Below, one piece after another: positions 1 through 64,000 of a DNA stretch of 64,000 nucleotides. Source of the stretch: Chloroflexota bacterium (GTDB lineage: Bacteria; Chloroflexota; Anaerolineae; Promineifilales; Promineifilaceae); assembly GCA_013112725.1 (NCBI GenBank), contig JABFFZ010000001.1, positions 62,001-126,000 of the forward strand, in the 5' to 3' direction. The translations under genes were made by a program, and so were the position numbers. The notes beneath the pieces were generated by a model. The model did not search any database and was not told where the DNA came from. It was given only the letters and a program-made list of their open reading frames with translations. Position 1 is the stretch's first letter. Each line of letters opens with the position of its first letter.

Positions 1-44
1 AGTGTTTACCAGGTCGTTGGCTTTCTTGTAGCACAATTGATAGG

Positions 45-95
45 GGAGTTGGTATCTGAAGATGCCAACGGGCGCATTTGAGAATGCGCCCTCCT
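45..95. repeat. Double-hairpin element upstream of hypB
   Basis: Two adjacent hairpins lie here. The first has arms near 49-56 and 61-68. The second pairs GGGCGCATT with AATGCGCCC at 70-91. A GGAG/CTCC outer pairing brackets both. The same architecture, with largely different arm sequences, recurs at 28507-28560 and 24691-24752. It sits just before the hypB ribosome binding site, so it would lie in the hypB leader or the preceding intergenic space. Confidence 0.6.
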
Positions 96-113
96 TCCGC
101 AAAAGGATCAGCG

Positions 114-779
114 ATGACGAAAGTAACTATTGTTGAAGAAATTATGAGCGCCAATGACCGGTTGGCGCAGCAAAACCGGGCGCTGCTGGACGCGCATAGC
201 GTCTTTGCCATCAACGTCATGGCCTCGCCGGGCGCGGGCAAAACGAGCCTGATCCTGCGCACGATCACGGCCGTAGCCCCCTACCTCACCCTCGGCGTCA
301 TCGAGGGCGACACCGCGCCCGTCACCATTGACGCCGACAAAGTGTTGGCCGCCGGGATGCCCGCCGTGCAGATCAACACCGGCGGCTCCTGCCACCTGGA
401 AGCGAGCATGATGGCGAAGGCGTTACCGCAACTGCCACTGGCCGACCTGGATTTGCTGGTAGTGGAGAATGTGGGCAACCTGATCTGCCCGGCGGGGTTC
501 AAGTTAGGCGCCCACGCCAACATCGTTGTTGCCAGCGTGCCGGAGGGGGACGACAAGCCCTACAAATACCCCGGCATTTACCGGGGCATTGACGCCCTCA
601 TTTTGAACAAAACGGACTTGCTGCCCTACGTGGATTTCAACATCCCCTATTTCCGGCAGGGCATTGAACTGCTCAATTCCGAAGCGGCCTTTTTCCCGCT
701 CTCCTGCAAAACAGGCGAGGGCTTTGCGGCGTGGATTGAGTGGCTGCTGGCTAAAGTGGGCGTGATGCGTGATGCGTGA
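114..779 (+). CDS. hypB: Hydrogenase/urease nickel incorporation GTPase HypB
   Basis: HypB is a cytoplasmic SIMIBI-class GTPase that, with HypA, delivers nickel to [NiFe]-hydrogenase. The 221-residue product shows the P-loop ASPGAGKT near residue 40, a conserved NVGNLICPA segment, an NKTDL base-recognition motif and a C-terminal SCKTGEG motif. The N-terminal His-rich nickel-storage stretch of some HypBs is absent, so it is the short type. The start at 114 is chosen because AAGGA lies 8 nt upstream; an earlier in-frame ATG at 78 adds 12 residues without homology. The last residues and the stop codon lie in a repeat hairpin arm. No hydrogenase gene is visible; hypA may lie left of the window. 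Confidence 0.95.
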   Translation: MTKVTIVEEIMSANDRLAQQNRALLDAHSVFAINVMASPGAGKTSLILRTITAVAPYLTLGVIEGDTAPVTIDADKVLAAGMPAVQINTGGSCHLEASMMAKALPQLPLADLDLLVVENVGNLICPAGFKLGAHANIVVASVPEGDDKPYKYPGIYRGIDALILNKTDLLPYVDFNIPYFRQGIELLNSEAAFFPLSCKTGEGFAAWIEWLLAKVGVMRDA

Positions 780-807
780 CAAGAGGTTTCACGCATCACG
801 CATCACG
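761..807. terminator. 19-bp hairpin shared by convergent hypB and lipoprotein gene
   Basis: A perfect 19-bp inverted repeat built of 7-nt units (arms 761-779 and 789-807) has a 9-nt loop. The stop codon of hypB lies in the left arm and the stop codon of the convergent minus-strand gene in the right arm. The placement suggests a bidirectional terminator. No long T tract follows, so termination is inferred. Confidence 0.6.
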
Positions 808-2227
808 GATTACCGATTACGCTCTTCACCGCCGCTATCGCCGCCGGGTCATATAGTAACCAACGAGCAAATTCATCATGGGGTAGTGTCTCCCGCCACT
901 GGCGGTAGGTGGGCTGGGGCAGGTCACGGAAGAAAAGGATGACGACGATGGGCGTCACCTCTTCCTTTGGATAGGCATAGTAAGCAGTGGCTAAAATGCC
1001 TGGCAGTGAGCCATTTTTATAGCCCAGGTTGCTAAACAACTCCTGATTATCGGCAAACACCATCGGCCATTCCAGATATTTACGCGCCAGGAAACTGCTC
1101 TCCGGGTTGCTGAGGCCGTTTTGGGCAATACGGGCCATGAGCGCGGCGTACTCCTGGGCGCTGCCGTGCGCGTTCAGAGCGTGGCTGAACAATCGCTGTG
1201 TCTGCACCGTCGGGCGGCGGTTTTCCTGGTGCCAGGCGCGTTCCGCTTCCCGAAACGCCGGGTCATTGATGTAAGCGTCGGCGAGTTGGCCGGCCTCACG
1301 GCCGTAACCCGCCCCATCGCTCATGTAGCTGCGCACGGCCGTGTCATCACTGCCGCTGCGGGTATGGTTGCTCATGGCCATAAACTGTCCTAACCAGGTA
1401 CAGGGCGCGGTCTGGCTGGTCAATCCTAAGGAAACGGCCGTTTGTTCCATCCGCTCCTGCCCCAACAACAAGTGCAAATAATCGGCGGCGGCATTGGAAC
1501 TGTGCCGGATCATCATCCAGGGCACATCGGCCAACTGCGCCTGGGGCGGGTTGCCGTTGATCAACCCCTTGTCTGTCAATTCTGCCAGCGCCCGGTTGTG
1601 TGATCGCAAATCGTAACCGGGCAAATAATAAGCGTCGAGTGTGTCCACCGGCACTGGCGCGGCGGGGTCGAGCTCCCCATTGCTCACCGCTTCCACATAA
1701 GCCACCAGGGGAATGAGCTTGACCACCGAGGCCAGCGGCATTTGCACGTCGGCATTCAGGTAGACGCCGTTAGCTTCGTTGCCCACGCGGTAGGCTACCA
1801 GTCCAACGTTGTCCGGGTGGTTGAGAATGTATTGCCAGGCAGCTACGGCCGTTTGCGGAATGCGGTTTTGCACGGCCGTCAGCGCCGCGGCACCCGGCGT
1901 CAGCGCCGTCGTTTGTGGCGTGGTGTGCGTGGGCAAGATGGGCAGCAGTTGGCCGCAGACGGGCGAGAGGGGGCCGGTGTAATAAGGCGTCGGTGTGGGC
2001 GGCACGGCCGTCGGCGTGACCGGGGTCGGGCTAGGAATGGGGGTGAGCGTGGCCGGTAAGGGGGTGGCGGTGGCTGGGGGCAGTGTGGGCAGGGGCACGG
2101 CCGTGAACAATTCGGGCGCAGCCACAGGGGGCACAATGCCCACAGAGGAAGTTGCCGGCGTTTGCTGGCAGGCTGCCAGCCCGCCAATCCCCACAAACAG
2201 CAAGACAAACAAGAGGCGATGTATCAT
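803..2227 (-). CDS. Beta-lactamase-like (class A/PBP fold) serine hydrolase lipoprotein
   Basis: A 474-residue exported protein. A signal peptide ends in the lipobox LAAC, so it is probably lipid-anchored outside the membrane. A Thr/Pro-rich linker of about 70 residues follows. The catalytic domain begins near residue 150. It carries the SxxK motif as SVVK, an SxN-type motif as SSN, and KNG in place of the KTG triad, the three active-site motifs of class A beta-lactamases and related DD-peptidases. The role could be beta-lactam hydrolysis or cell-wall peptide processing; sequence alone does not decide. It is convergent with hypB and its stop codon lies in the shared hairpin. Confidence 0.8.
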   Translation of the reverse strand: MIHRLLFVLLFVGIGGLAACQQTPATSSVGIVPPVAAPELFTAVPLPTLPPATATPLPATLTPIPSPTPVTPTAVPPTPTPYYTGPLSPVCGQLLPILPTHTTPQTTALTPGAAALTAVQNRIPQTAVAAWQYILNHPDNVGLVAYRVGNEANGVYLNADVQMPLASVVKLIPLVAYVEAVSNGELDPAAPVPVDTLDAYYLPGYDLRSHNRALAELTDKGLINGNPPQAQLADVPWMMIRHSSNAAADYLHLLLGQERMEQTAVSLGLTSQTAPCTWLGQFMAMSNHTRSGSDDTAVRSYMSDGAGYGREAGQLADAYINDPAFREAERAWHQENRRPTVQTQRLFSHALNAHGSAQEYAALMARIAQNGLSNPESSFLARKYLEWPMVFADNQELFSNLGYKNGSLPGILATAYYAYPKEEVTPIVVILFFRDLPQPTYRQWRETLPHDEFARWLLYDPAAIAAVKSVIGNP

Positions 2228-2454
2228 GGGGCAAGATTGTAGCGGGTACGGCCGTGTGCCCCAACTTCTGCCAACAAACGCTCACCAATAAATTCTGGCT
2301 TTACTGGATTTCATGGGGTTCCGCGGGACATGTGATGCCTCAACTCTCCTCGGTCACGCATCACGCATCACGCATTACGCCCTGTCCGCCCTCTCGCCAG
2401 CCCATATCACTACCACCAGTTGGCAAAGTTCGCAAGATTACGTAAACTTGCGGC
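2228..2454. other. Divergent intergenic region with a 7-nt repeat array
   Basis: This space separates two divergent genes and must hold both promoters, but I see no clear consensus. Positions about 2350-2378 carry a tandem array of TCACGCA-type heptamers, the family used in the hairpin at 761-807. Here no inverted partner is present. Confidence 0.5.
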
Positions 2455-3504
2455 ATGGATCGCCTTGATTTCCGCTCGGATACCGTTAGCTGGCCCACCC
2501 CGGCCATGCGCCAGGCCATGGCCGCCGCCCCCGTCGGCGATGATGTGTATGGCGAAGACCCCACCGTCAACGAATTGGAAGCGTTAGCCGCCGCCAAAAC
2601 GGGCAAAGAGGCCGGCCTTTTTGTGGCCAGCGGCACCATGGGTAATCTGGTAGCCGTGCTTACCCACGCCACCCGCGGCGACGAGGCCATCATCGGCCAG
2701 GATGCCCACATCTTCTGTTATGAAGCAGGCGGCATGGCAGCGTTGGGCAGCGTCATGCCGCGCCCGCTGCCCACTGACCGCATGGGCCGTATGAACCTCG
2801 ACCAGATCGAGGAAACAATTGCGCCGGATGATGCCCACTACGGCCGTACTCGCCTCATCCTCCTCGAAAACAGCTACGGCAGCCGCGCCGGTTATCCCCT
2901 GCCGCCTGACTATTTTGCCAGTGTGCAGGCCATAGCTGCCCGCCATAATCTACGCACCCACATGGATGGGGCGCGCCTGTTTAACGCCGCTGTTGCCCAG
3001 AACATAGACGCTACCACCATTACCCAACACGTAGATAGCGTCACTTTTTGCCTCAGCAAAGGGCTGTGCGCCCCGGTCGGTTCTGTATTATGCGGCTCGG
3101 CCGAATTCATCCACCAGGCCCGCCGCACCCGCAAAGTGGTGGGCGGCGGCATGCGCCAGGCCGGTATTCTGGCTGCCGCCGGTATTGTCGCCTTGCATGA
3201 GATGATCGAACGGCTGGCCGATGATCACCAACACGCTCGCCAACTGGCCGAAGGATTGGCGCAAATCCCCGGTATTCACGTGGAACTGGATATGGTGAAG
3301 ACCAACATGGTCTTTTTTGCGCTGGATGAAGTTGTGCTGTTGACGGCCGACCAGTACATGGCCGAACTGCGCCAGCGCGCCAACATCTGGCTGGGGGACA
3401 TTGGCCCCCGCCACTTCCGCGCCGTCACCCATTACTGGATTGGCGCCGCGGAGATTGAGCTGTTTCTGGAAACGACCAGAGCTATCTTAAGAAGTAAGCA
3501 GTAA
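2455..3504 (+). CDS. ltaE: Low-specificity L-threonine aldolase
   Basis: A PLP-dependent fold-type I aldolase that splits L-threonine or L-allo-threonine into glycine and acetaldehyde in the cytoplasm. The 349-residue length fits the family. Recognisable segments are the N-terminal [29 protein letters not shown] and the PLP-lysine segment [10 protein letters not shown] with Lys202. The last codons and the TAA stop come from a 7-nt repeat array (AAGCAGT type). It is followed at 66 nt by a kinase gene on the same strand, with a repeat hairpin between. Confidence 0.93.
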
Positions 3505-3554
3505 GCAGTCAGCAGTCAGCAGTGAGCCGAACTGCTTACTGCTCACTGTCTACT
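3491..3554. repeat. AGCAGT-type heptamer array with inverted partner
   Basis: Tandem units of the AAGCAGT and CAGCAGT type are followed by the complementary ACTGCTT and GCTCACT units, forming an imperfect hairpin. The left part encodes the C-terminus and stop of ltaE. Relatives occur at 11503-11565 and, inside a gene, at 56516-56665. Confidence 0.75.
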
Positions 3555-3569
3555 GGCAATGGAGGCCAC

Positions 3570-6500
3570 ATGGCCAGTCTTATCGGTCAAACCATCAATA
3601 ATCGTTATCGGTTAGAAGCACTGCTTGGTGATGGCGGTATGGGTACCGTTTACCGCGCCTACGACGTGAACCTGGATCGTCAGGTGGCGGTGAAGCTGAT
3701 GCACGCCCATTTTGCCCGCAACGAAGAGTTCCGGCAGCGGCTCATTCAAGAAGCGCGCACCGCCGCCCAACTGGATCACCCCTCGGTGGTGCGGGTGTAT
3801 GACTTTGGCGAATCAGAGACCGGGCTGTTTATTGCCATGGAGTACGTCAACGGCGGCAGCCTGCGTGACCATCTGCGCCGTTTGCAGCGCATGGGCAAAT
3901 ATCTGCCGCTGGCGCAAAGCCTGCAAATTGGGGCGCACATTGCCGATGCGCTGGATTATGCCCACCAGCGTGGCATCATCCACCGCGACATCAAGCCCGG
4001 CAACATCATGCTCAAGCGGCTGACGCGCCCAGACGAGCCAGGCGAGCAGCCTTTCCGCGCCCTGCTCACCGATTTTGGCCTGGTGAAACTGCAAGAGGGC
4101 GCCGAATTGACCCAAAGCGGCACGGCGCTGGGCACCCCCATTTATATGTCGCCGGAACAATGCGCGGGGGAAACGCTAGACGGCCGTTCTGACCTCTACG
4201 GCCTGGGTGTGGTGCTGTATGAACTGTTCACCAACCGTCTACCCTTCAACTTCCAGACCCTGGCCGAAGCGTTGGCCGCTCACCGGCGCGGTGATATGCC
4301 GCCACCGGCCCGCGAATTTCGGCCCGACGTGCCCGCCATCATAGACAACATCCTTACCCAGGCCCTGTCCAAAAGTGCCGATGATCGCTACGAAACCGGC
4401 GCCAAAATGAACGACGCCTTGCGCAGCGCCATCATCTCCCTGGAAGGCGCGCCCACCCAGGTAATGGTGCGTGAAGAGCTGGACATTTTAGAGCGCGTCA
4501 GCGATCCACCGCCCGGCCATGAACTCATCATCGAAACGCCCGGCCATCCGCGCAGCATTGTGCAGCTCAGCCAGGCGGTCATTACCATGGGCCGCCAGGC
4601 GGATAACGAAATTGTGCTGCCCGCCGAAGGCGTCTCCCGCCATCATGCCCGCCTTCAGGCGACGGCATTAGGGTGGGAAGTGGTAGACCTGGGTGGCATC
4701 AACGGCACTTATTTGAATGACCGTCGTCTGCGCCCGGATGATCCCACGCCCATCTTGCCCGGCTCCCATTTGCGCGTGGGGCCATATGAACTGACGCTGC
4801 AAGGGCCAGAAGTGGCCTTGCATGAACCGGACCCGGCCGAAGCGCGCACCGTCATGGGCGGCACGGCCGAACAAATCACCGTGCCGCCGCTGGTCGCCGC
4901 TGCCGCCACCGTGGCCGTGCCCCAGGAGCCATTAGCCATTTTCCTGGCCAATGATTCCATTTCCGTAGACCCTGGCCAACAGGCGGAACTGGTGGTGGAA
5001 GTGGTAAACCGGAGCGAGGTGGATGATCGCGTCAGCCTGCGGGTGCAGGGGATTCCGGCAAATTGGGTAGCCGCGCCTGGTCAGTTTGTCACCGTGGCGG
5101 CCAGGGCCACCGTTTCCATCCGCATTGCCATCCGGCCGCCGCGCCACCGCAGCACACCCACCGGTCGCCAGCGTTTTCGGTTGGAATTGGTGTCGCAGCG
5201 CCACCCCAATTTGAAGGTGGCGGCTTCGGCGTCGCTGGTGTTGGGTACATTTGTGGCCTTTGAGGCGTCGCTGGACAAGCAGCAGGTACGGATGCCGGAC
5301 ATTCTGACGGTGACGGTGCAAAATGTGGGTAACGCGCCCGGCGAATTTAGCGTGGTGGCGCGTGACCGGCAGGGTGGGCTGCGCTTTAAGGGGGAACGCG
5401 GTCGTATCCGGCTGCAAGCAGGGCAGGCGGCGCATATTGAATTGGAAGTGACATCCGAACAAACCAGCCTGTTGGGCAGCAATGAACTATACCCATTTGA
5501 GGTGGAAATTGCGGCAGCCGGGGGTGGGCGGCAGGTATTGACGGGTGAGGCGTATGCTGGCGCGGCCATTCCCCCCTATCTGGTGTATGCGCTTGTTTTG
5601 ATAGTGACATTTGCCTGCGCTATTGTCCTGATGGCTTTGATCTGGAACCGGGATGTGTTGTTTGGCGGGTCTGCACCGACGCCAACGCCAACGATTGACG
5701 CCACGCAGCAGTTTTTTGCCACAGAAACGGCCGTGATCCAATCTACCCAAAACGCTTTTGGCACCGCTGCCGCCATGACCGCCACCGTCATGGGCGACTC
5801 CGATGGCGATGGTCTCAGCGATGCCGAAGAAAGATTGATCGGCACCGACCCCTTTAACCCGGATACGGATAACGATGGTTTGCGCGATGGCGAGGAAGTG
5901 AAGATATACGGCACCAACCCCTTGGAACGGGATACGGACGGTGATTTGTTGAGCGATGGCGACGAGGTGCGCATCCATCGCACCGATCCCAAGAACCCGG
6001 ACACGGATCGTGGTGGTGTGCGGGATGGCGTGGAAGTGGATCGTGGCACCAACCCGCTGGACCCCACCGATGATTTCCCGGCGACGGCTACGGGCACAGC
6101 TACTACTGGCCCAACGGCGACCTGGACGAATACACCGCCGCCCAGCGCCACGGCCACCTGGACGAATACGCCGCCACCGTCGGCTACCTTTACGGCCACG
6201 CCGACGGCGTCGGCGACGGCTACCGCTACCGATACACCCACCACCACGCCCACGCCCAGCCCCATCCCGCCGCCGAATCCGGCGGTGGGCTGCCTGCCGT
6301 CGTCGCCAACGATTGATGGCATTTTTAACCCGGCGGAGTGGCCGGGCGCGCCATTGGCGCAATACAGTCCGGTGGGTAATCCGGGGGCGCTGGTGCAGGT
6401 TTATGTGGGGCGCAATGGGCAAAACCTGTATCTGGTGTTCCTGGTGAATGACGCCACGAATAACCCAACGGATGCGGTGCAGGCGTATGTGGATACGCTG

Positions 6501-6839
6501 GGTAATGGCGGCGACCCGGATGCGGCGGATCGGGTGTTTGTGGTGCAGCGTGATGGGGTCACGGCCGTGCAAGCCGGCATTGGCAGCAACTCGGACGGGC
6601 TGACATGGAATCTGGCCTACACCAGCACCAACTGGAGTGCGGCTTCTGGGGAAGCAGCCGGGGTACAGTGGGTGGCAGAAATGGAGATCAACGTGGTCGC
6701 CGAAATACCGGCGCTGGCGCCTACCTATGGCCTGATGTTCCAAACGTTGTATCCGGTGGAAACGGCCGTGTGGCCCACCGATGCCAATCCGATCAATGTG
6801 AATACCTGGCAGTTGGTGGATGGGGCGGTGTGCCCGTAA
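3570..6839 (+). CDS. Membrane Ser/Thr protein kinase with FHA, Ca-binding repeats and DOMON/CBM9-like domain
   Basis: A 1089-residue Hanks-type kinase. The start at 3570 is chosen because GGAGG lies 4 nt upstream; an earlier frame start only adds repeat-coded residues. The kinase domain covers about residues 12-275, with invariant Lys42, the catalytic loop HRDIKPGN from 138 and DFG from 168. An FHA phosphopeptide-binding domain lies near 314-410, followed by a beta-rich region. A single transmembrane helix lies near 667-693. Outside come acidic DxDxDG repeats of thrombospondin-3 type (about 742-835), a Thr/Pro-rich linker, and a C-terminal domain (about 907-1089) resembling DOMON/CBM9-type ligand binding domains. 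It could sense an extracellular ligand and signal inward; the ligand is unknown. Confidence 0.88.
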
Positions 6840-6873
6840 TCGGTAATTGGTAATTGGTGATGGGGGTGGTGAG

Positions 6874-7521
6874 ATGATGCAAGATGTTGATCTTCTGAAA
6901 ATGCAGGCACGTTGGCGCACCCTGACGGGGGCGCTGGGTGTGGACGCAGCCGCGGCGCAGCCCGTTTTTGCGGAATTGGTGGCGCAGTATGAGGGCAACG
7001 GCCGTGCCTACCACAACCTGACGCACGTCCGGCAAGTGCTGGCTTCGGCGATGGAGTTGGCGGATGAGGCCGTGGATTGGACGGCCGTACAGCTGGCCAT
7101 CTGGTTCCATGATGTGGTGTATGTGCCCGGTGCACCCGATAACGAGAGCCAAAGCGCCCGCTTTGCCCGCCGCATTTTGCACGGCTGGCAATTGCCCGAT
7201 GAACTCATTGACGCGGTGGAGCAACTGATTCTGGCAACAGCATTAAACGGAACGATTCCCGATCACCCGGATGTTTCCTTGATTCAAGATGCGGATATTG
7301 CCACCTTAGGTTGGCCGCCAGACGCTTACCGGCGCTACGCCCAGGCCATTCGCCGCGAATTTGCCCATGTGCCCGAGGAGGCATACCGGCACGGCCGTAG
7401 CCAGATCCTTACCTACTTTTTGCAGCAAGAGCGGCTTTACCGCACCGACCACTTTTTTACCCGCCTCGAAAAACCGGCGCGGACGAATTTGCAGCAAGAA
7501 TTGATGGAATTGGGTAATTGA
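6874..7521 (+). CDS. HD-superfamily metal-dependent phosphohydrolase
   Basis: A predicted cytoplasmic hydrolase of 215 residues from the COG4339 group. Metal-binding motifs are visible as YHNLTHV and, about 35 residues on, WFHDVVY with the HD pair, followed by NESQSARFA. A further QDADIATLG segment fits the third metal ligand. The substrate is not known for this family. The start at 6874 has a GGGGGTGG-rich ribosome binding site; an upstream TTG in frame lies in repeat sequence and is rejected. The last residues and the TGA stop derive from a GTAATTG repeat. Confidence 0.8.
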   Translation: MMQDVDLLKMQARWRTLTGALGVDAAAAQPVFAELVAQYEGNGRAYHNLTHVRQVLASAMELADEAVDWTAVQLAIWFHDVVYVPGAPDNESQSARFARRILHGWQLPDELIDAVEQLILATALNGTIPDHPDVSLIQDADIATLGWPPDAYRRYAQAIRREFAHVPEEAYRHGRSQILTYFLQQERLYRTDHFFTRLEKPARTNLQQELMELGN

Positions 7522-7523
7522 GG

Positions 7524-7616
7524 GTAACCGTTCAGATCTGACAGGTTTTTACCAGTTCAACTTGAAACTTTGCAGGCCAAAAACCTGTCAGGTCTCTTGA
7601 GGGACTGAACACTTAC
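7524..7616. repeat. Long palindromic element, CTGACAGG type, copy 1
   Basis: An approximately 93-nt element with arms near 7530-7550 and 7579-7610. The inner stem pairs CTGACAGGTTT with AAACCTGTCAG and the outer part pairs GTTCAG with CTGAAC. It is related to 11589-11683. The inner stem there reads TTGACAAG/CTTGTCAA, so both arms changed together. A related 15-bp hairpin lies inside carB at 43791-43824. Confidence 0.75.
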
Positions 7617-7629
7617 AATTGAGGTATTG

Positions 7630-7693
7630 GATAACTGGGTAATTGAGTAAATTTCGCCTTCAATTACTCAATTACCTGGTTACCCAATTACGT
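7630..7693. repeat. GTAATTG-type heptamer array with inverted partner
   Basis: GTAATTGAGTAA at about 7639-7650 pairs with TTACTCAATTAC at about 7664-7675, with flanking units of the same family. It lies at the 3' ends of two convergent genes, so it may act as a shared terminator. Confidence 0.7.
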
Positions 7694-7695
7694 TC

Positions 7696-8931
7696 TTAAC
7701 GTGAGCGGCGGCCCAGCCAGAACGCGCCGCCGATGACCAGCCCCAACAGCCCCAGGCAGCACAGACCAACCAGCAGGCCGCCCAAAAAGCTGCGCCCGCC
7801 AAAGCTGCTGCTGCCACCGGCGCTGGCCGGTTGATTATCCCCAAACACGGTGGAGAGGATGCCGCCGCTGCCATCGCGTTCACAGTCATATTGTCCGCGG
7901 CTGGTGGATAGGTCGTGAATGTTGAAGACGTTGGCGCGGTCTTCAAATTTGAAGACGGGGTCAACGGTCATTTCTTCCGGGGAGATGACGGTGTTGAGGC
8001 GAGTGAGGTATTTGTGACGGCCGTTCAACTCCTGTAACAGTGGGTCTACAAAATCTGTTTCGCTGGTGGGGGCGGCGTATTCGGTGATGAATGCCTGCCC
8101 GTTCATCTCGTCCGCTTTTTCGCCCATCAGTTGCCGGTAATTGGTGCCGCCAAAGGTAAAAAAGGTGACCTCGCGGTCGGCAATCTCAAAGTGGCCGTAG
8201 TTGGCGGGCACAGCCTGTTTGTCGGCAAAGAACCAGGTGATGACGGCCATGTCCGGGTTGGCGGCTACGGCCGTGAGCCGCAGCGGAATCATGGGCGCTT
8301 CTGATGGGTAGGTGATGGCAATGGGGGCAATGTCTTGCACGCCAAATTCTGGGGCCAGCCGCATGGCCAGAAAGACAAACTGCTCCGCCACATACACATC
8401 AATCAGCGGCTCCATTTCTGGCGTGACGCGGTAACCATTGTCAATGAGCCAGTTTGTCAATTCATCCGGGTTTTCCGAGCCGACCACCACAAAGCCGTAT
8501 GGCCCCACTTCACCTTCCGCATACACCGATACGCCGCTGGCAGGCATAGCGTCTTCAGCCATTTCTACTGACATCATCACCTGGGCGCACTGGGGCGTGG
8601 GCGGAGGGATGAAGACGGGGTTGGTGGCCAGTTCCAGTTCGGTGAAGGCGGTCACGGCCGTTTCTGGCACAGCAATATCCTCATTCCCAATTGGCTCCGG
8701 CAGGGGCAAAATCCAGCTAAAATCCTCGTCAAAACCGGTGTACTGAATTTGCACAATGGCCGTGACCGTGCCATCGCCATTGTCGGTGAAAATGATACGT
8801 TCCGCGTTCTGGTCTACCGGATTATTCCGGCAAAACAGCCCGCCGCAGGCAAACGCCGGGCGCGCCAGCACGATAATAACCAGGGGCGCCATCAACAATG
8901 TCCCCAATCGAATCCACTGCTTTCTGTTCAT
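7696..8931 (-). CDS. DUF2330 family exported membrane-anchored protein
   Basis: A 411-residue protein with an N-terminal signal sequence followed by the family's hallmark Cys pair in ACGGLFC. Other DUF2330 segments include NAERIIF, the FSWILPLPEP segment and a long beta-rich region. A C-terminal hydrophobic helix (about 380-402) followed by GRRSR anchors the protein, with most of it outside the cell. The function of DUF2330 is unknown. The start is well supported: GAGGAGG lies 7 nt upstream of ATG at 8931. It is convergent with the HD gene. Confidence 0.85.
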   Translation of the reverse strand: MNRKQWIRLGTLLMAPLVIIVLARPAFACGGLFCRNNPVDQNAERIIFTDNGDGTVTAIVQIQYTGFDEDFSWILPLPEPIGNEDIAVPETAVTAFTELELATNPVFIPPPTPQCAQVMMSVEMAEDAMPASGVSVYAEGEVGPYGFVVVGSENPDELTNWLIDNGYRVTPEMEPLIDVYVAEQFVFLAMRLAPEFGVQDIAPIAITYPSEAPMIPLRLTAVAANPDMAVITWFFADKQAVPANYGHFEIADREVTFFTFGGTNYRQLMGEKADEMNGQAFITEYAAPTSETDFVDPLLQELNGRHKYLTRLNTVISPEEMTVDPVFKFEDRANVFNIHDLSTSRGQYDCERDGSGGILSTVFGDNQPASAGGSSSFGGRSFLGGLLVGLCCLGLLGLVIGGAFWLGRRSR

Positions 8932-9406
8932 CAGTTGCCTCCTCGGGTTGTGGGTTACTGGGCCGGGATGATCGGCTGCCAGATAAGATTCTCAACCCCG
9001 GTATGATATGCTGCCCGAATGGGGTGTGCAATGGGTACTTCTGCCGGGAAATAGACAACTAGACACGGGCGTTTTTTATATCACCAGAGAGAGTTGTCAA
9101 ATTTCACAGGTTGTTTTCTTGTTCGCTACTCGTGAGACAAATTTGACAACTCTAGAATTCGCCAGACTCCAGTAGACAATTGCCAGACCGTTATCAAATG
9201 TGCGCCCGTTGTGCCATGGGCAAGGGGAAAATATAAGGGCTTGTTAGAATACCCCAGGCGGCCCTCATCTGGCGGTGACAGCCAACAATTCCCTCTTTAT
9301 AATCTCCCCTCACGTTTTTATTGAACGCCAAGACGCGGAGGCGCAGAGACATGTTTTCGCGTTTCTTCGCGTTCTTCGCGGATATCCATCTTACCAAGGA
9401 ACGCTT
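8932..9406. other. Divergent intergenic region with an 88-bp repeat
   Basis: About 475 nt between the divergent DUF2330 and metalloprotease genes. It holds the 88-bp repeat at 9086-9173. At about 9325-9350 is a CGCCAAGACGCGGAGG-like element, also seen at 58444-58470. The reading frame of the downstream gene stays open leftwards to 9275, but the sequence before 9407 is repeat-like and is not counted as coding. Confidence 0.5.
9086..9173 (+). repeat. 88-bp dispersed repeat with 15-bp stem, copy 1
   Basis: Copy 1 of an element whose reverse complement lies at 23963-24050 with 6 mismatches in 88 positions. A perfect 15-bp inverted repeat, AGAGTTGTCAAATTT at 9090-9104 and its complement at 9139-9153, encloses a 34-nt loop. 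The form would fit a MITE-like mobile element or a conserved structured RNA. No ORF is inside. Confidence 0.85.
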
Positions 9407-11527
9407 ATGTCTCAGAAAATACGTTTGTTCACGGCCGTCCTCTTCCTCCTCTTGTTCTTAGCTGCCTGTATCGGCGAAAAGGGGGCAGCACCCACGGCCG
9501 TGCCCACACCGATAGCCAATAAGGAATTGTCCACGATCAGTTTGCCCACGGCTGAAGCCAGCAGCCCCACGGCCGAAGGCGGCAGTTCAGGTTCTGAAGA
9601 CCGAAGCCAGATGCCGGAAGGCGAGTTACTACCCACTAACTCTCCCACACCGATTACAGATAACCGCTTACCGCTTACCGCCCCCTACCCCAACCTCAGC
9701 CGTGCTCCCCTCACCGATGCCGAACGGCTGACGGCCGTACAGCTTGAAACCAATTACCCGCCAGACCGCGACGACGTTGCCCTGTTTGTGGCTTACAAGG
9801 GGGCCACACCCCCTTCTGATGACGACACCCCCCTGGCCGAAGTGCTGCCCGTTGGCACACGGCAAATAATTACCGTCAATAACACCGATACCAACGTCAA
9901 TACGACCGCCGAATTTATCCTGCAACACGTCAGCGACCATGCCTACTTCTGGTTTGACGCCACCCCTGGCCTGGACGAACCGTCCCGACGAGACCTGCAA
10001 GAGATGGGGGACGGTTTTGATGAAATATATGAGCGCAGCCGCCTCTACTTTGGTGAAGAAGCCAGCCCTGGCGTAGATGGCGACCCGCGCATTCATATCG
10101 TCAATGCTTCGCCGCTGAATTTGTGTGACATTGGCCCCACCGAACTCGATTTTTGTTATCTCGCCGGTTATTTCAGCAGCCATGATCTGATTCCCCAAAG
10201 CGTTGACCCGACCTCGAATGCGCGGGAGATGTTTGTCATGAACGGCCGTGGTTTTGGCTACCCCGGTTATCTGGACACCCTCGCCCACGAATTCCGCCAT
10301 ATGATCGAGGCCAACTATGACAGCAATGATTGGGATTGGGAAGTGGAAGGGTCGGCCATGCTGGCCGAGGAACTGGTAGGTTATCCCGGCGATGGTATTT
10401 ATCGCGCCAATCTCTTCCTGCAAAACCCCGACCAGCAGCTCAATCGCTGGACTGATGGCAACACCATTCCTTATTACGGGCAGGGGTATTTGCTCAATCG
10501 CTACATCTTTAACCGGCTGGGGGGGGAGTTATACCGCGCCTTTGCCACCTACCCTGGCCCCGCCTTTACCGCGCTGGATGATCTGGCGCAGCAATATGAT
10601 CTCGATTTTGCCGGCGGGCTGGAATTATGGCTGGATTGGCTGGTCGCTTTAGCCATCCATAACCGGCCTGACGCAGCGGAAAAATATGCCCTGGCTGATG
10701 GCGTCCATACCGTGAGACCCGACGCTTTGCCCACATCCGAAACCACCGTTTACCAGTATGCCGCCGACTATTACACCATCCCCGCCGGGCAAAAAAGCGC
10801 CCTCACCTTCACCGGCAGTAACCATGTGCCCCTGCTGCCGGTGCTGCCTACTTCCGGCGGGCACATGTGGCTGGCCAACCGCGCCAATTACAGTGCCGCC
10901 CGGCTGACACGTGCTTTTGACCTGACGGCCGTCACCCAGGTCACCCTCACTTACGACCTCTACCACGACATCGAAGTCGGCTACGACTTTGCCTACGTCT
11001 CTCTCTCCACCGACGGCGGGCAAACGTGGCAGCCGCTCGCCGGGGCGCAAATGCAGGGCGAGGCCGTTGACCACGACCCCTCCGAATCGGCCCTGACCGA
11101 CCGCTTTTATACCGGTACAAGCGACGGTTGGGTGCAAGAAGCCATTGATTTGTCACCCTACGCCGGGCAGGAAATCCTGCTGCGCTTTGAATACGTCACC
11201 GACCCCATCCTCACCTTTGGCGGCCTGGCGCTGGACAACATCGCCATCGCCGAAATCGGTTACGTGGATGACGCCGAATCGGATATGGGCTGGACGGCCG
11301 AAGGCTTCATCCGCGCTACCGGTTACGTGCCCCAAACCTGGCATCTGATCTTCATCACCTTTGACGCGGCCGGGCCGGTGGTAACGCCCATTGCGATCAG
11401 GGAGGATAACACGGCCGTAATCATCCCCCCCAACAGTACCCAGGACAGCATCCTCATCGTCGCCGCCACCGCCCCTATGACATTGCTGCCCGCTCATTAC
11501 CAGTTAGCAGTGGGTAGTGAGCGGTAA
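9407..11527 (+). CDS. Exported HExxH metalloprotease lipoprotein (M6/M30-like)
   Basis: A 706-residue lipoprotein. The signal peptide with lipobox LAAC follows a start at 9407 supported by AAGGA 6 nt upstream. A Ser/Thr/Pro-rich linker follows; about residues 80-92 match a dispersed TTACCG-type repeat. The zinc site is HEFRH at 294-298, and EGSAMLAEE downstream probably gives the third ligand, as in gluzincin-like secreted proteases. The C-terminal half contains a jelly-roll region with YVSLSTDGGQTW and LDNIAI, as in immune-inhibitor-A-type M6 proteins. The likely role is extracellular protein degradation. The C-terminal QLAVGSER and stop come from a repeat array. Confidence 0.82.
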   Translation: MSQKIRLFTAVLFLLLFLAACIGEKGAAPTAVPTPIANKELSTISLPTAEASSPTAEGGSSGSEDRSQMPEGELLPTNSPTPITDNRLPLTAPYPNLSRAPLTDAERLTAVQLETNYPPDRDDVALFVAYKGATPPSDDDTPLAEVLPVGTRQIITVNNTDTNVNTTAEFILQHVSDHAYFWFDATPGLDEPSRRDLQEMGDGFDEIYERSRLYFGEEASPGVDGDPRIHIVNASPLNLCDIGPTELDFCYLAGYFSSHDLIPQSVDPTSNAREMFVMNGRGFGYPGYLDTLAHEFRHMIEANYDSNDWDWEVEGSAMLAEELVGYPGDGIYRANLFLQNPDQQLNRWTDGNTIPYYGQGYLLNRYIFNRLGGELYRAFATYPGPAFTALDDLAQQYDLDFAGGLELWLDWLVALAIHNRPDAAEKYALADGVHTVRPDALPTSETTVYQYAADYYTIPAGQKSALTFTGSNHVPLLPVLPTSGGHMWLANRANYSAARLTRAFDLTAVTQVTLTYDLYHDIEVGYDFAYVSLSTDGGQTWQPLAGAQMQGEAVDHDPSESALTDRFYTGTSDGWVQEAIDLSPYAGQEILLRFEYVTDPILTFGGLALDNIAIAEIGYVDDAESDMGWTAEGFIRATGYVPQTWHLIFITFDAAGPVVTPIAIREDNTAVIIPPNSTQDSILIVAATAPMTLLPAHYQLAVGSER

Positions 11528-11565
11528 GCAGTCAGCGGTCTACTACTCATTGCTCGCCGCTCACT
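11503..11565. repeat. AGCAGT-type heptamer array overlapping the protease 3' end
   Basis: AGTGAGCGG near 11516 pairs with CCGCTCACT near 11557. The left arm encodes the last residues and the stop of the protease gene. Confidence 0.7.
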
Positions 11566-11588
11566 GATTTGAGGTACAATCTTTCTAT

Positions 11589-11683
11589 GTAAGCGTTCAG
11601 GCTTGACAAGTTTACTACCAGAGGCAGTTGCCGCTGTTCAAGCGCAAAAACTTGTCAAGTCTCCAGAGGAACTGAACGGTTAC
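11589..11683. repeat. Long palindromic element, CTGACAGG family, copy 2
   Basis: Same plan as 7524-7616: outer CGTTCAG/CTGAACG and inner TTGACAAG/CTTGTCAA arms around a central region. Compared with copy 1 the inner arms differ at paired positions, which points to selection on, or gene conversion of, the hairpin. It ends about 40 nt before the start of the next gene. Confidence 0.75.
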
Positions 11684-11721
11684 CTTTCTATTGAGAAAAC
11701 CACTACCAAAAGGAGAAAATT

Positions 11722-12807
11722 ATGAACCGCCATGACGTGCAATTGCTACAGCAAGTCAGCAGCTATCCGGCCATCACTATAACCATGCCCACCCACCGCA
11801 CCGCGCCCGATAACAAACAGGACCCCATCCGGCTGAAAAATCTGGTGTTGGAAGCGGGCAATCGCCTGCTCCAGGAATTCAGCAAACGCGAGGCCGATCC
11901 CTTATTGGCCCGGTTGGAGCAGTTAGCCAAAAGCGTGGATCACCCCCGCACCCTGGATGGGCTGGCGATCTTTGCCAATCGGGATTTTGGCCGCATCTTT
12001 AATCTGCCCTTCACCTTGCCCGAACGGGTGGTCATTGACGAAACGTTCCTCACCCGCGACCTGGTTTTTGCCCTGAACCGCACCCCCCGTTACTGGGTGC
12101 TGGCTCTCAGCGAGCAGCCCACCCGCCTCTTTGAAGGCATAAAGGCCGATCTGGTGGAAATTGAAGACGAAGGTTTCCCCATGATCCACGAAGGGCCAGG
12201 TGGCACGGAACCATTGCCCGGCGGTTTTGGCGTGAACATATCGGCCCACCGCGACGAGCGCCACCGCCAATTCTTCCGCCAGGTGGATAACGCCCTCAAA
12301 CCGTTTCTGGCCGATGACCCTCTACCGCTGGCGGTGGTGGGGGTAGATCGCTACCTGTCCTTTTTCAACGAAGTGACCGCCCATAAGGAGGCCATTATCA
12401 CCACCCTGAACGGCAATCACGACAAAACGTCGGCGCATGAACTGGGCAAACTGGTCTGGCCTTTGGTCAAAGAGAATCTGGCTGCGCAGCGGCAGCAGGT
12501 ATTAGTGGAATTGGACAGGGCGGTGGGCGAACGTAAATTTGTCTCTACGCCGGGCCAGGTATGGCGGCTGGCGCAGGAAGGGCGCGGCCGTTTGCTGCTG
12601 GTGGAGGAAGATTTCCACTACCCGGCGCGGGTAGATGAGACGGGGCTGATCCTGTCCCCGGCCGATGACCCCACCGCCCCAGATGTGATAGCCGACGCCG
12701 TAGATGACATCATCGAAACGGTGCTGGATAAACAGGGGCGGGTGGTCTTTTTGGACAACGGTCAGTTAGCCAACCACCAGCGCATCGCCCTCATCCTGCG
12801 CTATTAA
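11722..12807 (+). CDS. Bacterial aeRF1-like (baeRF3) protein, putative ribosome hibernation factor
   Basis: A 361-residue soluble protein. It resembles the bacterial families with an archaeo-eukaryotic release-factor fold (baeRF3/7). That group includes proteins annotated as AOC03_06830-family ribosome hibernation factors, after the Psychrobacter protein Balon. Supporting segments are an N-terminal SSYPAITITMPT, the central ALSEQPTRLFEG, and the C-terminal LLLVEEDFHYPA and VVFLDNGQL. These resemble the eRF1-domain-2-like and L7Ae-like core. If correct, it would bind idle ribosomes under stress. The assignment is from remembered family features, not a search. The start has AGGAG 6 nt upstream. 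No linked operon partner is seen. Confidence 0.6.
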   Translation: MNRHDVQLLQQVSSYPAITITMPTHRTAPDNKQDPIRLKNLVLEAGNRLLQEFSKREADPLLARLEQLAKSVDHPRTLDGLAIFANRDFGRIFNLPFTLPERVVIDETFLTRDLVFALNRTPRYWVLALSEQPTRLFEGIKADLVEIEDEGFPMIHEGPGGTEPLPGGFGVNISAHRDERHRQFFRQVDNALKPFLADDPLPLAVVGVDRYLSFFNEVTAHKEAIITTLNGNHDKTSAHELGKLVWPLVKENLAAQRQQVLVELDRAVGERKFVSTPGQVWRLAQEGRGRLLLVEEDFHYPARVDETGLILSPADDPTAPDVIADAVDDIIETVLDKQGRVVFLDNGQLANHQRIALILRY

Positions 12808-12821
12808 AGGTTCGTAGTAGA

Positions 12822-12852
12822 CGATTTATCGCCTGCCAATGGCGATAAATCG
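12822..12852. repeat. Hairpin of the GGCGATAAATCG family
   Basis: A perfect 12-bp stem (12822-12833 with 12841-12852) has a 7-nt loop, followed by CGCC. A relative lies at 27500-27548. It sits after the baeRF gene, so it may terminate that transcript. It also excludes an earlier ATG at 12839 as the start of the next gene. Confidence 0.7.
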
Positions 12853-12883
12853 CCTAATACAAACGGATGTAAATGGAGCACAT

Positions 12884-14344
12884 ATGCCACAAGATGCGGG
12901 AATAACACGCGAGGAGGCGATCACCCAGGTTACGGCCGCGCTGGACGGCCCTATTTCTCTGGATGAGTTTGTAGCGCGTGTATTGGCCATCTGGCCTTCA
13001 CAGGCCAAAAACCCCAAAACATCCGTTCGCCAGATGATTCGGGACCACTACCTGGGCAAAACGCTGATCATGACAGACAAGGAGACACTGACGCCGATTC
13101 AATTGGCGCTGGCGGGCGTACAAATCCGGGTGAGGTTGGCGCACGAGGAATTGAAAGAGGGAATGTTGTTTGTTTACCCTGCTTTTCAATTTTTTCTGCC
13201 ACAGACGAAGCCGGTCACCGAATTGCAACTGGTGGATCAGGAAGATCACATCATCCCGACTGAAGTGACAGAGATTACGATACAGCGTCAAAGCATTCTG
13301 GGCGCTTATAGCTATAAACAGGAAGCCTTGCAGCTGGGCTGGTGGTTCAAAAAATTGAGATTATCCCGGCAAGACAATTTGCTGGTCACCATTCTGGACA
13401 TCACGATCCCTAAATTCCGTCTGCAAGCCGAACCTCATCACGAATACCGCCATCATCACAAAGAGATTGCCGCAGCCAACCAACAATTGGCCGACACGCT
13501 CTTTTCTATGCTGGAAGCAGCGCGAAATGAACACCTATGGGGCAGCACGGCCGTTCCCACTGCTTATGCCTTGCTCAAAGACGCCACCCCCTATCCGGCT
13601 GATCATTGGCTGGAGGTGGTGGAAAAGGATCAAAGGCTGCGCTGGAATGGCACGTTTATCACCTACAGTGATAGATTTAGCCCCATAGAAAATTTACTTC
13701 GTGTCCATAAGCCAACTGCGCGCGGGCAACGGCCGTCTCGCCCCCCCAAACTCAGCAAACAACAAAAGCAGCAAGTTTACCGTTTTCACGTGGCGTACAA
13801 ACGCCGCAAAGGGTTGTGGCGGCGCATTGAAATTCAGGGCAGCCAGACTCTATCCGATTTTAGTAGTTATCTGGTGGATGTGTTCAAACATGACTTTGAC
13901 CACATGGCCGGTTTCTGGAAGTTAGTCCGGCGTGGCCAGACGAAGAACTACCGCGAAATTGAGATAGCCACCATTGACCCCTTTGGCGGCGGCGAAGGCG
14001 CTCACACTAAAATTGCCGCCCTGGAGATGCAGCCCGGCGACAAAATGAAATACGTCTTTGACTTTGGCGACTGGCACGAATACGTGATCGAACTGGAAGC
14101 AATCGAAGCTATCACTGAGCCGGACAGCGCTCCAAAAAGAGAGTCACCCTATCCGCGCGTGGTTGCTCAAAACAGGCCACACTATGAATACTGCACGGAC
14201 TGTGCTGAGGAGGAGCGCAAAACGGTTGCCGTTTACTTCTGTTATAGCTGTGCAGCAATACAGGGTGAGCCTGTGTATGTCTGCAAAGCGCACGCCTCGC
14301 CTGAGCACGATGACCATTATTTTTTAGAAGAGGTGGTTTTTTAA
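12884..14344 (+). CDS. Plasmid pRiA4b ORF-3-like domain protein with C-terminal Cys/His motif
   Basis: A 486-residue protein of unknown function. The start at 12884 has GGAG 5 nt upstream. The region about 285-410 matches the pRiA4b ORF-3-like domain (PF07929). Visible features are YRFHVAYKRRKGLWRRIE, the DFSSYLVDVFKHDFDHM segment, and FDFGDWHEYVIEL near its end. The C-terminus has CTDC, CYSC and a nearby His/Cys set, which looks like a zinc-binding knuckle. The N-terminal 280 residues are not recognised. The domain is known from plasmids and mobile regions, but nothing else here marks a mobile element. Confidence 0.75.
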   Translation: MPQDAGITREEAITQVTAALDGPISLDEFVARVLAIWPSQAKNPKTSVRQMIRDHYLGKTLIMTDKETLTPIQLALAGVQIRVRLAHEELKEGMLFVYPAFQFFLPQTKPVTELQLVDQEDHIIPTEVTEITIQRQSILGAYSYKQEALQLGWWFKKLRLSRQDNLLVTILDITIPKFRLQAEPHHEYRHHHKEIAAANQQLADTLFSMLEAARNEHLWGSTAVPTAYALLKDATPYPADHWLEVVEKDQRLRWNGTFITYSDRFSPIENLLRVHKPTARGQRPSRPPKLSKQQKQQVYRFHVAYKRRKGLWRRIEIQGSQTLSDFSSYLVDVFKHDFDHMAGFWKLVRRGQTKNYREIEIATIDPFGGGEGAHTKIAALEMQPGDKMKYVFDFGDWHEYVIELEAIEAITEPDSAPKRESPYPRVVAQNRPHYEYCTDCAEEERKTVAVYFCYSCAAIQGEPVYVCKAHASPEHDDHYFLEEVVF

Positions 14345-14377
14345 GGCGGCAACCTGTCGCCAACAATCAGGATTCAC

Positions 14378-16825
14378 ATGAACTATAAATTACTTATCCC
14401 CGTCCTCATCATCATGTTGTTGCTGGCAGCGGCCTGCACGGAGCCAGCGGCCACCCCCACGCCGGAACCGTCGCCCACGGCCGTACCCATCACCGTACCC
14501 CCAACACCCACCCACACGGCCGTGCCCACCGCAGAACCAACGGTTACGGCCGTGCCTCCGGAACCCACACCCACTACCGAACCAATTACCCAATTACCAA
14601 TTACCCAATTACCCATCACGAACGACGAAGGCGGCCCCGTGGCCATCACAGGCCTTGTCACCTACACCAACCCCTTTTTCACCCTGGGCGTGGCCGCCCC
14701 GGTGGTCATCCTGGAAGACCAGGCCGGTTTTGTAGACCGGGACAAAAATTACATCTTCCCGGTGGAGTCACAAACCCTGGGGCAAATCACCTCCGACTTC
14801 TACACCTCCCCCTTCTCCTACTCCATCGCCCTGCCCATCGAACCGCAGGGCGCCTGGCGGGACGTGGACTTTGACGATGAAGAGGAACAGGGCGTCCAGA
14901 TTTTTGCCATCGCTTACTGGACCAACACTTTTGGTGACCCCTTCCTGGAAGAGCGTGACCTGGGCGGCGGCGGCTGGTCAACCGCCTACGCCTCCACCAA
15001 AATCAGTCGCGACCCGGCCCACGACCGGGAGATCAGCGGCGGCAAGCTGCTGGTTTATGCCGCCGATGACCAACAGAGTTTCCCGCAAAATTTTGGCCCG
15101 GATGACCTGCTTTTCACCGGCGATGAGGAGATGATCAGCCTGCCCGCCGGTTACACCCTGGTGGATTTAGACACCGACCCGTTCACCTTTGACCGCGGCC
15201 GCCGTCCCCGCGTAGACCTGATCGAACCAGAGGGAGCGGCATTGGTGGATTATTCTGACCTGGGGTATGCTGCCGCGTTTAATGCCCTGGTAGACCAGTT
15301 GATCAACGAATATGCCTTCACCGAATACAAGAACATAGATTGGGAGGCGCTGCGGGCCGAGTTTGAACCTCGTTTTAAGGTGGCAGAAGCGGCCGGGGAT
15401 GCCCTAACTTACCGGCGCGCCCTGCGGGATTTTGCCTGGCGCATCCCTGATGGGCACGTTTCCGGCCCCTTTGTGCAGGAAGATTTCCGCGACGCCGTGT
15501 TAGGCGGCATTGGGTTAGCGATCAAGGAGTTGAGTGACGGCCGTAGTCTCGTCACCTTCCTCACCGCCAACGGCCCGGCCGCCCAGGCCGGCATTGAACT
15601 GGGCGCGGAGATTATCGCCATCAACGATGTGCCCATCACCGAACACATCAGCCAGACCGTCTCCCACTTTGGCCCCTATAGCACTGCCCACAGTGAACGG
15701 CAAGATAAACTGCTTTTTGCCACCCGCTTCCCGCGCAACAGCTTTGTCACCGTCACCTACCAGAATCCTGGCGGCGCGGTGCAAACGGCCGAACTTAACA
15801 CCAGTTCCGAACTGGAAAGTTACTTTTACTGGGTAGACACTAAATTTGGCGACGGGCTGCAACTGCCGGTGGAGTATGAACTGCTGGACGAAGGCATCGG
15901 TTACGTCGCCATTTACAGCTTCTCTGACAACGACGTGTTGACGGTGCAGTTGTGGGAGCGCATGATCCGCGATTTCAAAGAGGCAGACGCCCCGGCCATT
16001 ATCATTGACATGCGGCGCAACGGTGGCGGGCGCGGTTTCCTGGCCGACCAGATGGCCGCTTACTTCTTCGACGAGCCATTGGAATTGGGCAACACCGCCG
16101 GTTATGACCGGGATCGCGGTGAATTCCGCATGGACGAAGAGCCGCAAAAATTCATCTTGCCACCCGACGAAAGTCTGCGCTATGACGGTCAGATTGTGGT
16201 GTTGGTGGGGCCAGATTGCGCCAGCGCCTGCGAATTTTTCAGCTATGACATGACGCTGCAAAACCGGGCGACCATCATCGGCCATACGCCCACCGCCGGG
16301 CTGGGCGGTCCGGTGGACGAGGTGGCCATGCCGGAGGATGAGGCGTTCCGCTTTACCCAGGGGCGCGCCGTAGATATGGCGGGCAACATTCACATCGAGG
16401 GGATTGGCGTGGTACCGGATATTTTTGTGCCCATAGATGAGGCTGCTGTTTTAGGGGATGGCGACCCGGTGCTGGACACGGCCGTGCGCTTCCTGCTGGG
16501 CGAAACCATAGACGGCGGCGTGCTGGCGCTGGGCGATGAAGCGACCGGTACGCTGCTGCCCAAGAGCCGGGTGCAGTACACCGTCACCCTCAGTGCCGGC
16601 GACGTGGTCAACCTGATCTTGGAAAGCAGCACCGCCGGGCAGAACATCATCATGCGCATCCTCGACCCCGATTCCGGCGAAGAAATCGTGGAAACGGACC
16701 CGGACACCATTACCGGCTTTGTGGGCATTGAACTGGACGAAGACCTGACCATCCTCATCGAAGTCCGCGCGGCAGAGGACACGGCCGTAGTGGAGTATAC
16801 GTTGCGCATTGAGGAGGGGGGGTGA
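14378..16825 (+). CDS. S41 family serine protease lipoprotein (PDZ, tail-specific protease type)
   Basis: An 815-residue exported lipoprotein. The signal peptide ends at lipobox LAAAC and a Thr/Pro-rich linker follows. Residues about 67-82 (ITQLPITQLPIT) are encoded by a GTAATTG-family repeat. An unassigned domain covers about 90-300. A PDZ-like domain with a GIGLAI..NGPAAQAGIELG signature lies near 370-430, and the S41 catalytic domain near 500-690. The nucleophile is probably Ser616 in DCASACEF. The last about 110 residues resemble a pre-peptidase C-terminal beta domain. It likely cleaves proteins outside the membrane. The start lies 33 nt after the previous gene. Confidence 0.85.
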   Translation: MNYKLLIPVLIIMLLLAAACTEPAATPTPEPSPTAVPITVPPTPTHTAVPTAEPTVTAVPPEPTPTTEPITQLPITQLPITNDEGGPVAITGLVTYTNPFFTLGVAAPVVILEDQAGFVDRDKNYIFPVESQTLGQITSDFYTSPFSYSIALPIEPQGAWRDVDFDDEEEQGVQIFAIAYWTNTFGDPFLEERDLGGGGWSTAYASTKISRDPAHDREISGGKLLVYAADDQQSFPQNFGPDDLLFTGDEEMISLPAGYTLVDLDTDPFTFDRGRRPRVDLIEPEGAALVDYSDLGYAAAFNALVDQLINEYAFTEYKNIDWEALRAEFEPRFKVAEAAGDALTYRRALRDFAWRIPDGHVSGPFVQEDFRDAVLGGIGLAIKELSDGRSLVTFLTANGPAAQAGIELGAEIIAINDVPITEHISQTVSHFGPYSTAHSERQDKLLFATRFPRNSFVTVTYQNPGGAVQTAELNTSSELESYFYWVDTKFGDGLQLPVEYELLDEGIGYVAIYSFSDNDVLTVQLWERMIRDFKEADAPAIIIDMRRNGGGRGFLADQMAAYFFDEPLELGNTAGYDRDRGEFRMDEEPQKFILPPDESLRYDGQIVVLVGPDCASACEFFSYDMTLQNRATIIGHTPTAGLGGPVDEVAMPEDEAFRFTQGRAVDMAGNIHIEGIGVVPDIFVPIDEAAVLGDGDPVLDTAVRFLLGETIDGGVLALGDEATGTLLPKSRVQYTVTLSAGDVVNLILESSTAGQNIIMRILDPDSGEEIVETDPDTITGFVGIELDEDLTILIEVRAAEDTAVVEYTLRIEEGG

Positions 16826-17033
16826 CGGCCGTGAGCCGTAATCCGTTATCGGTAATCAGTCAACTATCATTCCGAGCGTAGTCTGCGGAGCGAGGAATCT
16901 TTCACCTTGCAGAACGCCAGCAATTCTCAATTTGAGGCCAATCTGGCGTAGGGATGGGACGGCGCGGGTTCTGTTTGGGCCAAACATGGGGCCTCGTCTC
17001 CGCACCGTCTCACCCCACCCACAAGAATTAAAA

Positions 17034-17402
17034 TCAGCTTTGCAAAGGCAAAATCCTGGCGCGGAGTTTGTGTTCGTCAATGATAATCAGCGCGCCTGTT
17101 TCCAGAATGGTCTGATGCTGTCTGATGGCGGCGAAAAGTAAATCCTGGAGGGCATCTGGCGTCACATCCTGGGTGCGAACCTGGATCACGCTGGGAGATT
17201 GTGCCCGCGTCGCAGCCAGGATAGCGCCAAAATTCAGGTCATGCGTGAAAACTACATACCCGTTTTCCCTGGCCCACCGCATAATTTCTTCGTCGGTGGC
17301 GCTCATTGCGCCTATGCCTGACCAGTGTGCGGCCTCTCACCCCTCATGCTGAAATGCCTCCACCCAAAGGGGAGCCAGATTCATGTCAATGACAAATTTC
17401 AT
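17034..17402 (-). pseudogene. DUF5615 PIN-like protein interrupted by one in-frame TGA
   Basis: DUF5615 proteins are small PIN-like putative toxins. Reading from the ATG at 17402, the frame gives MKFVIDMNLAPLWVEAFQHEG, a TGA at 17337-17339, and then continues in the same frame with EAAHWSGIGAMSATDEEI to a stop at 17034. In the family the stop position is usually Trp in an EGW..HW context, so a TGG to TGA change explains the break. The rest is intact, including YVVFTHDLNFG with its conserved Asp. The ATG overlaps the stop of the DUF433 gene as ATGA, the typical pair layout. It may be a real inactivation or an assembly error. Confidence 0.85.
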
Positions 17403-17629
17403 ACCTGTGCCAGCGGTAGGTCAATTTCTTCGGCTCGCCAGGCTGCATAAGCCAATGCCTGCGTAATATCATCCGCTTCCAGATAGGGGTATAAATCTAA
17501 TATCTCGGCGGTGGTGTGGCCCGCAGCCACCAGCCCAACAATTGTGCCTACCGTTACGCGCATCCCGCGAATGGTGGGTTTGCCGCCCATCACTTGGGGA
17601 TTAAATGTGATGCGTGTTAGCGTGTTCAT
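17399..17629 (-). CDS. DUF433 domain protein, putative antitoxin
   Basis: A 76-residue protein with the DUF433 pattern: ITFNPQVMGGKPTIRGMRVTV, then an AGHTTAEILDLYPYLEADDI segment typical of its winged-helix-like DNA-binding fold. DUF433 genes are usually followed by a DUF5615 PIN-like gene, as here with a 4-nt ATGA overlap. The pair is thought to behave as a toxin-antitoxin module. Since the partner carries a nonsense codon, the module is probably silent. Confidence 0.88.
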   Translation of the reverse strand: MNTLTRITFNPQVMGGKPTIRGMRVTVGTIVGLVAAGHTTAEILDLYPYLEADDITQALAYAAWRAEEIDLPLAQV

Positions 17630-17706
17630 GTAGTGAATCCTTTGTGTTTCCAGATAAACCAGAGTGCGGGCATTGTACCACGATTTGGGAATGACCGGCT
17701 GGGGCA

Positions 17707-17766
17707 GTGCCAGGCACGCCGTTAAACACCTGGAACGACCAACCTCTGAATCGGCGTGCCGGGCAC
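17707..17766. repeat. Stem-loop with 15-bp arms
   Basis: GTGCCAGGCACGCCG at 17707-17721 pairs with 17752-17766 with one mismatch across a 30-nt loop. It lies just past the 3' end of the nSTAND relic and could be its terminator or a separate repeat. Confidence 0.55.
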
Positions 17767-18742
17767 TACCGATTACCCATCCGGGGGGACGGAGGGGTGG
17801 CGGGGCAGGTGGGGCAGGTCTGGCGGTAGGGTTGGCCGGGCAGATAGCGCTGCCACTCCTCCCAATTCAGATTGCGCCCCACCTGCTGGCAGCCAATTTC
17901 CATTAACCCTTTTAATGTCGGCCATAACCAGATTGTGCCATCACCACTGCCACTGGCTAACGTCTGCCCATCCGGGGCAAAGGCCACTGATTCAACCTCG
18001 CTCGTGTGGCCGGTCAAGGTTTCTGGATTGTAGCCATATTCCTGCAAGATGGAACGCAGTGAATTGTCAACCAGAAGAGAGGCCCCTGCCTGGTTACTCT
18101 CGTTCAGCCAGGCAGCTTCAATGCCCAATAAGATAGCCAGTTCCGGGTTCTGATCCCGTTCATAGGTCACGGCCGTGACCGATTCACTCTCTCTGGTCAA
18201 CGTCACCGCCAGCGTTTCCAGCGGGCGGTGGGGGTGATCAGGTGGATGGGCCAGTTGGTCTGGCGGCGCAGGGCGGGGATGAGAGCGGCGCGGACGACGG
18301 AGGATTTGCCGCTGCCGGACGCGCCGACGAGGGCGAGGAAAGCACCCTCATCCCGGCCTTCTCCCTCTCAGGAGGAAGGAGAGAGGCGGTGGAGGAGATC
18401 GGTGGTGAGGGATTCATGGCCGTAGAAAATGGCTTCATCTTCTTCTTGAAAGGCGAGCAAACCTTTGAAGGGCGATTGGTCGGTACGGCCGTCCCGGATC
18501 AGGCTGTGGCGAGGGATATGAGGGCGTTCGCGGAGGACGGCCTCGAGCAGTTCGGGCAGATGGCGCTCCCGTTCGCAGCGCTGCACCAGGCTCAATGCCT
18601 TGTCTGGCTTGCTGCCGGGGGGCAAGCCTTCATACCCGATGCGCAGTTCATAACAAAGCGCGCGCAGTTCACTCTCGTCAAAAGCGTCGCGTATGGCAAT
18701 GAACAGCTTTTGGGTGTCTATGTGTACGGCCGTTGCTGGCAT
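17766..18742 (-). pseudogene. Remnant of an EAD-nSTAND1-WD40 regulatory or defence ATPase
   Basis: The pieces read in order on the minus strand. From ATG 18742, a helical effector-associated domain (LFIAIRDAFDESELRALCYE) is followed by SPFKGLLAFQEEDEAIFYGHE, the usual entry to an nSTAND1 NTPase. A TGA then breaks the frame near 18368, in a CT-rich repeat. The same frame continues with the P-loop VGASGSGKSS and PIHLITPTAR. A 1-nt shift near 18225 restores PLETLAVTLTRES. This is joined directly to NPELAILLGIEAAWL and one WD40 blade (TGHTSEVESVAFAPDG). Most of the NTPase and most WD40 repeats are deleted. Intact relatives act in signalling or conflict systems. Confidence 0.8.
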
Positions 18743-18853
18743 AAACGTTAACCTCGCCCTGCCTGATATAACCAATCGACCAGCTCATTGTAAACAGGTT
18801 TGCCGGTTGGGGTAATCCTGTATTTGCTGCGCATGATCTACCGATAAAGCCGT

Positions 18854-18882
18854 TTGCCGGGGGCGGGGCAGTCTGGTAAAAT
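18854..18882 (+). promoter_or_regulatory. Putative promoter of tRNA-Gln
   Basis: TTGCCG (18854-18859), a 17-nt spacer and TAAAAT (18877-18882) make a good sigma-70-type promoter. It would start transcription about 20 nt before the tRNA. Confidence 0.6.
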
Positions 18883-18909
18883 GCCTGCCGGTTACGAGTT
18901 ACCGCCCAT

Positions 18910-18980
18910 TGCGGGATAGTTTAACGGCAGAACCGGCGGCTCTGAACCGTCTAGTCCAGGTTCGAATCCTGGTCCCGCAG
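18910..18980 (+). tRNA. tRNA-Gln (anticodon CTG)
   Basis: A complete cloverleaf of 71 nt. The acceptor TGCGGGA pairs with TCCCGCA. The D-arm contains AGTTTAACGGC. The anticodon stem GGCGG/CCGTC encloses loop CTCTGAA with anticodon CTG. The T-arm CCAGG-TTCGAAT-CCTGG is perfect. CCA is not encoded. The gene is followed by an intrinsic terminator, so it is transcribed alone. Confidence 0.95.
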
Positions 18981-18987
18981 TCAGCAA

Positions 18988-19016
18988 AACCACCCTGAAA
19001 ACGGGTGGTTTTTTTG
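18988..19016 (+). terminator. Intrinsic terminator of tRNA-Gln
   Basis: AACCACCC (18988-18995) pairs with GGGTGGTT (19003-19010), followed by a run of seven T residues. Classic rho-independent form. Confidence 0.9.
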
Positions 19017-19019
19017 CAT

Positions 19020-19100
19020 TGATGCGTGAGGCGTGACGAGTGAGGCGCGTGGTCTCTCTGGTCTCGCATCACTCGTCACTCGTCACTCGTCGCGCATCAC
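19020..19100. repeat. GCGTGAG/CTCGTCA heptamer array with inverted partner
   Basis: Units of the GATGCGTGA and GACGAGTGA type are followed by TCACTCGTCACTCGTCAC-type units, giving a long imperfect hairpin between tRNA-Gln and the 3' end of recO. Same family as 761-807. Confidence 0.7.
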
Positions 19101-19864
19101 GGCCTGGCTTCCTGGCGGAGGCGGTGCAGAAAGTCTACTGATTTCAGGTTGCGCTCCAGAATGTGGGTGAGGTAGGTGTGCATGATATGTTCCAGTTCGG
19201 TATGCACGGGGCGGCGCAGATGGAGTTGTTTAACGGCGTCATACGGCCGTGTCTGCAAAAAACGCAACACTTTCAGGGCCACGGCCGTGATCGGCTGCGC
19301 CCGCCGATCAGCAGTCTGGCATTTGGGGCACAATACCCCACCCAACTCCGCGCTGAAAAATTGATCCTGCTCGGCAATGGTTTCGGCACAAGAAACACAG
19401 GTAAACAACTGCGGCTGGAAGCCGGTCAGGGAAAGCAAACGCAGTTCGTAATAACGGGCGGGCAGCAGCATCTCTTCATCGGCGGCAAACCAGCCCAGGG
19501 CATCGGCCAAAAGCTGGTACAGGCCCAGGTGTTTGTCATGCTCCACCGTGAAGCGATCCAGCAGTTCCACCGCATATGAAGCGTAAGTGGTGCGTACCAG
19601 ATCGGCCCGCAGCGCTGCATACGCTTCCACCATCTCCACCTGGGTGATGATGTCCAGGTCATGCCCTTTGGCAAATAGGAAGTTACTGCGCATGAACAAT
19701 TCCACATGCCCTGTTTTGCGGCTCTGCGGTTTGCGCGCGCCTTTGGCGATGGCTTTCAGCTTGCCCTGTTCGCGGCTGAACAACGTCAGCAGCCGGTCGG
19801 CTTCGCCAAAATCGGAGCGCTTCAATACAATGGCTTCACTGCGGAAAGTTCGTTCTCTGGTCAT
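19097..19864 (-). CDS. recO: DNA repair protein RecO
   Basis: RecO binds single-stranded DNA and, with RecR, loads RecA in the RecFOR pathway of recombinational repair. The 255-residue product has the N-terminal OB-fold pattern (RSEAIVLKRSDFGEADRLLT, then REQGKLKAIAKGARK) and a helical C-terminal half. That half carries a four-cysteine zinc site, CVSC and CPKC about 20 residues apart. The start at 19864 matches the family's beginning; 15 further residues of open frame upstream are repeat-coded and excluded. It is divergent from a GNAT gene across a repeat hairpin. Confidence 0.93.
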   Translation of the reverse strand: MTRERTFRSEAIVLKRSDFGEADRLLTLFSREQGKLKAIAKGARKPQSRKTGHVELFMRSNFLFAKGHDLDIITQVEMVEAYAALRADLVRTTYASYAVELLDRFTVEHDKHLGLYQLLADALGWFAADEEMLLPARYYELRLLSLTGFQPQLFTCVSCAETIAEQDQFFSAELGGVLCPKCQTADRRAQPITAVALKVLRFLQTRPYDAVKQLHLRRPVHTELEHIMHTYLTHILERNLKSVDFLHRLRQEARP

Positions 19865-19874
19865 GGGAGTGGTT

Positions 19875-19915
19875 GGGTAATTGCGTAATTGGATAGGATA
19901 ATTACGCAATTACCC
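19875..19915. repeat. GTAATTG-type 16-bp hairpin between divergent genes
   Basis: GGGTAATTGCGTAATT at 19875-19890 pairs perfectly with 19900-19915; further units run to about 19928. It lies between two divergent starts, so this family cannot be only a terminator. Confidence 0.8.
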
Positions 19916-19969
19916 AATTACGCAATTACATTCTCATCCAAGTGTAACACCAAGCAGGAGGTAGAGAAA

Positions 19970-20461
19970 ATGGCAATCACAATCCAGCCAATTGAGGCGA
20001 GTGACCAGGAGTGGGTGCGAGGGTTTTTATGGCAGCAGGCGGGCAATACACGCATGGTGTCACGCGGGCGGCTGCACCAGTGTGACGAACTGCCCGGTTT
20101 TATCGGCAGCCTGGATGGGCAGCGGGCGGGGTTGGTAACGGTGCGGCTAGACGGCCGTAACTGCGAAATTGTAACGCTGCATACGGCCGTACACGGGCAG
20201 GGTCTCGGCTCTGCACTACTGGTTGCCGCGGCTGACTATGCCCGGCAGCACGGCTGCCAGCGCGCCTGGCTGATCACCACCAACGACAATGAACCGGCCA
20301 TTCGTTTTTATACCAATCGCGGGTGGCGGTTGACGGCCGTGCATAAAAACGCCCTGGCCCAATCTCGCCTGCTCAAGCCGGAAATCCCGCTGCTGGGGTT
20401 GGATGGCGTCCCGATTGAAGATGAGTTGGAGTTTGAGTTGCGGTTGGAAGAGGGAGATTGA
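19970..20461 (+). CDS. GNAT family N-acetyltransferase
   Basis: A 163-residue single-domain acetyl-CoA-dependent acetyltransferase. The acetyl-CoA binding motif A reads VHGQGLGSALLVAAADYAR, followed by LITTNDNEPAIRFYTNRGW, the usual motif B end. The acceptor cannot be told from sequence. AGGAGG lies 9 nt before ATG 19970, which fixes the start; 27 further open codons upstream are repeat-derived. Confidence 0.88.
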   Translation: MAITIQPIEASDQEWVRGFLWQQAGNTRMVSRGRLHQCDELPGFIGSLDGQRAGLVTVRLDGRNCEIVTLHTAVHGQGLGSALLVAAADYARQHGCQRAWLITTNDNEPAIRFYTNRGWRLTAVHKNALAQSRLLKPEIPLLGLDGVPIEDELEFELRLEEGD

Positions 20462-20491
20462 GAGACAGGTCACGCATCACCCATCACGCCT

Positions 20492-21667
20492 CTACCGATC
20501 ATACCCCGTCAATTCCACGTAACCCCGCCCGGAAATAGCTTCACCGGTTAGGGCGCCGGTGTATGCTACCGCCCCTTCCCAATAGGTGGTGTTGAGGCTG
20601 AGTTCCTGGTTGGGCATGAGGGGCACGGCCGTTAACTCCAACCCAACTCTCGGTATTTTCAACTCCCACCCGGCGGGGTAGGTAATGCCGGTGGCCGGGC
20701 TGCGCCACGTATCCGTCACGGTCAGTTCCATGTCGGCTGTGGTCAGGGTAGTGGTTTCGCCGTCAGCGGTTATCCAGGTACCGATGGAGTAGGGGCTGGC
20801 ACGGCCGTCGGCCTCCCGGATTTGCCCCACCATCAGCGCCGCGCCATTGTCTAACTGTGCCGCAAACCAATCCCAGCCCACCGCATCCCGCGTCAGGGCG
20901 CTGGTGCCATACTCATGGTCTTTCCAACTCACGCCGCTGACGGTGAATGTCTGCTCGCCAATTTGCACCGTGCCGGTGGTAGGCTGCTGCACAAAGGAGT
21001 AGTAGTAGCTGGCGTTGCCCGGCTCTGGCCCTTTCTGGCTCAGCCCGGCGTCGCCATGCAAAATGGGCGGCAGCGTTTGGCGCAGTTGCAGTTCAATGGC
21101 GACTGCGCCGCTGCGCGCCGCCAGTTGCACCACGCCCGGTTCTATTTCCATCGCCGACCAATCTTCAATCCATACCCGGTACGGTTCCGCCTGCGCCCCG
21201 GCCAATCCGGCGCTGCCCCGGCTGAACTTCTCCTGCTGGTAGAACTGCCCGCCGGTGATGTCGCTGACCGTAAAGTGGGCGAAGTAAACCTGGTTGGTGC
21301 GCCAGTTAGAGGGAGGAGATGGCAGATTGGAGATGGGAGATTGGTTGTCAGCCGCCAACGCCCGCCGGAAGATGGTGAACTGGTAGCCAAACTCACGGCC
21401 GTCTCCTTGACGGCCGTCCACCGTCTGCAAATTGCCCGTGTAATACCACCACTCGGTCTGGTATGCGTCGTGGGCTGCCAGATCACGCGGGAACCGGATG
21501 TCCTCCGGTTCGGTGGCGCGAGCAAAACCGGCGTTCACCTCGCCGGAAAGATAGCTGGTAACGCTGGCGGACACGGCCGTTGCTGCCCCCATCGCTCGTT
21601 GCTGCTGCCGCCACCAACCGACAGCTATTATCAGAATCACCACCAGAAAAACAAGGTATCGTTTCAT
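20492..21667 (-). CDS. AttH/CrtC-like lipocalin-fold exported protein
   Basis: A 391-residue protein with an N-terminal hydrophobic segment (about 4-18), probably secreted or anchored. The core resembles the AttH domain shared with hydroxyneurosporene synthase CrtC. Visible segments are YQTEWWYYTGNL, FGYQFTIFRRAL, YFAHFTVSD, GVSWKDHEYG and VGWDWFAAQL. Such genes often accompany ABC systems with FtsX-type permeases; one lies 3 kb away but is not contiguous. Residues about 108-120 (SPISNLPSPPSN) come from a GAGATTGG-type repeat placed in a loop. An enzymatic role is unproven. Confidence 0.75.
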   Translation of the reverse strand: MKRYLVFLVVILIIAVGWWRQQQRAMGAATAVSASVTSYLSGEVNAGFARATEPEDIRFPRDLAAHDAYQTEWWYYTGNLQTVDGRQGDGREFGYQFTIFRRALAADNQSPISNLPSPPSNWRTNQVYFAHFTVSDITGGQFYQQEKFSRGSAGLAGAQAEPYRVWIEDWSAMEIEPGVVQLAARSGAVAIELQLRQTLPPILHGDAGLSQKGPEPGNASYYYSFVQQPTTGTVQIGEQTFTVSGVSWKDHEYGTSALTRDAVGWDWFAAQLDNGAALMVGQIREADGRASPYSIGTWITADGETTTLTTADMELTVTDTWRSPATGITYPAGWELKIPRVGLELTAVPLMPNQELSLNTTYWEGAVAYTGALTGEAISGRGYVELTGYDR

Positions 21668-21847
21668 ATGTTGTGGAGAGTAGCCTCAAATTCCCTGGCG
21701 TCAACTGGCACACAGGAAATAATTATCCTCATCAGGAGTAGTGTGCCAGACACGCTCGGCCATATGCCGGCTATCTTTTGGAATTCAGGTCGAAGTGGGG
21801 ATAAAGTAGCGTATGGAGATTAAGACCAAATGATGGAGGTACAGATG

Positions 21848-22672
21848 ATGACAAATGAAAACACGGCGATTTTGTATGAGCGCGACGGCCGTATCGCCCG
21901 CATTACCCTGAACCGGCCTGAAAAGCTCAACGCTATCAATGAAACGATGCCACAGGAGTTGCGCACGGCCGTGCAGCGGGCCAACCAGGATGACGCCGTG
22001 CATGTGATCGTGTTGAGCGGGGCCGGGCGGGCCTTTTGCAGCGGCTATGACCTGGAGATTTTTGCCGAACGGCCACGCCCCGTGCCCGGCAGCCAGGAGA
22101 TGCCCTGGGACCCGATGGTGGATTACCAGTTGATGGGCGAAAATACGGCCTGTTTTATGAGCCTGTGGCGCAGTCTCAAACCTGTTATCTGCCAGGTGCA
22201 GGGTTTTGCCGTGGCTGGGGGCAGCGATATTGCCTTGTGCTGCGACCTGATCCTCATGGCGGAGGAAGCGCAAATTGGCTACCCACCGGCGCGGGTGTGG
22301 GGCTGCCCGACAACGGCGATGTGGGTCTACCGGGTGGGCGCGGAACAGGCCAAACGGCTGCTGCTGACGGGGGATTTGATTGACGGCCGTACCGCTGCCG
22401 CCATTGGTCTGGTGAGCGAAGCAGTTCCTTCCGATCAACTGGAGGCGCGGGTGGAAGAACTGGCGCAACGTATGGCTGCTGTGCCCAAGAACCAGTTGAT
22501 GATGCACAAACTGCTGGTGAACCAGGCTTATGCCAATATGGGGCTGGAAAGTACGCAACTGCTGGCCACGCTCTTTGACGGCATGGCCCGCCATTCGCCG
22601 GAGGGGGTAGCCTTCAAAGTGCGGGCGGAAGCGGTGGGTTTCAAGCAGGCGGTGCGGGAGAGGGATGGGTAA
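21848..22672 (+). CDS. Enoyl-CoA hydratase/isomerase (crotonase) family protein
   Basis: A 274-residue crotonase-fold enzyme acting on acyl-CoA thioesters. The CoA-binding and oxyanion-hole segments are present: ITLNRPEKLNAIN, GAGRAFCSGYDL and VQGFAVAGGSDIALCCDL. The position that often holds a catalytic Glu after the second hole reads IGYPPARVWGCP, without that Glu. Dehydration chemistry of the classical hydratase is therefore uncertain; an isomerase, thioesterase or hydrolase-like activity is possible. GGAGGT lies 7 nt before ATG 21848; a start at 21845 is nearly equivalent. Confidence 0.85.
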   Translation: MTNENTAILYERDGRIARITLNRPEKLNAINETMPQELRTAVQRANQDDAVHVIVLSGAGRAFCSGYDLEIFAERPRPVPGSQEMPWDPMVDYQLMGENTACFMSLWRSLKPVICQVQGFAVAGGSDIALCCDLILMAEEAQIGYPPARVWGCPTTAMWVYRVGAEQAKRLLLTGDLIDGRTAAAIGLVSEAVPSDQLEARVEELAQRMAAVPKNQLMMHKLLVNQAYANMGLESTQLLATLFDGMARHSPEGVAFKVRAEAVGFKQAVRERDG

Positions 22673-22691
22673 CCAGAAAATTGAGTAATTA

Positions 22692-22728
22692 AGTAATTGA
22701 GTAATTGGGTACCAATTACTCAATTACT
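22692..22728. terminator. 17-bp GTAATTG-type hairpin between convergent genes
   Basis: A perfect 17-bp inverted repeat (22692-22708 with 22712-22728) has a 3-nt centre, between convergent genes. Likely a bidirectional terminator or a structured repeat. Confidence 0.65.
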
Positions 22729-22738
22729 CCATTACTTT

Positions 22739-22993
22739 CTATGGCCGTGTGGCCTCTTCCAATTTCGCCAGATAGATGAGGGCGTCTACGGCCGTGTCGC
22801 CGCACATCTCTTTGTTGGCTTGCAGCCGGTTGCAGACGGCGGGCCGGTCAGGGTGGCCAAAGATGGCGCAGCGATTATCGGCCGTGAGTTGCACGCAGCG
22901 CACACCCGCCGGTTTGCCATGCGGCATACCGGGGATGGGGGAAGAGATAGACGGGGCAATACAACAAGCCCCACAACCGGCGCGACATTCCAT
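22739..22993 (-). CDS. YkgJ-family cysteine cluster protein (YeiW-like, UPF0153)
   Basis: An 84-residue protein with the Cys pattern CRAGCGACC near the N-terminus, later CVQL, CAIFG, VCNRLQ and MCG. It closely resembles the short E. coli YeiW type, including [13 protein letters not shown] and the C-terminal [10 protein letters not shown]. The cysteines are thought to bind a metal, perhaps zinc or iron; the function is unknown. Start 22993 is chosen because the family begins at MECRAGC; 8 upstream residues look non-coding. Confidence 0.88.
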
Positions 22994-23012
22994 AGGTGAA
23001 AAAGCCAGGTAA

Positions 23013-23043
23013 GACATCCGATTTCTTCAAGAAATCGGATGTC
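23013..23043. repeat. 31-nt perfect palindrome
   Basis: Fifteen bases, GACATCCGATTTCTT, and their exact complement flank a single central C. It lies between two minus-strand genes and could act as terminator of the upstream methyltransferase gene or as a dispersed palindromic element. Confidence 0.85.
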
Positions 23044-23053
23044 TGATTTCGAT

Positions 23054-23961
23054 TTACTGATTATGGATGTATTGATCAGCCAGGTTAGAAATACCAGTGT
23101 CCATCTGGTAGGTCTCCATGGTTTCCATCAGCATTTGCCAACCCTGATCTGTTACAGGCTCGTACCGAAATAAGTGCGTTTGCCACTGGCTGAGAGGGCT
23201 TTGGCCGGTGCGCTGGAAGTGAGCCAGGGCGGATTGGGCATTGAGAATTTGGTCGGCGGCAGCGAGGTGGCGGAATTCGTGGAGCGGGCCGCCGGCCTGT
23301 TCTTCGGCGGCGTACAGCTCCGCGCAGTGGTACAGGTCGGGGCGCTGCATGTCAAAGGGGACCCAGTCGGTGCTGGCCAGCAGGCCGCCATAGGTGAAGC
23401 CGGTGACTTCCTGGGTCAGGCGGTGGATGCGGATACGGCCGTACTGGTATGACACGCTCAAAAACAGCACCCCTCCTGGCTTCAGGAACGGCCGTGCGCC
23501 CTCCAGCACCAACCGGCGAAAACCAAAGCCATCATCCCCTTCGCTGGTGGGTGGGTTTGCCAGGATGAAGTCTATGCGCCCGGCATAGGCTGAAAGCGCG
23601 GCTTGATCGGCGGCAGCAAAGGGGGTGTACGAGTCGGCCAGTAAAAAGGTCAGGCGGTCGGCCACGCCATTCACCACGGCGTTGTGCTGTGCGGCGGCAA
23701 TGTTGGCGGGGTCAATGTCCAGGCCAATGATGTGGCTGACGGTGGGGATTTGCACGGCCGTTAACCCCAAACAACCCGTGCCGCAGCCCCAATCCAGCCC
23801 CAAGCCCGCCAGCAAATGGCGGTGTAGGCCAATCGTTTGCAGGGCAATACGGCTGGCAGGTGCAGGGCAAAAGCGCCTGGTGGCTGGTGAATCTCAATTT
23901 CGCCAAACCCGCCGGTATCGGAGTTTGTCAGGTGAACGGGATTTTCGGGTGTGATAGTCAT
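23054..23961 (-). pseudogene. Class I SAM-dependent methyltransferase with a 1-nt frameshift
   Basis: The main open part (from about 23865 down to 23054) has the SAM-binding motif LDWGCGTGCLGL, the acidic IGLDIDP and the catalytic-type FILANPP typical of small-molecule, rRNA or N-methylating enzymes. The N-terminal part lies in another frame from ATG 23961 (MTITPENPVHL, then EIEIHQPPGAFA). Adding one C in the run at about 23865-23867 joins both into a continuous protein of about 300 residues. So it is either recently inactivated or a sequencing error. The ATG abuts the 88-bp repeat. The substrate is unknown. Confidence 0.75.
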
Positions 23962-23962
23962 A

Positions 23963-24050
23963 ACTGGGGTCTGGCGAATCCTAGAGTTGTCTAATTTTTC
24001 TCACGAGTAGCGAACAATAAAACAACATGTGAAATTTGACAACTCTCTCT
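23963..24050 (-). repeat. 88-bp dispersed repeat with 15-bp stem, copy 2
   Basis: Reverse-complement copy of 9086-9173 with 6 substitutions and no gaps. The stem here has one mismatch. It starts 1 nt upstream of the methyltransferase ATG, so it must carry or displace that gene's leader. Confidence 0.85.
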
Positions 24051-24077
24051 GTATTTGGGCATGGCCGGATTATAACG

Positions 24078-24590
24078 CTAAAACGTTACCGGTGGGCTGC
24101 TCAGGATAAAAGCGATCATGACCAGCATCATCAGCATCAGCAACACGGCCGTGCCCCACCATATCCACGTTCCCTGGCCGACAGCCGGCTTCAGGCTGGC
24201 CTCTAGCGGATTGGCCGGATTGTAAAAGACAGGTACCATGCTTCCTACCGGGTAATGAGCAGCCGTTTTTTCGGCGGGGCCGCGATCGGAGGAGAGTACA
24301 CGGTCGCCAAAATGGAGGCGTTCGCTGCGGTAACGACGGCCGTTTACTTCATATTCAACTACTACCTGTGCCTCATACCGCCGGGCCGGGCTAACCCGAT
24401 GAGACGTATAGCGACGGGTGCGCACCCATTCCTCCTGTATCCCAGAGTAGACAACCCAACCCGTTGTTTGCGGCCAGCGCTGGGCAGTTAACGCCTGCTG
24501 CTGGCTGGCCCAGGCCCTCTGCGCTACCACCACGACAGCCAGACCCATAGGCAGCCCAATGAGCAAGATCAAAATAAAGCGAAAATCCAT
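24078..24590 (-). CDS. DUF3592 family membrane protein
   Basis: A 170-residue protein with an N-terminal transmembrane helix (about 4-22), a soluble middle part and a C-terminal helix (about 142-165). The middle shows the DUF3592 features VVYSGIQ, VEYEVNGRRYRSERL and YPVGSMVPVFYNPANP. DUF3592 proteins are widespread and of unknown function. The start at 24590 (MDFRFILILL) is preferred to an upstream TTG frame extension. Confidence 0.8.
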   Translation of the reverse strand: MDFRFILILLIGLPMGLAVVVVAQRAWASQQQALTAQRWPQTTGWVVYSGIQEEWVRTRRYTSHRVSPARRYEAQVVVEYEVNGRRYRSERLHFGDRVLSSDRGPAEKTAAHYPVGSMVPVFYNPANPLEASLKPAVGQGTWIWWGTAVLLMLMMLVMIAFILSSPPVTF

Positions 24591-24918
24591 GCCAGGAGTA
24601 TAAATTTGCGATTGCCGGCGTGTCAAATAGCCTTTGATATCCTTAGGGTAATCACATATTCCTCAATGCGGCAGATAAATCTGCACCAGCAGAGGGCGAA
24701 GCCCACCTTCGTGGGCTGAGTTCCAGTCGGCGAAGGCCGACTTTGCCTTTTGCAGCCGCAGGGCGAAGCGTTGCCTGAGTGACATTTTAATCGCCAGGAA
24801 TTAAGTATGCGATTGCGATTACCCTGTACAACTATGGCTATGCCTTGCTCTATGCTGAAAATGTTGCTGCGATACATCCCGCCAGACGCTCGTTGCAAGA
24901 ATTGTGGACAAAAGAAGG
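24591..24918. other. Intergenic region with a double-hairpin repeat
   Basis: 328 nt between two minus-strand genes. The centre holds AGCCCAC-CTTC-GTGGGCT and AGTCGGC-GAAG-GCCGACT inside an outer AGGGCGAAG/CTTTGCC pairing (about 24691-24752). This is the architecture seen at 45-95 and 28507-28560. I see no coding region. Confidence 0.55.
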
Positions 24919-27483
24919 TCACTCTTCGCGCACGGCCGTAGCCACCACCATTCGCCCCAACCGCAGCGCCGGGTATATGCCGGCCAGCAGGGCGGCCGTG
25001 AGAGCGACGGCAAATGCCTGGGCAAAGTAGACCGGGTTCAGGCTTATTTGCAGCGTCCAGCCAAAGGAACGCACGTTGATGACGTAAATGAGAATCCAGG
25101 CCAGCACGGTGCCGGTGGGTAGGGCCAGCAGCCCGGCCAGGCTGCCCATCAGCCCTGTTTCCAGCAGCGTCAGCCCCCAAAGCTGGCGCACGGTCATGCC
25201 GGTGGCGCGCAGCACGCCCCATTCGCGGGCGCGTTCCAGTTGCAGGCTCATCAGGGCACTGAGGATGCCAATAAAGGCGACGACCACCGCCAGCAGGCGC
25301 AGCGCCGCCGTAATGGCAAAGGTGCGGTCGAAAATCTCCAACGCCCCGGCACGCACACGCTGGTTGGATTGAATGGTGAGGTCGTTACGGCCGTTAAACT
25401 GCATCTGCATCTTGTTCACCACTTCATCCACATCGGCCCCCGCCGCCACAAACAGCCCCATCGTAGAGATGGTCGTATCGTCCCACAGTTCCCGGTACAG
25501 TGATTGCCCCATGTACACTCGCCCCTGGTCGGTGGTGTAATCGTAGGTCACGGCCAGCACGGGGAAGGTGCGTTCCCCGGCGGGTGTGGCGATGGTGATG
25601 GGCGGCGGCGGCAGCCCCAGATTTTCCCGTTGCAGCAGTGGTTCGGTGATGAAGATGCCTTCGCCCACCAGCAGCTTTTCCCAGGCAGAGTCCCTACCCT
25701 CGGCCAGCCATAGGTAGCGCCGGTTGCCGTTGGAGACGTCGCCGTCCACGGCGATCAGGTCGGCCGCCAGGTCATAATCGGGCAGGGTGATGGGCAGTTC
25801 GCGGGCGGTGACGGCCCAGGCGACACCGGGGGTGTTCACGGCCGTGTCCCGCACATCTGCCGCCAATACCCCGCCAATTTCGCTGTTGGTCAGGCGCGGC
25901 GTGGAGAGGAAGATGTCCGCTTGCAGGGTGTCACTGAGCCACACATCCACCGTGTTGCGAAAGGAGCCAATCATCACCGAGACGCCGACGATGACGGAGA
26001 CGGCCACCATCAGGGCGGCAATGGCGATGGAGGTGCGGCTGAGGGAACGGGTAATGTCACGGGGAGCCATACGTCCCAAGACGCCAAACAGGCGAGTGCT
26101 GAGTGGGGTGATCAGAGGCATGAGTACGGCCGTGAGCGGCGGCGTCAGCAGGGCGAAGCCAAACAAAATGGCAAACAAGCCGGCAAAGGCGGTCATCAAT
26201 GAACCGGGAATGCGCAAGAGCAAAGCGCCGATTCCTACCATCACCAGCCAGCCCAACAGCAGCCAGGGCAGCAGGCGGCGCGCCTTGCTTTCTAGGGTGG
26301 AGCGGTGCAGCACGGTGGCGGGAGAGGTTTGCATCGCTTCCCAGGCGGGCAAGAGGGAGGCAAACAGCGCCGCAACCATGCCCAAAACCAGTCCCAAGAT
26401 CAGCGATCCCCAGGGAATGGTCACATCTTGCACATTAAGGGCGAAGTAGAGGTCGTTGATCGTTTGCGTTACCAGCCGCACCATGCCTCGCCCCAAAATG
26501 ACGCCAGCGCCCAGTCCCAGCAGCCCGCCAATCAGGCTGAGGACGGCCGCTTCCATCAGAATCAGGTGCAGCAGTTGGCCGCCAGTAACACCTAGACTGC
26601 GCAAAATGCCGAACAACGGCCGTCGCTGTACCACGCTAAAACTGACGGTGTTGTAGATGAGAAACATGCCCACCACCAGCGCCAGCAGGCTGAGGGCGGT
26701 CAGGTTCAGTTCAAAAGCGGCGGTCATTTGTTGGATGGTGTTGCTGCGGGCGGCGGCCGTTTCCAGGCGCACGCCGGGCGGCAGGGTGGGGGTCAGCGCC
26801 GCGACCTGTGCTTCCATCAAAATCAGGTCAATGTGGCTGAGACGGCCGTGCATGTCCAATATCTCCTGGGCGTTGGCGATGTCGGTGAAAAGCAAGCTGC
26901 CCAGGGCGCGGCGGTTGACTTCGCTGCTGGGGGTGAGCAGGCCAACGATGCGCAGGGGGGTGGCACGGCCGTTAACCATGATCGTGACCACATCGCCCAA
27001 ATCCAGCCCATACTGCGCCGCCAGTGGCTGCGAGAGGATGACGGTGTTAGGTTCGGCCAGAAAGGCGGCCCATCCGTCACCCGCCACACTCCCTTCCGCC
27101 TGTCCGGGCGCGCCGAAATAGTCGCGGAAGGGTGGCTCGGCAAAGAGGTCAATGCCCACCAGCCGCATGAGCTGGTTATCCAGTTCGGCCGCCAATACAT
27201 ACCCTTCCACCACCGGCGCGGCGGGAGCAATTCCCTGGGCCACGCGCAGGCGGGTGTAGAGCGTCTCGTCCAGGCTGCCGCTGCCTACCAGCCGGTGGCT
27301 GGCCTTGCCGGTGATGGCATTGGTGGAAAGCTGAAAGGCGCGGCTGGCCGATTCGCTGGCCAGGTCAATGGAGACCATCATGGCCACGCCAATAGCTACG
27401 CCCAGGATAAAGAGAATGGTCTGGAACGGCCGTCGGCGCAGGCGGCGATAGGCGGTGCGGTACAGGGGGCGGTTGTTGATCAT
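24919..27483 (-). CDS. FtsX-like ABC transporter permease (two permease domains)
   Basis: An 854-residue membrane protein of the MacB/LolC-like class. One N-terminal helix (about 18-40) precedes a periplasm-type large domain, then a three-helix FtsX module (about 250-400). A second helix-domain-three-helix unit ends at the C-terminus. Segments such as IALAALMVAVSVIVGVSVMIG and the final LLAGIYPALRLGRM are typical. It needs an ATPase partner; none is adjacent. The orphan MacB/LolD-like ATPase at 30821 or an unlinked gene may serve. The likely role is mechanotransmission or lipoprotein/peptide export. The start at 27483 (MINNRPLYRTA) is preferred; upstream open codons lie in a repeat. Confidence 0.87.
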   Translation of the reverse strand: MINNRPLYRTAYRRLRRRPFQTILFILGVAIGVAMMVSIDLASESASRAFQLSTNAITGKASHRLVGSGSLDETLYTRLRVAQGIAPAAPVVEGYVLAAELDNQLMRLVGIDLFAEPPFRDYFGAPGQAEGSVAGDGWAAFLAEPNTVILSQPLAAQYGLDLGDVVTIMVNGRATPLRIVGLLTPSSEVNRRALGSLLFTDIANAQEILDMHGRLSHIDLILMEAQVAALTPTLPPGVRLETAAARSNTIQQMTAAFELNLTALSLLALVVGMFLIYNTVSFSVVQRRPLFGILRSLGVTGGQLLHLILMEAAVLSLIGGLLGLGAGVILGRGMVRLVTQTINDLYFALNVQDVTIPWGSLILGLVLGMVAALFASLLPAWEAMQTSPATVLHRSTLESKARRLLPWLLLGWLVMVGIGALLLRIPGSLMTAFAGLFAILFGFALLTPPLTAVLMPLITPLSTRLFGVLGRMAPRDITRSLSRTSIAIAALMVAVSVIVGVSVMIGSFRNTVDVWLSDTLQADIFLSTPRLTNSEIGGVLAADVRDTAVNTPGVAWAVTARELPITLPDYDLAADLIAVDGDVSNGNRRYLWLAEGRDSAWEKLLVGEGIFITEPLLQRENLGLPPPPITIATPAGERTFPVLAVTYDYTTDQGRVYMGQSLYRELWDDTTISTMGLFVAAGADVDEVVNKMQMQFNGRNDLTIQSNQRVRAGALEIFDRTFAITAALRLLAVVVAFIGILSALMSLQLERAREWGVLRATGMTVRQLWGLTLLETGLMGSLAGLLALPTGTVLAWILIYVINVRSFGWTLQISLNPVYFAQAFAVALTAALLAGIYPALRLGRMVVATAVREE

Positions 27484-27499
27484 AGCGGCAGCAACGTTT

Positions 27500-27548
27500 G
27501 TAGTAGGTACTTTAGCGCCGTCAGAAGGCGATAAATCGCCTGCTACGA
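27500..27548. repeat. GTAGTAGG...CCTGCTAC hairpin, GGCGATAAATCG family
   Basis: Nested pairings GTAGTAGG/CCTGCTAC and TTAGCGCC/GGCGATAA form a stem between the methylase 3' end and the permease start. The inner motif matches 12822-12852. It may terminate the methylase transcript. Confidence 0.65.
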
Positions 27549-28415
27549 GCAAAGCGATTGGTAATTCATTACCAATACCTCGCTCACCCGGCCTCGATTG
27601 TCGGCTTTGGAATTGATGGCGCGGCTGGCTTTGAGTTCCAGGCAGTGGAAATCGCTGTATAAGTCCAATATCGTCGGCGTCCAGGAATTGCTGAGCATCA
27701 GCAGGCAGCCGCGCCGGTTGAGTTCGCGGTAGATGTCCGCCAGTTCTTGTTGTTCCCGTTGGCCGAAGGGGTGCGGGGTGTAGCTGGTGAAGCTGGCGGT
27801 GGGTGATAGCGGCGCATAGGGTGGGTCAAAGTAAATAAAGTCGCCGCATTGCGCCCAATCGAGCAGTTCCCGAAAATCTGCCTGCACAATTTCCACGCCT
27901 TGCAGGGTGCGGCTGGCGCTGTGTAAGGCGGTAGTATCAAAGATAGCCGGGTTTTGGTAGCGGCCCATAGGCACATTGAACTGCCCGGCGCGATTGACCC
28001 GATAGAGGCCGTTGTAGCAGGTTTTGTTGAGGTAAATGAAGCGAGCGGCGCGGTCAACGGGCGAGAGATCAGCCACCTGCTGGGCGCGGATGTGATAGTA
28101 ATAATCTTTTTGGTGCTGCTGGCGGTGTTTGGTCAATTTTTTGATGAGGGTGGCCACATCATCGCGCACAACCTGGTAACAGTTGACTAGTTCAGCGTTG
28201 CTATCGGCCAGGCGCACACTTGTGAACTGCGCCCGATCTTGTTCGCGTAGTGAATAGAGATGCCAGTAGACGGCGGCGCTGCCGGTAAATGGTTCGCTAT
28301 AGCGATTAAATGCGGCGGGAAAGTGGGGCGCAATCTGGCTCAATAACTGCGTCTTGCCGCCGGCCCACTTGAGGAATGGTTTGGGGGTGATGGAAGTGGG
28401 TGGCACGGCCGTCAT
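27543..28415 (-). CDS. D12-class DNA adenine N6-methyltransferase
   Basis: A 290-residue Dam-like enzyme that would transfer a methyl group from SAM to adenine N6 in a short DNA site. It shows the N-terminal FLKWAGGKTQLL (SAM motif I), RYSEPFTGSAAVYW, FIYLNKTCYNGLYR and the catalytic DPPY in FIYFDPPYAPLS near residue 197. No restriction enzyme is adjacent, so it looks like an orphan. The nearest nuclease candidate is at 40878, 12 kb away. The recognition site cannot be read from the sequence. The permease gene follows downstream on the same strand. Confidence 0.92.
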   Translation of the reverse strand: MTAVPPTSITPKPFLKWAGGKTQLLSQIAPHFPAAFNRYSEPFTGSAAVYWHLYSLREQDRAQFTSVRLADSNAELVNCYQVVRDDVATLIKKLTKHRQQHQKDYYYHIRAQQVADLSPVDRAARFIYLNKTCYNGLYRVNRAGQFNVPMGRYQNPAIFDTTALHSASRTLQGVEIVQADFRELLDWAQCGDFIYFDPPYAPLSPTASFTSYTPHPFGQREQQELADIYRELNRRGCLLMLSNSWTPTILDLYSDFHCLELKASRAINSKADNRGRVSEVLVMNYQSLCS

Positions 28416-28506
28416 AAGGGAGAGTGATCCACAGATTACACAGATGTCACAGATTATTTAACTCAAAAACGGCGAAATCTGTATTTATGAGTCTTCTTGA
28501 AATTGA

Positions 28507-28560
28507 GGAGTTGGGCATCTGAAGATGCCCATCTGTTCGCATCTGGGGATGCGAACTCCT
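28507..28560. repeat. Double-hairpin (three-way junction) element
   Basis: Outer AGGAGTT/AACTCCT encloses GGGCATC-TGAA-GATGCCC and GTTCGCATC-TGGG-GATGCGAAC. The start resembles 45-95; the second hairpin has different arms but the same form. It lies between folE2 and the methylase gene. Confidence 0.7.
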
Positions 28561-28605
28561 CTGGTGAAGCGGCTCAGTGTAACTGTGCAATCTGTGGATG
28601 AATGC

Positions 28606-29691
28606 TCAAGTAGGCACAGAGCGGTAGGTGAAGGGCTCCAGGTAGGCGTTGAAGCCACCGGGCACACCTTTTACCAGGACGCTGATGGCGTCGTGGGAGT
28701 GCAGTGATTCTTTGTGGGAGGCGAAGATGCGGAAGTCGGCGATACGGCCGTCTTTGTCCAGCCCTTCATACAGCAGGCGCACTGCGTCTTCCACAAATTT
28801 CAGATTGGCGGCGTTCAGTTCGGCAAACGCCTGTTCATCTTCCCGTTTGACCATCACCTGGGTCTCCGTTTGCAATGCCTCACGCGATATGTCTACCAGG
28901 TCTTCAATCCAGAAACCGTCGTTGTATTCCACCGAGATTTTGGCCACGGAACGCTGGCTGTGGGGCACGGCGGCCACGCCGCGCGTCAGGTTGGCGTGTA
29001 CGCTCAATTCGTAACTGCACGGGCAGGCGGAAGAGTAGACGAAGTCCAGATGAATGAACTGGCGCACGCCCTGGTCAGGGGTGACGCTGGTTTCCAGCAC
29101 CACCGGGTAGTATTGGTAGCCGGCCAGGCCGCTGCGCAGGCTCTCTTGCAGCAAGGGATAATCGAAGGCGATGGCGATGCGGGCGGAGGAGCTTTCCAGG
29201 TTTTCCAGGTAGCTGGTGACCACGTTTTGCAGCGTTTGGGGCGTCAATTCGCTTTCGTCGTATTCGTAAAAGGTGCGCATGATGCGGCTCATGTTGATGC
29301 CCTTCTTGTAGGCGTCCAGGGAGACGGTGCCGGTGATGGAGCAGTGAACCTGCTGCGAACCACCGTCGCGGGTCATGACGCGCATAGGCACTTTGAAGTT
29401 GTGGATGCCGACATGCTGAATGGTCACGGCCGTGCCCCGGTTTTCGCTGGTGTTTTGCATGTCTGGCATGGTTGCTTTGTAGGCTGGCGTCGGTTTGAAT
29501 TTGGTATCGTACACCTTTTGCAAATCTTTGACACGGCGTTCATCGGCAGTTGTGATGTCAATTTCTGGAACGATGATCAGCCCATTAAGACCATGTTGTC
29601 CATTTTTATGAAAGCCATTGCCGTTGCGAACGGCCGTTTCGGCTGTGTTCAGTACAGGTGTGTGCCCATTGTTTTTCATTGGCTTGTTCAT
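28606..29691 (-). CDS. folE2: GTP cyclohydrolase FolE2 (type IB)
   Basis: FolE2 converts GTP to 7,8-dihydroneopterin triphosphate, the first step of folate (and queuosine-type) biosynthesis, independently of the FolE fold. The product has 361 residues. The conserved part begins at MPDMQN (about residue 75), continues GTAVTIQHVGIHNFKVPM, and includes the Cys-containing SACPCSYELS and the C-terminal SLHSHDA. The N-terminal extension of about 75 residues is longer than usual. It appears real because AAGGAG lies 7 nt before the ATG at 29691. In some bacteria this isozyme replaces FolE under zinc limitation; no Zur site was recognised here. Confidence 0.9.
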   Translation of the reverse strand: MNKPMKNNGHTPVLNTAETAVRNGNGFHKNGQHGLNGLIIVPEIDITTADERRVKDLQKVYDTKFKPTPAYKATMPDMQNTSENRGTAVTIQHVGIHNFKVPMRVMTRDGGSQQVHCSITGTVSLDAYKKGINMSRIMRTFYEYDESELTPQTLQNVVTSYLENLESSSARIAIAFDYPLLQESLRSGLAGYQYYPVVLETSVTPDQGVRQFIHLDFVYSSACPCSYELSVHANLTRGVAAVPHSQRSVAKISVEYNDGFWIEDLVDISREALQTETQVMVKREDEQAFAELNAANLKFVEDAVRLLYEGLDKDGRIADFRIFASHKESLHSHDAISVLVKGVPGGFNAYLEPFTYRSVPT

Positions 29692-29784
29692 CTTAATCTC
29701 CTTAGCAGTTGCAAAATAAAGCTGATTGGTCAGGCGTAGCTAAATTAGATGGGTAGTAAGTAGAGTTTGTATATGGTTGATTTC

Positions 29785-30600
29785 TTACTTTGGTTTCAAG
29801 TTATTGAGCAAATTTAGGGTAGCTTCTAACAGTTGCGCCTGCTGTGTTGCGCGATCAATGGTGGCGGGATTATCCCCAGGCTGGTCGCCATACCAGCCAA
29901 ATTGGGCATGGTTGCCACCCACAATCGGCCACCATTGTATATCAGCGGGCAGCAAATTTCGCGCATTCTCAACATCTGCTACAGAAGCCAGACCATCTTC
30001 CGTACCATAAATTGAGGCCACTGCCAGATCACTGTTGGATAGATCGCTGTTGCTGGCTGGGTAGGCCGCCCACAGCGCCAGCCCCGCTACTTTGTCCGGT
30101 TGGTTGTAGGCGTATTGCGCCGCCATGGCCCCGCCCAGTGAATGCCCGGCAATAACCCATTGTTCGATTTGCGGATAGGCAGCGATGACATCAAATGCCG
30201 CATTGGCATTAAAAAATGCCAGATTAAGCGGCATGGGCACAATCACCACCTGATACCCCTGGCTGGCAATGGCGTGGGCGGCAGGCGCATATGCGCGGGC
30301 ATCCACCCGGCCTCCAGGATAAATGATCAGGCCGGTTGTGGGCGGCGCAGCGGTGGGGGTAAAGGTGATCCAATTGTCTTCTGTCACCATCACCTGCTCA
30401 TCAGAGACGAGGGCGGCGATGGCTTCCGGCATAGGGTCAGCCGTATCACCCGCCCAGGCGACAAAACCGGCGGTTGCCAACAACATGGCCGTCAATACAA
30501 TGGCCGCCAGCCAGATGGCAATTTTCCTGAACTTTGTTCTTTTGTCAGGTTTTCCGTTTTCATTAACAGATAATGATTCGATGGGGTTAATCAGTGTCAT
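29785..30600 (-). CDS. Membrane-anchored alpha/beta hydrolase
   Basis: A 271-residue protein with an N-terminal cytoplasmic basic stretch, a transmembrane segment (about 27-50) and an extracytoplasmic alpha/beta hydrolase domain. The nucleophile elbow is GHSLGG and a late GGNHAQFG segment supplies the catalytic His; a GTEDGL segment probably supplies the Asp. LIIYPGGRVDARAY fits the family that includes PF12695-type hydrolases. The substrate is unknown. It is upstream of folE2 on the same strand with a 93-nt gap. Confidence 0.82.
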   Translation of the reverse strand: MTLINPIESLSVNENGKPDKRTKFRKIAIWLAAIVLTAMLLATAGFVAWAGDTADPMPEAIAALVSDEQVMVTEDNWITFTPTAAPPTTGLIIYPGGRVDARAYAPAAHAIASQGYQVVIVPMPLNLAFFNANAAFDVIAAYPQIEQWVIAGHSLGGAMAAQYAYNQPDKVAGLALWAAYPASNSDLSNSDLAVASIYGTEDGLASVADVENARNLLPADIQWWPIVGGNHAQFGWYGDQPGDNPATIDRATQQAQLLEATLNLLNNLKPK

Positions 30601-30820
30601 TGTTTTTTCCTGGTCTAAACTTCATATATAAGCCCATTGTATTTCTAATGTACATGTTTTGTCAATATATTTGATTGATTTGTGTAGGAAAATGTAAAAA
30701 CGCTCATCTTGTCTGGGGGCCTGGCAGGTTTTTGACCTGAAAATATCAGGTTGAACCGTTAGAAGGCTGTTAGGTCTGGGCCAGAACCATCTGGCACAAA
30801 AGAAAAGGATGGATCAATTA

Positions 30821-31490
<670 letters not shown>

Positions 31491-31501
<11 letters not shown>

Positions 31502-31532
31502 TTGGGCAAATGAGACGCCAATTACCCCATTA
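31491..31532. terminator. 15-bp GTAATTG-type hairpin between convergent genes
   Basis: TAATGGGGTAATTGG (31491-31505) pairs perfectly with 31518-31532. The TAA stop of the ABC ATPase lies in the left arm and the convergent kinase stops 7 nt after the right arm. A likely bidirectional terminator. Confidence 0.65.
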
Positions 31533-31538
31533 CATTCT

Positions 31539-33701
31539 TTATGGCAAGGTACAGCCACCTGGGAACTGGTTATTGGGGTCAATATAAATCTGGCCTGATT
31601 TTTGGGTGGCGGTGGTGTCTTCAATGACGCGGATTTCGTGGTTATATGCCGCGCAGCGCCGCGCCTGGGCAAAGTGGGTGAATGGCCCCGCACCGCGATA
31701 TTCAGTCGCCTGCCCGCCTGGCAAATCAAAAACAAAGACGGTGAATTGACCGCCGCTGCCCCCGTCCAGATAAGGGAAGATGGTGATCTGGCAGCGCCAA
31801 TCGGGGCCGTTGCCGGGGTACTCACACGATTCCACCGTAAAGATGTAGTTGGCTACGCCGGCGCCAGGGGTGGAGGATGGGGTGGCGGTGGGTGCAGCCG
31901 AAGTGGGCGAGGCGGTGGGGGTGGGCGTCTGCCGTGGCACGACCAAAAAGCTGAAGGTGAGCGGCGCACCGACGGCCTCACCGCTGGCGGTTTGCAACTG
32001 CCAGGTGCTTTCATAGGCGCCGGTGTTGTTGGGGGAGGTGAAGCTGGCGGTGAGGGTGGCGCGAGCGCCCGGCGCTACGGCCGTGCCCACGGCAATCGGA
32101 TCGTCCTCATAGCCAAACGTTTGCCCCTCCACGTAAGCCCAAACCAGGTCGGCCGGCCAGGGACAATTGCTGTTGTTTTCCAGCACCCACTGCGCCGTAA
32201 AGCTGCTGTTGGGGAAAACGGCGTTGGATGTGGTATTGACCCTGGTGGTGGAAACCAGCCGCGCGGTGGGCTCACAACTGGCTAGAAAGTCGGCGGTAGC
32301 GTCTACAGTGGGTGATGGCGTGGCCGAAGCCGCCGGTGTGTGCGAAGCGGTGGGCGTCACCGTGGGGGTATCGGTGGCGGCGGCAGCGGTCAGGGCAACG
32401 GACAATTCTGCTAACTGCGTGGCTACCTGGTTGGGTGTCGGCGTGACCGGCGCGGGGGTTTCGGTGGTGGTTGCTGCGGCCGTGGGCGTATTGGTAGCCT
32501 CATCTACGGCAATGACGGGTGGTGTTTCGGCACCTTCGTCTCCCCCACCGCCCAGTGCGCCGCTGGCGAACAGCCCACCGCCAATGATGAGCAGAAAAAC
32601 AACGGCGACGACCGCATAGACCCAGGCGGGGATTTTGCGGGCGGGTGGGGCGACGGCCGTTTCTGTTGGCGTTGTCACGGTTGCGCCCACGGCCGTTTGT
32701 TCAGCCGGGGGGTGTACCATCGTAGAGGTTTGGCCGCCGACGACGGCTGTTTGGGCGGCCATGGTCATGCCGGGCGTGGTATAGTCGGGTGATGGGGTCA
32801 CGGCCGTAACCCCGGCGATGGGAGTCACGGCCGTTGTCCCCCGCTCCCCAGACCAGTTAATGGCCCGCAGTGCCGCCGCCATTTCCGCCGCCGTCTGGAA
32901 ACGGTCGTCTGGATTCTTCGCCAACGATTTGATGATGATGTTTTGCAAATCTAACGGGATATCCGGGTTAAACGCTACTGGCTGTGGTATTGGCTCATTG
33001 ACGTGTTTCATCACCACCGCCAGCGGTGTATCGGCGGCAAAGGGCAACTGGTTTGTCACCATCTGGAAAAGCAGGACGCCTAATGAGTAAATGTCTACCC
33101 GCGCGTCACCTGGTTTGCCCAATGCCTGTTCCGGCGACATGTACGAAGGTGTACCAATGAGTGCGCCGGTAGCAGTGTAGGCCATTGTCTGGCTGCCCAT
33201 CAGCTTAACAATGCCAAAATCGGTCAGCACAGCCTGGCCGGTTTCTTTGCGCAGCATGATGTTAGCCGGTTTAATGTCCCGGTGTACCATGCCGCGCCGG
33301 TGGGCATAAGCCAGGGCGTCGGCCACATCGGCAATCATTTTGACCGATTGTTCCAGGGGGAAACTTTCACCGGCTGCCGCCAATTCTTCCAGTTTTTGCT
33401 TCAGCGTACCACCGTCAATGAACTCCATGACCAGGTAGTAGCTGTCCTTGCCATAGGTGTCAAAATCATAGACGCGGACGATGTTGGGGTGGCCCAGCGC
33501 CGCCATGGCTCGCGCTTCCCGCTTAAATCGCTGCAAAAAGTCATCCTCGCTGCTGAGGAAGGTGTGCATGATCTTGATAGCGACGTAGCGATCGAGGCTC
33601 TCTTGATACCCCTTGTAGACCTCGGCCATACCACCACGACCCAGCTGCTCTTCAATGTGGTATTTGCCAATGGTTTTCCCGGTTAATGTGGACTCTTCCA
33701 T
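31539..33701 (-). CDS. Membrane Ser/Thr protein kinase with extracellular NBR1-type Ig-like domain
   Basis: A 720-residue Hanks-type kinase. The kinase domain covers about residues 14-275, with glycine loop GRGGMAEVYKG, AIKIM lysine, HRDIKPANIM from His140, DFGIVKL and GTPSYMSPEQ. A linker rich in Thr and Ala follows. A transmembrane helix (about 354-378) leads to an extracellular Thr/Pro-rich stalk. A domain at about 474-590 has the pattern of the NBR1 four-tryptophan Ig-like domain (AQWVLENNSNCPW, STWQLQTASG). A last beta domain with paired cysteines ends the protein. The extracellular module is probably a sensor. Differences in the extracellular part suggest different ligands from the kinase at 3570. 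Confidence 0.88.
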   Translation of the reverse strand: MEESTLTGKTIGKYHIEEQLGRGGMAEVYKGYQESLDRYVAIKIMHTFLSSEDDFLQRFKREARAMAALGHPNIVRVYDFDTYGKDSYYLVMEFIDGGTLKQKLEELAAAGESFPLEQSVKMIADVADALAYAHRRGMVHRDIKPANIMLRKETGQAVLTDFGIVKLMGSQTMAYTATGALIGTPSYMSPEQALGKPGDARVDIYSLGVLLFQMVTNQLPFAADTPLAVVMKHVNEPIPQPVAFNPDIPLDLQNIIIKSLAKNPDDRFQTAAEMAAALRAINWSGERGTTAVTPIAGVTAVTPSPDYTTPGMTMAAQTAVVGGQTSTMVHPPAEQTAVGATVTTPTETAVAPPARKIPAWVYAVVAVVFLLIIGGGLFASGALGGGGDEGAETPPVIAVDEATNTPTAAATTTETPAPVTPTPNQVATQLAELSVALTAAAATDTPTVTPTASHTPAASATPSPTVDATADFLASCEPTARLVSTTRVNTTSNAVFPNSSFTAQWVLENNSNCPWPADLVWAYVEGQTFGYEDDPIAVGTAVAPGARATLTASFTSPNNTGAYESTWQLQTASGEAVGAPLTFSFLVVPRQTPTPTASPTSAAPTATPSSTPGAGVANYIFTVESCEYPGNGPDWRCQITIFPYLDGGSGGQFTVFVFDLPGGQATEYRGAGPFTHFAQARRCAAYNHEIRVIEDTTATQKSGQIYIDPNNQFPGGCTLP

Positions 33702-33864
33702 ATTGTTATCTTTGCCTGCCAGTCTGGTGGCCTGAATGTGTGGTACGCGCCACCAGCAGTTAGCCTGTTTAGTATACTCAGTTTTCCCATTTTAAGGTAA
33801 AGCGAAAAGGGGGTGATAAAGTGTTTACGTATTCATGTGTTCATGTGTTTACGTGAACCCTTGA

Positions 33865-34917
33865 TCACGTGAGTACTTTCAATTGCCCACAGCCGGCGGC
33901 GATGTCTATGCCGCGGCGCTGGCGGACGGTGCTGGGGATGCCGTAGGTGGTGAGGATGGCCTGGAATTGTTTGACCGACGGCCGTGCCGTGGGCAATCCC
34001 TCATATCCCGGCGTGGGGTTCAAGGGGATCAGGTTGACATGGGCGGGAATGGTTTGCAAAAGCTGGCCCAGAGCGTGCGCCTGTTCGGGTGCATCATTTT
34101 TGTCCTCGATCAGCGTCCATTCAAAGAAGATGTGCCGTTTGCGTTTTTGGGTGTAGTAGCGGCAGGCGTCCAGCAGTTCGGCCAGAGGCCAGCGGCGGGC
34201 GGGCGGTACCAGCGCCTGCCGCTCGGCGTCGGTGGCCCCGTGCAGACTGACGGCTAACCGCACCTGCCGCCCCTCGTCCGCCAGGCGGACGATGCCGGGC
34301 ACGACGCCCACCGTGCTGAGGGTGATGTGGCGGGGAGCGATGGCCATGCCTTTGGGGTGGGTGAGGATGTCTACGGCCGTCATCGTCGCCTCGTAGTTGT
34401 GCAGCGGTTCGCCCATGCCCATGAGAACAATGTTACGTAGTCGCTGCCCTTGCCCTGAGTTTGCCGAAGGGTTGGTGGCTTGTAAGAGGCGGTCTATGAA
34501 TAAAACCTGCCCCACAATTTCCCCGGCGGTCAGGTGCCGGGTGAAGCCCATTTGCCCGGTGGCGCAAAAGACGCAGCCCATGGCGCAGCCCACCTGGGTG
34601 CTGACGCAGGCGGTGGCCCGCCCTTTGAACCCCATGAGAACGGTTTCAATGGTTTGCCCATCGGCCAGCGCCAGCAGGAATTTGCGGGTGAAGCCATCGC
34701 TGCTGTGGGTGTCCAGATGGGGGTGGGGCAGGGGCACGGCCGTTTCTGCCACCAACCTTTCCCGTAAATCTGGCCGTAGTTCGGTTATTGCTGCCACCGC
34801 TGCCACCTGTTCCTGGTAGAGATAGGCCCAGATGCGGCCGGCATGGTAGGGGCTAAAGCCCCAGCTTTGCAGCAGATTTTCCAGCGCCGGGTAACTCAGG
34901 TCATACAAGTTGATCAT
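33865..34917 (-). CDS. rlmN: 23S rRNA (adenine2503-C2)-methyltransferase RlmN
   Basis: A radical SAM enzyme that methylates C2 of A2503 in 23S rRNA (and A37 of some tRNAs). The 350-residue product from 34917 has the iron-sulfur motif with Cys111, Cys115 and Cys118 (GCAMGCVFCATG). It also has LRNIVLMGMGEPLHNYE, LAVSLHGATD and the C-terminal RQRRGIDIAAGCGQL with the second catalytic Cys. An insert reading NPSANSGQGQ before the GEP strand is encoded by a palindromic CCCTGAG...CGAAGGG repeat at about 34448-34472. The start MINLYDLSYPAL matches the family. Confidence 0.95.
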   Translation of the reverse strand: MINLYDLSYPALENLLQSWGFSPYHAGRIWAYLYQEQVAAVAAITELRPDLRERLVAETAVPLPHPHLDTHSSDGFTRKFLLALADGQTIETVLMGFKGRATACVSTQVGCAMGCVFCATGQMGFTRHLTAGEIVGQVLFIDRLLQATNPSANSGQGQRLRNIVLMGMGEPLHNYEATMTAVDILTHPKGMAIAPRHITLSTVGVVPGIVRLADEGRQVRLAVSLHGATDAERQALVPPARRWPLAELLDACRYYTQKRKRHIFFEWTLIEDKNDAPEQAHALGQLLQTIPAHVNLIPLNPTPGYEGLPTARPSVKQFQAILTTYGIPSTVRQRRGIDIAAGCGQLKVLT

Positions 34918-35111
34918 AGGCCGATTATTGTAGCGTAACGGCCGTGCCCGGCATAGGACAGCCGGATGGACGGATACACACTCGGCGCTACAATTAGTTA
35001 CCAGCAATTTTTGCCTTGTGAAACAAAGCGGTATATGATGCGCATGAACCATGTGCCCAGATATGTCAAACCATGTGTAACGGCAAGGGCGAGGCCAGGT
35101 TGGGTACTGTT

Positions 35112-36522
35112 ATGCACACCATATTAAATTTAGAGCAGCAGAACGTGCTGCTGGATAATATGCGTGATACGGTTATCACGCACAGATTTACGGTTTCATA
35201 TTTTAAGCTGGAATAGAGTCGCCACTATCATGTATGGTTGGGAGCCGGAAGAGGTGTTAGGGCAGTTTGTCAATGACATTATTCCCCAATATCAAGTTGG
35301 CAGTTCATATGAAGAGGCGGTAGAACGGCTGGTTAGCCAGGGTTATTATGAAGGGGAGGCCATCCAGACCTGCCGCGATGGCCGGCAGCTGCGCGTGTGG
35401 GCCAAAGTGACGTTATTGCGGAATAATGCCGGTGAGCCGGTAGGCGCGTTGGCCTTAAACCGAGACATGACGGAGCGCCATCAGATGGAGCAGGCGCTCA
35501 GCCAACGTCTGGCGATGGAGCAGTTTGTGGCGGAAATGGCTGCCCAATTTATCAATTTATCTCCCACTCCCAGCCAGGTAGATGTGGCCGTTGATGAGGC
35601 GCTGCGGCTGGCAGCTGAGTTTGCGGGGCTATGCATAGCGCGGTCTTCATGCTTTATGATGATCTGGCGCGGATCACCAATACCCATGAGTGGTGCGCCG
35701 ATCCCGCTGATTCACAGAAACTGCAATTGCAAAATGTGGTGGTGCGGCAACTGCACCTGACGATGATGCGCTTTGCGTCAGGTGAAAACCTGATCATTTC
35801 CCGTCCCCAAGAAGCAGAAAACCTGCCGGGAATCAATACCTGGATGTCTCGGCATAGCTTTCGGGCTATGCTGTTTGTGCCTATGTTTTATCAGGGTGAG
35901 TTAGTGGGGGCATTGGGTTTTTTGGGCCGGTGGGTGTGGAGATGGCGTGGCCTGATGTATGGGTGACGATGTTGACATTGTTGAATTTGGTGATTGTGAA
36001 TGCCCTCCAGCGCAAGCGGGCTGACGAGCAGCGGCGGGCGTATGAGCTGGAACTGGAGCGGAGCAATGATGAGCTGCAAGAGTTTGCTTTTGTGGCTTCC
36101 CACGATTTACAAGAGCCGCTGCGTGAGCCGCTGCGTGAGATTCTGACGTTTGGGGAGCGGTTGCATTCACGGTATGGAGAGCGGTTAGAGCGGTTGGACG
36201 AGCGGGGTTTGGATTATTTGCAGCGGTTGGAACGTTCGGCGATGCGCATGCAGTTGTTGTTGGATGGATTGCTGCTGTATTCGCGGGTGCAAACACAGGA
36301 TCGTCCGTTTGAGCCGGTCAATTTAACGGCCGTCCGCCACGCCGTCCTATCTGATTTAGAAGCCCAAATTGAGCGCGTCAACGGCCGTGTCACCCCATTT
36401 GCCGCAAAATTGTGCTGCGCCATTATGGCCACGTAGCGGCCCATAGCATCCCTGACAACGGGACAACATTTGTGGTACAGCTTCCCTTTACCCAATTGCC
36501 CCCCGGCCAGAAGATGATATAA
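35112..36522 (+). pseudogene. Degraded PAS-GAF sensor histidine kinase
   Basis: The parts of one gene lie in shifting frames. From ATG 35112 comes LNLEQQNVLLDNMRDTVI. A shift near 35178 leads to a PAS domain (FHILSWNRVATIMYGWEPEEVLGQ). A shift near 35630 leads into a GAF domain (MHSAVFMLYDDLARI). A shift near 35925 leads to a HisKA domain with the phospho-acceptor in FVASHDLQEPLRE. After that most of the ATPase domain is deleted; only its end (NGTTFVVQLPF) remains near 36465. At least three frameshifts and a deletion make it clearly nonfunctional. A PLREPLRE duplication sits at the His box. Confidence 0.85.
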
Positions 36523-36530
36523 ACAGGCAC

Positions 36531-38348
36531 ATGCCTGATGAAGAAGTGCTGATTGACAGCCTGATTGTGTACAAAAACCAGCCCGGTCGGGTGGTGCAGA
36601 CCGGCAAGAAACTGTTCATCGAACTGCCGGATGGCAGCCGCCTGAGTGTTCGCCCCAAAGATGTCCTCTTGCTGCATCCTGGCCCCACGCCGGTGTTGTC
36701 TCGCTTGCAACCGCCGCCCGGCGATATGCAGACCGCCTGTGAACTGCTGGCCGGGCAGACCACTACGCTGCCCGAACTGGCCGAGCTGGTGTATGATGAA
36801 TTTACGCCGGCGACCGCCTGGGCTATCTGGCAGCAGTTAGCCGATGGTTTGTATCTGGGTGGCGCCCCGGAAGCGATTGTGGTGCATACACCTGACGTGG
36901 TCACCCACATTCAGGCGGAACGGGCTGCCAAAGCGGCTGCCGAACAACAGTGGCAGGAATTTTTGGGGCGTTTGCAAGACGGCCGTTACCAGCCCGAAGA
37001 CGCCGGCTATTTGCAGGAAGTGGTCGCCCTGGCCACCGGACAACGCGAAAACAGCAAAATCCTGCGCGCTCTTCATCAATCTGAAACCCCCGAACAGGCC
37101 CACGCCTTGCTGCTCAAAACCGGCTATTGGGACGAAATGGTCAACCCCTACCCCCAACGCCTGGGCTTACCCACCCAATTACCCGATTACCCAATTACCC
37201 AATTACCCGATGAAGATCGCCGTGACCTCACTCACCTGCCTGCCTTTGCCATTGACGACGAGGACAACCAGGACCCTGACGACGCCCTGAGCCTGGACGG
37301 TGATCGGTTGTGGGTGCATGTGGCTGATGTGGCTGTGTTGGTTCCCCCTGGCAGCCCGGCGGATGAAGAAGCCCGCACCCGTGCCGCCAACCTGTATTTG
37401 CCCGAAGGCACGGTGCCTATGCTGCCGCCTATGGTCACACACATGTTAGGGTTAGGATTGGACGAGGTGTCGCCCGCACTGTCATTTGGATTGGATTTAG
37501 CGGCCGACGGTGGCATTGCCCGGGTGGAGATTGTACCCAGTTGGGTGCGGGTAACGCGCCTGACCTATGAGCAGGTGGAGGTGCGGCTGGGGGAAGAGCC
37601 GTTTGCCACTTTGTATGCTTTGGCACGGCGTTTTGAAGCGCGCCGCCGCGAAAATGGCGCGGTGTTTATTGATCTGCCGGAGGTGAAGGTGCGGGTGGAA
37701 GAGGGGGAAGTGGTGATACGGCCGTTGCCCTCTTTGCGCAGCCGTGCCCTGGTGATGGAGGCGATGCTGATGACCGGGGAAGCGGTGGCGCGCTACGCGG
37801 TGCAGCACAATGTTCCCCTGCCGTTCACCATTCAAGACCCGCCGGATGCGGATGAACGGGAACCGGCACGGCCGTCGGCCATGCTCGCCCTCCGCAAAAA
37901 ATTACAACGCAGCCAGCAGGTCACATCCCCCGGTATTCACGCCGGGTTGGGGCTGAATTTGTATGCCCAATCCACCAGCCCCCTGCGCCGTTACCTGGAC
38001 CTGGTGGTACATCAGCAGCTACGCGCCCACCTGCACGGCCAACCGCTGTTGAATGCGGCGGCGATTGTGGAACGGGTGGGTACGGCCGATGCCGTCATCG
38101 GCGCTGTGCGCCAGGCTGAACGGTTGTCGAACACCCATTGGAAGCTGGTCTATTTGCTGCAAAATCCAGGATGGGAAGGCGAAGGCATTATTTTAGATCA
38201 GCGGGGCAACCGTAGTGTGGTGCTGCTGCCTGACCTGGATTTGGAGACGGAGCTATACATCAAGGGCAGCCCGCCATTGGACAGCATGGTGGCGCTGGCA
38301 TCAACCGGCGTTGACCTGCCTCGATTGGAGGCGCACTTCCGCGCCTGA
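36531..38348 (+). CDS. RNase II/R family exoribonuclease (RNB domain)
   Basis: A 605-residue 3'-to-5' exoribonuclease. The RNB catalytic core starts near residue 235 with the acidic cluster AIDDEDNQDPDDALSL (Asp242 to Asp251), then HVADVAVLVPPGSPAD and GTVPMLPP. It ends with QSTSPLRRYLDLVVHQQL, which carries the conserved Arg. The N-terminal part lacks clear cold-shock domains and looks like the divergent short form seen in several phyla and in cyanobacteria. Residues about 212-225 (PTQLPDYPITQLP) are encoded by a GTAATTG-type repeat just before the catalytic domain. It starts 8 nt after the pseudogene above. Confidence 0.88.
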   Translation: MPDEEVLIDSLIVYKNQPGRVVQTGKKLFIELPDGSRLSVRPKDVLLLHPGPTPVLSRLQPPPGDMQTACELLAGQTTTLPELAELVYDEFTPATAWAIWQQLADGLYLGGAPEAIVVHTPDVVTHIQAERAAKAAAEQQWQEFLGRLQDGRYQPEDAGYLQEVVALATGQRENSKILRALHQSETPEQAHALLLKTGYWDEMVNPYPQRLGLPTQLPDYPITQLPDEDRRDLTHLPAFAIDDEDNQDPDDALSLDGDRLWVHVADVAVLVPPGSPADEEARTRAANLYLPEGTVPMLPPMVTHMLGLGLDEVSPALSFGLDLAADGGIARVEIVPSWVRVTRLTYEQVEVRLGEEPFATLYALARRFEARRRENGAVFIDLPEVKVRVEEGEVVIRPLPSLRSRALVMEAMLMTGEAVARYAVQHNVPLPFTIQDPPDADEREPARPSAMLALRKKLQRSQQVTSPGIHAGLGLNLYAQSTSPLRRYLDLVVHQQLRAHLHGQPLLNAAAIVERVGTADAVIGAVRQAERLSNTHWKLVYLLQNPGWEGEGIILDQRGNRSVVLLPDLDLETELYIKGSPPLDSMVALASTGVDLPRLEAHFRA

Positions 38349-38401
38349 TTGGTACAGGTATAAGCGTGATGTGTTTGATTGAAAGGAAGCGGTGATAGGT
38401 G

Positions 38402-38745
38402 ATGGCAGAGATAAACACGCTTGTGCCCGTCGAGCAGCGGGAAGTTGAGTTTTATGGAGATGAGTTAACGGCCGTGCGGTTAGCTAGTGGGCAGATTTAT
38501 GCCTTTATCAGCCAGATGTGCCGCGCTTTAGGCCTGGATACCCAGACCCAACGGCAGCGGATAGAACGTCATACTATTCTCGCCAGAGGCTTAGGGGTAT
38601 GCAAGACAGCTATGTCTTACGGGTTGGCCTAGTGCCGCTGTGGTTATCCGGTATACGCACCAGCGCCGTGAATGAGCAAGTGCGGCCCAAGCTGGAAAAA
38701 TCCCAGTGGTACCAACGTCTGACCAATCAGGATATTTCCTTTTAG
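38402..38745 (+). pseudogene. Broken P22_AR_N-type antirepressor homologue
   Basis: The N-terminal half reads VEQREVEFYGDELTAVRL and QMCRALGLDTQTQRQRI, a P22 antirepressor N-terminal domain. The frame shifts near 38600-38620 and continues as VLRVGLVPLWLSGI. It then jumps directly to WYQRLTNQDISF, which is the very C-terminus of the intact paralogue downstream. The middle and most of the C-terminal domain are missing. It is a decayed tandem duplicate of the next gene. Confidence 0.8.
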
Positions 38746-38768
38746 TGGACGGCCGTTCGGGAGGAACT

Positions 38769-39569
38769 ATGACGAAGAAATTGATCATCATTGAACAGCG
38801 TGAGGTACAGTTATATGAAGACATGGTAATGGCCGTGCGCACAAATAATGGGCAAATTTATGTCTCTATTAAACACATGTGCCATGCTCTGGGGCTAGAC
38901 GATAGAAGCCAGCGCCGGCGCATTCAAACCCATTCCATCCTGGCTGAAGGGTATCAAAGGGGGGACATTTCAACCCCCCCTTCAGAAGGGGGACGTGGCG
39001 GCGGTCGTCAAGAGGCCACTTTACTGCGGGTAGATCTGGTCCCTTTGTGGCTGGCCGGCATAGAGGCAGGCAAAGTGGCCGAGAATATGCGTGCAAAGCT
39101 GGAAAATTTCCAACGAGGGGCCGCCGCTGTTCTGTGGGAAGCGTTTCAGGAAGGGCGGTTAACGGCCGACCCCGATTTTGATACGCTCTTAAAACGGGCC
39201 AGCGCCGACGCCGTGGAAGCGTATCAGATGGCGCTGGCGGTGGTGAAGCTGGCGCGTAACCAGATTATGATCGAGGCGCGGCTGGATGATTACGGCCGTC
39301 GCCTGGAAGCCATCGAAGCGACCCTCAGCGTATCGGAACGTTTTATCACCCGCGAACAGGCCAGCCGCATTTCCCAGGCTGTGCGGGCCATTGGGCATGT
39401 GCTGTCAGAGCGGGGTGGCCGTAGTGAATATGGTGCGGTCTATGGCGAACTGTACCGCAACTTTGAAATCTCCGCCTACCGCGAACTACCTGCCCAAAAA
39501 TATGACGAAGCGATGAAATGGCTCAACGCCTGGTACCAGCGCCTGACCAATCAAGACATCCCTTTCTGA
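38769..39569 (+). CDS. Phage antirepressor-like protein (P22_AR_N plus ORF6C-like domain)
   Basis: A 266-residue protein. The N-terminal P22_AR_N domain (IEQREVQLYEDMVMAV, MCHALGLDDRSQRRRI, LVPLWLAGI) is followed by a helical C-terminal part resembling ORF6C (ITREQASRISQAVRAIGH...YRNFEISAYRELP). Such proteins in phages relieve repression. In this genome no other phage gene is nearby, so it is probably a domesticated regulator. A GDISTPPSEGGRGGGR stretch interrupts the N-domain boundary and is encoded by a C-rich/G-rich palindromic repeat (about 38957-39005) absent from the broken paralogue. GGGAGGA precedes ATG 38769. Confidence 0.82.
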   Translation: MTKKLIIIEQREVQLYEDMVMAVRTNNGQIYVSIKHMCHALGLDDRSQRRRIQTHSILAEGYQRGDISTPPSEGGRGGGRQEATLLRVDLVPLWLAGIEAGKVAENMRAKLENFQRGAAAVLWEAFQEGRLTADPDFDTLLKRASADAVEAYQMALAVVKLARNQIMIEARLDDYGRRLEAIEATLSVSERFITREQASRISQAVRAIGHVLSERGGRSEYGAVYGELYRNFEISAYRELPAQKYDEAMKWLNAWYQRLTNQDIPF

Positions 39570-39586
39570 TACGAAATTGCCAAACA

Positions 39587-39633
39587 CCCTCACTAACTTT
39601 TGTAAGAAAGCGCATGTCCAAGTGGTGAGGGTG
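39587..39633. terminator. Stem-loop after the antirepressor gene
   Basis: CACCCTCAC (39587-39595) pairs with GTGAGGGTG (39625-39633) across a 29-nt loop. No T tract follows, so a terminator role is tentative. Confidence 0.45.
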
Positions 39634-39713
39634 GTGATAGAATACGGCCGTTTTGTCACCATACCCCGTGTCCCCACTTCGGATTACGGATTATGATTGA
39701 CGGATTACGAAAT

Positions 39714-40847
39714 ATGACCCAACCCGCTTTACTCGCCCTCGAAGACGGCGCTACCTGGCCTGGTATTGCCTTTGGCGCAATGGGTACCACCACCGGCGAA
39801 ATCGTCTTCAACACCAGCCTCACCGGCTACCAGGAAATCCTCACCGACCCCTCCTATCACGGCCAGATCATCACCCTGACCCAGCCGCACATTGGCAACA
39901 CCGGCTGCAACCCGGAAGATGATGAAAGCGGCCGTGTCTGGGCCGCCGGGTTTGTGGTGCGCAGCCTTAGCCCGGTGGTGAGCAACTGGCGCGCCACCCA
40001 ATCCCTGCCGGATTACCTGGCGGAACGGGGCGTGGTAGGTATCACTGAAGTGGACACCCGCGCCCTGGTGCGCCACATTCGCACCTATGGGGCCATGCGG
40101 GCCGCCCTTTCCAGCGAAATCACCGACGCGGCGGAACTGGTTGCCGTGGCCCGCGCCGCCCGCGATATGAACGGTCTCGATCTCGTCCGTGAAGTGACCT
40201 GCGCCGAGCCGTATCACTGGACGGAGGCGGCGGATTGGTGGCAGCCGGATGGAGAGCGGTTATCGGTAATCGGTAATCGGTATCATGTGGTGGCCTATGA
40301 TTTTGGGATTAAGCGGAATATGTTGCGGCTGTTGGCGGGGAAGGGGTGCCGGATAACGGTGGTGCCCGCCACGACTCCAGCAGCCGATGTGCTGGCCATG
40401 AACCCGGATGGCATTTTCCTCTCCAATGGGCCGGGCGACCCGGCGGCGTGTACGTATGCGGTGACGGCCGTGCGCGAACTGCTTGGCCAGAAACCGATTT
40501 TTGGCATTTGCCTGGGGCATCAGATTTTGGGGCTGGCACTGGGGGCCAGCACGTACAAGTTGAAGTTTGGACATCGGGGGGGGAATCAGCCGGTGCAGGT
40601 GGTGGCACACGGCCGTGTGCAAATTTCCAGCCACAATCACGGTTTTGCCGTAGACGCCCTGACCTTGCCGGACGGCGCACTCAATTCGCACATCAACCTG
40701 AACGACACCTGCTGCGAAGGCATAGACGCCCCCAACTACCGCGCCTTTTCCGTGCAGTACCACCCGGAAAGCTCCCCCGGCCCGCACGATTCGGATGAAT
40801 TGTTTGACAAGTTTGTGGATTTAATGGAAGGGGAGATTGGAGATTAA
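39714..40847 (+). CDS. carA: Carbamoyl-phosphate synthase small subunit CarA
   Basis: The glutaminase subunit that passes ammonia to CarB for carbamoyl phosphate, feeding pyrimidine and arginine synthesis. The 377-residue product has the CarA N-terminal domain ([30 protein letters not shown]) and a class I glutamine amidotransferase with nucleophile Cys266 in GICLGHQ and the late [11 protein letters not shown]. Residues about 182-190 (RLSVIGNRY), at the junction of the two domains, are encoded by a CGGTAAT repeat. The C-terminal EGEIGD and stop are also repeat-derived. carB is not adjacent: 1.5 kb of unrelated genes intervene. Confidence 0.96.
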
Positions 40848-40877
40848 GAGATTGGAGATTAAGAATTGCAGCAAACA

Positions 40878-41837
40878 ATGGTGGGTTACAAAGCAGACCT
40901 GAACCGGCGATATTGGGAATATCAAAAGTCTCACTTTTCATCCTGGCAAGATTACTTTGAGCGTCCCTTTGCGCCAGACGGCCGTCCACCCGTCTTTATT
41001 GCCACCGAATCATGGCGAAACATCATCGTCAATCCCGCTGCGAGCCAACTAGAAATTGACAAATTGCTTTCTTTCGTGCCGGTGGGTGAAAGACACAAAT
41101 GGTTTCGCAGCATGAACAGTTCGCAGGCATTGGCTCAGAGCATTTTAGGCAATCTGGCGAACCACAACTTGTTGCACCATCTCTCTGAGATTAAGGATGA
41201 TACTGGCCTGGATTTACTGAGCAAAGTGCAACTTTCGTCAGATAACTTTGTGATGGAACACAAAATAAGCTATCTTGGTGAGCCGCGCCCAACAAGCCTC
41301 GACGCCTATTTTTCTGGAGATTACCATATAGCAATTGAGTGTAAGTTTACAGAAGCAGAAATAGGGATTTGTTCACGGCCACGTTTAAAACCAACCGCTT
41401 CAAATTATGAGCGTGAGCATTGTAATGGTACGTATGCCATCCAAAGAGCGCGAAAAGAGCGATGTTCATTGAGTGAAGTTGGCGTTTTATACTGGCGTTA
41501 TGTCCCAGCCCTGTTCAAATGGCGAGATGTTAGCGACTTAACGGTATGCCCCCTGAATAAAAATTATCAATTGGTCAGAAACGTTTTGGCGGTTGGTGTG
41601 AAGCCTGATGGAACTGTTTCTGTTGATAATGGTCATGTGGTACTCATTTATGATGCCCGGAATCCGGCTTTCCAAAAAGGTGGAGACGGGCTGGTTGCTT
41701 TTATAGAGACACAAACAGCCTTGCAAGAGCCAACCATGCTGCGGAAATGTAGTTGGCAACGCATTGTCCACCACATGAGAGAAAAGGGCGTATTGCCCTG
41801 GCTAACGGAGCATTTAGTTCTGAAGTATGGGCTGTAA
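40878..41837 (+). CDS. PGN_0703-like putative restriction endonuclease
   Basis: A 319-residue protein resembling the PGN_0703 family of predicted PD-(D/E)xK nucleases. The core reads DAYFSGDYHIAIECKFTEAE, giving the Asp...Glu-x-Lys signature. A set of conserved cysteines follows (ICSRPR, EHCNGTY, ERCSLSEVGVLYW). The biological role is not settled and it may belong to defence. It lies between carA and carB on the same strand. No cognate methylase is adjacent. The nearby repeat-rich start region makes ATG 40878 the likely start. Confidence 0.72.
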   Translation: MVGYKADLNRRYWEYQKSHFSSWQDYFERPFAPDGRPPVFIATESWRNIIVNPAASQLEIDKLLSFVPVGERHKWFRSMNSSQALAQSILGNLANHNLLHHLSEIKDDTGLDLLSKVQLSSDNFVMEHKISYLGEPRPTSLDAYFSGDYHIAIECKFTEAEIGICSRPRLKPTASNYEREHCNGTYAIQRARKERCSLSEVGVLYWRYVPALFKWRDVSDLTVCPLNKNYQLVRNVLAVGVKPDGTVSVDNGHVVLIYDARNPAFQKGGDGLVAFIETQTALQEPTMLRKCSWQRIVHHMREKGVLPWLTEHLVLKYGL

Positions 41838-41842
41838 ATGCG

Positions 41843-42058
41843 CTAGGCCATTTCTGGCAAACGTTCTACCTGGATAGGTAGTACTTGATCTAAATTAAGA
41901 TGAGAGGAAGCATCTAGAATTTCAATGCCCACGATTTTATCTGTTTCGCCAATGTCTAAAACAATGTCCTCATTCAGGCGTTGGTTGATAATATCCTGTT
42001 GGCGAGCATCGAAGCGAATATATAACACATCTGTTTTGGTGTTGTATGTTATCTGCAT
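41843..42058 (-). CDS. DUF2283 family protein, putative antitoxin-like partner
   Basis: A 71-residue protein with the DUF2283 pattern: ITYNTKTDVLYIRFDARQQ, NEDIVLDIGETDKIVGIEILDAS. These small beta-rich proteins are commonly encoded next to DUF4258 proteins, as here, 4 nt downstream of the partner's stop. The pair is suspected to be a toxin-antitoxin-like module. Start 42058 (MQITYN) fits the family; upstream open codons belong to the partner overlap region. Confidence 0.85.
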   Translation of the reverse strand: MQITYNTKTDVLYIRFDARQQDIINQRLNEDIVLDIGETDKIVGIEILDASSHLNLDQVLPIQVERLPEMA

Positions 42059-42062
42059 GGCA

Positions 42063-42323
42063 TCACTCCCATTTGCCGTGAAAAACATAGGCGGTCACCG
42101 TAACGACCACACCGTTTTCTACCACATAAATGACTTCAACTCTTTTTTGTTCATAGTAACGGCCGTGCCGCTCTTGTTTATAATCGTACACTTTGGCTTT
42201 TGCCAGACGGCCGTGCCTGGCGCTAACAGGTTGCCCATTCTCAACCACGTCTCGAATTTCATCTTCCGAAGTCCCCCGCTCAACAATTCGTTCCAATGTG
42301 TGGGGGTCAATTTGAACATTCAT
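42063..42323 (-). CDS. DUF4258 family protein, putative RelE-like toxin
   Basis: An 86-residue protein with the DUF4258 pattern: [30 protein letters not shown], then [18 protein letters not shown]. The fold is thought to be related to RelE/ParE toxins, but mRNA cleavage is unproven. It forms a two-gene unit with DUF2283. The pair is inserted, in opposite orientation, just upstream of carB, whose start is 59 nt away. Confidence 0.82.
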
Positions 42324-42382
42324 GGTATTTCCTGCCAGCCACCATACTTATGGGCGGATTATACCATCTTAAGGGAAAAACC

Positions 42383-45300
42383 GTGCCCAAACGAACTGAC
42401 ATCTATTCCATTTTGATTATTGGCTCTGGCCCGATTGTGATTGGGCAGGCGTGTGAATTTGATTACTCCGGCGTGCAGGCGTGCAAAGTGCTGCGCCGTG
42501 AGGGGTATCGCGTCGTCCTGGTTAACTCCAACCCCGCCACTATTATGACCGACCCGGACGTGGCCGACGCTACCTACGTCGAACCACTGACACCTGACCT
42601 GGTGGAAAAAATCATCGAAATCGAAAAGCCGGATGCTTTACTGCCTACCGTTGGCGGGCAAACCGGCCTGAATCTCTCCGTGCAGTTGGCCGAGTCCGGC
42701 ATCCTGGCAAAACATGGTGTGCAGCTCATTGGCGCTGATTTGACGGCGATCCGGCTGGCCGAAGACCGCTCCAAATTTAAGCAGGCGATGATGGCTGCCG
42801 GTGTGCCTGTGCCCGTCAGTTATTTCGTGTATTCAGTAGAGGAGGCGTGGACGGCCGTTGCCGACATCGGTTTCCCCGCCCTCATCCGCGCCAGTTTCAC
42901 GTTGGGCGGCACCGGCGGCGGCATCGCCGAAACGCCCGACGAATTCGAGGCCATCGTGGCGCACGGACTACGTTCCAGCCCGGTGGGGGAGGTGCTGATT
43001 GAGCGATCCTTGCTCGGCTGGAAAGAGTATGAACTGGAAGTGATGCGTGACCGCGCCGACAACTTTGTAGTCGTCTGCTCCATTGAAAACGTAGACCCCA
43101 TGGGGGTGCATACCGGCGACAGCATCACCGTCGCCCCGGCCTACACACTGACGGACAAGGAGTACCAACACCTGCGTGACCTGGCCAAGTGGGTGATGCA
43201 GGCGGTGGGCGTGGAAACGGGCGGCAGCAATGTGCAGTTTGCCGTCAATCCGGCCAACGGCGAGGTCATCGTCATCGAGATGAATCCGCGTGTTTCTCGC
43301 TCTTCGGCGTTGGCGAGTAAGGCGACGGGTTTTCCCATCGCCAAAATTGCGGCGTTGTTGGCGGTGGGGTACACGCTGGACGAAATTCCCAACGACATCA
43401 CGCGGGTGACGCCCGTCAGTTTTGAGCCGAGCATTGATTATTGCGTGGTCAAAATTCCGCGCTGGAATTTTGAGAAGTTCCCCGGCGTGGATGCCCGGCT
43501 GGGGCCGCAGATGAAGAGCGTGGGGGAGGTGATGGCTATTGGCCGTACCTTCCCGGAGGCGTTGAACAAGGCGATTCGTGGCCTGGAAATTGGCGCGCCC
43601 GGTTTTAGCTGCCTGCTGGCGGAAAAGGCGACGCCGGACGCGCTGCGGGTGCCCACGGCGCAGCGGTTGTGGAATGTGGCGATGGGGTTGGGTAACGGCC
43701 ATACTGCCACCGACATTGCCGCCGAAACCGGCTTTGATCCCTGGTTTGTGGCGCAGTTGCAGGAAATTTTGGAAGTGGAAAAGGCATTGCAGACCTGTCA
43801 GGTCTCAGAAGACCTGACAGGTCTATTGCGCCGCGCCAAACGCAAGGGCTTCTCCGACGCCGTCATTGCTCATGCGCTGGGTGTTACGGAAACGGCCGTG
43901 CGCCTACGGCGCAAAGAACTGGGTATCGTGCCCGCCTACTACCGCGTGGACACCTGCGCTGCCGAGTTTGAGGCGCACACGCCGTACCTTTATTCCACTT
44001 ACGAAAGTGACTGCGAAGCCAACCCCTCAGAACGGCCCAAAGTGATGATTTTGGGCGGTGGGCCAAACCGGATCGGGCAGGGCATTGAGTTTGACTATTG
44101 CTGTGTGCAGGCGTGTTGGGCGCTGGGCGAACTGGGTTACGAGACGATCATGGTTAACTGCAACCCGGAGACGGTGAGTACCGATTATGATACGGCCGAC
44201 CGCCTTTATTTTGAGCCGCTGACGTTGGAAGATGTGCTAAACATTGTGGACTTAGAGCAGCCAGACGGCGTCATTGTGCAGTTTGGCGGGCAGACGCCTA
44301 TTAACCTGACGGCAGGGCTGGCGGCAGCGGGCGTCCCGATTTGGGGCACGCCGCCGGACAGCATCCACCTGGCCGAGGATCGCGGCCGTTTTGGCGACCT
44401 GCTGCGGGCATTGGAGATTGACCATCCGCAGTGGGGGATGGCGCAGTCACAGGAGGAGGCTTTGGCGATTGTGAAACGGGTGGGGTATCCAGTGCTGGTA
44501 CGGCCGTCGTTCGTTCTTGGTGGTCGCGCCATGGCCATTGCCTATGATGATGCCTCGCTGCTGGCGTTCCTGGCCGAAGCCGCCCGCGTCTCGCCCGGCA
44601 ATCCGGTGCTGATTGACCAATTCATTGAAGACGCCTTTGAGGTGGATGTGGATGCGGTGTCTGACGGCGAAGATGTGGTCATCGCCGGGGTGATGCAGCA
44701 CATTGAGGAAGCGGGTGTGCATTCCGGCGACAGTGCGTGTGTGCTGCCGCCCTACAAAATCAGCCTCTACCACCTGAGCATCATCCGCGACTACACCGAA
44801 AAGCTGGGCCTTGCCTTGCAGGTGAGGGGGCTGATGAACGTGCAGTTTGCCATCAAGGATGATGTGGTCTACGTGATTGAAGTCAATCCACGCGCCAGCC
44901 GCACCGTGCCGTTTGTGAGCAAAGCGACCGGTGTACCCATTGCCAAAATTGCCGCCCAGGTGCAGGCAGGCAAGACGCTGGCGGAACTCAATTTCCGGGA
45001 AACGCCGGAAGTGGACGGCTTTTTTGTGAAGGAGGCAGTGCTGCCCTTTAACAAATTGCCCGGCGCTGACCCGCGCCTCAGCCCGGAGATGCGCAGTACG
45101 GGCGAAGTGATGGGGCACGCCGCTCGTTTTGGGCACGCTTTTGCCAAGTCGCAACTGGCGGCGGGAACCAGCCTACCCACTGAAGGCAGTGTGCTGATTA
45201 CGGTGAACGATTACGACAAGGGGGCGGCGATGAAGATCGCCCGTGATTTGCACAGGATGGGGTTCAAGTTATATGCGACGGCGGGCACGGCCGTAGCTTT

Positions 45301-45586
45301 AGGACACGCCGGGCTGCCGGTGGAAGTGGTGCAAAAAGCGGGCCAGCCGGGCAAAACAACGGTAGATGTCATTAAAAACGGGGAGATTCAGCTCCTTATC
45401 AATACGCCTTTAGGTCAGCAGGCTCATGCAGATCAATCGGCCATGTATGCGGCCGCCATTCGCCACAATGTGCCACTCATCACCACACTGTCGGCGGCGC
45501 AGGCGGCCGTGAACGGCATCCGGGCCTTGCGCGAAAAAGATTTCCAGGTGCGCAGTTTGCAGGCGCATCATGCCGGAAATCGGTAA
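42383..45586 (+). CDS. carB: Carbamoyl-phosphate synthase large subunit CarB
   Basis: The synthetase subunit, with two homologous ATP-grasp halves, makes carbamoyl phosphate from bicarbonate, ammonia and two ATP. The product is 1067 residues, close to E. coli CarB. The first half starts at [24 protein letters not shown] and has an ATP-grasp glycine loop FTLGGTGGG. The second half starts at [20 protein letters not shown]-terminal MGS-like allosteric domain begins near [13 protein letters not shown]. The start is GTG 42383 with AAGGGA 6 nt upstream; the longer open frame begins inside the DUF4258 gene. Residues about 470-481 ([12 protein letters not shown]) come from a palindromic repeat. Confidence 0.96.
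43791..43824. repeat. 15-bp palindromic repeat inside carB
   Basis: AGACCTGTCAGGTCT and its exact complement AGACCTGACAGGTCT, separated by 4 nt, sit in frame in the oligomerisation region between the two halves of CarB. The motif matches the inner arms of 7524-7616. Confidence 0.9.
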
Positions 45587-45759
45587 TCCGTGGTCGGTTA
45601 TCGGTAATCGGTGTGGCTGTTTTCCAAATGAAATTGCCAAAACAGAACACATGTACTACCATCCCGTCTGAAATATCGGCAAGATGAATGAAAATCAAAC
45701 GCGGATAACGCGGATTTAATCGGTGGAATCTGTGGATTGTTTTCACAGGAGCATTGGTG

Positions 45760-46440
45760 ATGGAGACATTTCGGGCAGGTGAACGAGTGGCGACGGGGTA
45801 TCTGGCACGGCCGTCCACCACATCCGGCAAGGGTGTGTTGGTATTGCATCCCTGGTGGGGTCTCAATGAATTTATCAAGGAGTTGTGTGACCGGCTGGCC
45901 GGTGAAGGGTTTGTGGCTTTTGCACCGGATTTGTATGACGGCCGTACCGCCACCACCATTACCCAGGCCGAACAACTTAGTAGTACACTCGATTTTGAGG
46001 CGACTATCCCCGTTGTGTTGGGGGGGGTGGATTATTTGCGCGGGCAAACGGCCGTGCCAGACACAAAAATAGGCGTGATTGGTCTTTCTATGGGGGCCGC
46101 CTGGACGTTGTGGTTGGCCACCGAATCCCGACCTGATGACGTGACGGCCGTTGTTCTCTTTTACGGCAACTGGCCTGGTTTCAGCCGGGAGAAGTTTGCC
46201 AAGACCGAAGCCGCTTTTCTGGGACACTTTGCCGCAAACGATCCCTATGAAGAACCAGAGGGGATTGAAGAAACCCGCCGCGAGATAGAAGAAGCCAGAC
46301 GGGAAGTCACCTTCCACACCTACCCTGAAACGGGCCATTGGTTTTTTGAAAGTAATCGGCCAGATGCTTATCATCAGGCAGCAGCTGCGTTGGCCTGGGA
46401 GCGAACGGTCACTTTCTTGAAAAACCGCTTGAACCGCTGA
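45760..46440 (+). CDS. Dienelactone hydrolase family protein
   Basis: A 226-residue cytoplasmic alpha/beta hydrolase. Family segments are GVLVLHPWWGLNEFIKELCDRLA, APDLYDGRT and the nucleophile elbow IGLSMGAAW. Here the nucleophile is Ser, where classical dienelactone hydrolases have Cys. The catalytic His lies in YPETGHWF. The natural substrate is unclear. AGGAG lies 8 nt before ATG 45760. It follows carB after 170 nt of repeat-rich spacer (CGGTAAT family at about 45585-45612). Confidence 0.87.
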   Translation: METFRAGERVATGYLARPSTTSGKGVLVLHPWWGLNEFIKELCDRLAGEGFVAFAPDLYDGRTATTITQAEQLSSTLDFEATIPVVLGGVDYLRGQTAVPDTKIGVIGLSMGAAWTLWLATESRPDDVTAVVLFYGNWPGFSREKFAKTEAAFLGHFAANDPYEEPEGIEETRREIEEARREVTFHTYPETGHWFFESNRPDAYHQAAAALAWERTVTFLKNRLNR

Positions 46441-46546
46441 GAAAGAAGATGCAGAAACTCAAAGATTACGCAGAACCTGTTCTGAGGCTACCGAAGGATT
46501 TCACCGATTAGAAAATTTGTGTAATCTGCGCAATCTTTGGTTGTTT

Positions 46547-46996
46547 TCAGGCCGAAACCGGCTCTTCATCTTCGCTCCATTCGTGCAGCACCACCATGCT
46601 GAAAATGTCAGATTCGGTGATGACACCGACCAGTTTGCCACGATTGTCTACGACAGGAAGCCCACTAATCCGGTTTTCCAGCATCACCCGGGCGGCGTCG
46701 CCAATGGTGGCTTCTTCGTTAACAGTGATGGGATCGGGCGTCATAATTTTGGCAACTTTCAGTTGGGAAAGCAGGTAATTGAGTTCCCAAATGCTAAGTG
46801 AGGTAGCCGGGGATGGTTGCGCCCCACGTACATCACCACGGGTGACAATGCCAACGAGACGGCCGTCAGAGTCAACTACGGGCAGCCGCCGAATTTCTTC
46901 ATTCATCATAATCTGATGGGCTTCTGGTAAAGTCGTGTCTGGTGTCACGGTGATAATCTCCCGCGTCATCCAGTCGCGTACTAATTCTCGTTTCAT
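46547..46996 (-). CDS. Two-CBS-domain protein
   Basis: A 149-residue protein made of two CBS domains: VRDWMTREIITVTPDTTLPEAHQIM...VTRGDVRGA and VAKIMTPDPITVNEEATIGDAARVMLENRISGLPVV. CBS pairs bind adenine nucleotides and report energy status, usually to a partner. The linker SIWELNYLLSQL is typical of stand-alone CBS proteins of environmental bacteria. The partner is unknown. It is divergent from the rnpB region. Confidence 0.93.
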   Translation of the reverse strand: MKRELVRDWMTREIITVTPDTTLPEAHQIMMNEEIRRLPVVDSDGRLVGIVTRGDVRGAQPSPATSLSIWELNYLLSQLKVAKIMTPDPITVNEEATIGDAARVMLENRISGLPVVDNRGKLVGVITESDIFSMVVLHEWSEDEEPVSA

Positions 46997-47134
46997 GGCT
47001 GTTCATTCTCCTTGTGCCAGGGTTCGGAAATAAGTTTATTTACCTTTTAGTCTAGTCGGAGATCGGGGGATTGACAATTACGAAAGTCATCCAAACAGCA
47101 TGATAAATTAAAGCATACGACCCATATAAAGGGG

Positions 47135-47164
47135 AAGACGCCGCCCGGGGGTGGGCGGCGTCTT
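47135..47164. terminator. 12-bp GC-rich hairpin upstream of rnpB
   Basis: AAGACGCCGCCC (47135-47146) pairs perfectly with 47153-47164 around a 6-nt loop. It lies in the 289-nt space between the CBS gene and rnpB. It could insulate rnpB or be part of an unseen transcript. No long T run follows. Confidence 0.6.
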
Positions 47165-47249
47165 GGAGCAGAATAAGCTTTGTGTAAAGCGTGAAGAAGT
47201 TATGGAGTTTATAAGCTGCCAAACTTACAACGGTTCTGACAAAACAAAC

Positions 47250-47278
47250 TTGCTTGATGGCACGGTCAAAGATAGGAT
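47250..47278 (+). promoter_or_regulatory. Putative promoter of rnpB
   Basis: TTGCTT (47250-47255), a 17-nt spacer and TAGGAT (47273-47278) place transcription start at about 47285, exactly where the P1 helix of the RNA begins. Confidence 0.65.
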
Positions 47279-47285
47279 CGGGGTA

Positions 47286-47726
47286 CCAGGTTGGCCGGGT
47301 GATCGCGGTCAGCGATCTGGCTACGGTCAGGAAACTGGCTGAGGAAAGTCCGCACTCCACAGAGCACGGCGCCGGCTAACGGCCGGGCGGGGCAACCCGA
47401 CGGCAAGTGCAACAGAGAGGCGTATTGCCTGTTTTGGGCACAGCCCGAAGCAGGTGAGGGTGAAACGGTGGTGTAAGAGACCACCGGCAGCGGCAGTAAT
47501 GCGGCTGGCCAGGCAAACTCCCGCCGGGAGCAAGACCAAGCAGGGTGGAAGGTGTGCCGGGATAACTCCTGCGGGAGTTTTCTGCGGCCATCTACGGGGC
47601 GGCTCGTCCCGTCTGACATCCGGGTAGGTCGCTTGAGGGCGATAGTAATATCGCTCCCAGATAGATGATCACCGGCGTCTGGTCACTGACCGGGCGTTAC
47701 AGAATGCGGCTTATAGGCTGACCTGG
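47286..47726 (+). ncRNA. rnpB: RNase P RNA (bacterial class A)
   Basis: The catalytic RNA that trims 5' leaders of tRNA precursors. P1 is formed by CCAGGTTGGCC (47286-47296) and GGCTGACCTGG (47716-47726), all 11 positions pairing with two G-U. Universal core blocks are visible: GAGGAAAGTCCGCACTCC near 47341, CAGGTGAGGGTGAAACGG near 47451 and AGAATGCGGCTTATAGGCTG near 47701. The length of about 441 nt fits class A with extra helices. A 23-bp repeat hairpin follows directly and may terminate it. Confidence 0.96.
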
Positions 47727-47740
47727 AATTGAGAGATTAA

Positions 47741-47787
47741 GAGATTGGGAGATTGAGAGATTGCCAATCTCTCAATCTCCCAATCTC
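47741..47787. terminator. 23-bp GAGATTG-type hairpin after rnpB
   Basis: A perfect 23-bp inverted repeat (47741-47763 with 47765-47787) of 7-nt units is separated by one base. It lies between rnpB and the next start codon. It is the longest perfect stem in the window; a terminator role is likely but unproven. Confidence 0.75.
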
Positions 47788-47806
47788 GTCTACGCAAGGA
47801 GTATTT

Positions 47807-48271
47807 ATGGTTCATGTTTTATTTATCTGCCTGGGTAACATTTGCCGCTCGCCGATGGCGGAGGCGGTGTTTCAGCAGATGGTGAATGAGGCGGGTTTGC
47901 AAGAGAAAATCACGGTGGATTCGGCGGGGACGGGTTCGTGGCATGTGGGGGAAAGTGCCCATTCGGGAACGCGGCGGGTGTTGGCACAGCATGGGATTCC
48001 TTACAACGGCCGTGCCCGCCAGATTACTTCCACTGACATCAAACAGCCGAATACCTACCTGGTGGCCATGGATGAGGAGAACGTCGAGGAGTTAGAGCGG
48101 CGGTACGGCCGTTTGCCCGACCTCAGCCGTTTGTTGGATTATGCTCCCCAGTTACCGGAGCGGGATGTACCTGACCCCTACTACACGGGTCAATTTGAAC
48201 ACGTATACCAGTTGGTAACGGCCGGCTGCCAGGGTTTGCTGGCAACCATTCGGGCGGAACATGGGTTATAA
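47807..48271 (+). CDS. Low molecular weight protein tyrosine phosphatase
   Basis: A 154-residue cytoplasmic phosphatase of the arsenate-reductase-like fold. The P-loop is CLGNICRSP with nucleophile Cys8 and Arg14, and the general acid lies in DVPDPYY. It may dephosphorylate tyrosine kinases of polysaccharide export or other proteins; no such kinase is nearby. AAGGAG lies 5 nt before ATG 47807. Confidence 0.93.
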   Translation: MVHVLFICLGNICRSPMAEAVFQQMVNEAGLQEKITVDSAGTGSWHVGESAHSGTRRVLAQHGIPYNGRARQITSTDIKQPNTYLVAMDEENVEELERRYGRLPDLSRLLDYAPQLPERDVPDPYYTGQFEHVYQLVTAGCQGLLATIRAEHGL

Positions 48272-48351
48272 AGGGGAGAGATTAGAGATTGTTCGATCTT
48301 TAACCTCCAATCTCCAATCTCGAAATTCTATCGGCTGAGGAACAGTTATCT

Positions 48352-49530
48352 ATGGAAGGCAAAAAAGAACGTGACGTGATTGTGGTAGGAGCGGGGCCGG
48401 CCGGAGCAATGACGGCCACGATTTTGGCACAAAAAGGACATGATGTCTTGCTACTAGATCGGGTGCCGTTTCCCCGCGACAAGACCTGTGGCGATGCGGT
48501 GCCGGCGGGAGCCATTGAGCGGATGCACCATTATGGGATGAAGGAGAAAGTGGACACGGCCGTAGCCCGCGGCGAATTCTACCCCCTCAAGAGCCTCAAA
48601 ATCGTCTCCCCCAGAGCGTATGAAATTCAGGCGCTGCTGGAAAAGGGGCACGAAGGCAGTGACTCTTACGTTGCGCCGCGCATGTATTTTGACCATGTGA
48701 TCCAGCAACATGCCATTGATTCTGGTACGCAGTTCTGTGTGGCCCAGGCCAAAGAGCCAATTGTGGAAGATGGCAGGGTGGTAGGAGTAAGGGCGCAAAC
48801 TAACGGCAGCATTTCTGACCTGCGCGCCCGGTTGGTGATTGGCGCTGATGGCGTTACGTCGGCCATTGCCCGGCGGCTGCGCCCCAAAACGGAGCAGCAC
48901 GAAGACGCTCACCGGGCGGTAGCGCTGCGTGCGTACATCGAAGACCTGGAAGAAATTCCCCACGAAGTAGAATTTTATTTGTACAAAGATATTTTGCCGG
49001 GTTATGCCTGGATTTTCCCTATTGGCGAAAATCGCGCCAATATCGGTTTGGGGATGCGGCTGGATCAATTCCGCAAGCACAAGTTGAACCTGGAGAAAAT
49101 GTTGCAGGAGTTTTTGCAAATGCCGGCCATCAAACCGCGCGTAAAAAAGGGTGGGCAGTTACATGATGTGGCTACCTGGCAGCTTAATTTCGGCTCACAG
49201 GCGCAGATGCAGCACGTTTTTGATGGGGCGTTGTTGGTGGGCGATGCCGCCGGTTTTATCAATCCCATTACCGGGGGTGGCATCCACAACTCAATTATCT
49301 CGGCAGAACTGGCCGCTGAGGTGGCTGATGAGGCTCTGAAAAAAGGGGATACCTCTTACGAAGGGATGCAGGTTTACGAACAACGATGTCACGATGAATT
49401 GTGGGAGGGGATGCAAAAATCTTATCGAATGCAAAATTGGTTTATGCACTTTCCGGTATTGGTGGATATTTTGGTGCGTTTTGGGCGGCAAAGTCAGTCG
49501 TTAACACAAACGTTTTTGAGCAAACTTTAG
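48352..49530 (+). CDS. Geranylgeranyl reductase family FAD-dependent oxidoreductase
   Basis: A 392-residue flavoprotein of the group that reduces isoprenoid chains of lipids, quinones or chlorophyll-type molecules. The FAD dinucleotide-binding motif is DVIVVGAGPAGAMTA, followed by VPFPRDKTCGDAVPAG typical of this family. RLVIGADGVTSAIARRL and LLVGDAAGFINPITGGGI are also present. The substrate is not defined; menaquinone side chains or membrane lipids are options. It overlaps the convergent response regulator gene by 4 nt. Confidence 0.87.
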   Translation: MEGKKERDVIVVGAGPAGAMTATILAQKGHDVLLLDRVPFPRDKTCGDAVPAGAIERMHHYGMKEKVDTAVARGEFYPLKSLKIVSPRAYEIQALLEKGHEGSDSYVAPRMYFDHVIQQHAIDSGTQFCVAQAKEPIVEDGRVVGVRAQTNGSISDLRARLVIGADGVTSAIARRLRPKTEQHEDAHRAVALRAYIEDLEEIPHEVEFYLYKDILPGYAWIFPIGENRANIGLGMRLDQFRKHKLNLEKMLQEFLQMPAIKPRVKKGGQLHDVATWQLNFGSQAQMQHVFDGALLVGDAAGFINPITGGGIHNSIISAELAAEVADEALKKGDTSYEGMQVYEQRCHDELWEGMQKSYRMQNWFMHFPVLVDILVRFGRQSQSLTQTFLSKL

Positions 49531-49934
49531 CCTATGCTGTAGGCCATGTGCCGGGCAGTGGTTATAAAATCGCCGATGCGCGAAGCCAGTTCGTGAACGG
49601 GGGTGTCTTTGGTAATGAGGTCATTGGCGCCCGCTTTCAGGCTGTTTTGCCGTGTCAGGTCGCGGTCATCGGCGGTGTACATGAGGATGTACGGCCGTTC
49701 CACTTCAAATTGCCGCCTGATCTCTTGGCATACCTCTATGCCGTCCATACCCGGCATCATCACATCCAGCAAAACCAGATCGGGCACTTCTTCATGGATA
49801 AGACGCAATGCCTCTGTGCCGCTAACGGCTCCCCGCACCTGGTACCCGGCATCTTCCAGAATAAGCTGGCAAAGCTGCACCAGCGAAATTTCATCGTCTA
49901 CAACCAAAACTTTGTTGGTTGGCGGCATCATCAC
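49527..49934 (-). CDS. Single-domain response regulator
   Basis: A 135-residue receiver domain without output domain. The acidic pair is VVDDE, the phospho-acceptor Asp lies in LVLLDVMMPGMDG (about residue 57), the Thr position in MYTADD and the Lys in ITKDTP. It would relay phosphate to a partner or act by protein contact. No kinase is adjacent; the nearest histidine kinase gene (35112) is a pseudogene. It lies downstream of the csp gene on the same strand, after a terminator. Confidence 0.93.
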   Translation of the reverse strand: MMMPPTNKVLVVDDEISLVQLCQLILEDAGYQVRGAVSGTEALRLIHEEVPDLVLLDVMMPGMDGIEVCQEIRRQFEVERPYILMYTADDRDLTRQNSLKAGANDLITKDTPVHELASRIGDFITTARHMAYSIG

Positions 49935-49990
49935 ATCCTTTCCCAGACCGGGTTATCTCGCTGAAGCGATTACTATGAACCTGAACTGCC

Positions 49991-50042
49991 AAAATAAAGA
50001 ACCTCCACCATTGCCTGACCCATCTGGCCAATGGTGGAGGTT
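49991..50042 (-). terminator. Intrinsic terminator of the cold shock gene
   Basis: On the minus strand a 14-bp perfect stem (50029-50042 with 50000-50013) is followed by TTCTTTATTTT. A good rho-independent terminator 60 nt past the csp stop. Confidence 0.85.
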
Positions 50043-50104
50043 CGGCTCTTGTTAGCAGTTAAAGTAACTCATTATGTACTGCGGCAAGCTAAACGTTCGA
50101 TAGT

Positions 50105-50335
50105 TTATTCAGAAGGGCCAAAGCTGCGTCGTGCATTCACGTTCTGGGCTTGCGGGCCACGACCACGGTCAACCAGTTCAAATTCCACACGATCCCCTTC
50201 GTATAGATTCCGATATCCTTCGCCTTCAATGGCCGAATAATGGACAAAAACTTCCTGGGTGCCATCATCTGGGTTGATAAATCCATACCCTTTTAACCGG
50301 CTGAACCACTTGACAATTCCTGTTAATTTAGACAT
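50105..50335 (-). CDS. Cold shock domain protein (CspA family)
   Basis: A 76-residue RNA/single-strand DNA binding protein. The start [20 protein letters not shown] contains RNP-1 (KGYGFI) and is followed by RNP-2 in [13 protein letters not shown]. The C-terminal [14 protein letters not shown] matches the usual end. GGAGG lies 7 nt before ATG 50335. The upstream space to the next gene is 243 nt, so a long 5' leader, common in csp genes, is possible. It ends in a strong terminator. Confidence 0.95.
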
Positions 50336-50499
50336 TTTTTTCCTCCACAACACTTGGGTTAATTGGTTGTTCTTGGCTGTCCAGATAGTGCTTTGGTAGG
50401 AAGGCAAAACTTTAAATCGTCGCACTTCATTATTTCCACTATCAACACGCCTGCCTGGTTCTATCATGCTGATATGAACGTATGGACAAATTAACATTG

Positions 50500-50563
50500 A
50501 AGGAGGGGGATGTCTATGAAAGGGGCGTGAAACCTTTTGAAGGAGGAAAGCGGTACTATGTAA
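50500..50563 (+). other. Two strong Shine-Dalgarno sites with minimal ORFs
   Basis: AAGGAGG (50500-50506) precedes ATG 50510, which encodes only M-S-M-K-G-A before TGA. GAAGGAGG (50539-50546) precedes ATG 50558, which is followed at once by TAA. No obvious promoter is seen. They may be chance or a regulatory start-stop element. Confidence 0.3.
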
Positions 50564-50578
50564 GGAAAATAACGGCCG

Positions 50579-51316
50579 TCACCCGCCCAGCTGTCTGCCT
50601 GTTCCCTGAATGATTAACTGCCGGTGCAAAGTGTCGGTAAAGCCGACCTGGCGGGCGACTTCCAACGAGGCAGTATTATTGTCGGCCACCAGGTATAGGG
50701 GGGTACGGCCGTTACTGAGCAAATAATTCGCCATCGCCGCCACCACACTACGGCCGTAACCTTGCCGCCGATATTCAGGATGGGTGTTCACCGACAGTTC
50801 GGCAAAGTGCGGCGTTTGCCAGTTCAGACCGGCAGAGGCTACCAGGATGTTATCTCGCTGACGATCCCGAATGACAAAACGGGGCAGCCCGTTAGCCCCC
50901 ATATCCTGGCTGATCAAGACATTGATCAACGGCTCAAACCGGGTATGGTGCAGCGACAGTAGCAGGTACGTTTCCACCGTCTGTACGTCAAACAGGGCGG
51001 TAATGAGTGGTTCATACTGGCCAGGTACCGCCAGGATCACGGCCGTTCCCGGCGGGATGGCCTGCTGAACTGTAGCGGCGCTGGTGGTCAAATCGGCCAA
51101 CGGCAGCCGCATCGTCGCCAACGGGCGGAACAAATCCATGCCGGTTTGGGATAAACAGACGTAGCCTTGAGCGCGGGGTGCGTCGGGAGGATACGGCCGT
51201 AGTGTGGTCTTGTTATCCGCGTGATAAAACGCAAAATAACCGGCCATGGCGTCAGCCGGGTTTTGTTCATCCAGCAAATGGCGGATGGCGCGGCGCTGCT
51301 CAACCAGATCCATCAT
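50579..51316 (-). CDS. GNAT family N-acetyltransferase with N-terminal extension
   Basis: A 245-residue protein whose C-terminal part (about 150-235) is a GNAT domain. It has LSVNTHPEYRRQGYGRSVVAAMANYLL as motif A and LVADNNTASLEVARQVGF as motif B. The N-terminal 140 residues are alpha/beta and resemble the extension of FR47-like acetyltransferases. The substrate is unknown. The start overlaps the upstream nucleoside phosphorylase stop by 17 nt, so the two are probably translationally coupled. Confidence 0.85.
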   Translation of the reverse strand: MMDLVEQRRAIRHLLDEQNPADAMAGYFAFYHADNKTTLRPYPPDAPRAQGYVCLSQTGMDLFRPLATMRLPLADLTTSAATVQQAIPPGTAVILAVPGQYEPLITALFDVQTVETYLLLSLHHTRFEPLINVLISQDMGANGLPRFVIRDRQRDNILVASAGLNWQTPHFAELSVNTHPEYRRQGYGRSVVAAMANYLLSNGRTPLYLVADNNTASLEVARQVGFTDTLHRQLIIQGTGRQLGG

Positions 51317-52061
51317 CCACCTGTATCACCGCTTCCAGCGCCATGCGCATGGCCGCTTCCGTGGCCTGCTGCGTCTCTTCGCGGCGCGGGTCAAATGTGT
51401 GCATATCCTCTTTGCTGTGCAGCACGTTACCATCAGCAGCCAGAATGGCCCCCGTTTTTATCTGGCGCAGGCTGCCCACCTGGAAGAGGGCGGCACATTC
51501 CATTTCCACGGCCAGCACACGCGCGGCAGCCATTGTTTCATAAACGGGGGCAGCGGGCAGCGGTGGGCCGCCGTAAAAGGCATCACGGGTGAGTACAAAG
51601 CCGGTATGCACCGGCTGTGCCGCTCCTCTGGCGGCCTGCCGCAGCGCCAAAACCACATCCACATCGGCGGTGGCGGGATAACCGGGTGGAACCACTTCAC
51701 GGCCGTAGCCTGTATGATCCACCGCCCCCGTCACCACCACCAGATGCCCCGCCTGCACCTCTGGCCGGATGCCGCCGCATGTGCCCACGCGGATGATGAC
51801 CCTGGCCCCGGCGGCAATCAGCTCCTCAAAAGCAATGGCTGCGCCCGGCGCGCCAATGCCATGCGAGCAGATGGTGACGGTACGGCCGTGATACGTCCCC
51901 TGATAGGAGCGATACTCGCGCCACTCGGCCAGCAAGGTAGCCTCATCCAGCAGCCCGGCAATAGTGGTAGCTCTGGCCGGGTCGCCACACACCAATACCC
52001 CTTCGCTAACGCCGCCAATCGTCAGCCCGATATGAGGGAGTTGTTTTCTCTTCTCAGCCAT
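51300..52061 (-). CDS. Uridine/purine nucleoside phosphorylase family protein
   Basis: A 253-residue enzyme of nucleoside phosphorylase family 1, which cleaves nucleosides with phosphate to base and ribose-1-phosphate. Seen are VLVCGDPARATTIAGLL (phosphate binding), GAPGAAIAFEELIAAGA, VIIRVGTCGGI and AVEMECAALFQVG, which carries the ribose-binding Glu. Uridine phosphorylase or a purine nucleoside enzyme are both possible. It starts 2 nt after the aldo-keto reductase stop, so it is one operon with it and the GNAT gene. Confidence 0.9.
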   Translation of the reverse strand: MAEKRKQLPHIGLTIGGVSEGVLVCGDPARATTIAGLLDEATLLAEWREYRSYQGTYHGRTVTICSHGIGAPGAAIAFEELIAAGARVIIRVGTCGGIRPEVQAGHLVVVTGAVDHTGYGREVVPPGYPATADVDVVLALRQAARGAAQPVHTGFVLTRDAFYGGPPLPAAPVYETMAAARVLAVEMECAALFQVGSLRQIKTGAILAADGNVLHSKEDMHTFDPRREETQQATEAAMRMALEAVIQVDDGSG

Positions 52062-52063
52062 CT

Positions 52064-53062
52064 CTATTGAAATCCCATCGGCTGCGGTTTGTTATCCAGC
52101 ACCGCTTCAATGGCTGCCATGACTTCATCAGTCAATTGAGGCACAACGTCTAACGCTTGCATGTTTTCTTCCACCTGGCTCACCCTTGACGCGCCCGTGA
52201 TGACTGTACTCACATGTGGATTTTTGATGCACCAGGCCAGCGCCAGCCGGGCCATGGTTGTGCCCAATTCGTTGGCAATCCGGCTCAATTCACGCACCTT
52301 CTGAATGCGTTGCTGCCCTTCCTCACTCTCAAAAGCCTCTTTTAACCATTCGTACCCCGGCAAATTGATGCGTGTGTCGGCCGGCTTGCCTTGATTATAT
52401 TTTCCTGTCAACAGACCCGACGCCAGCGGTGAAAAGGTGGTCGTACCCAGGCCGATGGTTTCGTAGAGACGGCCGTACTCCACTTCAAACCGGTACCGGT
52501 GAAACATGTTGTACTCTGGCTGCTCCATCGTGGGCGGGATCAGGTTATACTGCCTCGCCGTACTGTGAGCCTCCATGATCTGCTGCGCAGACCATTCCGA
52601 TGTACCCCAGTAAAACACTTTGCCCTGCTGAATCAATTCCGTCATGGTCCGTACCACTTCTTCCATGGGCACTTCCGGGTCAGGGCGGTGGCAGAAATAG
52701 AGGTCTAAATACTCTACCTGTAGCCGGGCCATTGCCTGGTGGCACGCTTCATAGATATGTTTGCGGCTCAGGCCGAATTGCATGGGTTTTGCTTGGGGCA
52801 CACTGCCCCAACGCACCTTGCTGGACACGGCGTAGCTGTCACGCGGCCAACCCAACTTTTGCAGCGCCTGCCCCATAATTATTTCTGACTGGCCATGGGC
52901 GTATATTTCCGCATTATCAAAGAAGTTCACCCCGGCCCTATAGGCCACCGCCATCATCTCGGCGGCTGCCTCTACATCTGCCTGGTTCTTAAACGTGACC
53001 CACGAACCAAAGGAAAGCACACTTACTTTCAAACCCGATTTACCTAACCGACGATATTCCAT
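52064..53062 (-). CDS. Aldo/keto reductase (Kv-beta/YghZ-like)
   Basis: A 332-residue NADPH-dependent oxidoreductase with a TIM barrel. The catalytic tetrad is visible: Asp49 and Tyr54 in [11 protein letters not shown], Lys82 in SSKVRWG and His125 in YFCHRPD. NADPH-binding segments [13 protein letters not shown] and [16 protein letters not shown] match the Kv-beta/YghZ branch. The substrate is probably a small aldehyde or ketone. It is first gene of a three-gene minus-strand operon (reductase, phosphorylase, acetyltransferase). Confidence 0.93.
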
Positions 53063-53235
53063 CTCAATTAACCCCTTAGAAAATGGCTACGAATGACGCC
53101 AAATTCGCAAATTCGTGGCGAAATTTTCATCTATTTGGGTAGGCCCCTATGCCTACTTTGCCTATTTGAATGTGCTGGCCTACAATTTGTGCTGCCCTCT
53201 ATTACTTATACCCCAAACTTGCCGATGGTCAATGT

Positions 53236-53264
53236 TTGACGGCCGTACCACACCCCGCTACAAT
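53236..53264 (+). promoter_or_regulatory. Near-consensus sigma-70 promoter of a leader-like unit
   Basis: TTGACG (53236-53241), exactly 17 nt, then TACAAT (53259-53264). This is one of the best promoters in the window. Expected start is about 53271, 25 nt before a small ORF and 270 nt before the ABC exporter genes. An ACGGCCGT copy lies at the -35/spacer junction. Confidence 0.75.
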
Positions 53265-53295
53265 CTCCGCCGTGATTGATTATCGGAGAACTCCT

Positions 53296-53403
53296 ATGAG
53301 CATCGTATGGCACATCGGCACACGCAACAATGGCGGAAATTTGTCCCGCCCGACATGCGTTGGCGTCTGTTCTCCGGTAAGCGTTGGCCGCACACGGCCG
53401 TAA
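53296..53403 (+). CDS. Small ORF (35 codons), putative leader peptide of the ABC exporter
   Basis: The ORF starts at ATG 53296 with GGAG 7 nt upstream and ends at TAA 53401-53403. The peptide begins MSIVWHIGTRNNGG and ends SVGRTRP; it resembles no family I know. The RNA around it is structured. TTATCGGAGAAC (53280-53291), which includes the ribosome binding site, can pair with 53369-53380. ACATGCG (53353-53359) can pair with CGCATGT (53439-53445) of the terminator arm. That gives a plausible antiterminator. Ribosome position on the ORF could choose between the structures and control the ABC genes. It could instead be a small RNA; coding is not proven. Confidence 0.5.
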   Translation: MSIVWHIGTRNNGGNLSRPTCVGVCSPVSVGRTRP

Positions 53404-53435
53404 ATCAAAACCCGCGCGCACCGTTCAACAACCCG

Positions 53436-53470
53436 CCCCGCATGTGAACAACATGTGGGGCTTTTTATTT
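53436..53470 (+). terminator. Intrinsic terminator before the ABC exporter genes
   Basis: CCCCGCATGT (53436-53445) pairs with ACATGTGGGG (53451-53460) with one G-U, followed by CTTTTTATTTT. It is a strong rho-independent terminator placed 73 nt before the start of the first ABC gene. It therefore either ends a small RNA or attenuates the operon. Confidence 0.88.
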
Positions 53471-53540
53471 TGAGATTAGAGATTAGAGATTGGAGATTTT
53501 CAGCGGCTCTCAATCTCTAATCTCCAATCTCCAATCTCTA
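53471..53540. repeat. GAGATTAGAGATTGG heptamer array with inverted partner
   Basis: Left units run to 53498; right units 53519-53540 are complementary, with a 15-bp perfect core (53484-53498 with 53526-53540). It directly precedes ATG 53543, so it occupies the place of the ribosome binding site. Confidence 0.8.
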
Positions 53541-53542
53541 CC

Positions 53543-55330
53543 ATGAACCAACCATCTTCACTTCGCCCATACTGGCAGCTTTTGTCCACCTACCTGCGCC
53601 CGCAGCGAGGGCGGGTATTGGCGCTGGCTGCTTTTGTCGTCCTGGGCATTGGCCTGCAACTGGCAAATCCGCAGATTGTGGCCTATTTCATTGATACCGC
53701 CTCCAGCAACACGGCCGTGCCCGGCACATCGGCCTATGCTGCTGGCCTGCAAAAGCTGTTTGGCGCGGCGGCCATCTTCATCAGCATTGCCTTGGTGCGG
53801 CAGGTGGTGAACATCACGGCCGTGTACCTGGGCGAAAATGTGGCCTGGACGGCCACTAACGCCCTGCGCGCTGACCTGGCGCTGCACTGCTTACGGCTGG
53901 ACATGGCCTTTCACAAAAGGCACAAACCGGGTGAACTCATCGAGCGCGTGGACGGCGACGTGAACCAACTGGCCAACTTCTTCTCCCAACTCATCATCCA
54001 GATGACCAGCAATCTGCTGCTGTTGGGCGGCGTGTTGATTTTGCTCTTTCTGGCCGATTGGCGTGTGGGGGCGTCCATCACGGCCGTCCTCGTTCTGGGT
54101 GGTGTAGCCCTGCGGTTTTTTGGCAAACGGGCCACCCCGCGCTGGCAAAAACTGCGCGCAGCCGACGCCAGCCTGTTTGGCTCGCTGGAAGAGTGGCTGA
54201 GCGGCACGGAAACCATCCGCTCGTCCGGGGCGGAGGCCGCCATCATGGGCAAACTGCTGCGGCTGGCCCGCGACCGCTGGCGGGCCATGAACAGCGCCAT
54301 GCGCGCCAACGTCTGGGTGATGCAAACGCCCACCTTCATCTTTGCCCTGGCCTATGGCTGCGCCCATCTGTTTGGCGCGGGGCTGTACGAACAGGGCATT
54401 ATGACCATCGGCAGTGTTTACCTCATTTTCTACTACATTGACCTGATCAAAGACCCGCTCTGGCGTATCAACCGGCAGGTGGAAGATTTGCAGCGGGCCG
54501 GGGCCAGCGTCAACCGCATCGTGGAATTGTGGGCGCAGCAGCCGACTCTGACGGATGGGCCGGGTGTGGATTTCCCATCCGGGCCGCTGGCGGTGGAATT
54601 TGCCAATGTCTCTTTCTTTTATGCCGATGACCCGGACACGGCCGTGCTCGACAACATCAACTTCTCCCTGGCCCCCGGTACGATCCTGGGCGTCTTGGGG
54701 CGCACCGGCAGCGGCAAATCTACGCTCACCAAGCTGCTCTCTCGCTTTTATGACCCCACCGGCGGCATGGTGCGGCTGGGTGGACACCATATTCGCCGGG
54801 CCAAACAGTCCCAACTGCGCCAGCACATTGGCCTGGTGACGCAAGACGTGCAGTTGTTCCACGCCTCGCTGCGGGACAATCTGACGCTGTTTGGTGCGGA
54901 GATTGACGACGGCCGTATCCTTGCCGTCCTCGATGAACTGGGGCTGCGCGATTGGCTGAACCGGCTGCCTAATGGCCTGGACAGTGAACTGGCGGCCGAT
55001 ACCAGCCTCTCCGCCGGGGAAGCGCAGCTATTGGCCTTCGCCCGCGTCTTTCTGGCCGACCCCGGCCTGGTCATTCTGGATGAAGCCTCCTCCCGGCTAG
55101 ACCCGGCCACGGAACGGCTGATCGAACGGGCCACCGACCGGCTGCTGACCAACCGCACTGCCATCATCGTCGCTCACCGGTTGGGCACGGTGCAGCGAGC
55201 GGACGAGATATTGGTGTTGGGCGACGGCCGTGTGCTGGAACACGGCCGTCGCGCCCAACTGGCCAATGACCCACAGTCGCATTTTTATCGGCTGTTGCAG
55301 ACTGGATTGGAAGAAGAGATTAGAGATTAG
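53543..55330 (+). CDS. ABC exporter half-transporter, subunit 1
   Basis: A 595-residue fusion of a six-helix export-type membrane domain (about 1-310) and a nucleotide-binding domain. Motifs: Walker [10 protein letters not shown] (386-394), Q-loop [11 protein letters not shown], Walker [14 protein letters not shown] with the catalytic Glu, and H-loop IVAHRLG. The signature is degenerate, LSAGEAQ instead of LSGGQ (about residue 489). Together with the next gene it should form an asymmetric heterodimer. The C-terminal EEIRD and stop are encoded by a repeat. Likely substrates are drugs, lipids or peptides; none is indicated directly. Confidence 0.92.
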
Positions 55331-55372
55331 AGATTGGAGATACGGCATTCCTAATCTCCAATCTCTAATCTC
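55323..55372. repeat. 18-bp GAGATTAG-type hairpin between ABC genes
   Basis: Arms 55323-55340 and 55355-55372 pair perfectly. The left arm provides the last codons and the TAG stop of subunit 1; the right arm ends 16 nt before the start of subunit 2. Confidence 0.8.
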
Positions 55373-55388
55373 TGATCTCCACAAAACT

Positions 55389-57413
55389 ATGACCACACCA
55401 ACCCTGAAAACCTACCAATACTTTTGGCGGCTGATGACCTTCCGCCCCGTTTATTACGTCGGCGACGTAATCACCATTTCCATTCACATGGTGGCCACCA
55501 TTGCCGTGGGCCTGATCCTCAAGCTCTTTTTTGACTGGCTGACGGGCGTCAATGACCTGGATGTGACTGTATGGGCCTTTGTCGGGCTGCAAGTGGCGGC
55601 GGCGCTGGTGATGGGGCTGTCGCTGGCGGGCGCGGCGCTCTGCTACATCAACTTTCAATACCACAGCTATGGCCTGCTCATGCGTAACCTGTTGGCGCGC
55701 ATTTTGCAGCGGCCCGGCGCTGACCCCTTGCCGCGTAAACCGGAGGGGGGCCGCCTCTCCACCGGCGAAGCGATCAGCACCTTCCGCGATGACACCGAAG
55801 CATTACTGGAAGGCATCGTGGTTATTGATGACCTGGTGGGCCTCATTTTTATGGCCGCTTTTTCCTTTGCCATTATGCTGCAAATCAGCGTCACGGTGAC
55901 GTTGGGCGTTTTTGTACCCCTGGCGTTTGTCGTGTTCATTGCCCAACGGCTGCGCCACCGCGCCCGCGCTTACCGCGCCAAAAGTCGTGAAGCCACCAGC
56001 CAGGTGACGGGCCTCATCGCCGATATGTTCAACAGCGCCCAGGCGTTGAAAGTGGCTCACGCTGAGGAACGCATTGTGGCTCGTTTTCGCGCCCAGAATG
56101 AGCGGCGCAAGGAAGCGATGGTCAAAGACCGGCTGCTGGCGCAGGTGGTAGAGGCCTTCTCCAACGGTACGGTGGATATGGGCGTGGGCTTGATTTTGCT
56201 GTTTGTGGCCCAGGCGATGTATGCCGGTGAATTCACGGTGGGCGACTTTGCCCTGTTCGCTGCCTACATCTGGCCGGTGACAAGCCTGATGCGTATGGCG
56301 GGTACGGTGATTACCCGGTACAACCAGGTGGCCGTTTCCAACCAGCGTATGGAAGCAATGATGCAGGGTGCCCCGCCGGGCGAGGTAGTAGCGCACCATC
56401 CTATCTACTTCGACGGCCGTGACGGGCCACCTCCCGATCTCCCCTATACGCCCAAAACGGCCGTCCGCCGGCTGGAACGGCTGGAAGTGCGGGGGTTGGG
56501 GTATCGGTATCCGGGGAGCGGTGAGCAGTTAGCAGTGAGCAGTGAGCAGTTAGCAGTGAGCGGTGAGCAGTTGGCAGTGAGCAGTGAGCAGTTGGCAGTG
56601 AGCAGTGAGCAGTTGGCAGTGAGCGGTGAGCAGTTAGCAGTGAGCGGTGAGCAGTTAGCAGTGAGCGACGGACGCAGCGTCCGCGAGCAGTTGGGTGACG
56701 GCTCACTCGTCACTCGTCACGCATCACGCATCACGGATTACGCCATCCAAGACATCTCCTTCACCCTGCCGCGTGGCTCTTTCACTGTTGTCACCGGGCG
56801 GATTGGCGCGGGCAAGACGACGCTGTTGAAGTCGTTGTTAGGGCTGCTGCCGCCGAGCGAGGGGGAGATTTGGTGGAATGGGGAACGGGTGGAGGACCCG
56901 GCGGCCTTTTTCACCCCGCCCCGTGCCGCCTACACCGGGCAGATTCCGCGCCTGTTCAGTGAGACCATCCGTGAGAACATCCTGTTGGGGCTGCCGGAGG
57001 AGCGGGTGGACGTGCCACGGGCGGTACATACGGCCGTGCTCGACCGCGACATCCGTGACATGGAGCTGGAGCTGGATACGGTGGTGGGGCCGCGTGGCGT
57101 GCGCCTCTCTGGTGGTCAGGTGCAGCGCACTGCCGCCGCCCGCATGTTTGTGCGCGACGCCGAACTGCTCGTCTTTGACGACCTCTCCAGCGCCCTGGAC
57201 GTGGAGACGGAGGCGCTGCTGTGGGAGCGGCTGTTTAGTGGGCAGGATGGCGACCGGCCGACTTGCCTGGTTATTTCCCACCGCCGCGCCGTGCTGCGCC
57301 GCGCCGACCAGATTATTGTGCTGCAAGACGGCCGTGTGGCCGCCACCGGTACGCTTGATGAACTGCTGCAAACCAGCGAGGAGATGCGGCGGTTGTGGGC
57401 GGGGGAAGAGTGA
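55389..57413 (+). CDS. ABC exporter half-transporter, subunit 2, with repeat insertion in its ATPase domain
   Basis: A 674-residue membrane/ATPase fusion. The start at 55389 ([16 protein letters not shown]) lies 58 nt after subunit 1; a longer open frame upstream overlaps subunit 1 and is rejected. Motifs: Walker [10 protein letters not shown] (about 471), signature [15 protein letters not shown] (intact), Walker [13 protein letters not shown] with Asp in place of the catalytic Glu, and H-loop VISHRRA. The missing Glu here and the degenerate signature in subunit 1 give one consensus and one degenerate ATP site, as in TM287/288 and BmrCD. About 75 residues (376-450) between the first strands of the ATPase domain are repeat-encoded. 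Confidence 0.92.
56516..56740 (+). repeat. In-frame 21-nt tandem repeat array in an ABC ATPase domain
   Basis: Seven successive copies of EQLAVS plus S or G are encoded by a 21-nt unit made of three 7-nt subunits of the AGCAGT family. This is followed by residues from the TCACGCA family (about 56695-56740). The frame is kept throughout. Intergenic relatives are at 3491-3554, 11503-11565 and 761-807. Confidence 0.93.
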
Positions 57414-57480
57414 GATTAAGAGATTAGGAGATTGGGAGATTGGGTGGTCAATCTCTTAATCTCTCAATCTCCCCATCTCA
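57413..57480. repeat. GAGATTGG heptamer array with inverted partner
   Basis: Units GAGATTAAG and GAGATTGGG are followed by complementary CAATCTC and TTAATCTC units, forming an imperfect hairpin between subunit 2 and the next GNAT gene. Confidence 0.7.
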
Positions 57481-57493
57481 ATAAGGGTAAAAA

Positions 57494-58444
57494 ATGTCTA
57501 CCAATTACATCATCCGCCCGGCCGTGCCGGCGCAAGATTTTTCGGCGTTGGCTGAATTGTTGACGGTGGTAGGGCCGCAGCCAATCACGGCCGCTTCCTT
57601 GTTTGAATGGGAGGCCAACAATCCATCGGGGCAAATTCGCCGCCGTTGGGTGGCGGCAGCGCCTGACGGCCGTCTGGTAGGGTATGGTGTGGCGTTGCAT
57701 CCGGCTCATGCGGCGGACGGCCGTTTTCAGTTGTGGGTTTGTGTGCATCCTGCGCATAGGCAGCAGGGGTTGGGGGCGCAGTTGGCCGAAACCGCCTGGT
57801 CGTTTGCCCGCGAGCAAGGGGCCACGCTGCTCACCAGCGATGTGCGCGAAGAGTGCCCGGCCTGCCTGCGTTTTGCCGAGCAGCGTGGGTTTGCCATTGC
57901 CCATCACCTGTTTGAGTCGGTCATTGATCTGCACACGTTTGACGAACGGCCGTTTGCCCGTGTGATTGCCGAGGTGGAAACAAGCGGTATTCGCCTGACT
58001 TCCCTGGCGGCCGAAGGGGATACGGAAACGGCGCGGCGTAAACTACACGATCTCAACTATGCTTGTGTACTGGACGATCCGGCCACACAGGGGTCGTTTC
58101 CCGATTTTGACGAGTTGAATGAGATGTGGAACCAGGCATCCTGGTTTGTGCCCGAAGGCCAACTGCTGGCGGTGGACGGCGAACGCTACGTGGGGCTGGC
58201 GGCGGTGGGTTATTTTCAGGAATCAAACTCCATGTATAACCTGATGACCGGCGTGGACAAGGCGTATCGGGGACGCCAAATTGCCCAGGCGCTTAAGTTG
58301 CAATCGATCCGTTTTGCCAAAGCGTATGGCGCGGACAGCATTCGCACCCACAATGATTCACAAAATGGCCCGATGCTGGCGATTAACTGCAAACTGGGTT
58401 ACCAGCCACGCCCCGGTGAATACCGGCTGATAAAGAAGGTTTAA
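57494..58444 (+). CDS. Protein with two GNAT acetyltransferase domains
   Basis: A 316-residue protein. The N-terminal GNAT domain has WVCVHPAHRQQGLGAQLAETA (acetyl-CoA motif A) and FAEQRGFAI. The C-terminal domain has the weaker TGVDKAYRGRQIAQALKLQSI and NDSQNGPMLAINCKLGY. Tandem GNAT proteins include mycothiol-synthase-like and antibiotic-modifying enzymes; the substrate is not evident. AAGGG precedes ATG 57494. It follows the ABC exporter genes on the same strand. Confidence 0.88.
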   Translation: MSTNYIIRPAVPAQDFSALAELLTVVGPQPITAASLFEWEANNPSGQIRRRWVAAAPDGRLVGYGVALHPAHAADGRFQLWVCVHPAHRQQGLGAQLAETAWSFAREQGATLLTSDVREECPACLRFAEQRGFAIAHHLFESVIDLHTFDERPFARVIAEVETSGIRLTSLAAEGDTETARRKLHDLNYACVLDDPATQGSFPDFDELNEMWNQASWFVPEGQLLAVDGERYVGLAAVGYFQESNSMYNLMTGVDKAYRGRQIAQALKLQSIRFAKAYGADSIRTHNDSQNGPMLAINCKLGYQPRPGEYRLIKKV

Positions 58445-58470
58445 CGCCGAGACGCGGAGGCGCAGAGGGA
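58443..58470. repeat. CGCCGAGACGCGGAGG element, second copy of 9325-9350
   Basis: AACGCCGAGACGCGGAGGCG followed by CAGAG matches the element before the metalloprotease gene with about one difference. It ends at the ribosome binding site (GAGGGA) of the next gene. This kind of A/G-rich element is widespread in bacteria; its origin is unclear. Confidence 0.7.
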
Positions 58471-58473
58471 ATA

Positions 58474-59343
58474 ATGAACGAAGCAGGCAGATGGCGATTG
58501 GCATTGGCAGAGCAGATAGCAGGGCTGTATGGGCAAAACCCGAAGGTAGCGGCGATAGTCGTGGCCGGGTCGGTGGGGCACGGCCGTGCCGATGACTACG
58601 CCGACATTGAACTGGACATCTTCTGGCATGAGCCGCCGACGGATGCGGATCGCCGGCAGCCTATCCAGCAGCTAAACGCCGACATCATCGAGTTCTGGCC
58701 GTTGGAGGATGATGAATGGTCGGAAGATTATCTGATGGGGCCGGTGCAGTGCGACATCAGCAATTTTCTGGTCAGCACGATTGACCGGTACATTGCTGAT
58801 GTGTTGGCGGGGGATACGGCCGTGCTCAAACAGTGCCGGATGGCGGGATTGCGGCATGGGGTGGCGGTAGTTGGCCGTGACCAGATGGCCCGATGGCAGG
58901 CGCAAATTACCCCGTACCTGGATGTGCTGCGCCGGGCGATGATGGCCGAAAATCTGAACTTTCCCGCGTTGGGCATCTGGTATATGCGTGATGTGCTGGT
59001 GGCGCGGCAGGATTGGCTGATGCTGGCCGATGTGCTGGTGCGGATGCAGCGGCGCATCATCAGCGCACTGCTGGGGCTGAATGGTCTCTATCTGGCTCAT
59101 CCCGGCTACAAATGGCTCAATGAAACCATCGCCGATATGAGGCTGACACTGCCTGATCGGGCGGTGCGTTTGCAGCATATCAACTTTGTGACACCAACAG
59201 CCGCCGTCGAACCACTGCACCGCCTGATTGAAGAGACCATTGCCCTGGCGGAACAGGAACTGCCCGATCTGGACTTTAGTGGGGCGAGAAGGGCGATTGG
59301 CAGAAGGCGCACGGCCGTTTACCCTGATTCCTTCACCCTATGA
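58474..59343 (+). CDS. Nucleotidyltransferase (MNT-type) domain protein
   Basis: A 289-residue protein. The N-terminal nucleotidyltransferase motif reads AGSVGHGRADDYADIELDIFW, with the Gly-Ser and two acidic residues expected for metal binding. The C-terminal part is helical, with DVLVARQDWLMLADVL. It resembles the aminoglycoside-adenylyltransferase-like and DUF4037 groups; the target may be a small molecule or a protein. Resistance is possible but unproven. The start has AGAGGGA 5 nt upstream, inside a repeat. Confidence 0.8.
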   Translation: MNEAGRWRLALAEQIAGLYGQNPKVAAIVVAGSVGHGRADDYADIELDIFWHEPPTDADRRQPIQQLNADIIEFWPLEDDEWSEDYLMGPVQCDISNFLVSTIDRYIADVLAGDTAVLKQCRMAGLRHGVAVVGRDQMARWQAQITPYLDVLRRAMMAENLNFPALGIWYMRDVLVARQDWLMLADVLVRMQRRIISALLGLNGLYLAHPGYKWLNETIADMRLTLPDRAVRLQHINFVTPTAAVEPLHRLIEETIALAEQELPDLDFSGARRAIGRRRTAVYPDSFTL

Positions 59344-59373
59344 TAAAATGCGCACAGCATACAAGGAGTAACG

Positions 59374-59595
59374 ATGATGACTCTGGCAACAATTCAACTA
59401 GAAGTGGACGAAAAAACGGCACAGCTTTACAAAAAGGTGGGTGAGGAGGAACGGGAGAAAATTCGCTTTCTTCTCAGATTATGGATGCGCGAATTTGAGG
59501 AGAGCGCCTTTTCTTTGACTGACTTAATGGATGACATCAGCGAAAAAGCCCAGAGTAGGGGATTGACGCCCGAAATTCTGGAAACGTTGCAATAG
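59374..59595 (+). CDS. Small antitoxin-like protein upstream of mutS2
   Basis: A 73-residue protein. It begins with a beta-strand-like IQLEVDEKTAQLYKKV. A charged helix follows (EEEREKIRFLLRLWMREF), and the end is LMDDISEKAQSRGLTPEILETL. This layout is common in small cyanobacterial and Chloroflexota antitoxin-like proteins that precede a PIN toxin. Here no toxin follows; instead mutS2 begins 2 nt after the stop, so the two are co-transcribed. AAGGAG precedes ATG 59374. Confidence 0.6.
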   Translation: MMTLATIQLEVDEKTAQLYKKVGEEEREKIRFLLRLWMREFEESAFSLTDLMDDISEKAQSRGLTPEILETLQ

Positions 59596-59597
59596 AG

Positions 59598-62018
59598 ATG
59601 GACAAAAAATCATTACACACACTGGAATTTGATAAGGTTTTAGACATTCTGGCCGGGTATACCAGCTTTAGCGCCGGGGAGGAATTGGCGCGGCGGCTGC
59701 ACCCGACCACCGATGAAATAGAAGCGGTGCAGTGGCAGGCGGAAACCCGCGAGGCGATTTTGCTGCTGGATACCCGCAGCGGCATCACTATTGGCGGGGC
59801 GCGCGATGTGCGCCGCTCTTGTGATAACGCCTATCGTGGTTTCACCCTACCCGCCGAGGAACTGCTAGATATTCGCAACACCATCATTGCCGGCCGTAAC
59901 CTGCACCGGGCCATCGTCAAAGCAGCGGCCGAATTTCCGCACCTGGCGGCGATTGCCGAACTGATTGAGGATTGTCCAGGGCTGGTGATGGCGATCAACA
60001 ACACCATTGACGAGCGCGGCGAGGTGTTGGACAGCGCCAGCCCGAAGCTGGCCAAAATACGGAGCGAACTCAGGGTGGTTCACGGCCGTATCCAGGACAA
60101 ACTGCAAAAATTGCTCAACTCCAGCCAAAATCAATGGTTGCAGGAGCCGATCATCACGCAGCGCAGCGGCCGTTACGTCGTCCCTGTCAAGGCAGACGCC
60201 AAAGGGCGCATCAAGGGCATCGTCCATGACCAGAGCGGCAGCGGCGCAACCCTGTGGGTGGAGCCGCTGCAAACGGTGGAACTCAACAACGAATATCGCA
60301 GCCTGCAAATTCAGGAGCAGGACGAAATCAACCGCATCCTCAAAGAACTGTCCGCCAAAGTGGCCGAACATGGCGAAAGCATCAAACGCATTGTGGAGCG
60401 CATGGCCGAACTCGACCTGATTTTTGCTCGCGCTCGTTACTCGGCGTTGATTCGTGGTGTGGAACCGGACTTTGTGGAATGGCGCGAATTTGCCCAGCCC
60501 AAACCACCCAAACATACCAACGAACGCGAAAAATGGACACCGCCGCCGCGTAATTTGCATCCCGGCTCCACCATCTGGATTCGCAATGCCCGCCATCCCC
60601 TGCTTGATCCCCTGACCGTTGTGCCCACCGACCTGACGCTGCCGGACGACGTGTTCACCGTTCTCATCACCGGCCCCAACACCGGCGGCAAAACGGTCAG
60701 CCTGAAAACGATGGGTTTGATGGTGTTGATGGCCCAATCCGGCCTGCACATTCCGGCCGTGGAAGCCCGTCTGACCCTCTTTGAGGATGTGTTTGCCGAC
60801 ATTGGCGACGAGCAGTCCATTGAGCAAAGCCTCTCTACCTTCTCCTCGCACATGACCAACATTGTGCGCATTCTGGACAAGGTAGACGAGCGGTCGCTGG
60901 TGCTGCTGGATGAACTCGGTTCGGGCACCGACCCGCAAGAAGGGGCGGCGCTGGCCCAGGCCATCGTCAGCTTTTTGCGGGATAAAGGGGCCACGACGTT
61001 TGTGGCTACCCATTACCCAGAACTGAAGCTGTATGCCGACCAGCAGCCAGGGGCGACCAACGCCTCGTTGATGTTTGATCTGGAAACGCTGTCGCCGACT
61101 TATGAAATGACGATTGGCATTCCGGGGCGCTCTAATGCCTTTGCCATTGCCCGGCGGTTGGGGCTGGACGAGACAATCTTGACCGACGCTATGTCGCTGA
61201 CGGGCGCGGGTAATAACCAGTCAGAGGCGCTGCTGGACGCGATTTATGATTTGCGCGACAAGATGGCGGCGGAAGAGGCGGCGTCGCGGCTGGCGCTGCG
61301 TGACATTGAAGAAGACCGGGACGCGCTGGCGCGGCGGTTGGAGCAAATTGAAGAGGAGCGACAGCAGGTGTTGGCCCAGGCGCAGGCAGAGGCCAAAGCC
61401 AAAGTGGAAGCGGTTGAAGAAGAACTGCGCAAGGCCCGCCAAAATATCCGCGACGCCCAATCACTGAATAAGCTGAAGCAGGTAACGAAGGATGTGGAAA
61501 AAGTGGGCACGGCCGATGTGGCCGCCATTGCGCCGCAGCCGGTGAAAGAGCGCAAACCGACGCGCAAGTCGCTGGAATGGCAGCCCGGTGATGTGGTGGT
61601 GGTGAAAGCGCTGAATACCCAGGGTGAAATTGTATCGCTGAGCAAGTATGAGGCACAGGTAGCCATTGGGCAGATGCAGATGCGGGTGAAGCTGAGCGAC
61701 CTGGAATGGAAGGATCGGCCGGAGGCGGAACCGGAGCCGGCGTATATGCGGGTGGGGGCACGGCCGTCGCCCGGCTTAGAACTGGATATTCGTGGCCGCC
61801 GCGTGGAGGAAGGGCTGGCCGAAGTGACCGCCTTTTTAGACCGGGCGGAGATGGCGCGGATGCCCTGGGTGCGTATTATTCACGGCAAGGGTACCGGCCG
61901 TCTGAAACACGCCATCCGCCACTCGTTACAGAGCAACCCGAACGTGCTGTCCTGGGAGGATGGCCGTGATGGGGAAGGCGGCGACGGTGTCACGGTGGTC
62001 AAGTTCGCCGAGGAGTAG
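59598..62018 (+). CDS. mutS2: Endonuclease MutS2
   Basis: An 806-residue MutS homologue that lacks mismatch recognition domains. MutS2 proteins suppress recombination, and related RqcU acts in ribosome rescue. The order is core/clamp helices, the ATPase domain with Walker A GPNTGGKT (359-366), the DELGSGTDPQEG Walker B region, a long coiled coil (about 540-640) and a C-terminal Smr nuclease domain. The Smr part has LELDIRGRRVEEG and the conserved IHGKGTGRLKHAI. All parts are intact. It is preceded by a small antitoxin-like gene. Confidence 0.95.
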   Translation: MDKKSLHTLEFDKVLDILAGYTSFSAGEELARRLHPTTDEIEAVQWQAETREAILLLDTRSGITIGGARDVRRSCDNAYRGFTLPAEELLDIRNTIIAGRNLHRAIVKAAAEFPHLAAIAELIEDCPGLVMAINNTIDERGEVLDSASPKLAKIRSELRVVHGRIQDKLQKLLNSSQNQWLQEPIITQRSGRYVVPVKADAKGRIKGIVHDQSGSGATLWVEPLQTVELNNEYRSLQIQEQDEINRILKELSAKVAEHGESIKRIVERMAELDLIFARARYSALIRGVEPDFVEWREFAQPKPPKHTNEREKWTPPPRNLHPGSTIWIRNARHPLLDPLTVVPTDLTLPDDVFTVLITGPNTGGKTVSLKTMGLMVLMAQSGLHIPAVEARLTLFEDVFADIGDEQSIEQSLSTFSSHMTNIVRILDKVDERSLVLLDELGSGTDPQEGAALAQAIVSFLRDKGATTFVATHYPELKLYADQQPGATNASLMFDLETLSPTYEMTIGIPGRSNAFAIARRLGLDETILTDAMSLTGAGNNQSEALLDAIYDLRDKMAAEEAASRLALRDIEEDRDALARRLEQIEEERQQVLAQAQAEAKAKVEAVEEELRKARQNIRDAQSLNKLKQVTKDVEKVGTADVAAIAPQPVKERKPTRKSLEWQPGDVVVVKALNTQGEIVSLSKYEAQVAIGQMQMRVKLSDLEWKDRPEAEPEPAYMRVGARPSPGLELDIRGRRVEEGLAEVTAFLDRAEMARMPWVRIIHGKGTGRLKHAIRHSLQSNPNVLSWEDGRDGEGGDGVTVVKFAEE

Positions 62019-62070
62019 TCGCCGGGTATTGTGTGTTAGAATAAGGCCAGCTTTTATGGAGAGTGACGAA

Positions 62071-62358
62071 ATGACCCTTTTATCCTGGAATGAGTATGTG
62101 CGGTTGGCATTGACCTACGCCGAATTTACGCAAAATGAAGATGAAGGTTGGACGGTTGAGGTGCCGGTCTTGCCTGGTTGTGTTACCTGGGGAGAAAGTC
62201 GCGCCGAGGCAGCATTGATGGCTGAGGATGCGGTACACGGCTGGCTGGTAACAGCTTTACGCTTTGGTGATGAGATCCCTTTGATTGACGGCTACAGCCT
62301 GGGTTATATAGATGATGGCAACGGGATGGAAGTAGCACATGCCGAAGTTAGCGCCTGA
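62071..62358 (+). CDS. hicB: HicB-type antitoxin
   Basis: A 95-residue protein with the partial RNase-H-like fold of HicB: FTQNEDEGWTVEVPVLPGCVTWGESRAEA, then EDAVHGWLVTALRFGDEIP. There is no obvious C-terminal DNA-binding helix-turn-helix. The start at 62071 (MTLLSWNEYV) has GGAG 9 nt upstream; an alternative ATG at 62056 is possible. It precedes and overlaps hicA by 20 nt, an order found in many hicBA pairs. Confidence 0.87.
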   Translation: MTLLSWNEYVRLALTYAEFTQNEDEGWTVEVPVLPGCVTWGESRAEAALMAEDAVHGWLVTALRFGDEIPLIDGYSLGYIDDGNGMEVAHAEVSA

Positions 62359-62563
62359 GAAGCCACAGACCATTATCAACAAACTGCGGCGGTTGGGTTT
62401 TGAGGGGCCTTTCGGCGGTGGCAAACACGTTTTTATGCGCCACCCGGAAACAAATGTCAAGATTCCGGTGCCTATCCACAAAGGACGCGATATTCCCGTA
62501 GGTACTTTACGAGCTATCATTCGGCAGGCTGGTGTCTCTGTTGAAGAGTGGCAGTCATTGTAA
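62339..62563 (+). CDS. hicA: HicA-type toxin, mRNA interferase
   Basis: A 74-residue protein with the double-stranded RNA-binding-like fold of HicA. The catalytic His lies in GGGKHVFMRHP. IPVPIHKGRDIPVGTLRAIIRQAGVSVEEW is the typical C-terminal half. It would cleave mRNA unless bound by HicB. The gene overlaps hicB by 20 nt, so the two are translated from one message. Confidence 0.92.
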   Translation: MPKLAPEKPQTIINKLRRLGFEGPFGGGKHVFMRHPETNVKIPVPIHKGRDIPVGTLRAIIRQAGVSVEEWQSL

Positions 62564-62584
62564 ATCAATTTAGCGGTAACGGCC

Positions 62585-64000
62585 GTGACTGAAGCTTCAC
62601 CAGGAACCATCAATGTTTGCAGTAGGTGTGGTCAGGCTATAGCTGCCGCTGTTAGTTCTTGTCCCTGGTGTGGCATCCTCGCGCCGCAGGTTGTTTTTCC
62701 GGTGAATCTGCCGGATTGTTTGCAGGCGAACCAGGTTTCCATGGGGGCGCTGCGGCAAAGTGGGCTGCCGGTGGCGGAGACGACGTATCTGGCGTTGGGC
62801 GGTGGGCTGGGGAGTTTTGTCTGGGTGGATTATTTGCGGGTGTGCGGCACGGCCGTAGACGATATTGCCGTGGTGGGGTATGAGCCTGTGCCTTACGGCC
62901 GTTTCCAACGCCTCTGCCGCCACTCCCAAATCTTCGACGAGCAGCGGATTCGTAGTGATTCTGGGGCCAGGCCGGATAATCTCTGGGGCTGGCCCGGTTA
63001 TGCCGTGCAGGAAATGGCCGGTTTGCTGCGGCAGGGCAAATGGGGCGAAGCCGGGCGCGTAGCCTGGCAGATTTTTAGCGAGACGGCGCTGGCCGATAAT
63101 TATGCGCCTCGTGCGGAAACGGTTTATCGGGCGCTGGAACGAGAGATGAAGCGGATTGGCTGGCGGCAGATGTTCCACCAGGGGGAGATTTGCGCCATTC
63201 GCCAGACGGATGATGGGCGGTATGTGGCCGTATATGTGCCGGTGGGGGAGGGGGACGGCCGTGCCCCCCACTGTTTTGTCGCCCCGTACCTGCATCTGGC
63301 GTTGGGCCATCCCGCCATTCAGCTTGCCCCGGAAAGTCAGGCCTACCGCCAAAACACCGGCGATTGCCATCTGCTGGTGCAGGCCTATGAACAGCACGAA
63401 CACATTTACCAACAGCTGGCGCGGCGGGGCGGGCTGGTTATTTTGCGCGGGCGGGGGATTGTGGCCTCGCGCATTTTGCAGCGGCTGGATGAGATTCGCC
63501 GGGCCACGGGGCGGGATATTCAAGTCATCCATTTGCTGCGCCATGCGTTGACGGCCGATACCGAGTATGGTCGGGCGCGCCGCCGGATGCGCCATCACTG
63601 GCAGTGGCAGCCGTATAACTTTCCCAAAGCGGCCTTTGGCGGCGACCTGCGCCAGGTGTTGGCAGAGACCGCGCCGGAAGCACGCCTAGAGCTATTGGCC
63701 GCCTGGGGCGGTTCCACCACCAGCGACCGGCGCGATTGGCGGGAGTTGGTGGCGCAGGGGCGGCGGCAGGGATGGTACCGGCTGGTTTTTGGCGCGGTGG
63801 GGTGCATCAGACCCAACGGCCGTAACCGCCTCATCCTCCACCTGCAAGAAGAGTCGCCGCTGCCCCAGGAAAGCCGCCTGGTAGCCGACTTTATGATTGA
63901 CTGCACCGGCCTGGATGACCGCTTAACCGTCCATCCTCTGCTGGCCGACCTGAGCGGGCGTTATGGGCTGCGCCAAAACAGCAGCGGGCGGCTGGAAGTG
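62585..64000 (+). CDS. Zinc-ribbon plus FAD/NAD(P)-binding-like protein, cut by the window end
   Basis: An open frame of 472 codons runs from GTG 62585 to the last base without a stop. The N-terminus has a zinc ribbon, CSRCGQAIAAAVSSCPWCG. The next part has LALGGGLGSFVWVDYL, which resembles a GxGxGS dinucleotide-binding start. Near the cut, DFMIDCTGLDDRL and HPLLADL resemble the CTG motif region of SidA/YdhS-type flavin monooxygenase-like proteins. The function is therefore only a guess. A start at an internal ATG (62741) is possible but would lose the zinc ribbon. Confidence 0.7.
   Translation, partial: MTEASPGTINVCSRCGQAIAAAVSSCPWCGILAPQVVFPVNLPDCLQANQVSMGALRQSGLPVAETTYLALGGGLGSFVWVDYLRVCGTAVDDIAVVGYEPVPYGRFQRLCRHSQIFDEQRIRSDSGARPDNLWGWPGYAVQEMAGLLRQGKWGEAGRVAWQIFSETALADNYAPRAETVYRALEREMKRIGWRQMFHQGEICAIRQTDDGRYVAVYVPVGEGDGRAPHCFVAPYLHLALGHPAIQLAPESQAYRQNTGDCHLLVQAYEQHEHIYQQLARRGGLVILRGRGIVASRILQRLDEIRRATGRDIQVIHLLRHALTADTEYGRARRRMRHHWQWQPYNFPKAAFGGDLRQVLAETAPEARLELLAAWGGSTTSDRRDWRELVAQGRRQGWYRLVFGAVGCIRPNGRNRLILHLQEESPLPQESRLVADFMIDCTGLDDRLTVHPLLADLSGRYGLRQNSSGRLEV

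Follow-up and report, generated by a model that had tools for sequence, protein, structure and literature searches.

The genes carA and carB, which normally lie side by side and encode an essential enzyme, are interrupted in other bacteria as well, by an extra ORF in Pseudomonas and by a large, variable insert in Neisseria, and those loci resemble the one described here in having extra sequence between the two genes. To our knowledge, their cargo is neither the nuclease nor the gene pair found in the present case. Proteins of the DUF4258 family occur in the literature (excerpts of PMC11980606, PMC4861877 and PMC4963859), and in 2025 they were tabulated as a toxin family and called undescribed (excerpt of PMC11980606). 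The type II modules in that excerpt place the antitoxin first and have MqsA-type fusions; our pair shares with them a small two-gene unit, a short spacing and likely translational coupling, but has DUF4258 first and DUF2283 as its partner. Divergent transcription from a near-symmetrical -10 element is described in an excerpt of PMC10268837.

Here, we describe the 1,535-nt interval between carA and carB in a 64,000-nt stretch of DNA, referred to as the window (G000:C1:62001-126000), from the 5.5-Mb draft genome of an uncultured Chloroflexota bacterium. The interval holds a putative nuclease gene and a DUF4258-DUF2283 pair (Table 1). We consider it probable that this junction has repeatedly gained, swapped and lost cargo, that the pair and the nuclease arrived separately, and that carB was rescued by the short gap in front of it.

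The locus and its counterparts within the genus

Table 1. Features at and around the carA-carB junction (positions are those of the window).
Feature	Position	Strand	Evidence
29-nt palindrome, dispersed in five of the six congeners	23014..23042		
Two tandem P22_AR_N antirepressor-like genes, the first short, directly upstream of carA	38399..39569		
carA, carbamoyl-phosphate synthase small subunit	39714..40847	+	TIGR01368, E 1.2e-146
Putative PD-(D/E)XK nuclease, REase-ARP family, 319 aa, ATG start	40878..41837	+	PF22558, E 4.4e-21
DUF2283 protein, 71 aa, second gene of the pair, candidate antitoxin or partner	41843..42058	-	PF10049, E 1.2e-13
DUF4258-like protein, 86 aa, first gene of the pair, candidate RelE/ParE-superfamily toxin	42063..42323	-	PF14076, 22.9 bits
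Divergent 59-nt gap, DUF4258 start to carB start	42324..42382	.	GATTATA box and AAGGG (+); TATAAT (-)
carB, carbamoyl-phosphate synthase large subunit, GTG start	42383..45586	+	TIGR01369 and NF003671, E 0
RNase P RNA, bacterial class A, running into the end of the scanned stretch	47287..47500	+	Rfam

An earlier note on this DNA had proposed an insert between carA and carB, with the toxin-like gene lying 59 nt from the carB start; ORFs and Pfam profiles confirm every part at its claimed position, and the distance was measured as 59 nt. Both carA and carB are complete, with unambiguous Pfam identities, and their single matches (one each) are the only CPSase genes found in the genome. The nuclease gene begins 30 nt after the carA stop codon and is in line with carA. 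All inserted genes are under purifying selection (dN/dS 0.06-0.19), including the nuclease, with a dN/dS of 0.14 between G000 and its congener G004. An assembly artefact of a single MAG was ruled out, as the same order of nuclease and pair is present in an independent MAG (G004), and the pair is also present in G001.

No integrase, transposase or recombinase ORF was found in the insert by ORF and Pfam analysis, no target duplication or terminal repeats were visible by eye in comparison with the empty sites of G003 and G005, and Rfam gave no RNA regulator at the junction (window 36000-47500, RNase P beyond carB excepted). Searches for solved structures by sequence yielded nothing for entry P0004, designed proteins only, with weak E-values, for P0005, and chance-level Cas9 rows for P0002. 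Relatives of the antirepressor-like genes upstream of carA occupy the same place in other members of the genus, with 44-67% identity.

The same junction was compared in the six species of the genus (G000-G005), whose flanking genes are syntenic as far as the contigs reach. The nuclease and the pair lie between carA and carB in two species (G000 and G004), a gene for a 465-aa lipoprotein-like protein accompanies the pair in another (G001), and G002 has lost DUF4258 and retained DUF2283 alone, with a repeat-like stretch at the expected place of DUF4258. The two genes touch in the remaining two species, overlapping by 17 nt in G003 and separated by 3 nt in G005. Because the contents vary in this way between congeners, the nuclease and the pair would have arrived separately.

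Touching genes are likely the starting state in the genus: carA and carB would originally have touched or overlapped, as they do in G003 and G005. A horizontally spread unit of DUF4258 followed by DUF2283 would then have inserted itself in opposite orientation at their junction. The lone REase-ARP nuclease gene would have entered by a separate event, downstream of carA and in its direction. In the tree of carA and carB proteins, (((((G000,G002)85,G004)31,G001)51,G003)100,G005), species G003 is basal to the insert-bearing species only at support 51, and in the nucleotide tree it moves beside G000 (support 65), i.e. inside that group, so that the absence of the insert from G003 may reflect a loss and not an original lack of it. 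The history of the nuclease could be either one gain followed by a loss in G002, or two gains.

By eye, the stretch of about 200 nt between DUF2283 and carB in G002 (L033), which replaces DUF4258, is bounded by inverted CGGCATGGTTCA and TGAACCATGCCG and resembles a small transposable repeat. The dispersed palindrome listed in Table 1 has 22 forward matches in G000, 33 in G001, 29 in G002, 16 in G003, 24 in G004 and none in G005, with none for the reversed control. In G001 and G002 copies fall between carA and carB, and in G002 a copy with 2 mismatches lies between pheS and pheT.

The DUF4258-DUF2283 pair and the nuclease

The most interesting component of the insert is the DUF4258-DUF2283 pair. 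DUF2283 scores above the cut-off of its Pfam family, and the DUF4258-like protein scores under that of DUF4258 (cut-off 25; E 1.1e-4). DUF2283 was found in at least 88 and DUF4258 in at least 75 of 148 genomes. Among the matches listed (150 x 150), DUF4258 is followed by DUF2283 on the same strand in at least 32 cases from 29 genomes, with 29-50 nt between the domain ends, and all 32 of these listed cases fall among the 68 weaker-scoring DUF4258 matches; the window pair is absent from the 32 because its DUF4258 is not among the matches listed. A DUF4258-like ORF lies immediately upstream at 24 of the 30 DUF2283 loci inspected by eye. The window DUF2283 was aligned with 22 relatives. DUF4258 and DUF2283 are thus a conserved two-gene unit at many loci, and this order is a clean, repeatable association across phyla.

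The pair is also present in unrelated contexts and phyla. As for its closest relatives outside the genus, another Chloroflexi MAG carries it (66% identity for DUF4258, 58% for DUF2283) after a recN-like gene, which we take to be recN, a Brocadiaceae MAG (62% and 52%) between cobalamin synthesis-like genes, presumably cobD/cbiB and cobB/cbiA, and a Deltaproteobacteria MAG (64% and 57%) at a contig end. A relative from within the family (L170) is only 33% identical, and identities of 62-66% in distant genomes against 33% within the family fit horizontal spread. The pair looks like a travelling toxin-antitoxin-like unit, probably moved by transfer between lineages. Carriage of the pair by phages or plasmids was considered and rejected, as DUF4258 is without a match in plasmids or viral contigs.

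Within the unit, the last codons of DUF4258 (AAATGGGAG) resemble a ribosome site serving DUF2283. They stand just before the DUF2283 start in the window and in the relatives L165-L168, and GGGAG precedes the DUF2283 ATG in all of these.

The predicted structure of DUF4258 (pLDDT 87.7) has two helices followed by three long strands. Foldseek against the PDB found nothing at E <= 0.001; H. pylori HP0892 headed the rows (E 0.06, probability 0.96), followed by a toxin-antitoxin complex from Salmonella. VIA-align, run on the Foldseek candidates and read on a scale where Z below 8 can reflect a common arrangement, gave BrnT (Z 7.3, rmsd 2.8, 73 aligned), the Salmonella toxin (Z 7.2, rmsd 3.2, 76 aligned), MqsR (Z 7.1, rmsd 2.2, 66 aligned), colicin E5 (Z 6.5, rmsd 3.4, 69 aligned) and RelE (Z 6.3, rmsd 2.7, 68 aligned). 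The further rows are mostly toxins of related names and the top rows are BECR toxins, and since every Z is below 8, a toxin-fold family is supported but not proven. Among RelE/ParE-superfamily toxins, the predicted fold aligns best with BrnT, MqsR, RelE and YoeB, and weakly resembles the RelE, BrnT and MqsR toxins. The DUF2283 model (pLDDT 85.5) has five strands, and Foldseek returned nothing at E <= 0.001 and no clear relative; one partial match of 58 columns was to an entry titled GATB-YTPR (integrative model), at E 0.045.

The pair is most likely a type II toxin-antitoxin module, in which a RelE/BrnT-like RNase, the putative toxin, would be held by DUF2283. DUF2283 has no mention that we found in the literature searched, and its accession, PF10049, appears in an excerpt in an unrelated-looking use. 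With DUF4258 called undescribed (excerpt of PMC11980606) and DUF2283 without a mention found, their pairing offers a testable partner. The insert had been called defence-like, a description that PADLOC does not bear out: neither the nuclease nor DUF2283 has a match, and DUF4258 matches AbiEi only (E 0.011).

The nuclease matches PF22558 at 76.1 bits (cut-off 27) over its C-terminal three quarters. The motif T-S-L-D ... I-E-C-K-F-T-E is retained in a 13-member family alignment, and by eye it holds the PD-(D/E)XK residues (D of TSLDA; E and K of IECKFTE); the likeness of the window protein to REase-ARP and PD-(D/E)XK enzymes lies in this active-site motif and the above-cut-off C-terminal match. 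The name PGN_0703, under which the nuclease had been introduced, was not borne out by an NCBIfam match, and no literature mention was found under PGN_0703 or PF22558. The protein has no match in phages, and its plasmid matches are all partial, in 38 Rhizobium, Sinorhizobium and Ensifer records (31-42% identity among the best 15). Outside the genus, the nearest relative seen (66% identical) belongs to G111, which is in a different family of the class. Inspection by eye of G000, G004 and the other loci read showed neither a methylase nor any other fixed partner near the gene; the window nuclease stands solitary. It is most likely a lone restriction-like enzyme.

The distribution of these parts also bears on whether a single defence or selfish module comprising all three genes was inserted in one event. 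All three are together in G000 and G004, which would suit such a module, but G001 has the pair without the nuclease, and PF22558, present in 12 of 148 genomes, lies beside the pair only in G000 and G004 among the matches listed, the other 10 of the 12 carrying it without an adjoining pair. At its other loci the nuclease has unrelated neighbours, and dS between G000 and G004 is 0.81 for the nuclease vs 0.42 and 0.35 for the pair genes. On the distribution of nuclease and pair, we reject a single three-gene module, which we regard as very unlikely. The earlier note had proposed looking for co-occurrence of the three genes elsewhere, and they were found together in those two species alone among the matches listed. 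Its suggestion of a small mobile or selfish module in a core operon is supported for the pair, which behaves as if it were a unit landing in core operons, but not for the three genes together, and no integrase, transposase or target duplication accompanies them.

The 59-nt gap and carB expression

A GATTATA box and a purine run such as AAGGG precede carB in the four species with DUF2283 (G000, G001, G002 and G004), and G003 and G005 are without the box. On the minus strand the box is a perfect TATAAT, which three species carry 34 nt ahead of the DUF4258 start; under single-letter shuffling, TATAAT occurs in 1.7-3.4% of shuffles per gap. The gap as a whole is conserved in G000, G001 and G004. 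A consensus scan found no full sigma-70 promoter upstream of carB in the 59-nt gap. A toxin promoter travelling with the pair was rejected, as the pair lacks an upstream TATAAT box in L167 and L168; for the same reason the box seems to belong to the genus of the window.

Judged by its upstream sequence, carB appears to possess a ribosome site specific to it, and the putative toxin promoter seems to share an AT-rich box with carB. With no full sigma-70 promoter found and the box seemingly confined to the genus, a captured or shared promoter of carB is something that we infer rather than observe. In likeness to the bidirectional promoters in the excerpt of PMC10268837, the gap has TATAAT toward the putative toxin gene and, on the opposite strand, TATAAC or TATACC toward carB.

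In the reading that we prefer, in which cargo was gained, swapped and lost repeatedly, carB would survive because the 59-nt gap gives it a ribosome site of its own and probably a promoter. The AT-rich, near-symmetrical box would then be both part of the carB promoter and the -10 element of the toxin gene, with read-through from carA perhaps helping.

A further proposal, which we put forward tentatively and consider rather doubtful, is that DUF4258 and DUF2283 form a toxin-antitoxin family, so far undescribed and spread horizontally, with DUF2283 as its antitoxin, and that the pair handed a promoter to carB, an essential gene of biosynthesis. DUF2283 would then be a small beta protein in which no DNA-binding domain is recognised, and the pair, lying head-to-head with carB, would have supplied the carB promoter by virtue of its own symmetrical -10 box. 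If so, CPSase expression would be tied to the module, and deletion of the module would be costly to the cell.

carA-carB spacing across the class

We looked for carA and carB in 148 genomes and counted genes on one contig in the order carA-carB as linked, which yielded 59 linked pairs from 58 genomes (G111 has two). This count leaves out G092 and G123, which have the order carB-carA, 11 genomes in which no carB shares the contig and strand of carA, a carA fragment in G122, and, where carB is split, its second fragments. The spacing is less than 400 nt in 40 of the 59 linked pairs and at least 400 nt in 19 (10 of 16 in the family of the window, 9 of 43 in other families).

These spacings also bear on an ancestral origin of the carA-insert-carB order, in the genus or in the class, with short spacings arising by deletion. 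The earlier note had named a gene order conserved across the whole class as the case for such an origin; instead, carA and carB touch in G003 and G005 and most class pairs are short-spaced. An ancestral insert would be compatible with G003, whose place outside the insert-bearing species is insecure, but G005, the deepest member of the genus, is short-spaced, and the cargo in other families is unrelated. An ancestral order is rejected for the class on the 40 of 59 linked pairs under 400 nt, and for genus and class together we consider it quite unlikely. Comparison of the carAB spacing in relatives, a check that had been suggested for this locus, thus points to a derived insert, not one ancestral for the class.

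From one clade to another, unrelated cargo occupies the carA-carB interval; in relatives it is mostly of ordinary metabolism, and defence genes have no special claim to the site. It includes rhodanese (G006, G027), methyltransferase (G029, G040), both of these together (G031), a 183-aa protein with membrane-like stretches (G030), Uma2 (G074), GNAT (G076, G111), a 23S-intervening-sequence protein (also G076), homoserine dehydrogenase (G078, G085, G112), TIR (G109) and HD-NUDIX (G146); one member of each kind was profile-scanned and the others were named by likeness. The other cargo is oriented as carA, and the pair in the genus is the one opposite-strand unit found. By eye, the start of a DUF2283-like protein follows homoserine dehydrogenase on the + strand in the carA-carB interval of G112 (L066).

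As a control, pheS-pheT spacing was at least 400 nt in 15 of 112 linked genomes and in 3 of 34 in the family, among the matches listed; 12 pheT starts were shifted upstream, the profile match having begun inside the protein. Fisher's test of carA-carB against pheS-pheT gave p 0.005 for all genomes and 1.4e-4 for the family, values that are too small because the genomes are related and not independent. The pheS-pheT gap is 54-82 nt in five congeners, and among the six species it is split in G000 only, by 2,356 nt (G000:C49:16568-18923, L164) that are mostly one 770-aa membrane-like ORF. Near carAB, 22 intervals between 23 conserved, hand-chosen landmark genes were also compared, with the antirepressor-like genes, an ORF at 45754, the inserted genes and genes present in few species excluded as landmarks; 6 of the 22 differ by 400 nt or more between congeners, and carA-carB is one of the 6.

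The junction could be a true insertion hot spot, with its conserved flanks serving as homology arms and its cargo exchanged by recombination between relatives, which we hold to be possible, though not the likelier account. The excess over pheS-pheT in the family (10 of 16 vs 3 of 34) points that way, as does G001, in which a 34-nt second carB start sits between the lipoprotein gene and the pair. This second start matches the carB start of G022 at 31 of 34 positions and that of G001 itself at 26 of 34, which hints, from a single short case, that the cargo came with a foreign carB end by recombination; the lipoprotein itself has no close relative in the 148 genomes. Against a hot spot, the genomes are not independent, ordinary intervals nearby are equally variable (the 6 of 22 noted above), and the extra carB start was seen once, over 34 nt.

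The split of pheS-pheT and the 6 variable intervals indicate that splitting of core operons is common in this lineage, and carA-carB is at the high end of it. The interruption of carA-carB is true and derived, and mostly ordinary operon loosening for the class. In Anaerolineae, even the subunit pairs of core enzymes are readily parted by unrelated cargo, so that operon neighbourhood is an unreliable guide to what genes do in that class. Of the 148 genomes, 77 gave no match to carA at 1e-40 and 78 none to carB at 1e-100, including the near-complete G028 (3 contigs, 99%); by these searches, many members of the class seem to have lost CPSase or to use an enzyme that differs strongly.

Follow-up and report, generated by a model that had tools for sequence, protein, structure and literature searches.

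Control of drug pumps through leader peptides has been documented for a few cultured bacteria. An experimentally studied precedent for a leader open reading frame (ORF) before a heterodimeric pump is bmrB of Bacillus subtilis, for which lincomycin, erythromycin, and chloramphenicol act as inducers and the promoter itself is not drug responsive (PMC4191407). For PA5471.1, the leader of armZ (MexXY) in Pseudomonas aeruginosa, transcription attenuation by impaired ribosomes has been proposed (PMC12057347). In a survey of premature terminators, ABC transporter genes ranked first in the absolute number of attenuators predicted (PMC2965389).

We analyzed a leader that precedes an ABC exporter in an uncultured Chloroflexota bacterium. 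The 64,000-nucleotide stretch of DNA examined (the window) is C1:62001-126000 of a 158-contig genome, and a sequence-only reading of it had proposed BmrB-like control at this locus. The elements of such a switch are present and conserved and form mutually exclusive pairings, and the design recurs before related exporters. We think it likely that the leader region controls the heterodimeric ABC exporter downstream of it as a ribosome-mediated transcription attenuator.

A leader ORF and terminator precede a two-gene ABC exporter operon

The leader is flanked by a divergent aldo/keto reductase gene (52064 to 53062, minus strand) and by the exporter operon (Table 1). Because the reductase gene lies upstream and is divergent, the terminator can serve solely the plus-strand leader transcript. 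The promoter, the 35-codon ORF with its ribosome binding site, and the intrinsic terminator reported by the sequence-only reading are all present; the terminator is strong, begins 31 nt past the leader stop codon, and its stem is followed by TTTTTATTTT. Transcription probably starts near position 53271. No promoter-like site that might drive the ABC genes separately was found between 53470 and 53543. The locus thus has the general makeup of an attenuator, with a promoter, a short ORF bearing a Shine-Dalgarno (SD) sequence, and an intrinsic terminator before an operon that has no other promoter.

Table 1. Features of the leader and exporter locus, in window coordinates
Feature	Position	Strand	Basis or remark
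Sigma70-type promoter, TTGACG-17-TACAAT	53236..53264	+	Sequence; kept in five congeners
Stem P1, 5' arm, holds SD	53279..53291	+	Consensus structure, shuffles
Shine-Dalgarno GGAG of leader ORF	53285..53288	+	Within GGAGAAC, invariant in six genomes
Leader ORF, 35 codons plus TAA, MSIVWHIGTRNNGGNLSRPTCVGVCSPVSVGRTRP	53296..53403	+	Same length and stop in six genomes
Hairpin P3, 5' arm (anti-antiterminator, segment 1)	53316..53326	+	Consensus structure; mostly invariant
Antiterminator left strand, ACAUGCG-UU-GGCG	53353..53365	+	Identical in six genomes
Hairpin P3, 3' arm (segment 2, common to antiterminator)	53356..53365	+	Consensus structure
Stem P1, 3' arm, within ORF end	53369..53382	+	Consensus structure, shuffles
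Antiterminator right strand = terminator 5' arm plus C53434 (segment 3)	53434..53445	+	CGCCCCGCATGT identical in six genomes
Intrinsic terminator, 11-bp stem, loop of 5, T tract	53435..53471 (stem 53435-53461)	+	Conserved
Dispersed inverted-repeat element, terminator-exporter spacer	53469..53540	.	Not part of switch
ABC exporter subunit 1, 595 aa, catalytic Walker B Glu, LSAGE signature	53543..55330	+	Sequence families
ABC exporter subunit 2, Asp replacing Walker B Glu, LSGGQ signature	55389..57413	+	Sequence families

The exporter subunits are two neighboring ABC_membrane plus ABC_tran proteins (53543 to 57413). As had been suggested, they make an asymmetric exporter like BmrCD, with adjacent TMD-NBD subunits and one degenerate catalytic site (LVILDEAS versus LLVFDDLS, with signature motifs LSAGE versus LSGGQ). 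Sequence relatives of subunit 1 (ABC1) include TM288 and BmrD (YheH), and ABC1 has strong matches in 18 of the 22 genera of the family. An in-frame 21-bp minisatellite of SEQLAVS units (56516 to 56667) lies inside the linker before the nucleotide-binding domain of subunit 2 and is shorter in G004.

The promoter core is not peculiar to this unit, since near-identical copies lie ahead of other transcription units in the genus. The idea that the promoter is a piece of a repeated leader was rejected, as the remaining copies are promoters alone, without the window leader. Another promoter of this type stands ahead of several genes (L070 to L078), where a conserved 5' untranslated region (UTR) comes after it (GTTGTGTGGAGCC[AG]CCGGTCAGCCAACCGGAGCC); the copies of this 5' UTR that were scanned had no Rfam match. 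The spacer element downstream of the terminator is an inverted repeat built of AGATTGGAGATT-like units and present in dozens of genomic copies; a search of the organism's own genome gave 82 matches, mostly copies of this repeat elsewhere. At this site, the repeat is missing or swapped for another repeat in G001 and G005. The palindrome ACGGCCGT occurs 141 times in the 64 kb, versus about 1.6 occurrences expected from base composition.

Base pairing and reading frame are conserved within the genus

The unit also adjoins the exporter in five congeners, at 96, 95, 92, 91, and 71% identity, the last being G005, where the promoter reads TTGACG-17-TAAAAT. Both the ORF and the pairings are conserved in all five. 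The sequences GGAGAAC, TATGA, ACATGCGTTGGCG, GTTCTC, and CGCCCCGCATGT are invariant in the six genomes.

This constant association bears on the reading of the unit as a short independent transcript, that is, a gene for a small RNA or micropeptide that has a terminator of its own, the exporter being driven by a different promoter or by steady leakage. The unit of about 195 nt is indeed self-contained, and the exporter starts about 70 nt past the T tract, after the dispersed repeat. We nevertheless judge this reading quite improbable, since the unit adjoins the exporter in 6/6 genomes, the interval from terminator to exporter holds no promoter-like site and differs among congeners, and leader-plus-terminator units stand before orthologs in other genera.

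The leader ORF keeps its frame, length, and TAA in the six genomes, with no indels in 108 nt; several indels fall in the roughly 30 nt 3' of its stop codon. Between the window's genome (G000) and G005, codon changes in the leader are 3 synonymous and 16 nonsynonymous, versus 198 and 101 in ABC1 (Fisher P = 2e-5). In the same comparison, fourfold sites at codons for the same residue are unchanged at 12/14 positions in the leader and 160/278 in ABC1 (P = 0.05). The substitution pattern and the fourfold sites together indicate that RNA pairing and reading frame are kept and not the peptide as a protein. Of the peptide and the paired bases, which the sequence-only reading had proposed comparing in relatives, it was the bases that proved conserved and not the peptide sequence as protein. 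We therefore rejected the leader peptide as a conserved protein on the basis of its mostly nonsynonymous substitutions, and it had no Pfam or NCBIfam match. The peptide shows no amino acid constraint, so the pattern points to no particular stalling peptide, and translation of the ORF is inferred.

Residues 4 to 6 of the peptide are VWH in the window and YFY in G005. The aromatic codons near the start of both versions of the ORF would suit an amino acid starvation attenuator that senses Trp/His or aromatic residues at codons 4 to 6, and amino acid leaders do exist in the class (before aroH, argG, and leuS). This reading is very hard to sustain, because the ORF has no run of a single amino acid, residues 4 to 6 vary between species, and an exporter is no biosynthetic target.

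The leader RNA can form mutually exclusive structures

The pairing of ACATGCG (53353 to 53359) with CGCATGT (53439 to 53445) pointed out by the sequence-only reading is complementary, and the real pairing is longer than was stated. Through a 2x1 loop, GGCG (53362 to 53365) pairs with CGCC (53434 to 53437), giving an antiterminator of 11 Watson-Crick pairs and -17.7 kcal/mol, with the terminator hairpin at -21.9. The antiterminator left strand overlaps the 3' arm of P3, so that the antiterminator and P3 are mutually exclusive. Mutually exclusive anti-antiterminator, antiterminator, and terminator pairings are present and conserved in the six genomes.

The P3 arms are invariant in the six genomes except for one C-G to U-G change. 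C53434, which lies outside the terminator stem, is invariant, as is the ACA that is paired solely by the antiterminator. Changes to P1 in G005 preserve pairing (C-G to U-G and G-C to G-U) and are nearly all one-sided. No covariation was found for the antiterminator within the genus. The stability of P1, which joins the SD and the ORF end, was reached by 0/2000 dinucleotide shuffles (P = 0.006 for a shorter arm). For the window antiterminator, 36% of the shuffles were as good (P = 0.48 in another run) because the terminator arm is GC rich, and it is therefore not established by energy alone; the G005 antiterminator was borderline (P = 0.044). Support for the antiterminator comes from its conservation and its overlap with P3.

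The whole leader transcript folds better than its shuffles, with z scores of -2.8 for the window and -3.0 for G005. This folding, the preponderance of nonsynonymous leader substitutions, and core conservation at the nucleotide level, including most synonymous sites, would also fit a riboswitch-like RNA that senses a ligand or protein independently of translation, with the ORF incidental and GGAG merely part of P1. Such an RNA is unlikely here: P1, P3, or the antiterminator account for most conserved bases, the internal loop is variable on its 5' side, and no obvious conserved aptamer core is left, whereas the SD spacing, ATG, frame, and stop are all kept. Furthermore, the unrelated leaders of other exporters in the class share just the ORF-plus-terminator design. 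The leader had no Rfam match at the gathering score, with sub-threshold hits only, and a known riboswitch or small RNA was rejected on this ground.

A ribosome early in the leader ORF is predicted to favor antitermination

We modeled folding of the RNA as far as the terminator loop, with the footprint of a ribosome blocked at successive codons, using an equilibrium model without kinetics. In the window leader, the predicted probability of pairing between the terminator arm and the ORF was 0.77 to 0.90 with P-site codons 1 to 15, 0.01 at codons 18 to 20, and 0.04 at the stop codon, with some in-between positions intermediate. When no ribosome was placed on the RNA, the value was 0.54. The leader of G007 behaved similarly (0.89 at codons 1 to 11 and ≤0.03 at codons 14 to 21). 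In G005 the early window of pairing was seen, yet the antiterminator also formed at several late codons and without a ribosome.

These results are consistent with a mechanism in which RNA polymerase would start near 53271 and a ribosome would begin the 35-codon ORF. Translation to the stop codon would leave the antiterminator strand unavailable, and transcription would terminate at 53435 to 53461. A ribosome held within about the first 15 codons would cover the 5' arms of P1 and P3; the likeliest cause of such a hold is an inhibitor of translation that is itself a substrate of the pump. The strand at 53353 to 53365 would then be free to pair with 53434 to 53445, no terminator would form, and the exporter would be transcribed. 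Read-through in response to a stalled ribosome is inferred, as is the type of inducer.

Probable leader-ORF attenuators recur before related exporters in the class

The exact leader was not found outside the genus by a DNA search of 98 relatives or by a covariance model (R1) run on 298 class genomes, and it had no phage match; by sequence, the window leader is genus specific. Leaders of other kinds precede orthologous exporters. The G007 ortholog (L050, apparently the same locus as L084), of about 60% identity, has a promoter, an SD, an unrelated 25-codon ORF (MILVRRTNPNVYPPISGGYLPIQQF), and a terminator, and its SD arm is complementary to the end of that ORF. Its antiterminator, GCGG(U)GGCU:AGCCCCGC, beats shuffles (P = 0.002), and its SD stem has a P value of 0.13. 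Two other orthologs of the same family (L044 and L045) have a promoter and a terminator within about 20 nt, with no ORF between, an arrangement conserved in two species; L049 has a short leader. Several further orthologs have no evident attenuator.

The Anaerolineales orthologs L104, L116, L139, L140, L157, and L159, and a second exporter type, have what we call RSAP attenuators. In these leaders the ORF typically ends in ..PSRSAPVDR, the SD arm pairs as GCGCACUUC : GAAGUGCGC, and the antiterminator pairs as GUGCGCC : GGUGCAC. Across the class of RSAP leaders (L167 to L196 and others), the ORF ends in RSAP, WSAP, or TSAP codons. A covariance model of the 3' half of the RSAP leader (R2; cutoff, E ≤ 0.01) matched up to 69/396 class genomes, with two to four matches per genome in several; 69 is an upper estimate because some weaker matches are unrelated terminators or amino acid leaders. 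In the phylum outside this class, R2 matched L217, L219, and L222, which were terminators only and were rejected. An ABC exporter of one of the two types lies directly downstream in 21/30 fetched R2 loci, and other R2 loci stand before GNAT acetyltransferases, an RsgA GTPase, and an ABC ATPase.

An ORF could be assigned in 36 RSAP loci. In these, a single segment at the ORF end usually pairs with both the SD arm and the terminator arm (median z, -2.5 and -2.1), and the distance from stop to terminator is 16 to 36 nt, a range that takes in the 31 nt of the window. Compensatory changes occur across the three pairing segments, with variants in L178 (GCGCGCC with CGCGCUAC and GGUGCGC), L207 (GUGCGUCC with GGACGCAC), and L211 (GUGUGCC with GGCACACU). 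The RSAP class is apparently undescribed; we found no published account of such leaders in Chloroflexota in a search mainly of open-access literature.

Amino acid leaders were also seen. In the window's own genome, a leucine-rich leader ORF (MKQLLADHKSLFLSGLLLPG...) and a terminator precede leuS, encoding leucyl-tRNA synthetase (L213; G000:C11:42398-42457, minus strand), which makes attenuation by ribosomes plausible in this organism. L198 (MNHKPVYFSFYFYF...) is likely an aromatic attenuator before the chorismate mutase gene aroH, and L206 (MIMIHRRRSNRNEGR...) is likely an arginine attenuator before argG.

From these loci we tentatively propose, as a possibility that we hold with less than even confidence, that the Anaerolineae carry a large, fast-evolving set of leader-ORF attenuators in which the leader's SD is the first arm of the switch, the window being a genus-specific example. 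Stalling of a ribosome on or close to the start codon, whatever the peptide, would turn on exporters, acetyltransferases, and related genes, and the switch would be a generic sensor of blocked early translation that has arisen several times before the same pump. Taken with its analogues, this locus suggests that such control is widespread in a phylum with many uncultured species and that it originated repeatedly before the same exporter, and control may rest on ribosome position rather than on the sequence of the peptide. Covariation among three segments of the related leaders makes the idea directly testable and offers a handle on the natural compounds that these bacteria meet.

Comparison with known systems

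Trp-type attenuators resemble the window leader in having three mutually exclusive pairings around a leader ORF; they differ in that the window has no run of regulatory codons and has an exporter instead of a biosynthetic operon. PA5471.1 shares a leader peptide and the control of efflux, but its target is an anti-repressor gene and not the pump directly, and the pump is of another class (PMC12057347).

The RSAP attenuators are alike in the pairing of the SD arm with the ORF end, the pairing of the ORF end with the terminator arm, and the same or related exporters downstream. However, the RSAP model R2 gave no match at the window locus even at an E value of 10, and antitermination is predicted mostly for ribosomes at codons 1 to 4 in RSAP leaders versus codons 1 to 15 in the window.

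The likeness to bmrB lies in a small ORF (translated in bmrB), a terminator, an antiterminator, and an anti-antiterminator before a heterodimeric multidrug ABC exporter (PMC4191407). The bmrB ORF has 53 codons with the terminator inside it (PMC4191407), compared with 35 codons and a terminator past the stop in the window. The two come from different phyla with no known sequence relation, and a stem containing the SD is central in the window leader. The sequence-only view that this is an independent case of BmrB-like control gains support from the class orthologs, which have unrelated leader-ORF attenuators of the same build. By sequence the leader falls outside the RSAP class, and the best reading is a ribosome-mediated transcription attenuator that probably works like bmrB, through likeness of design and not through a known sequence relation.
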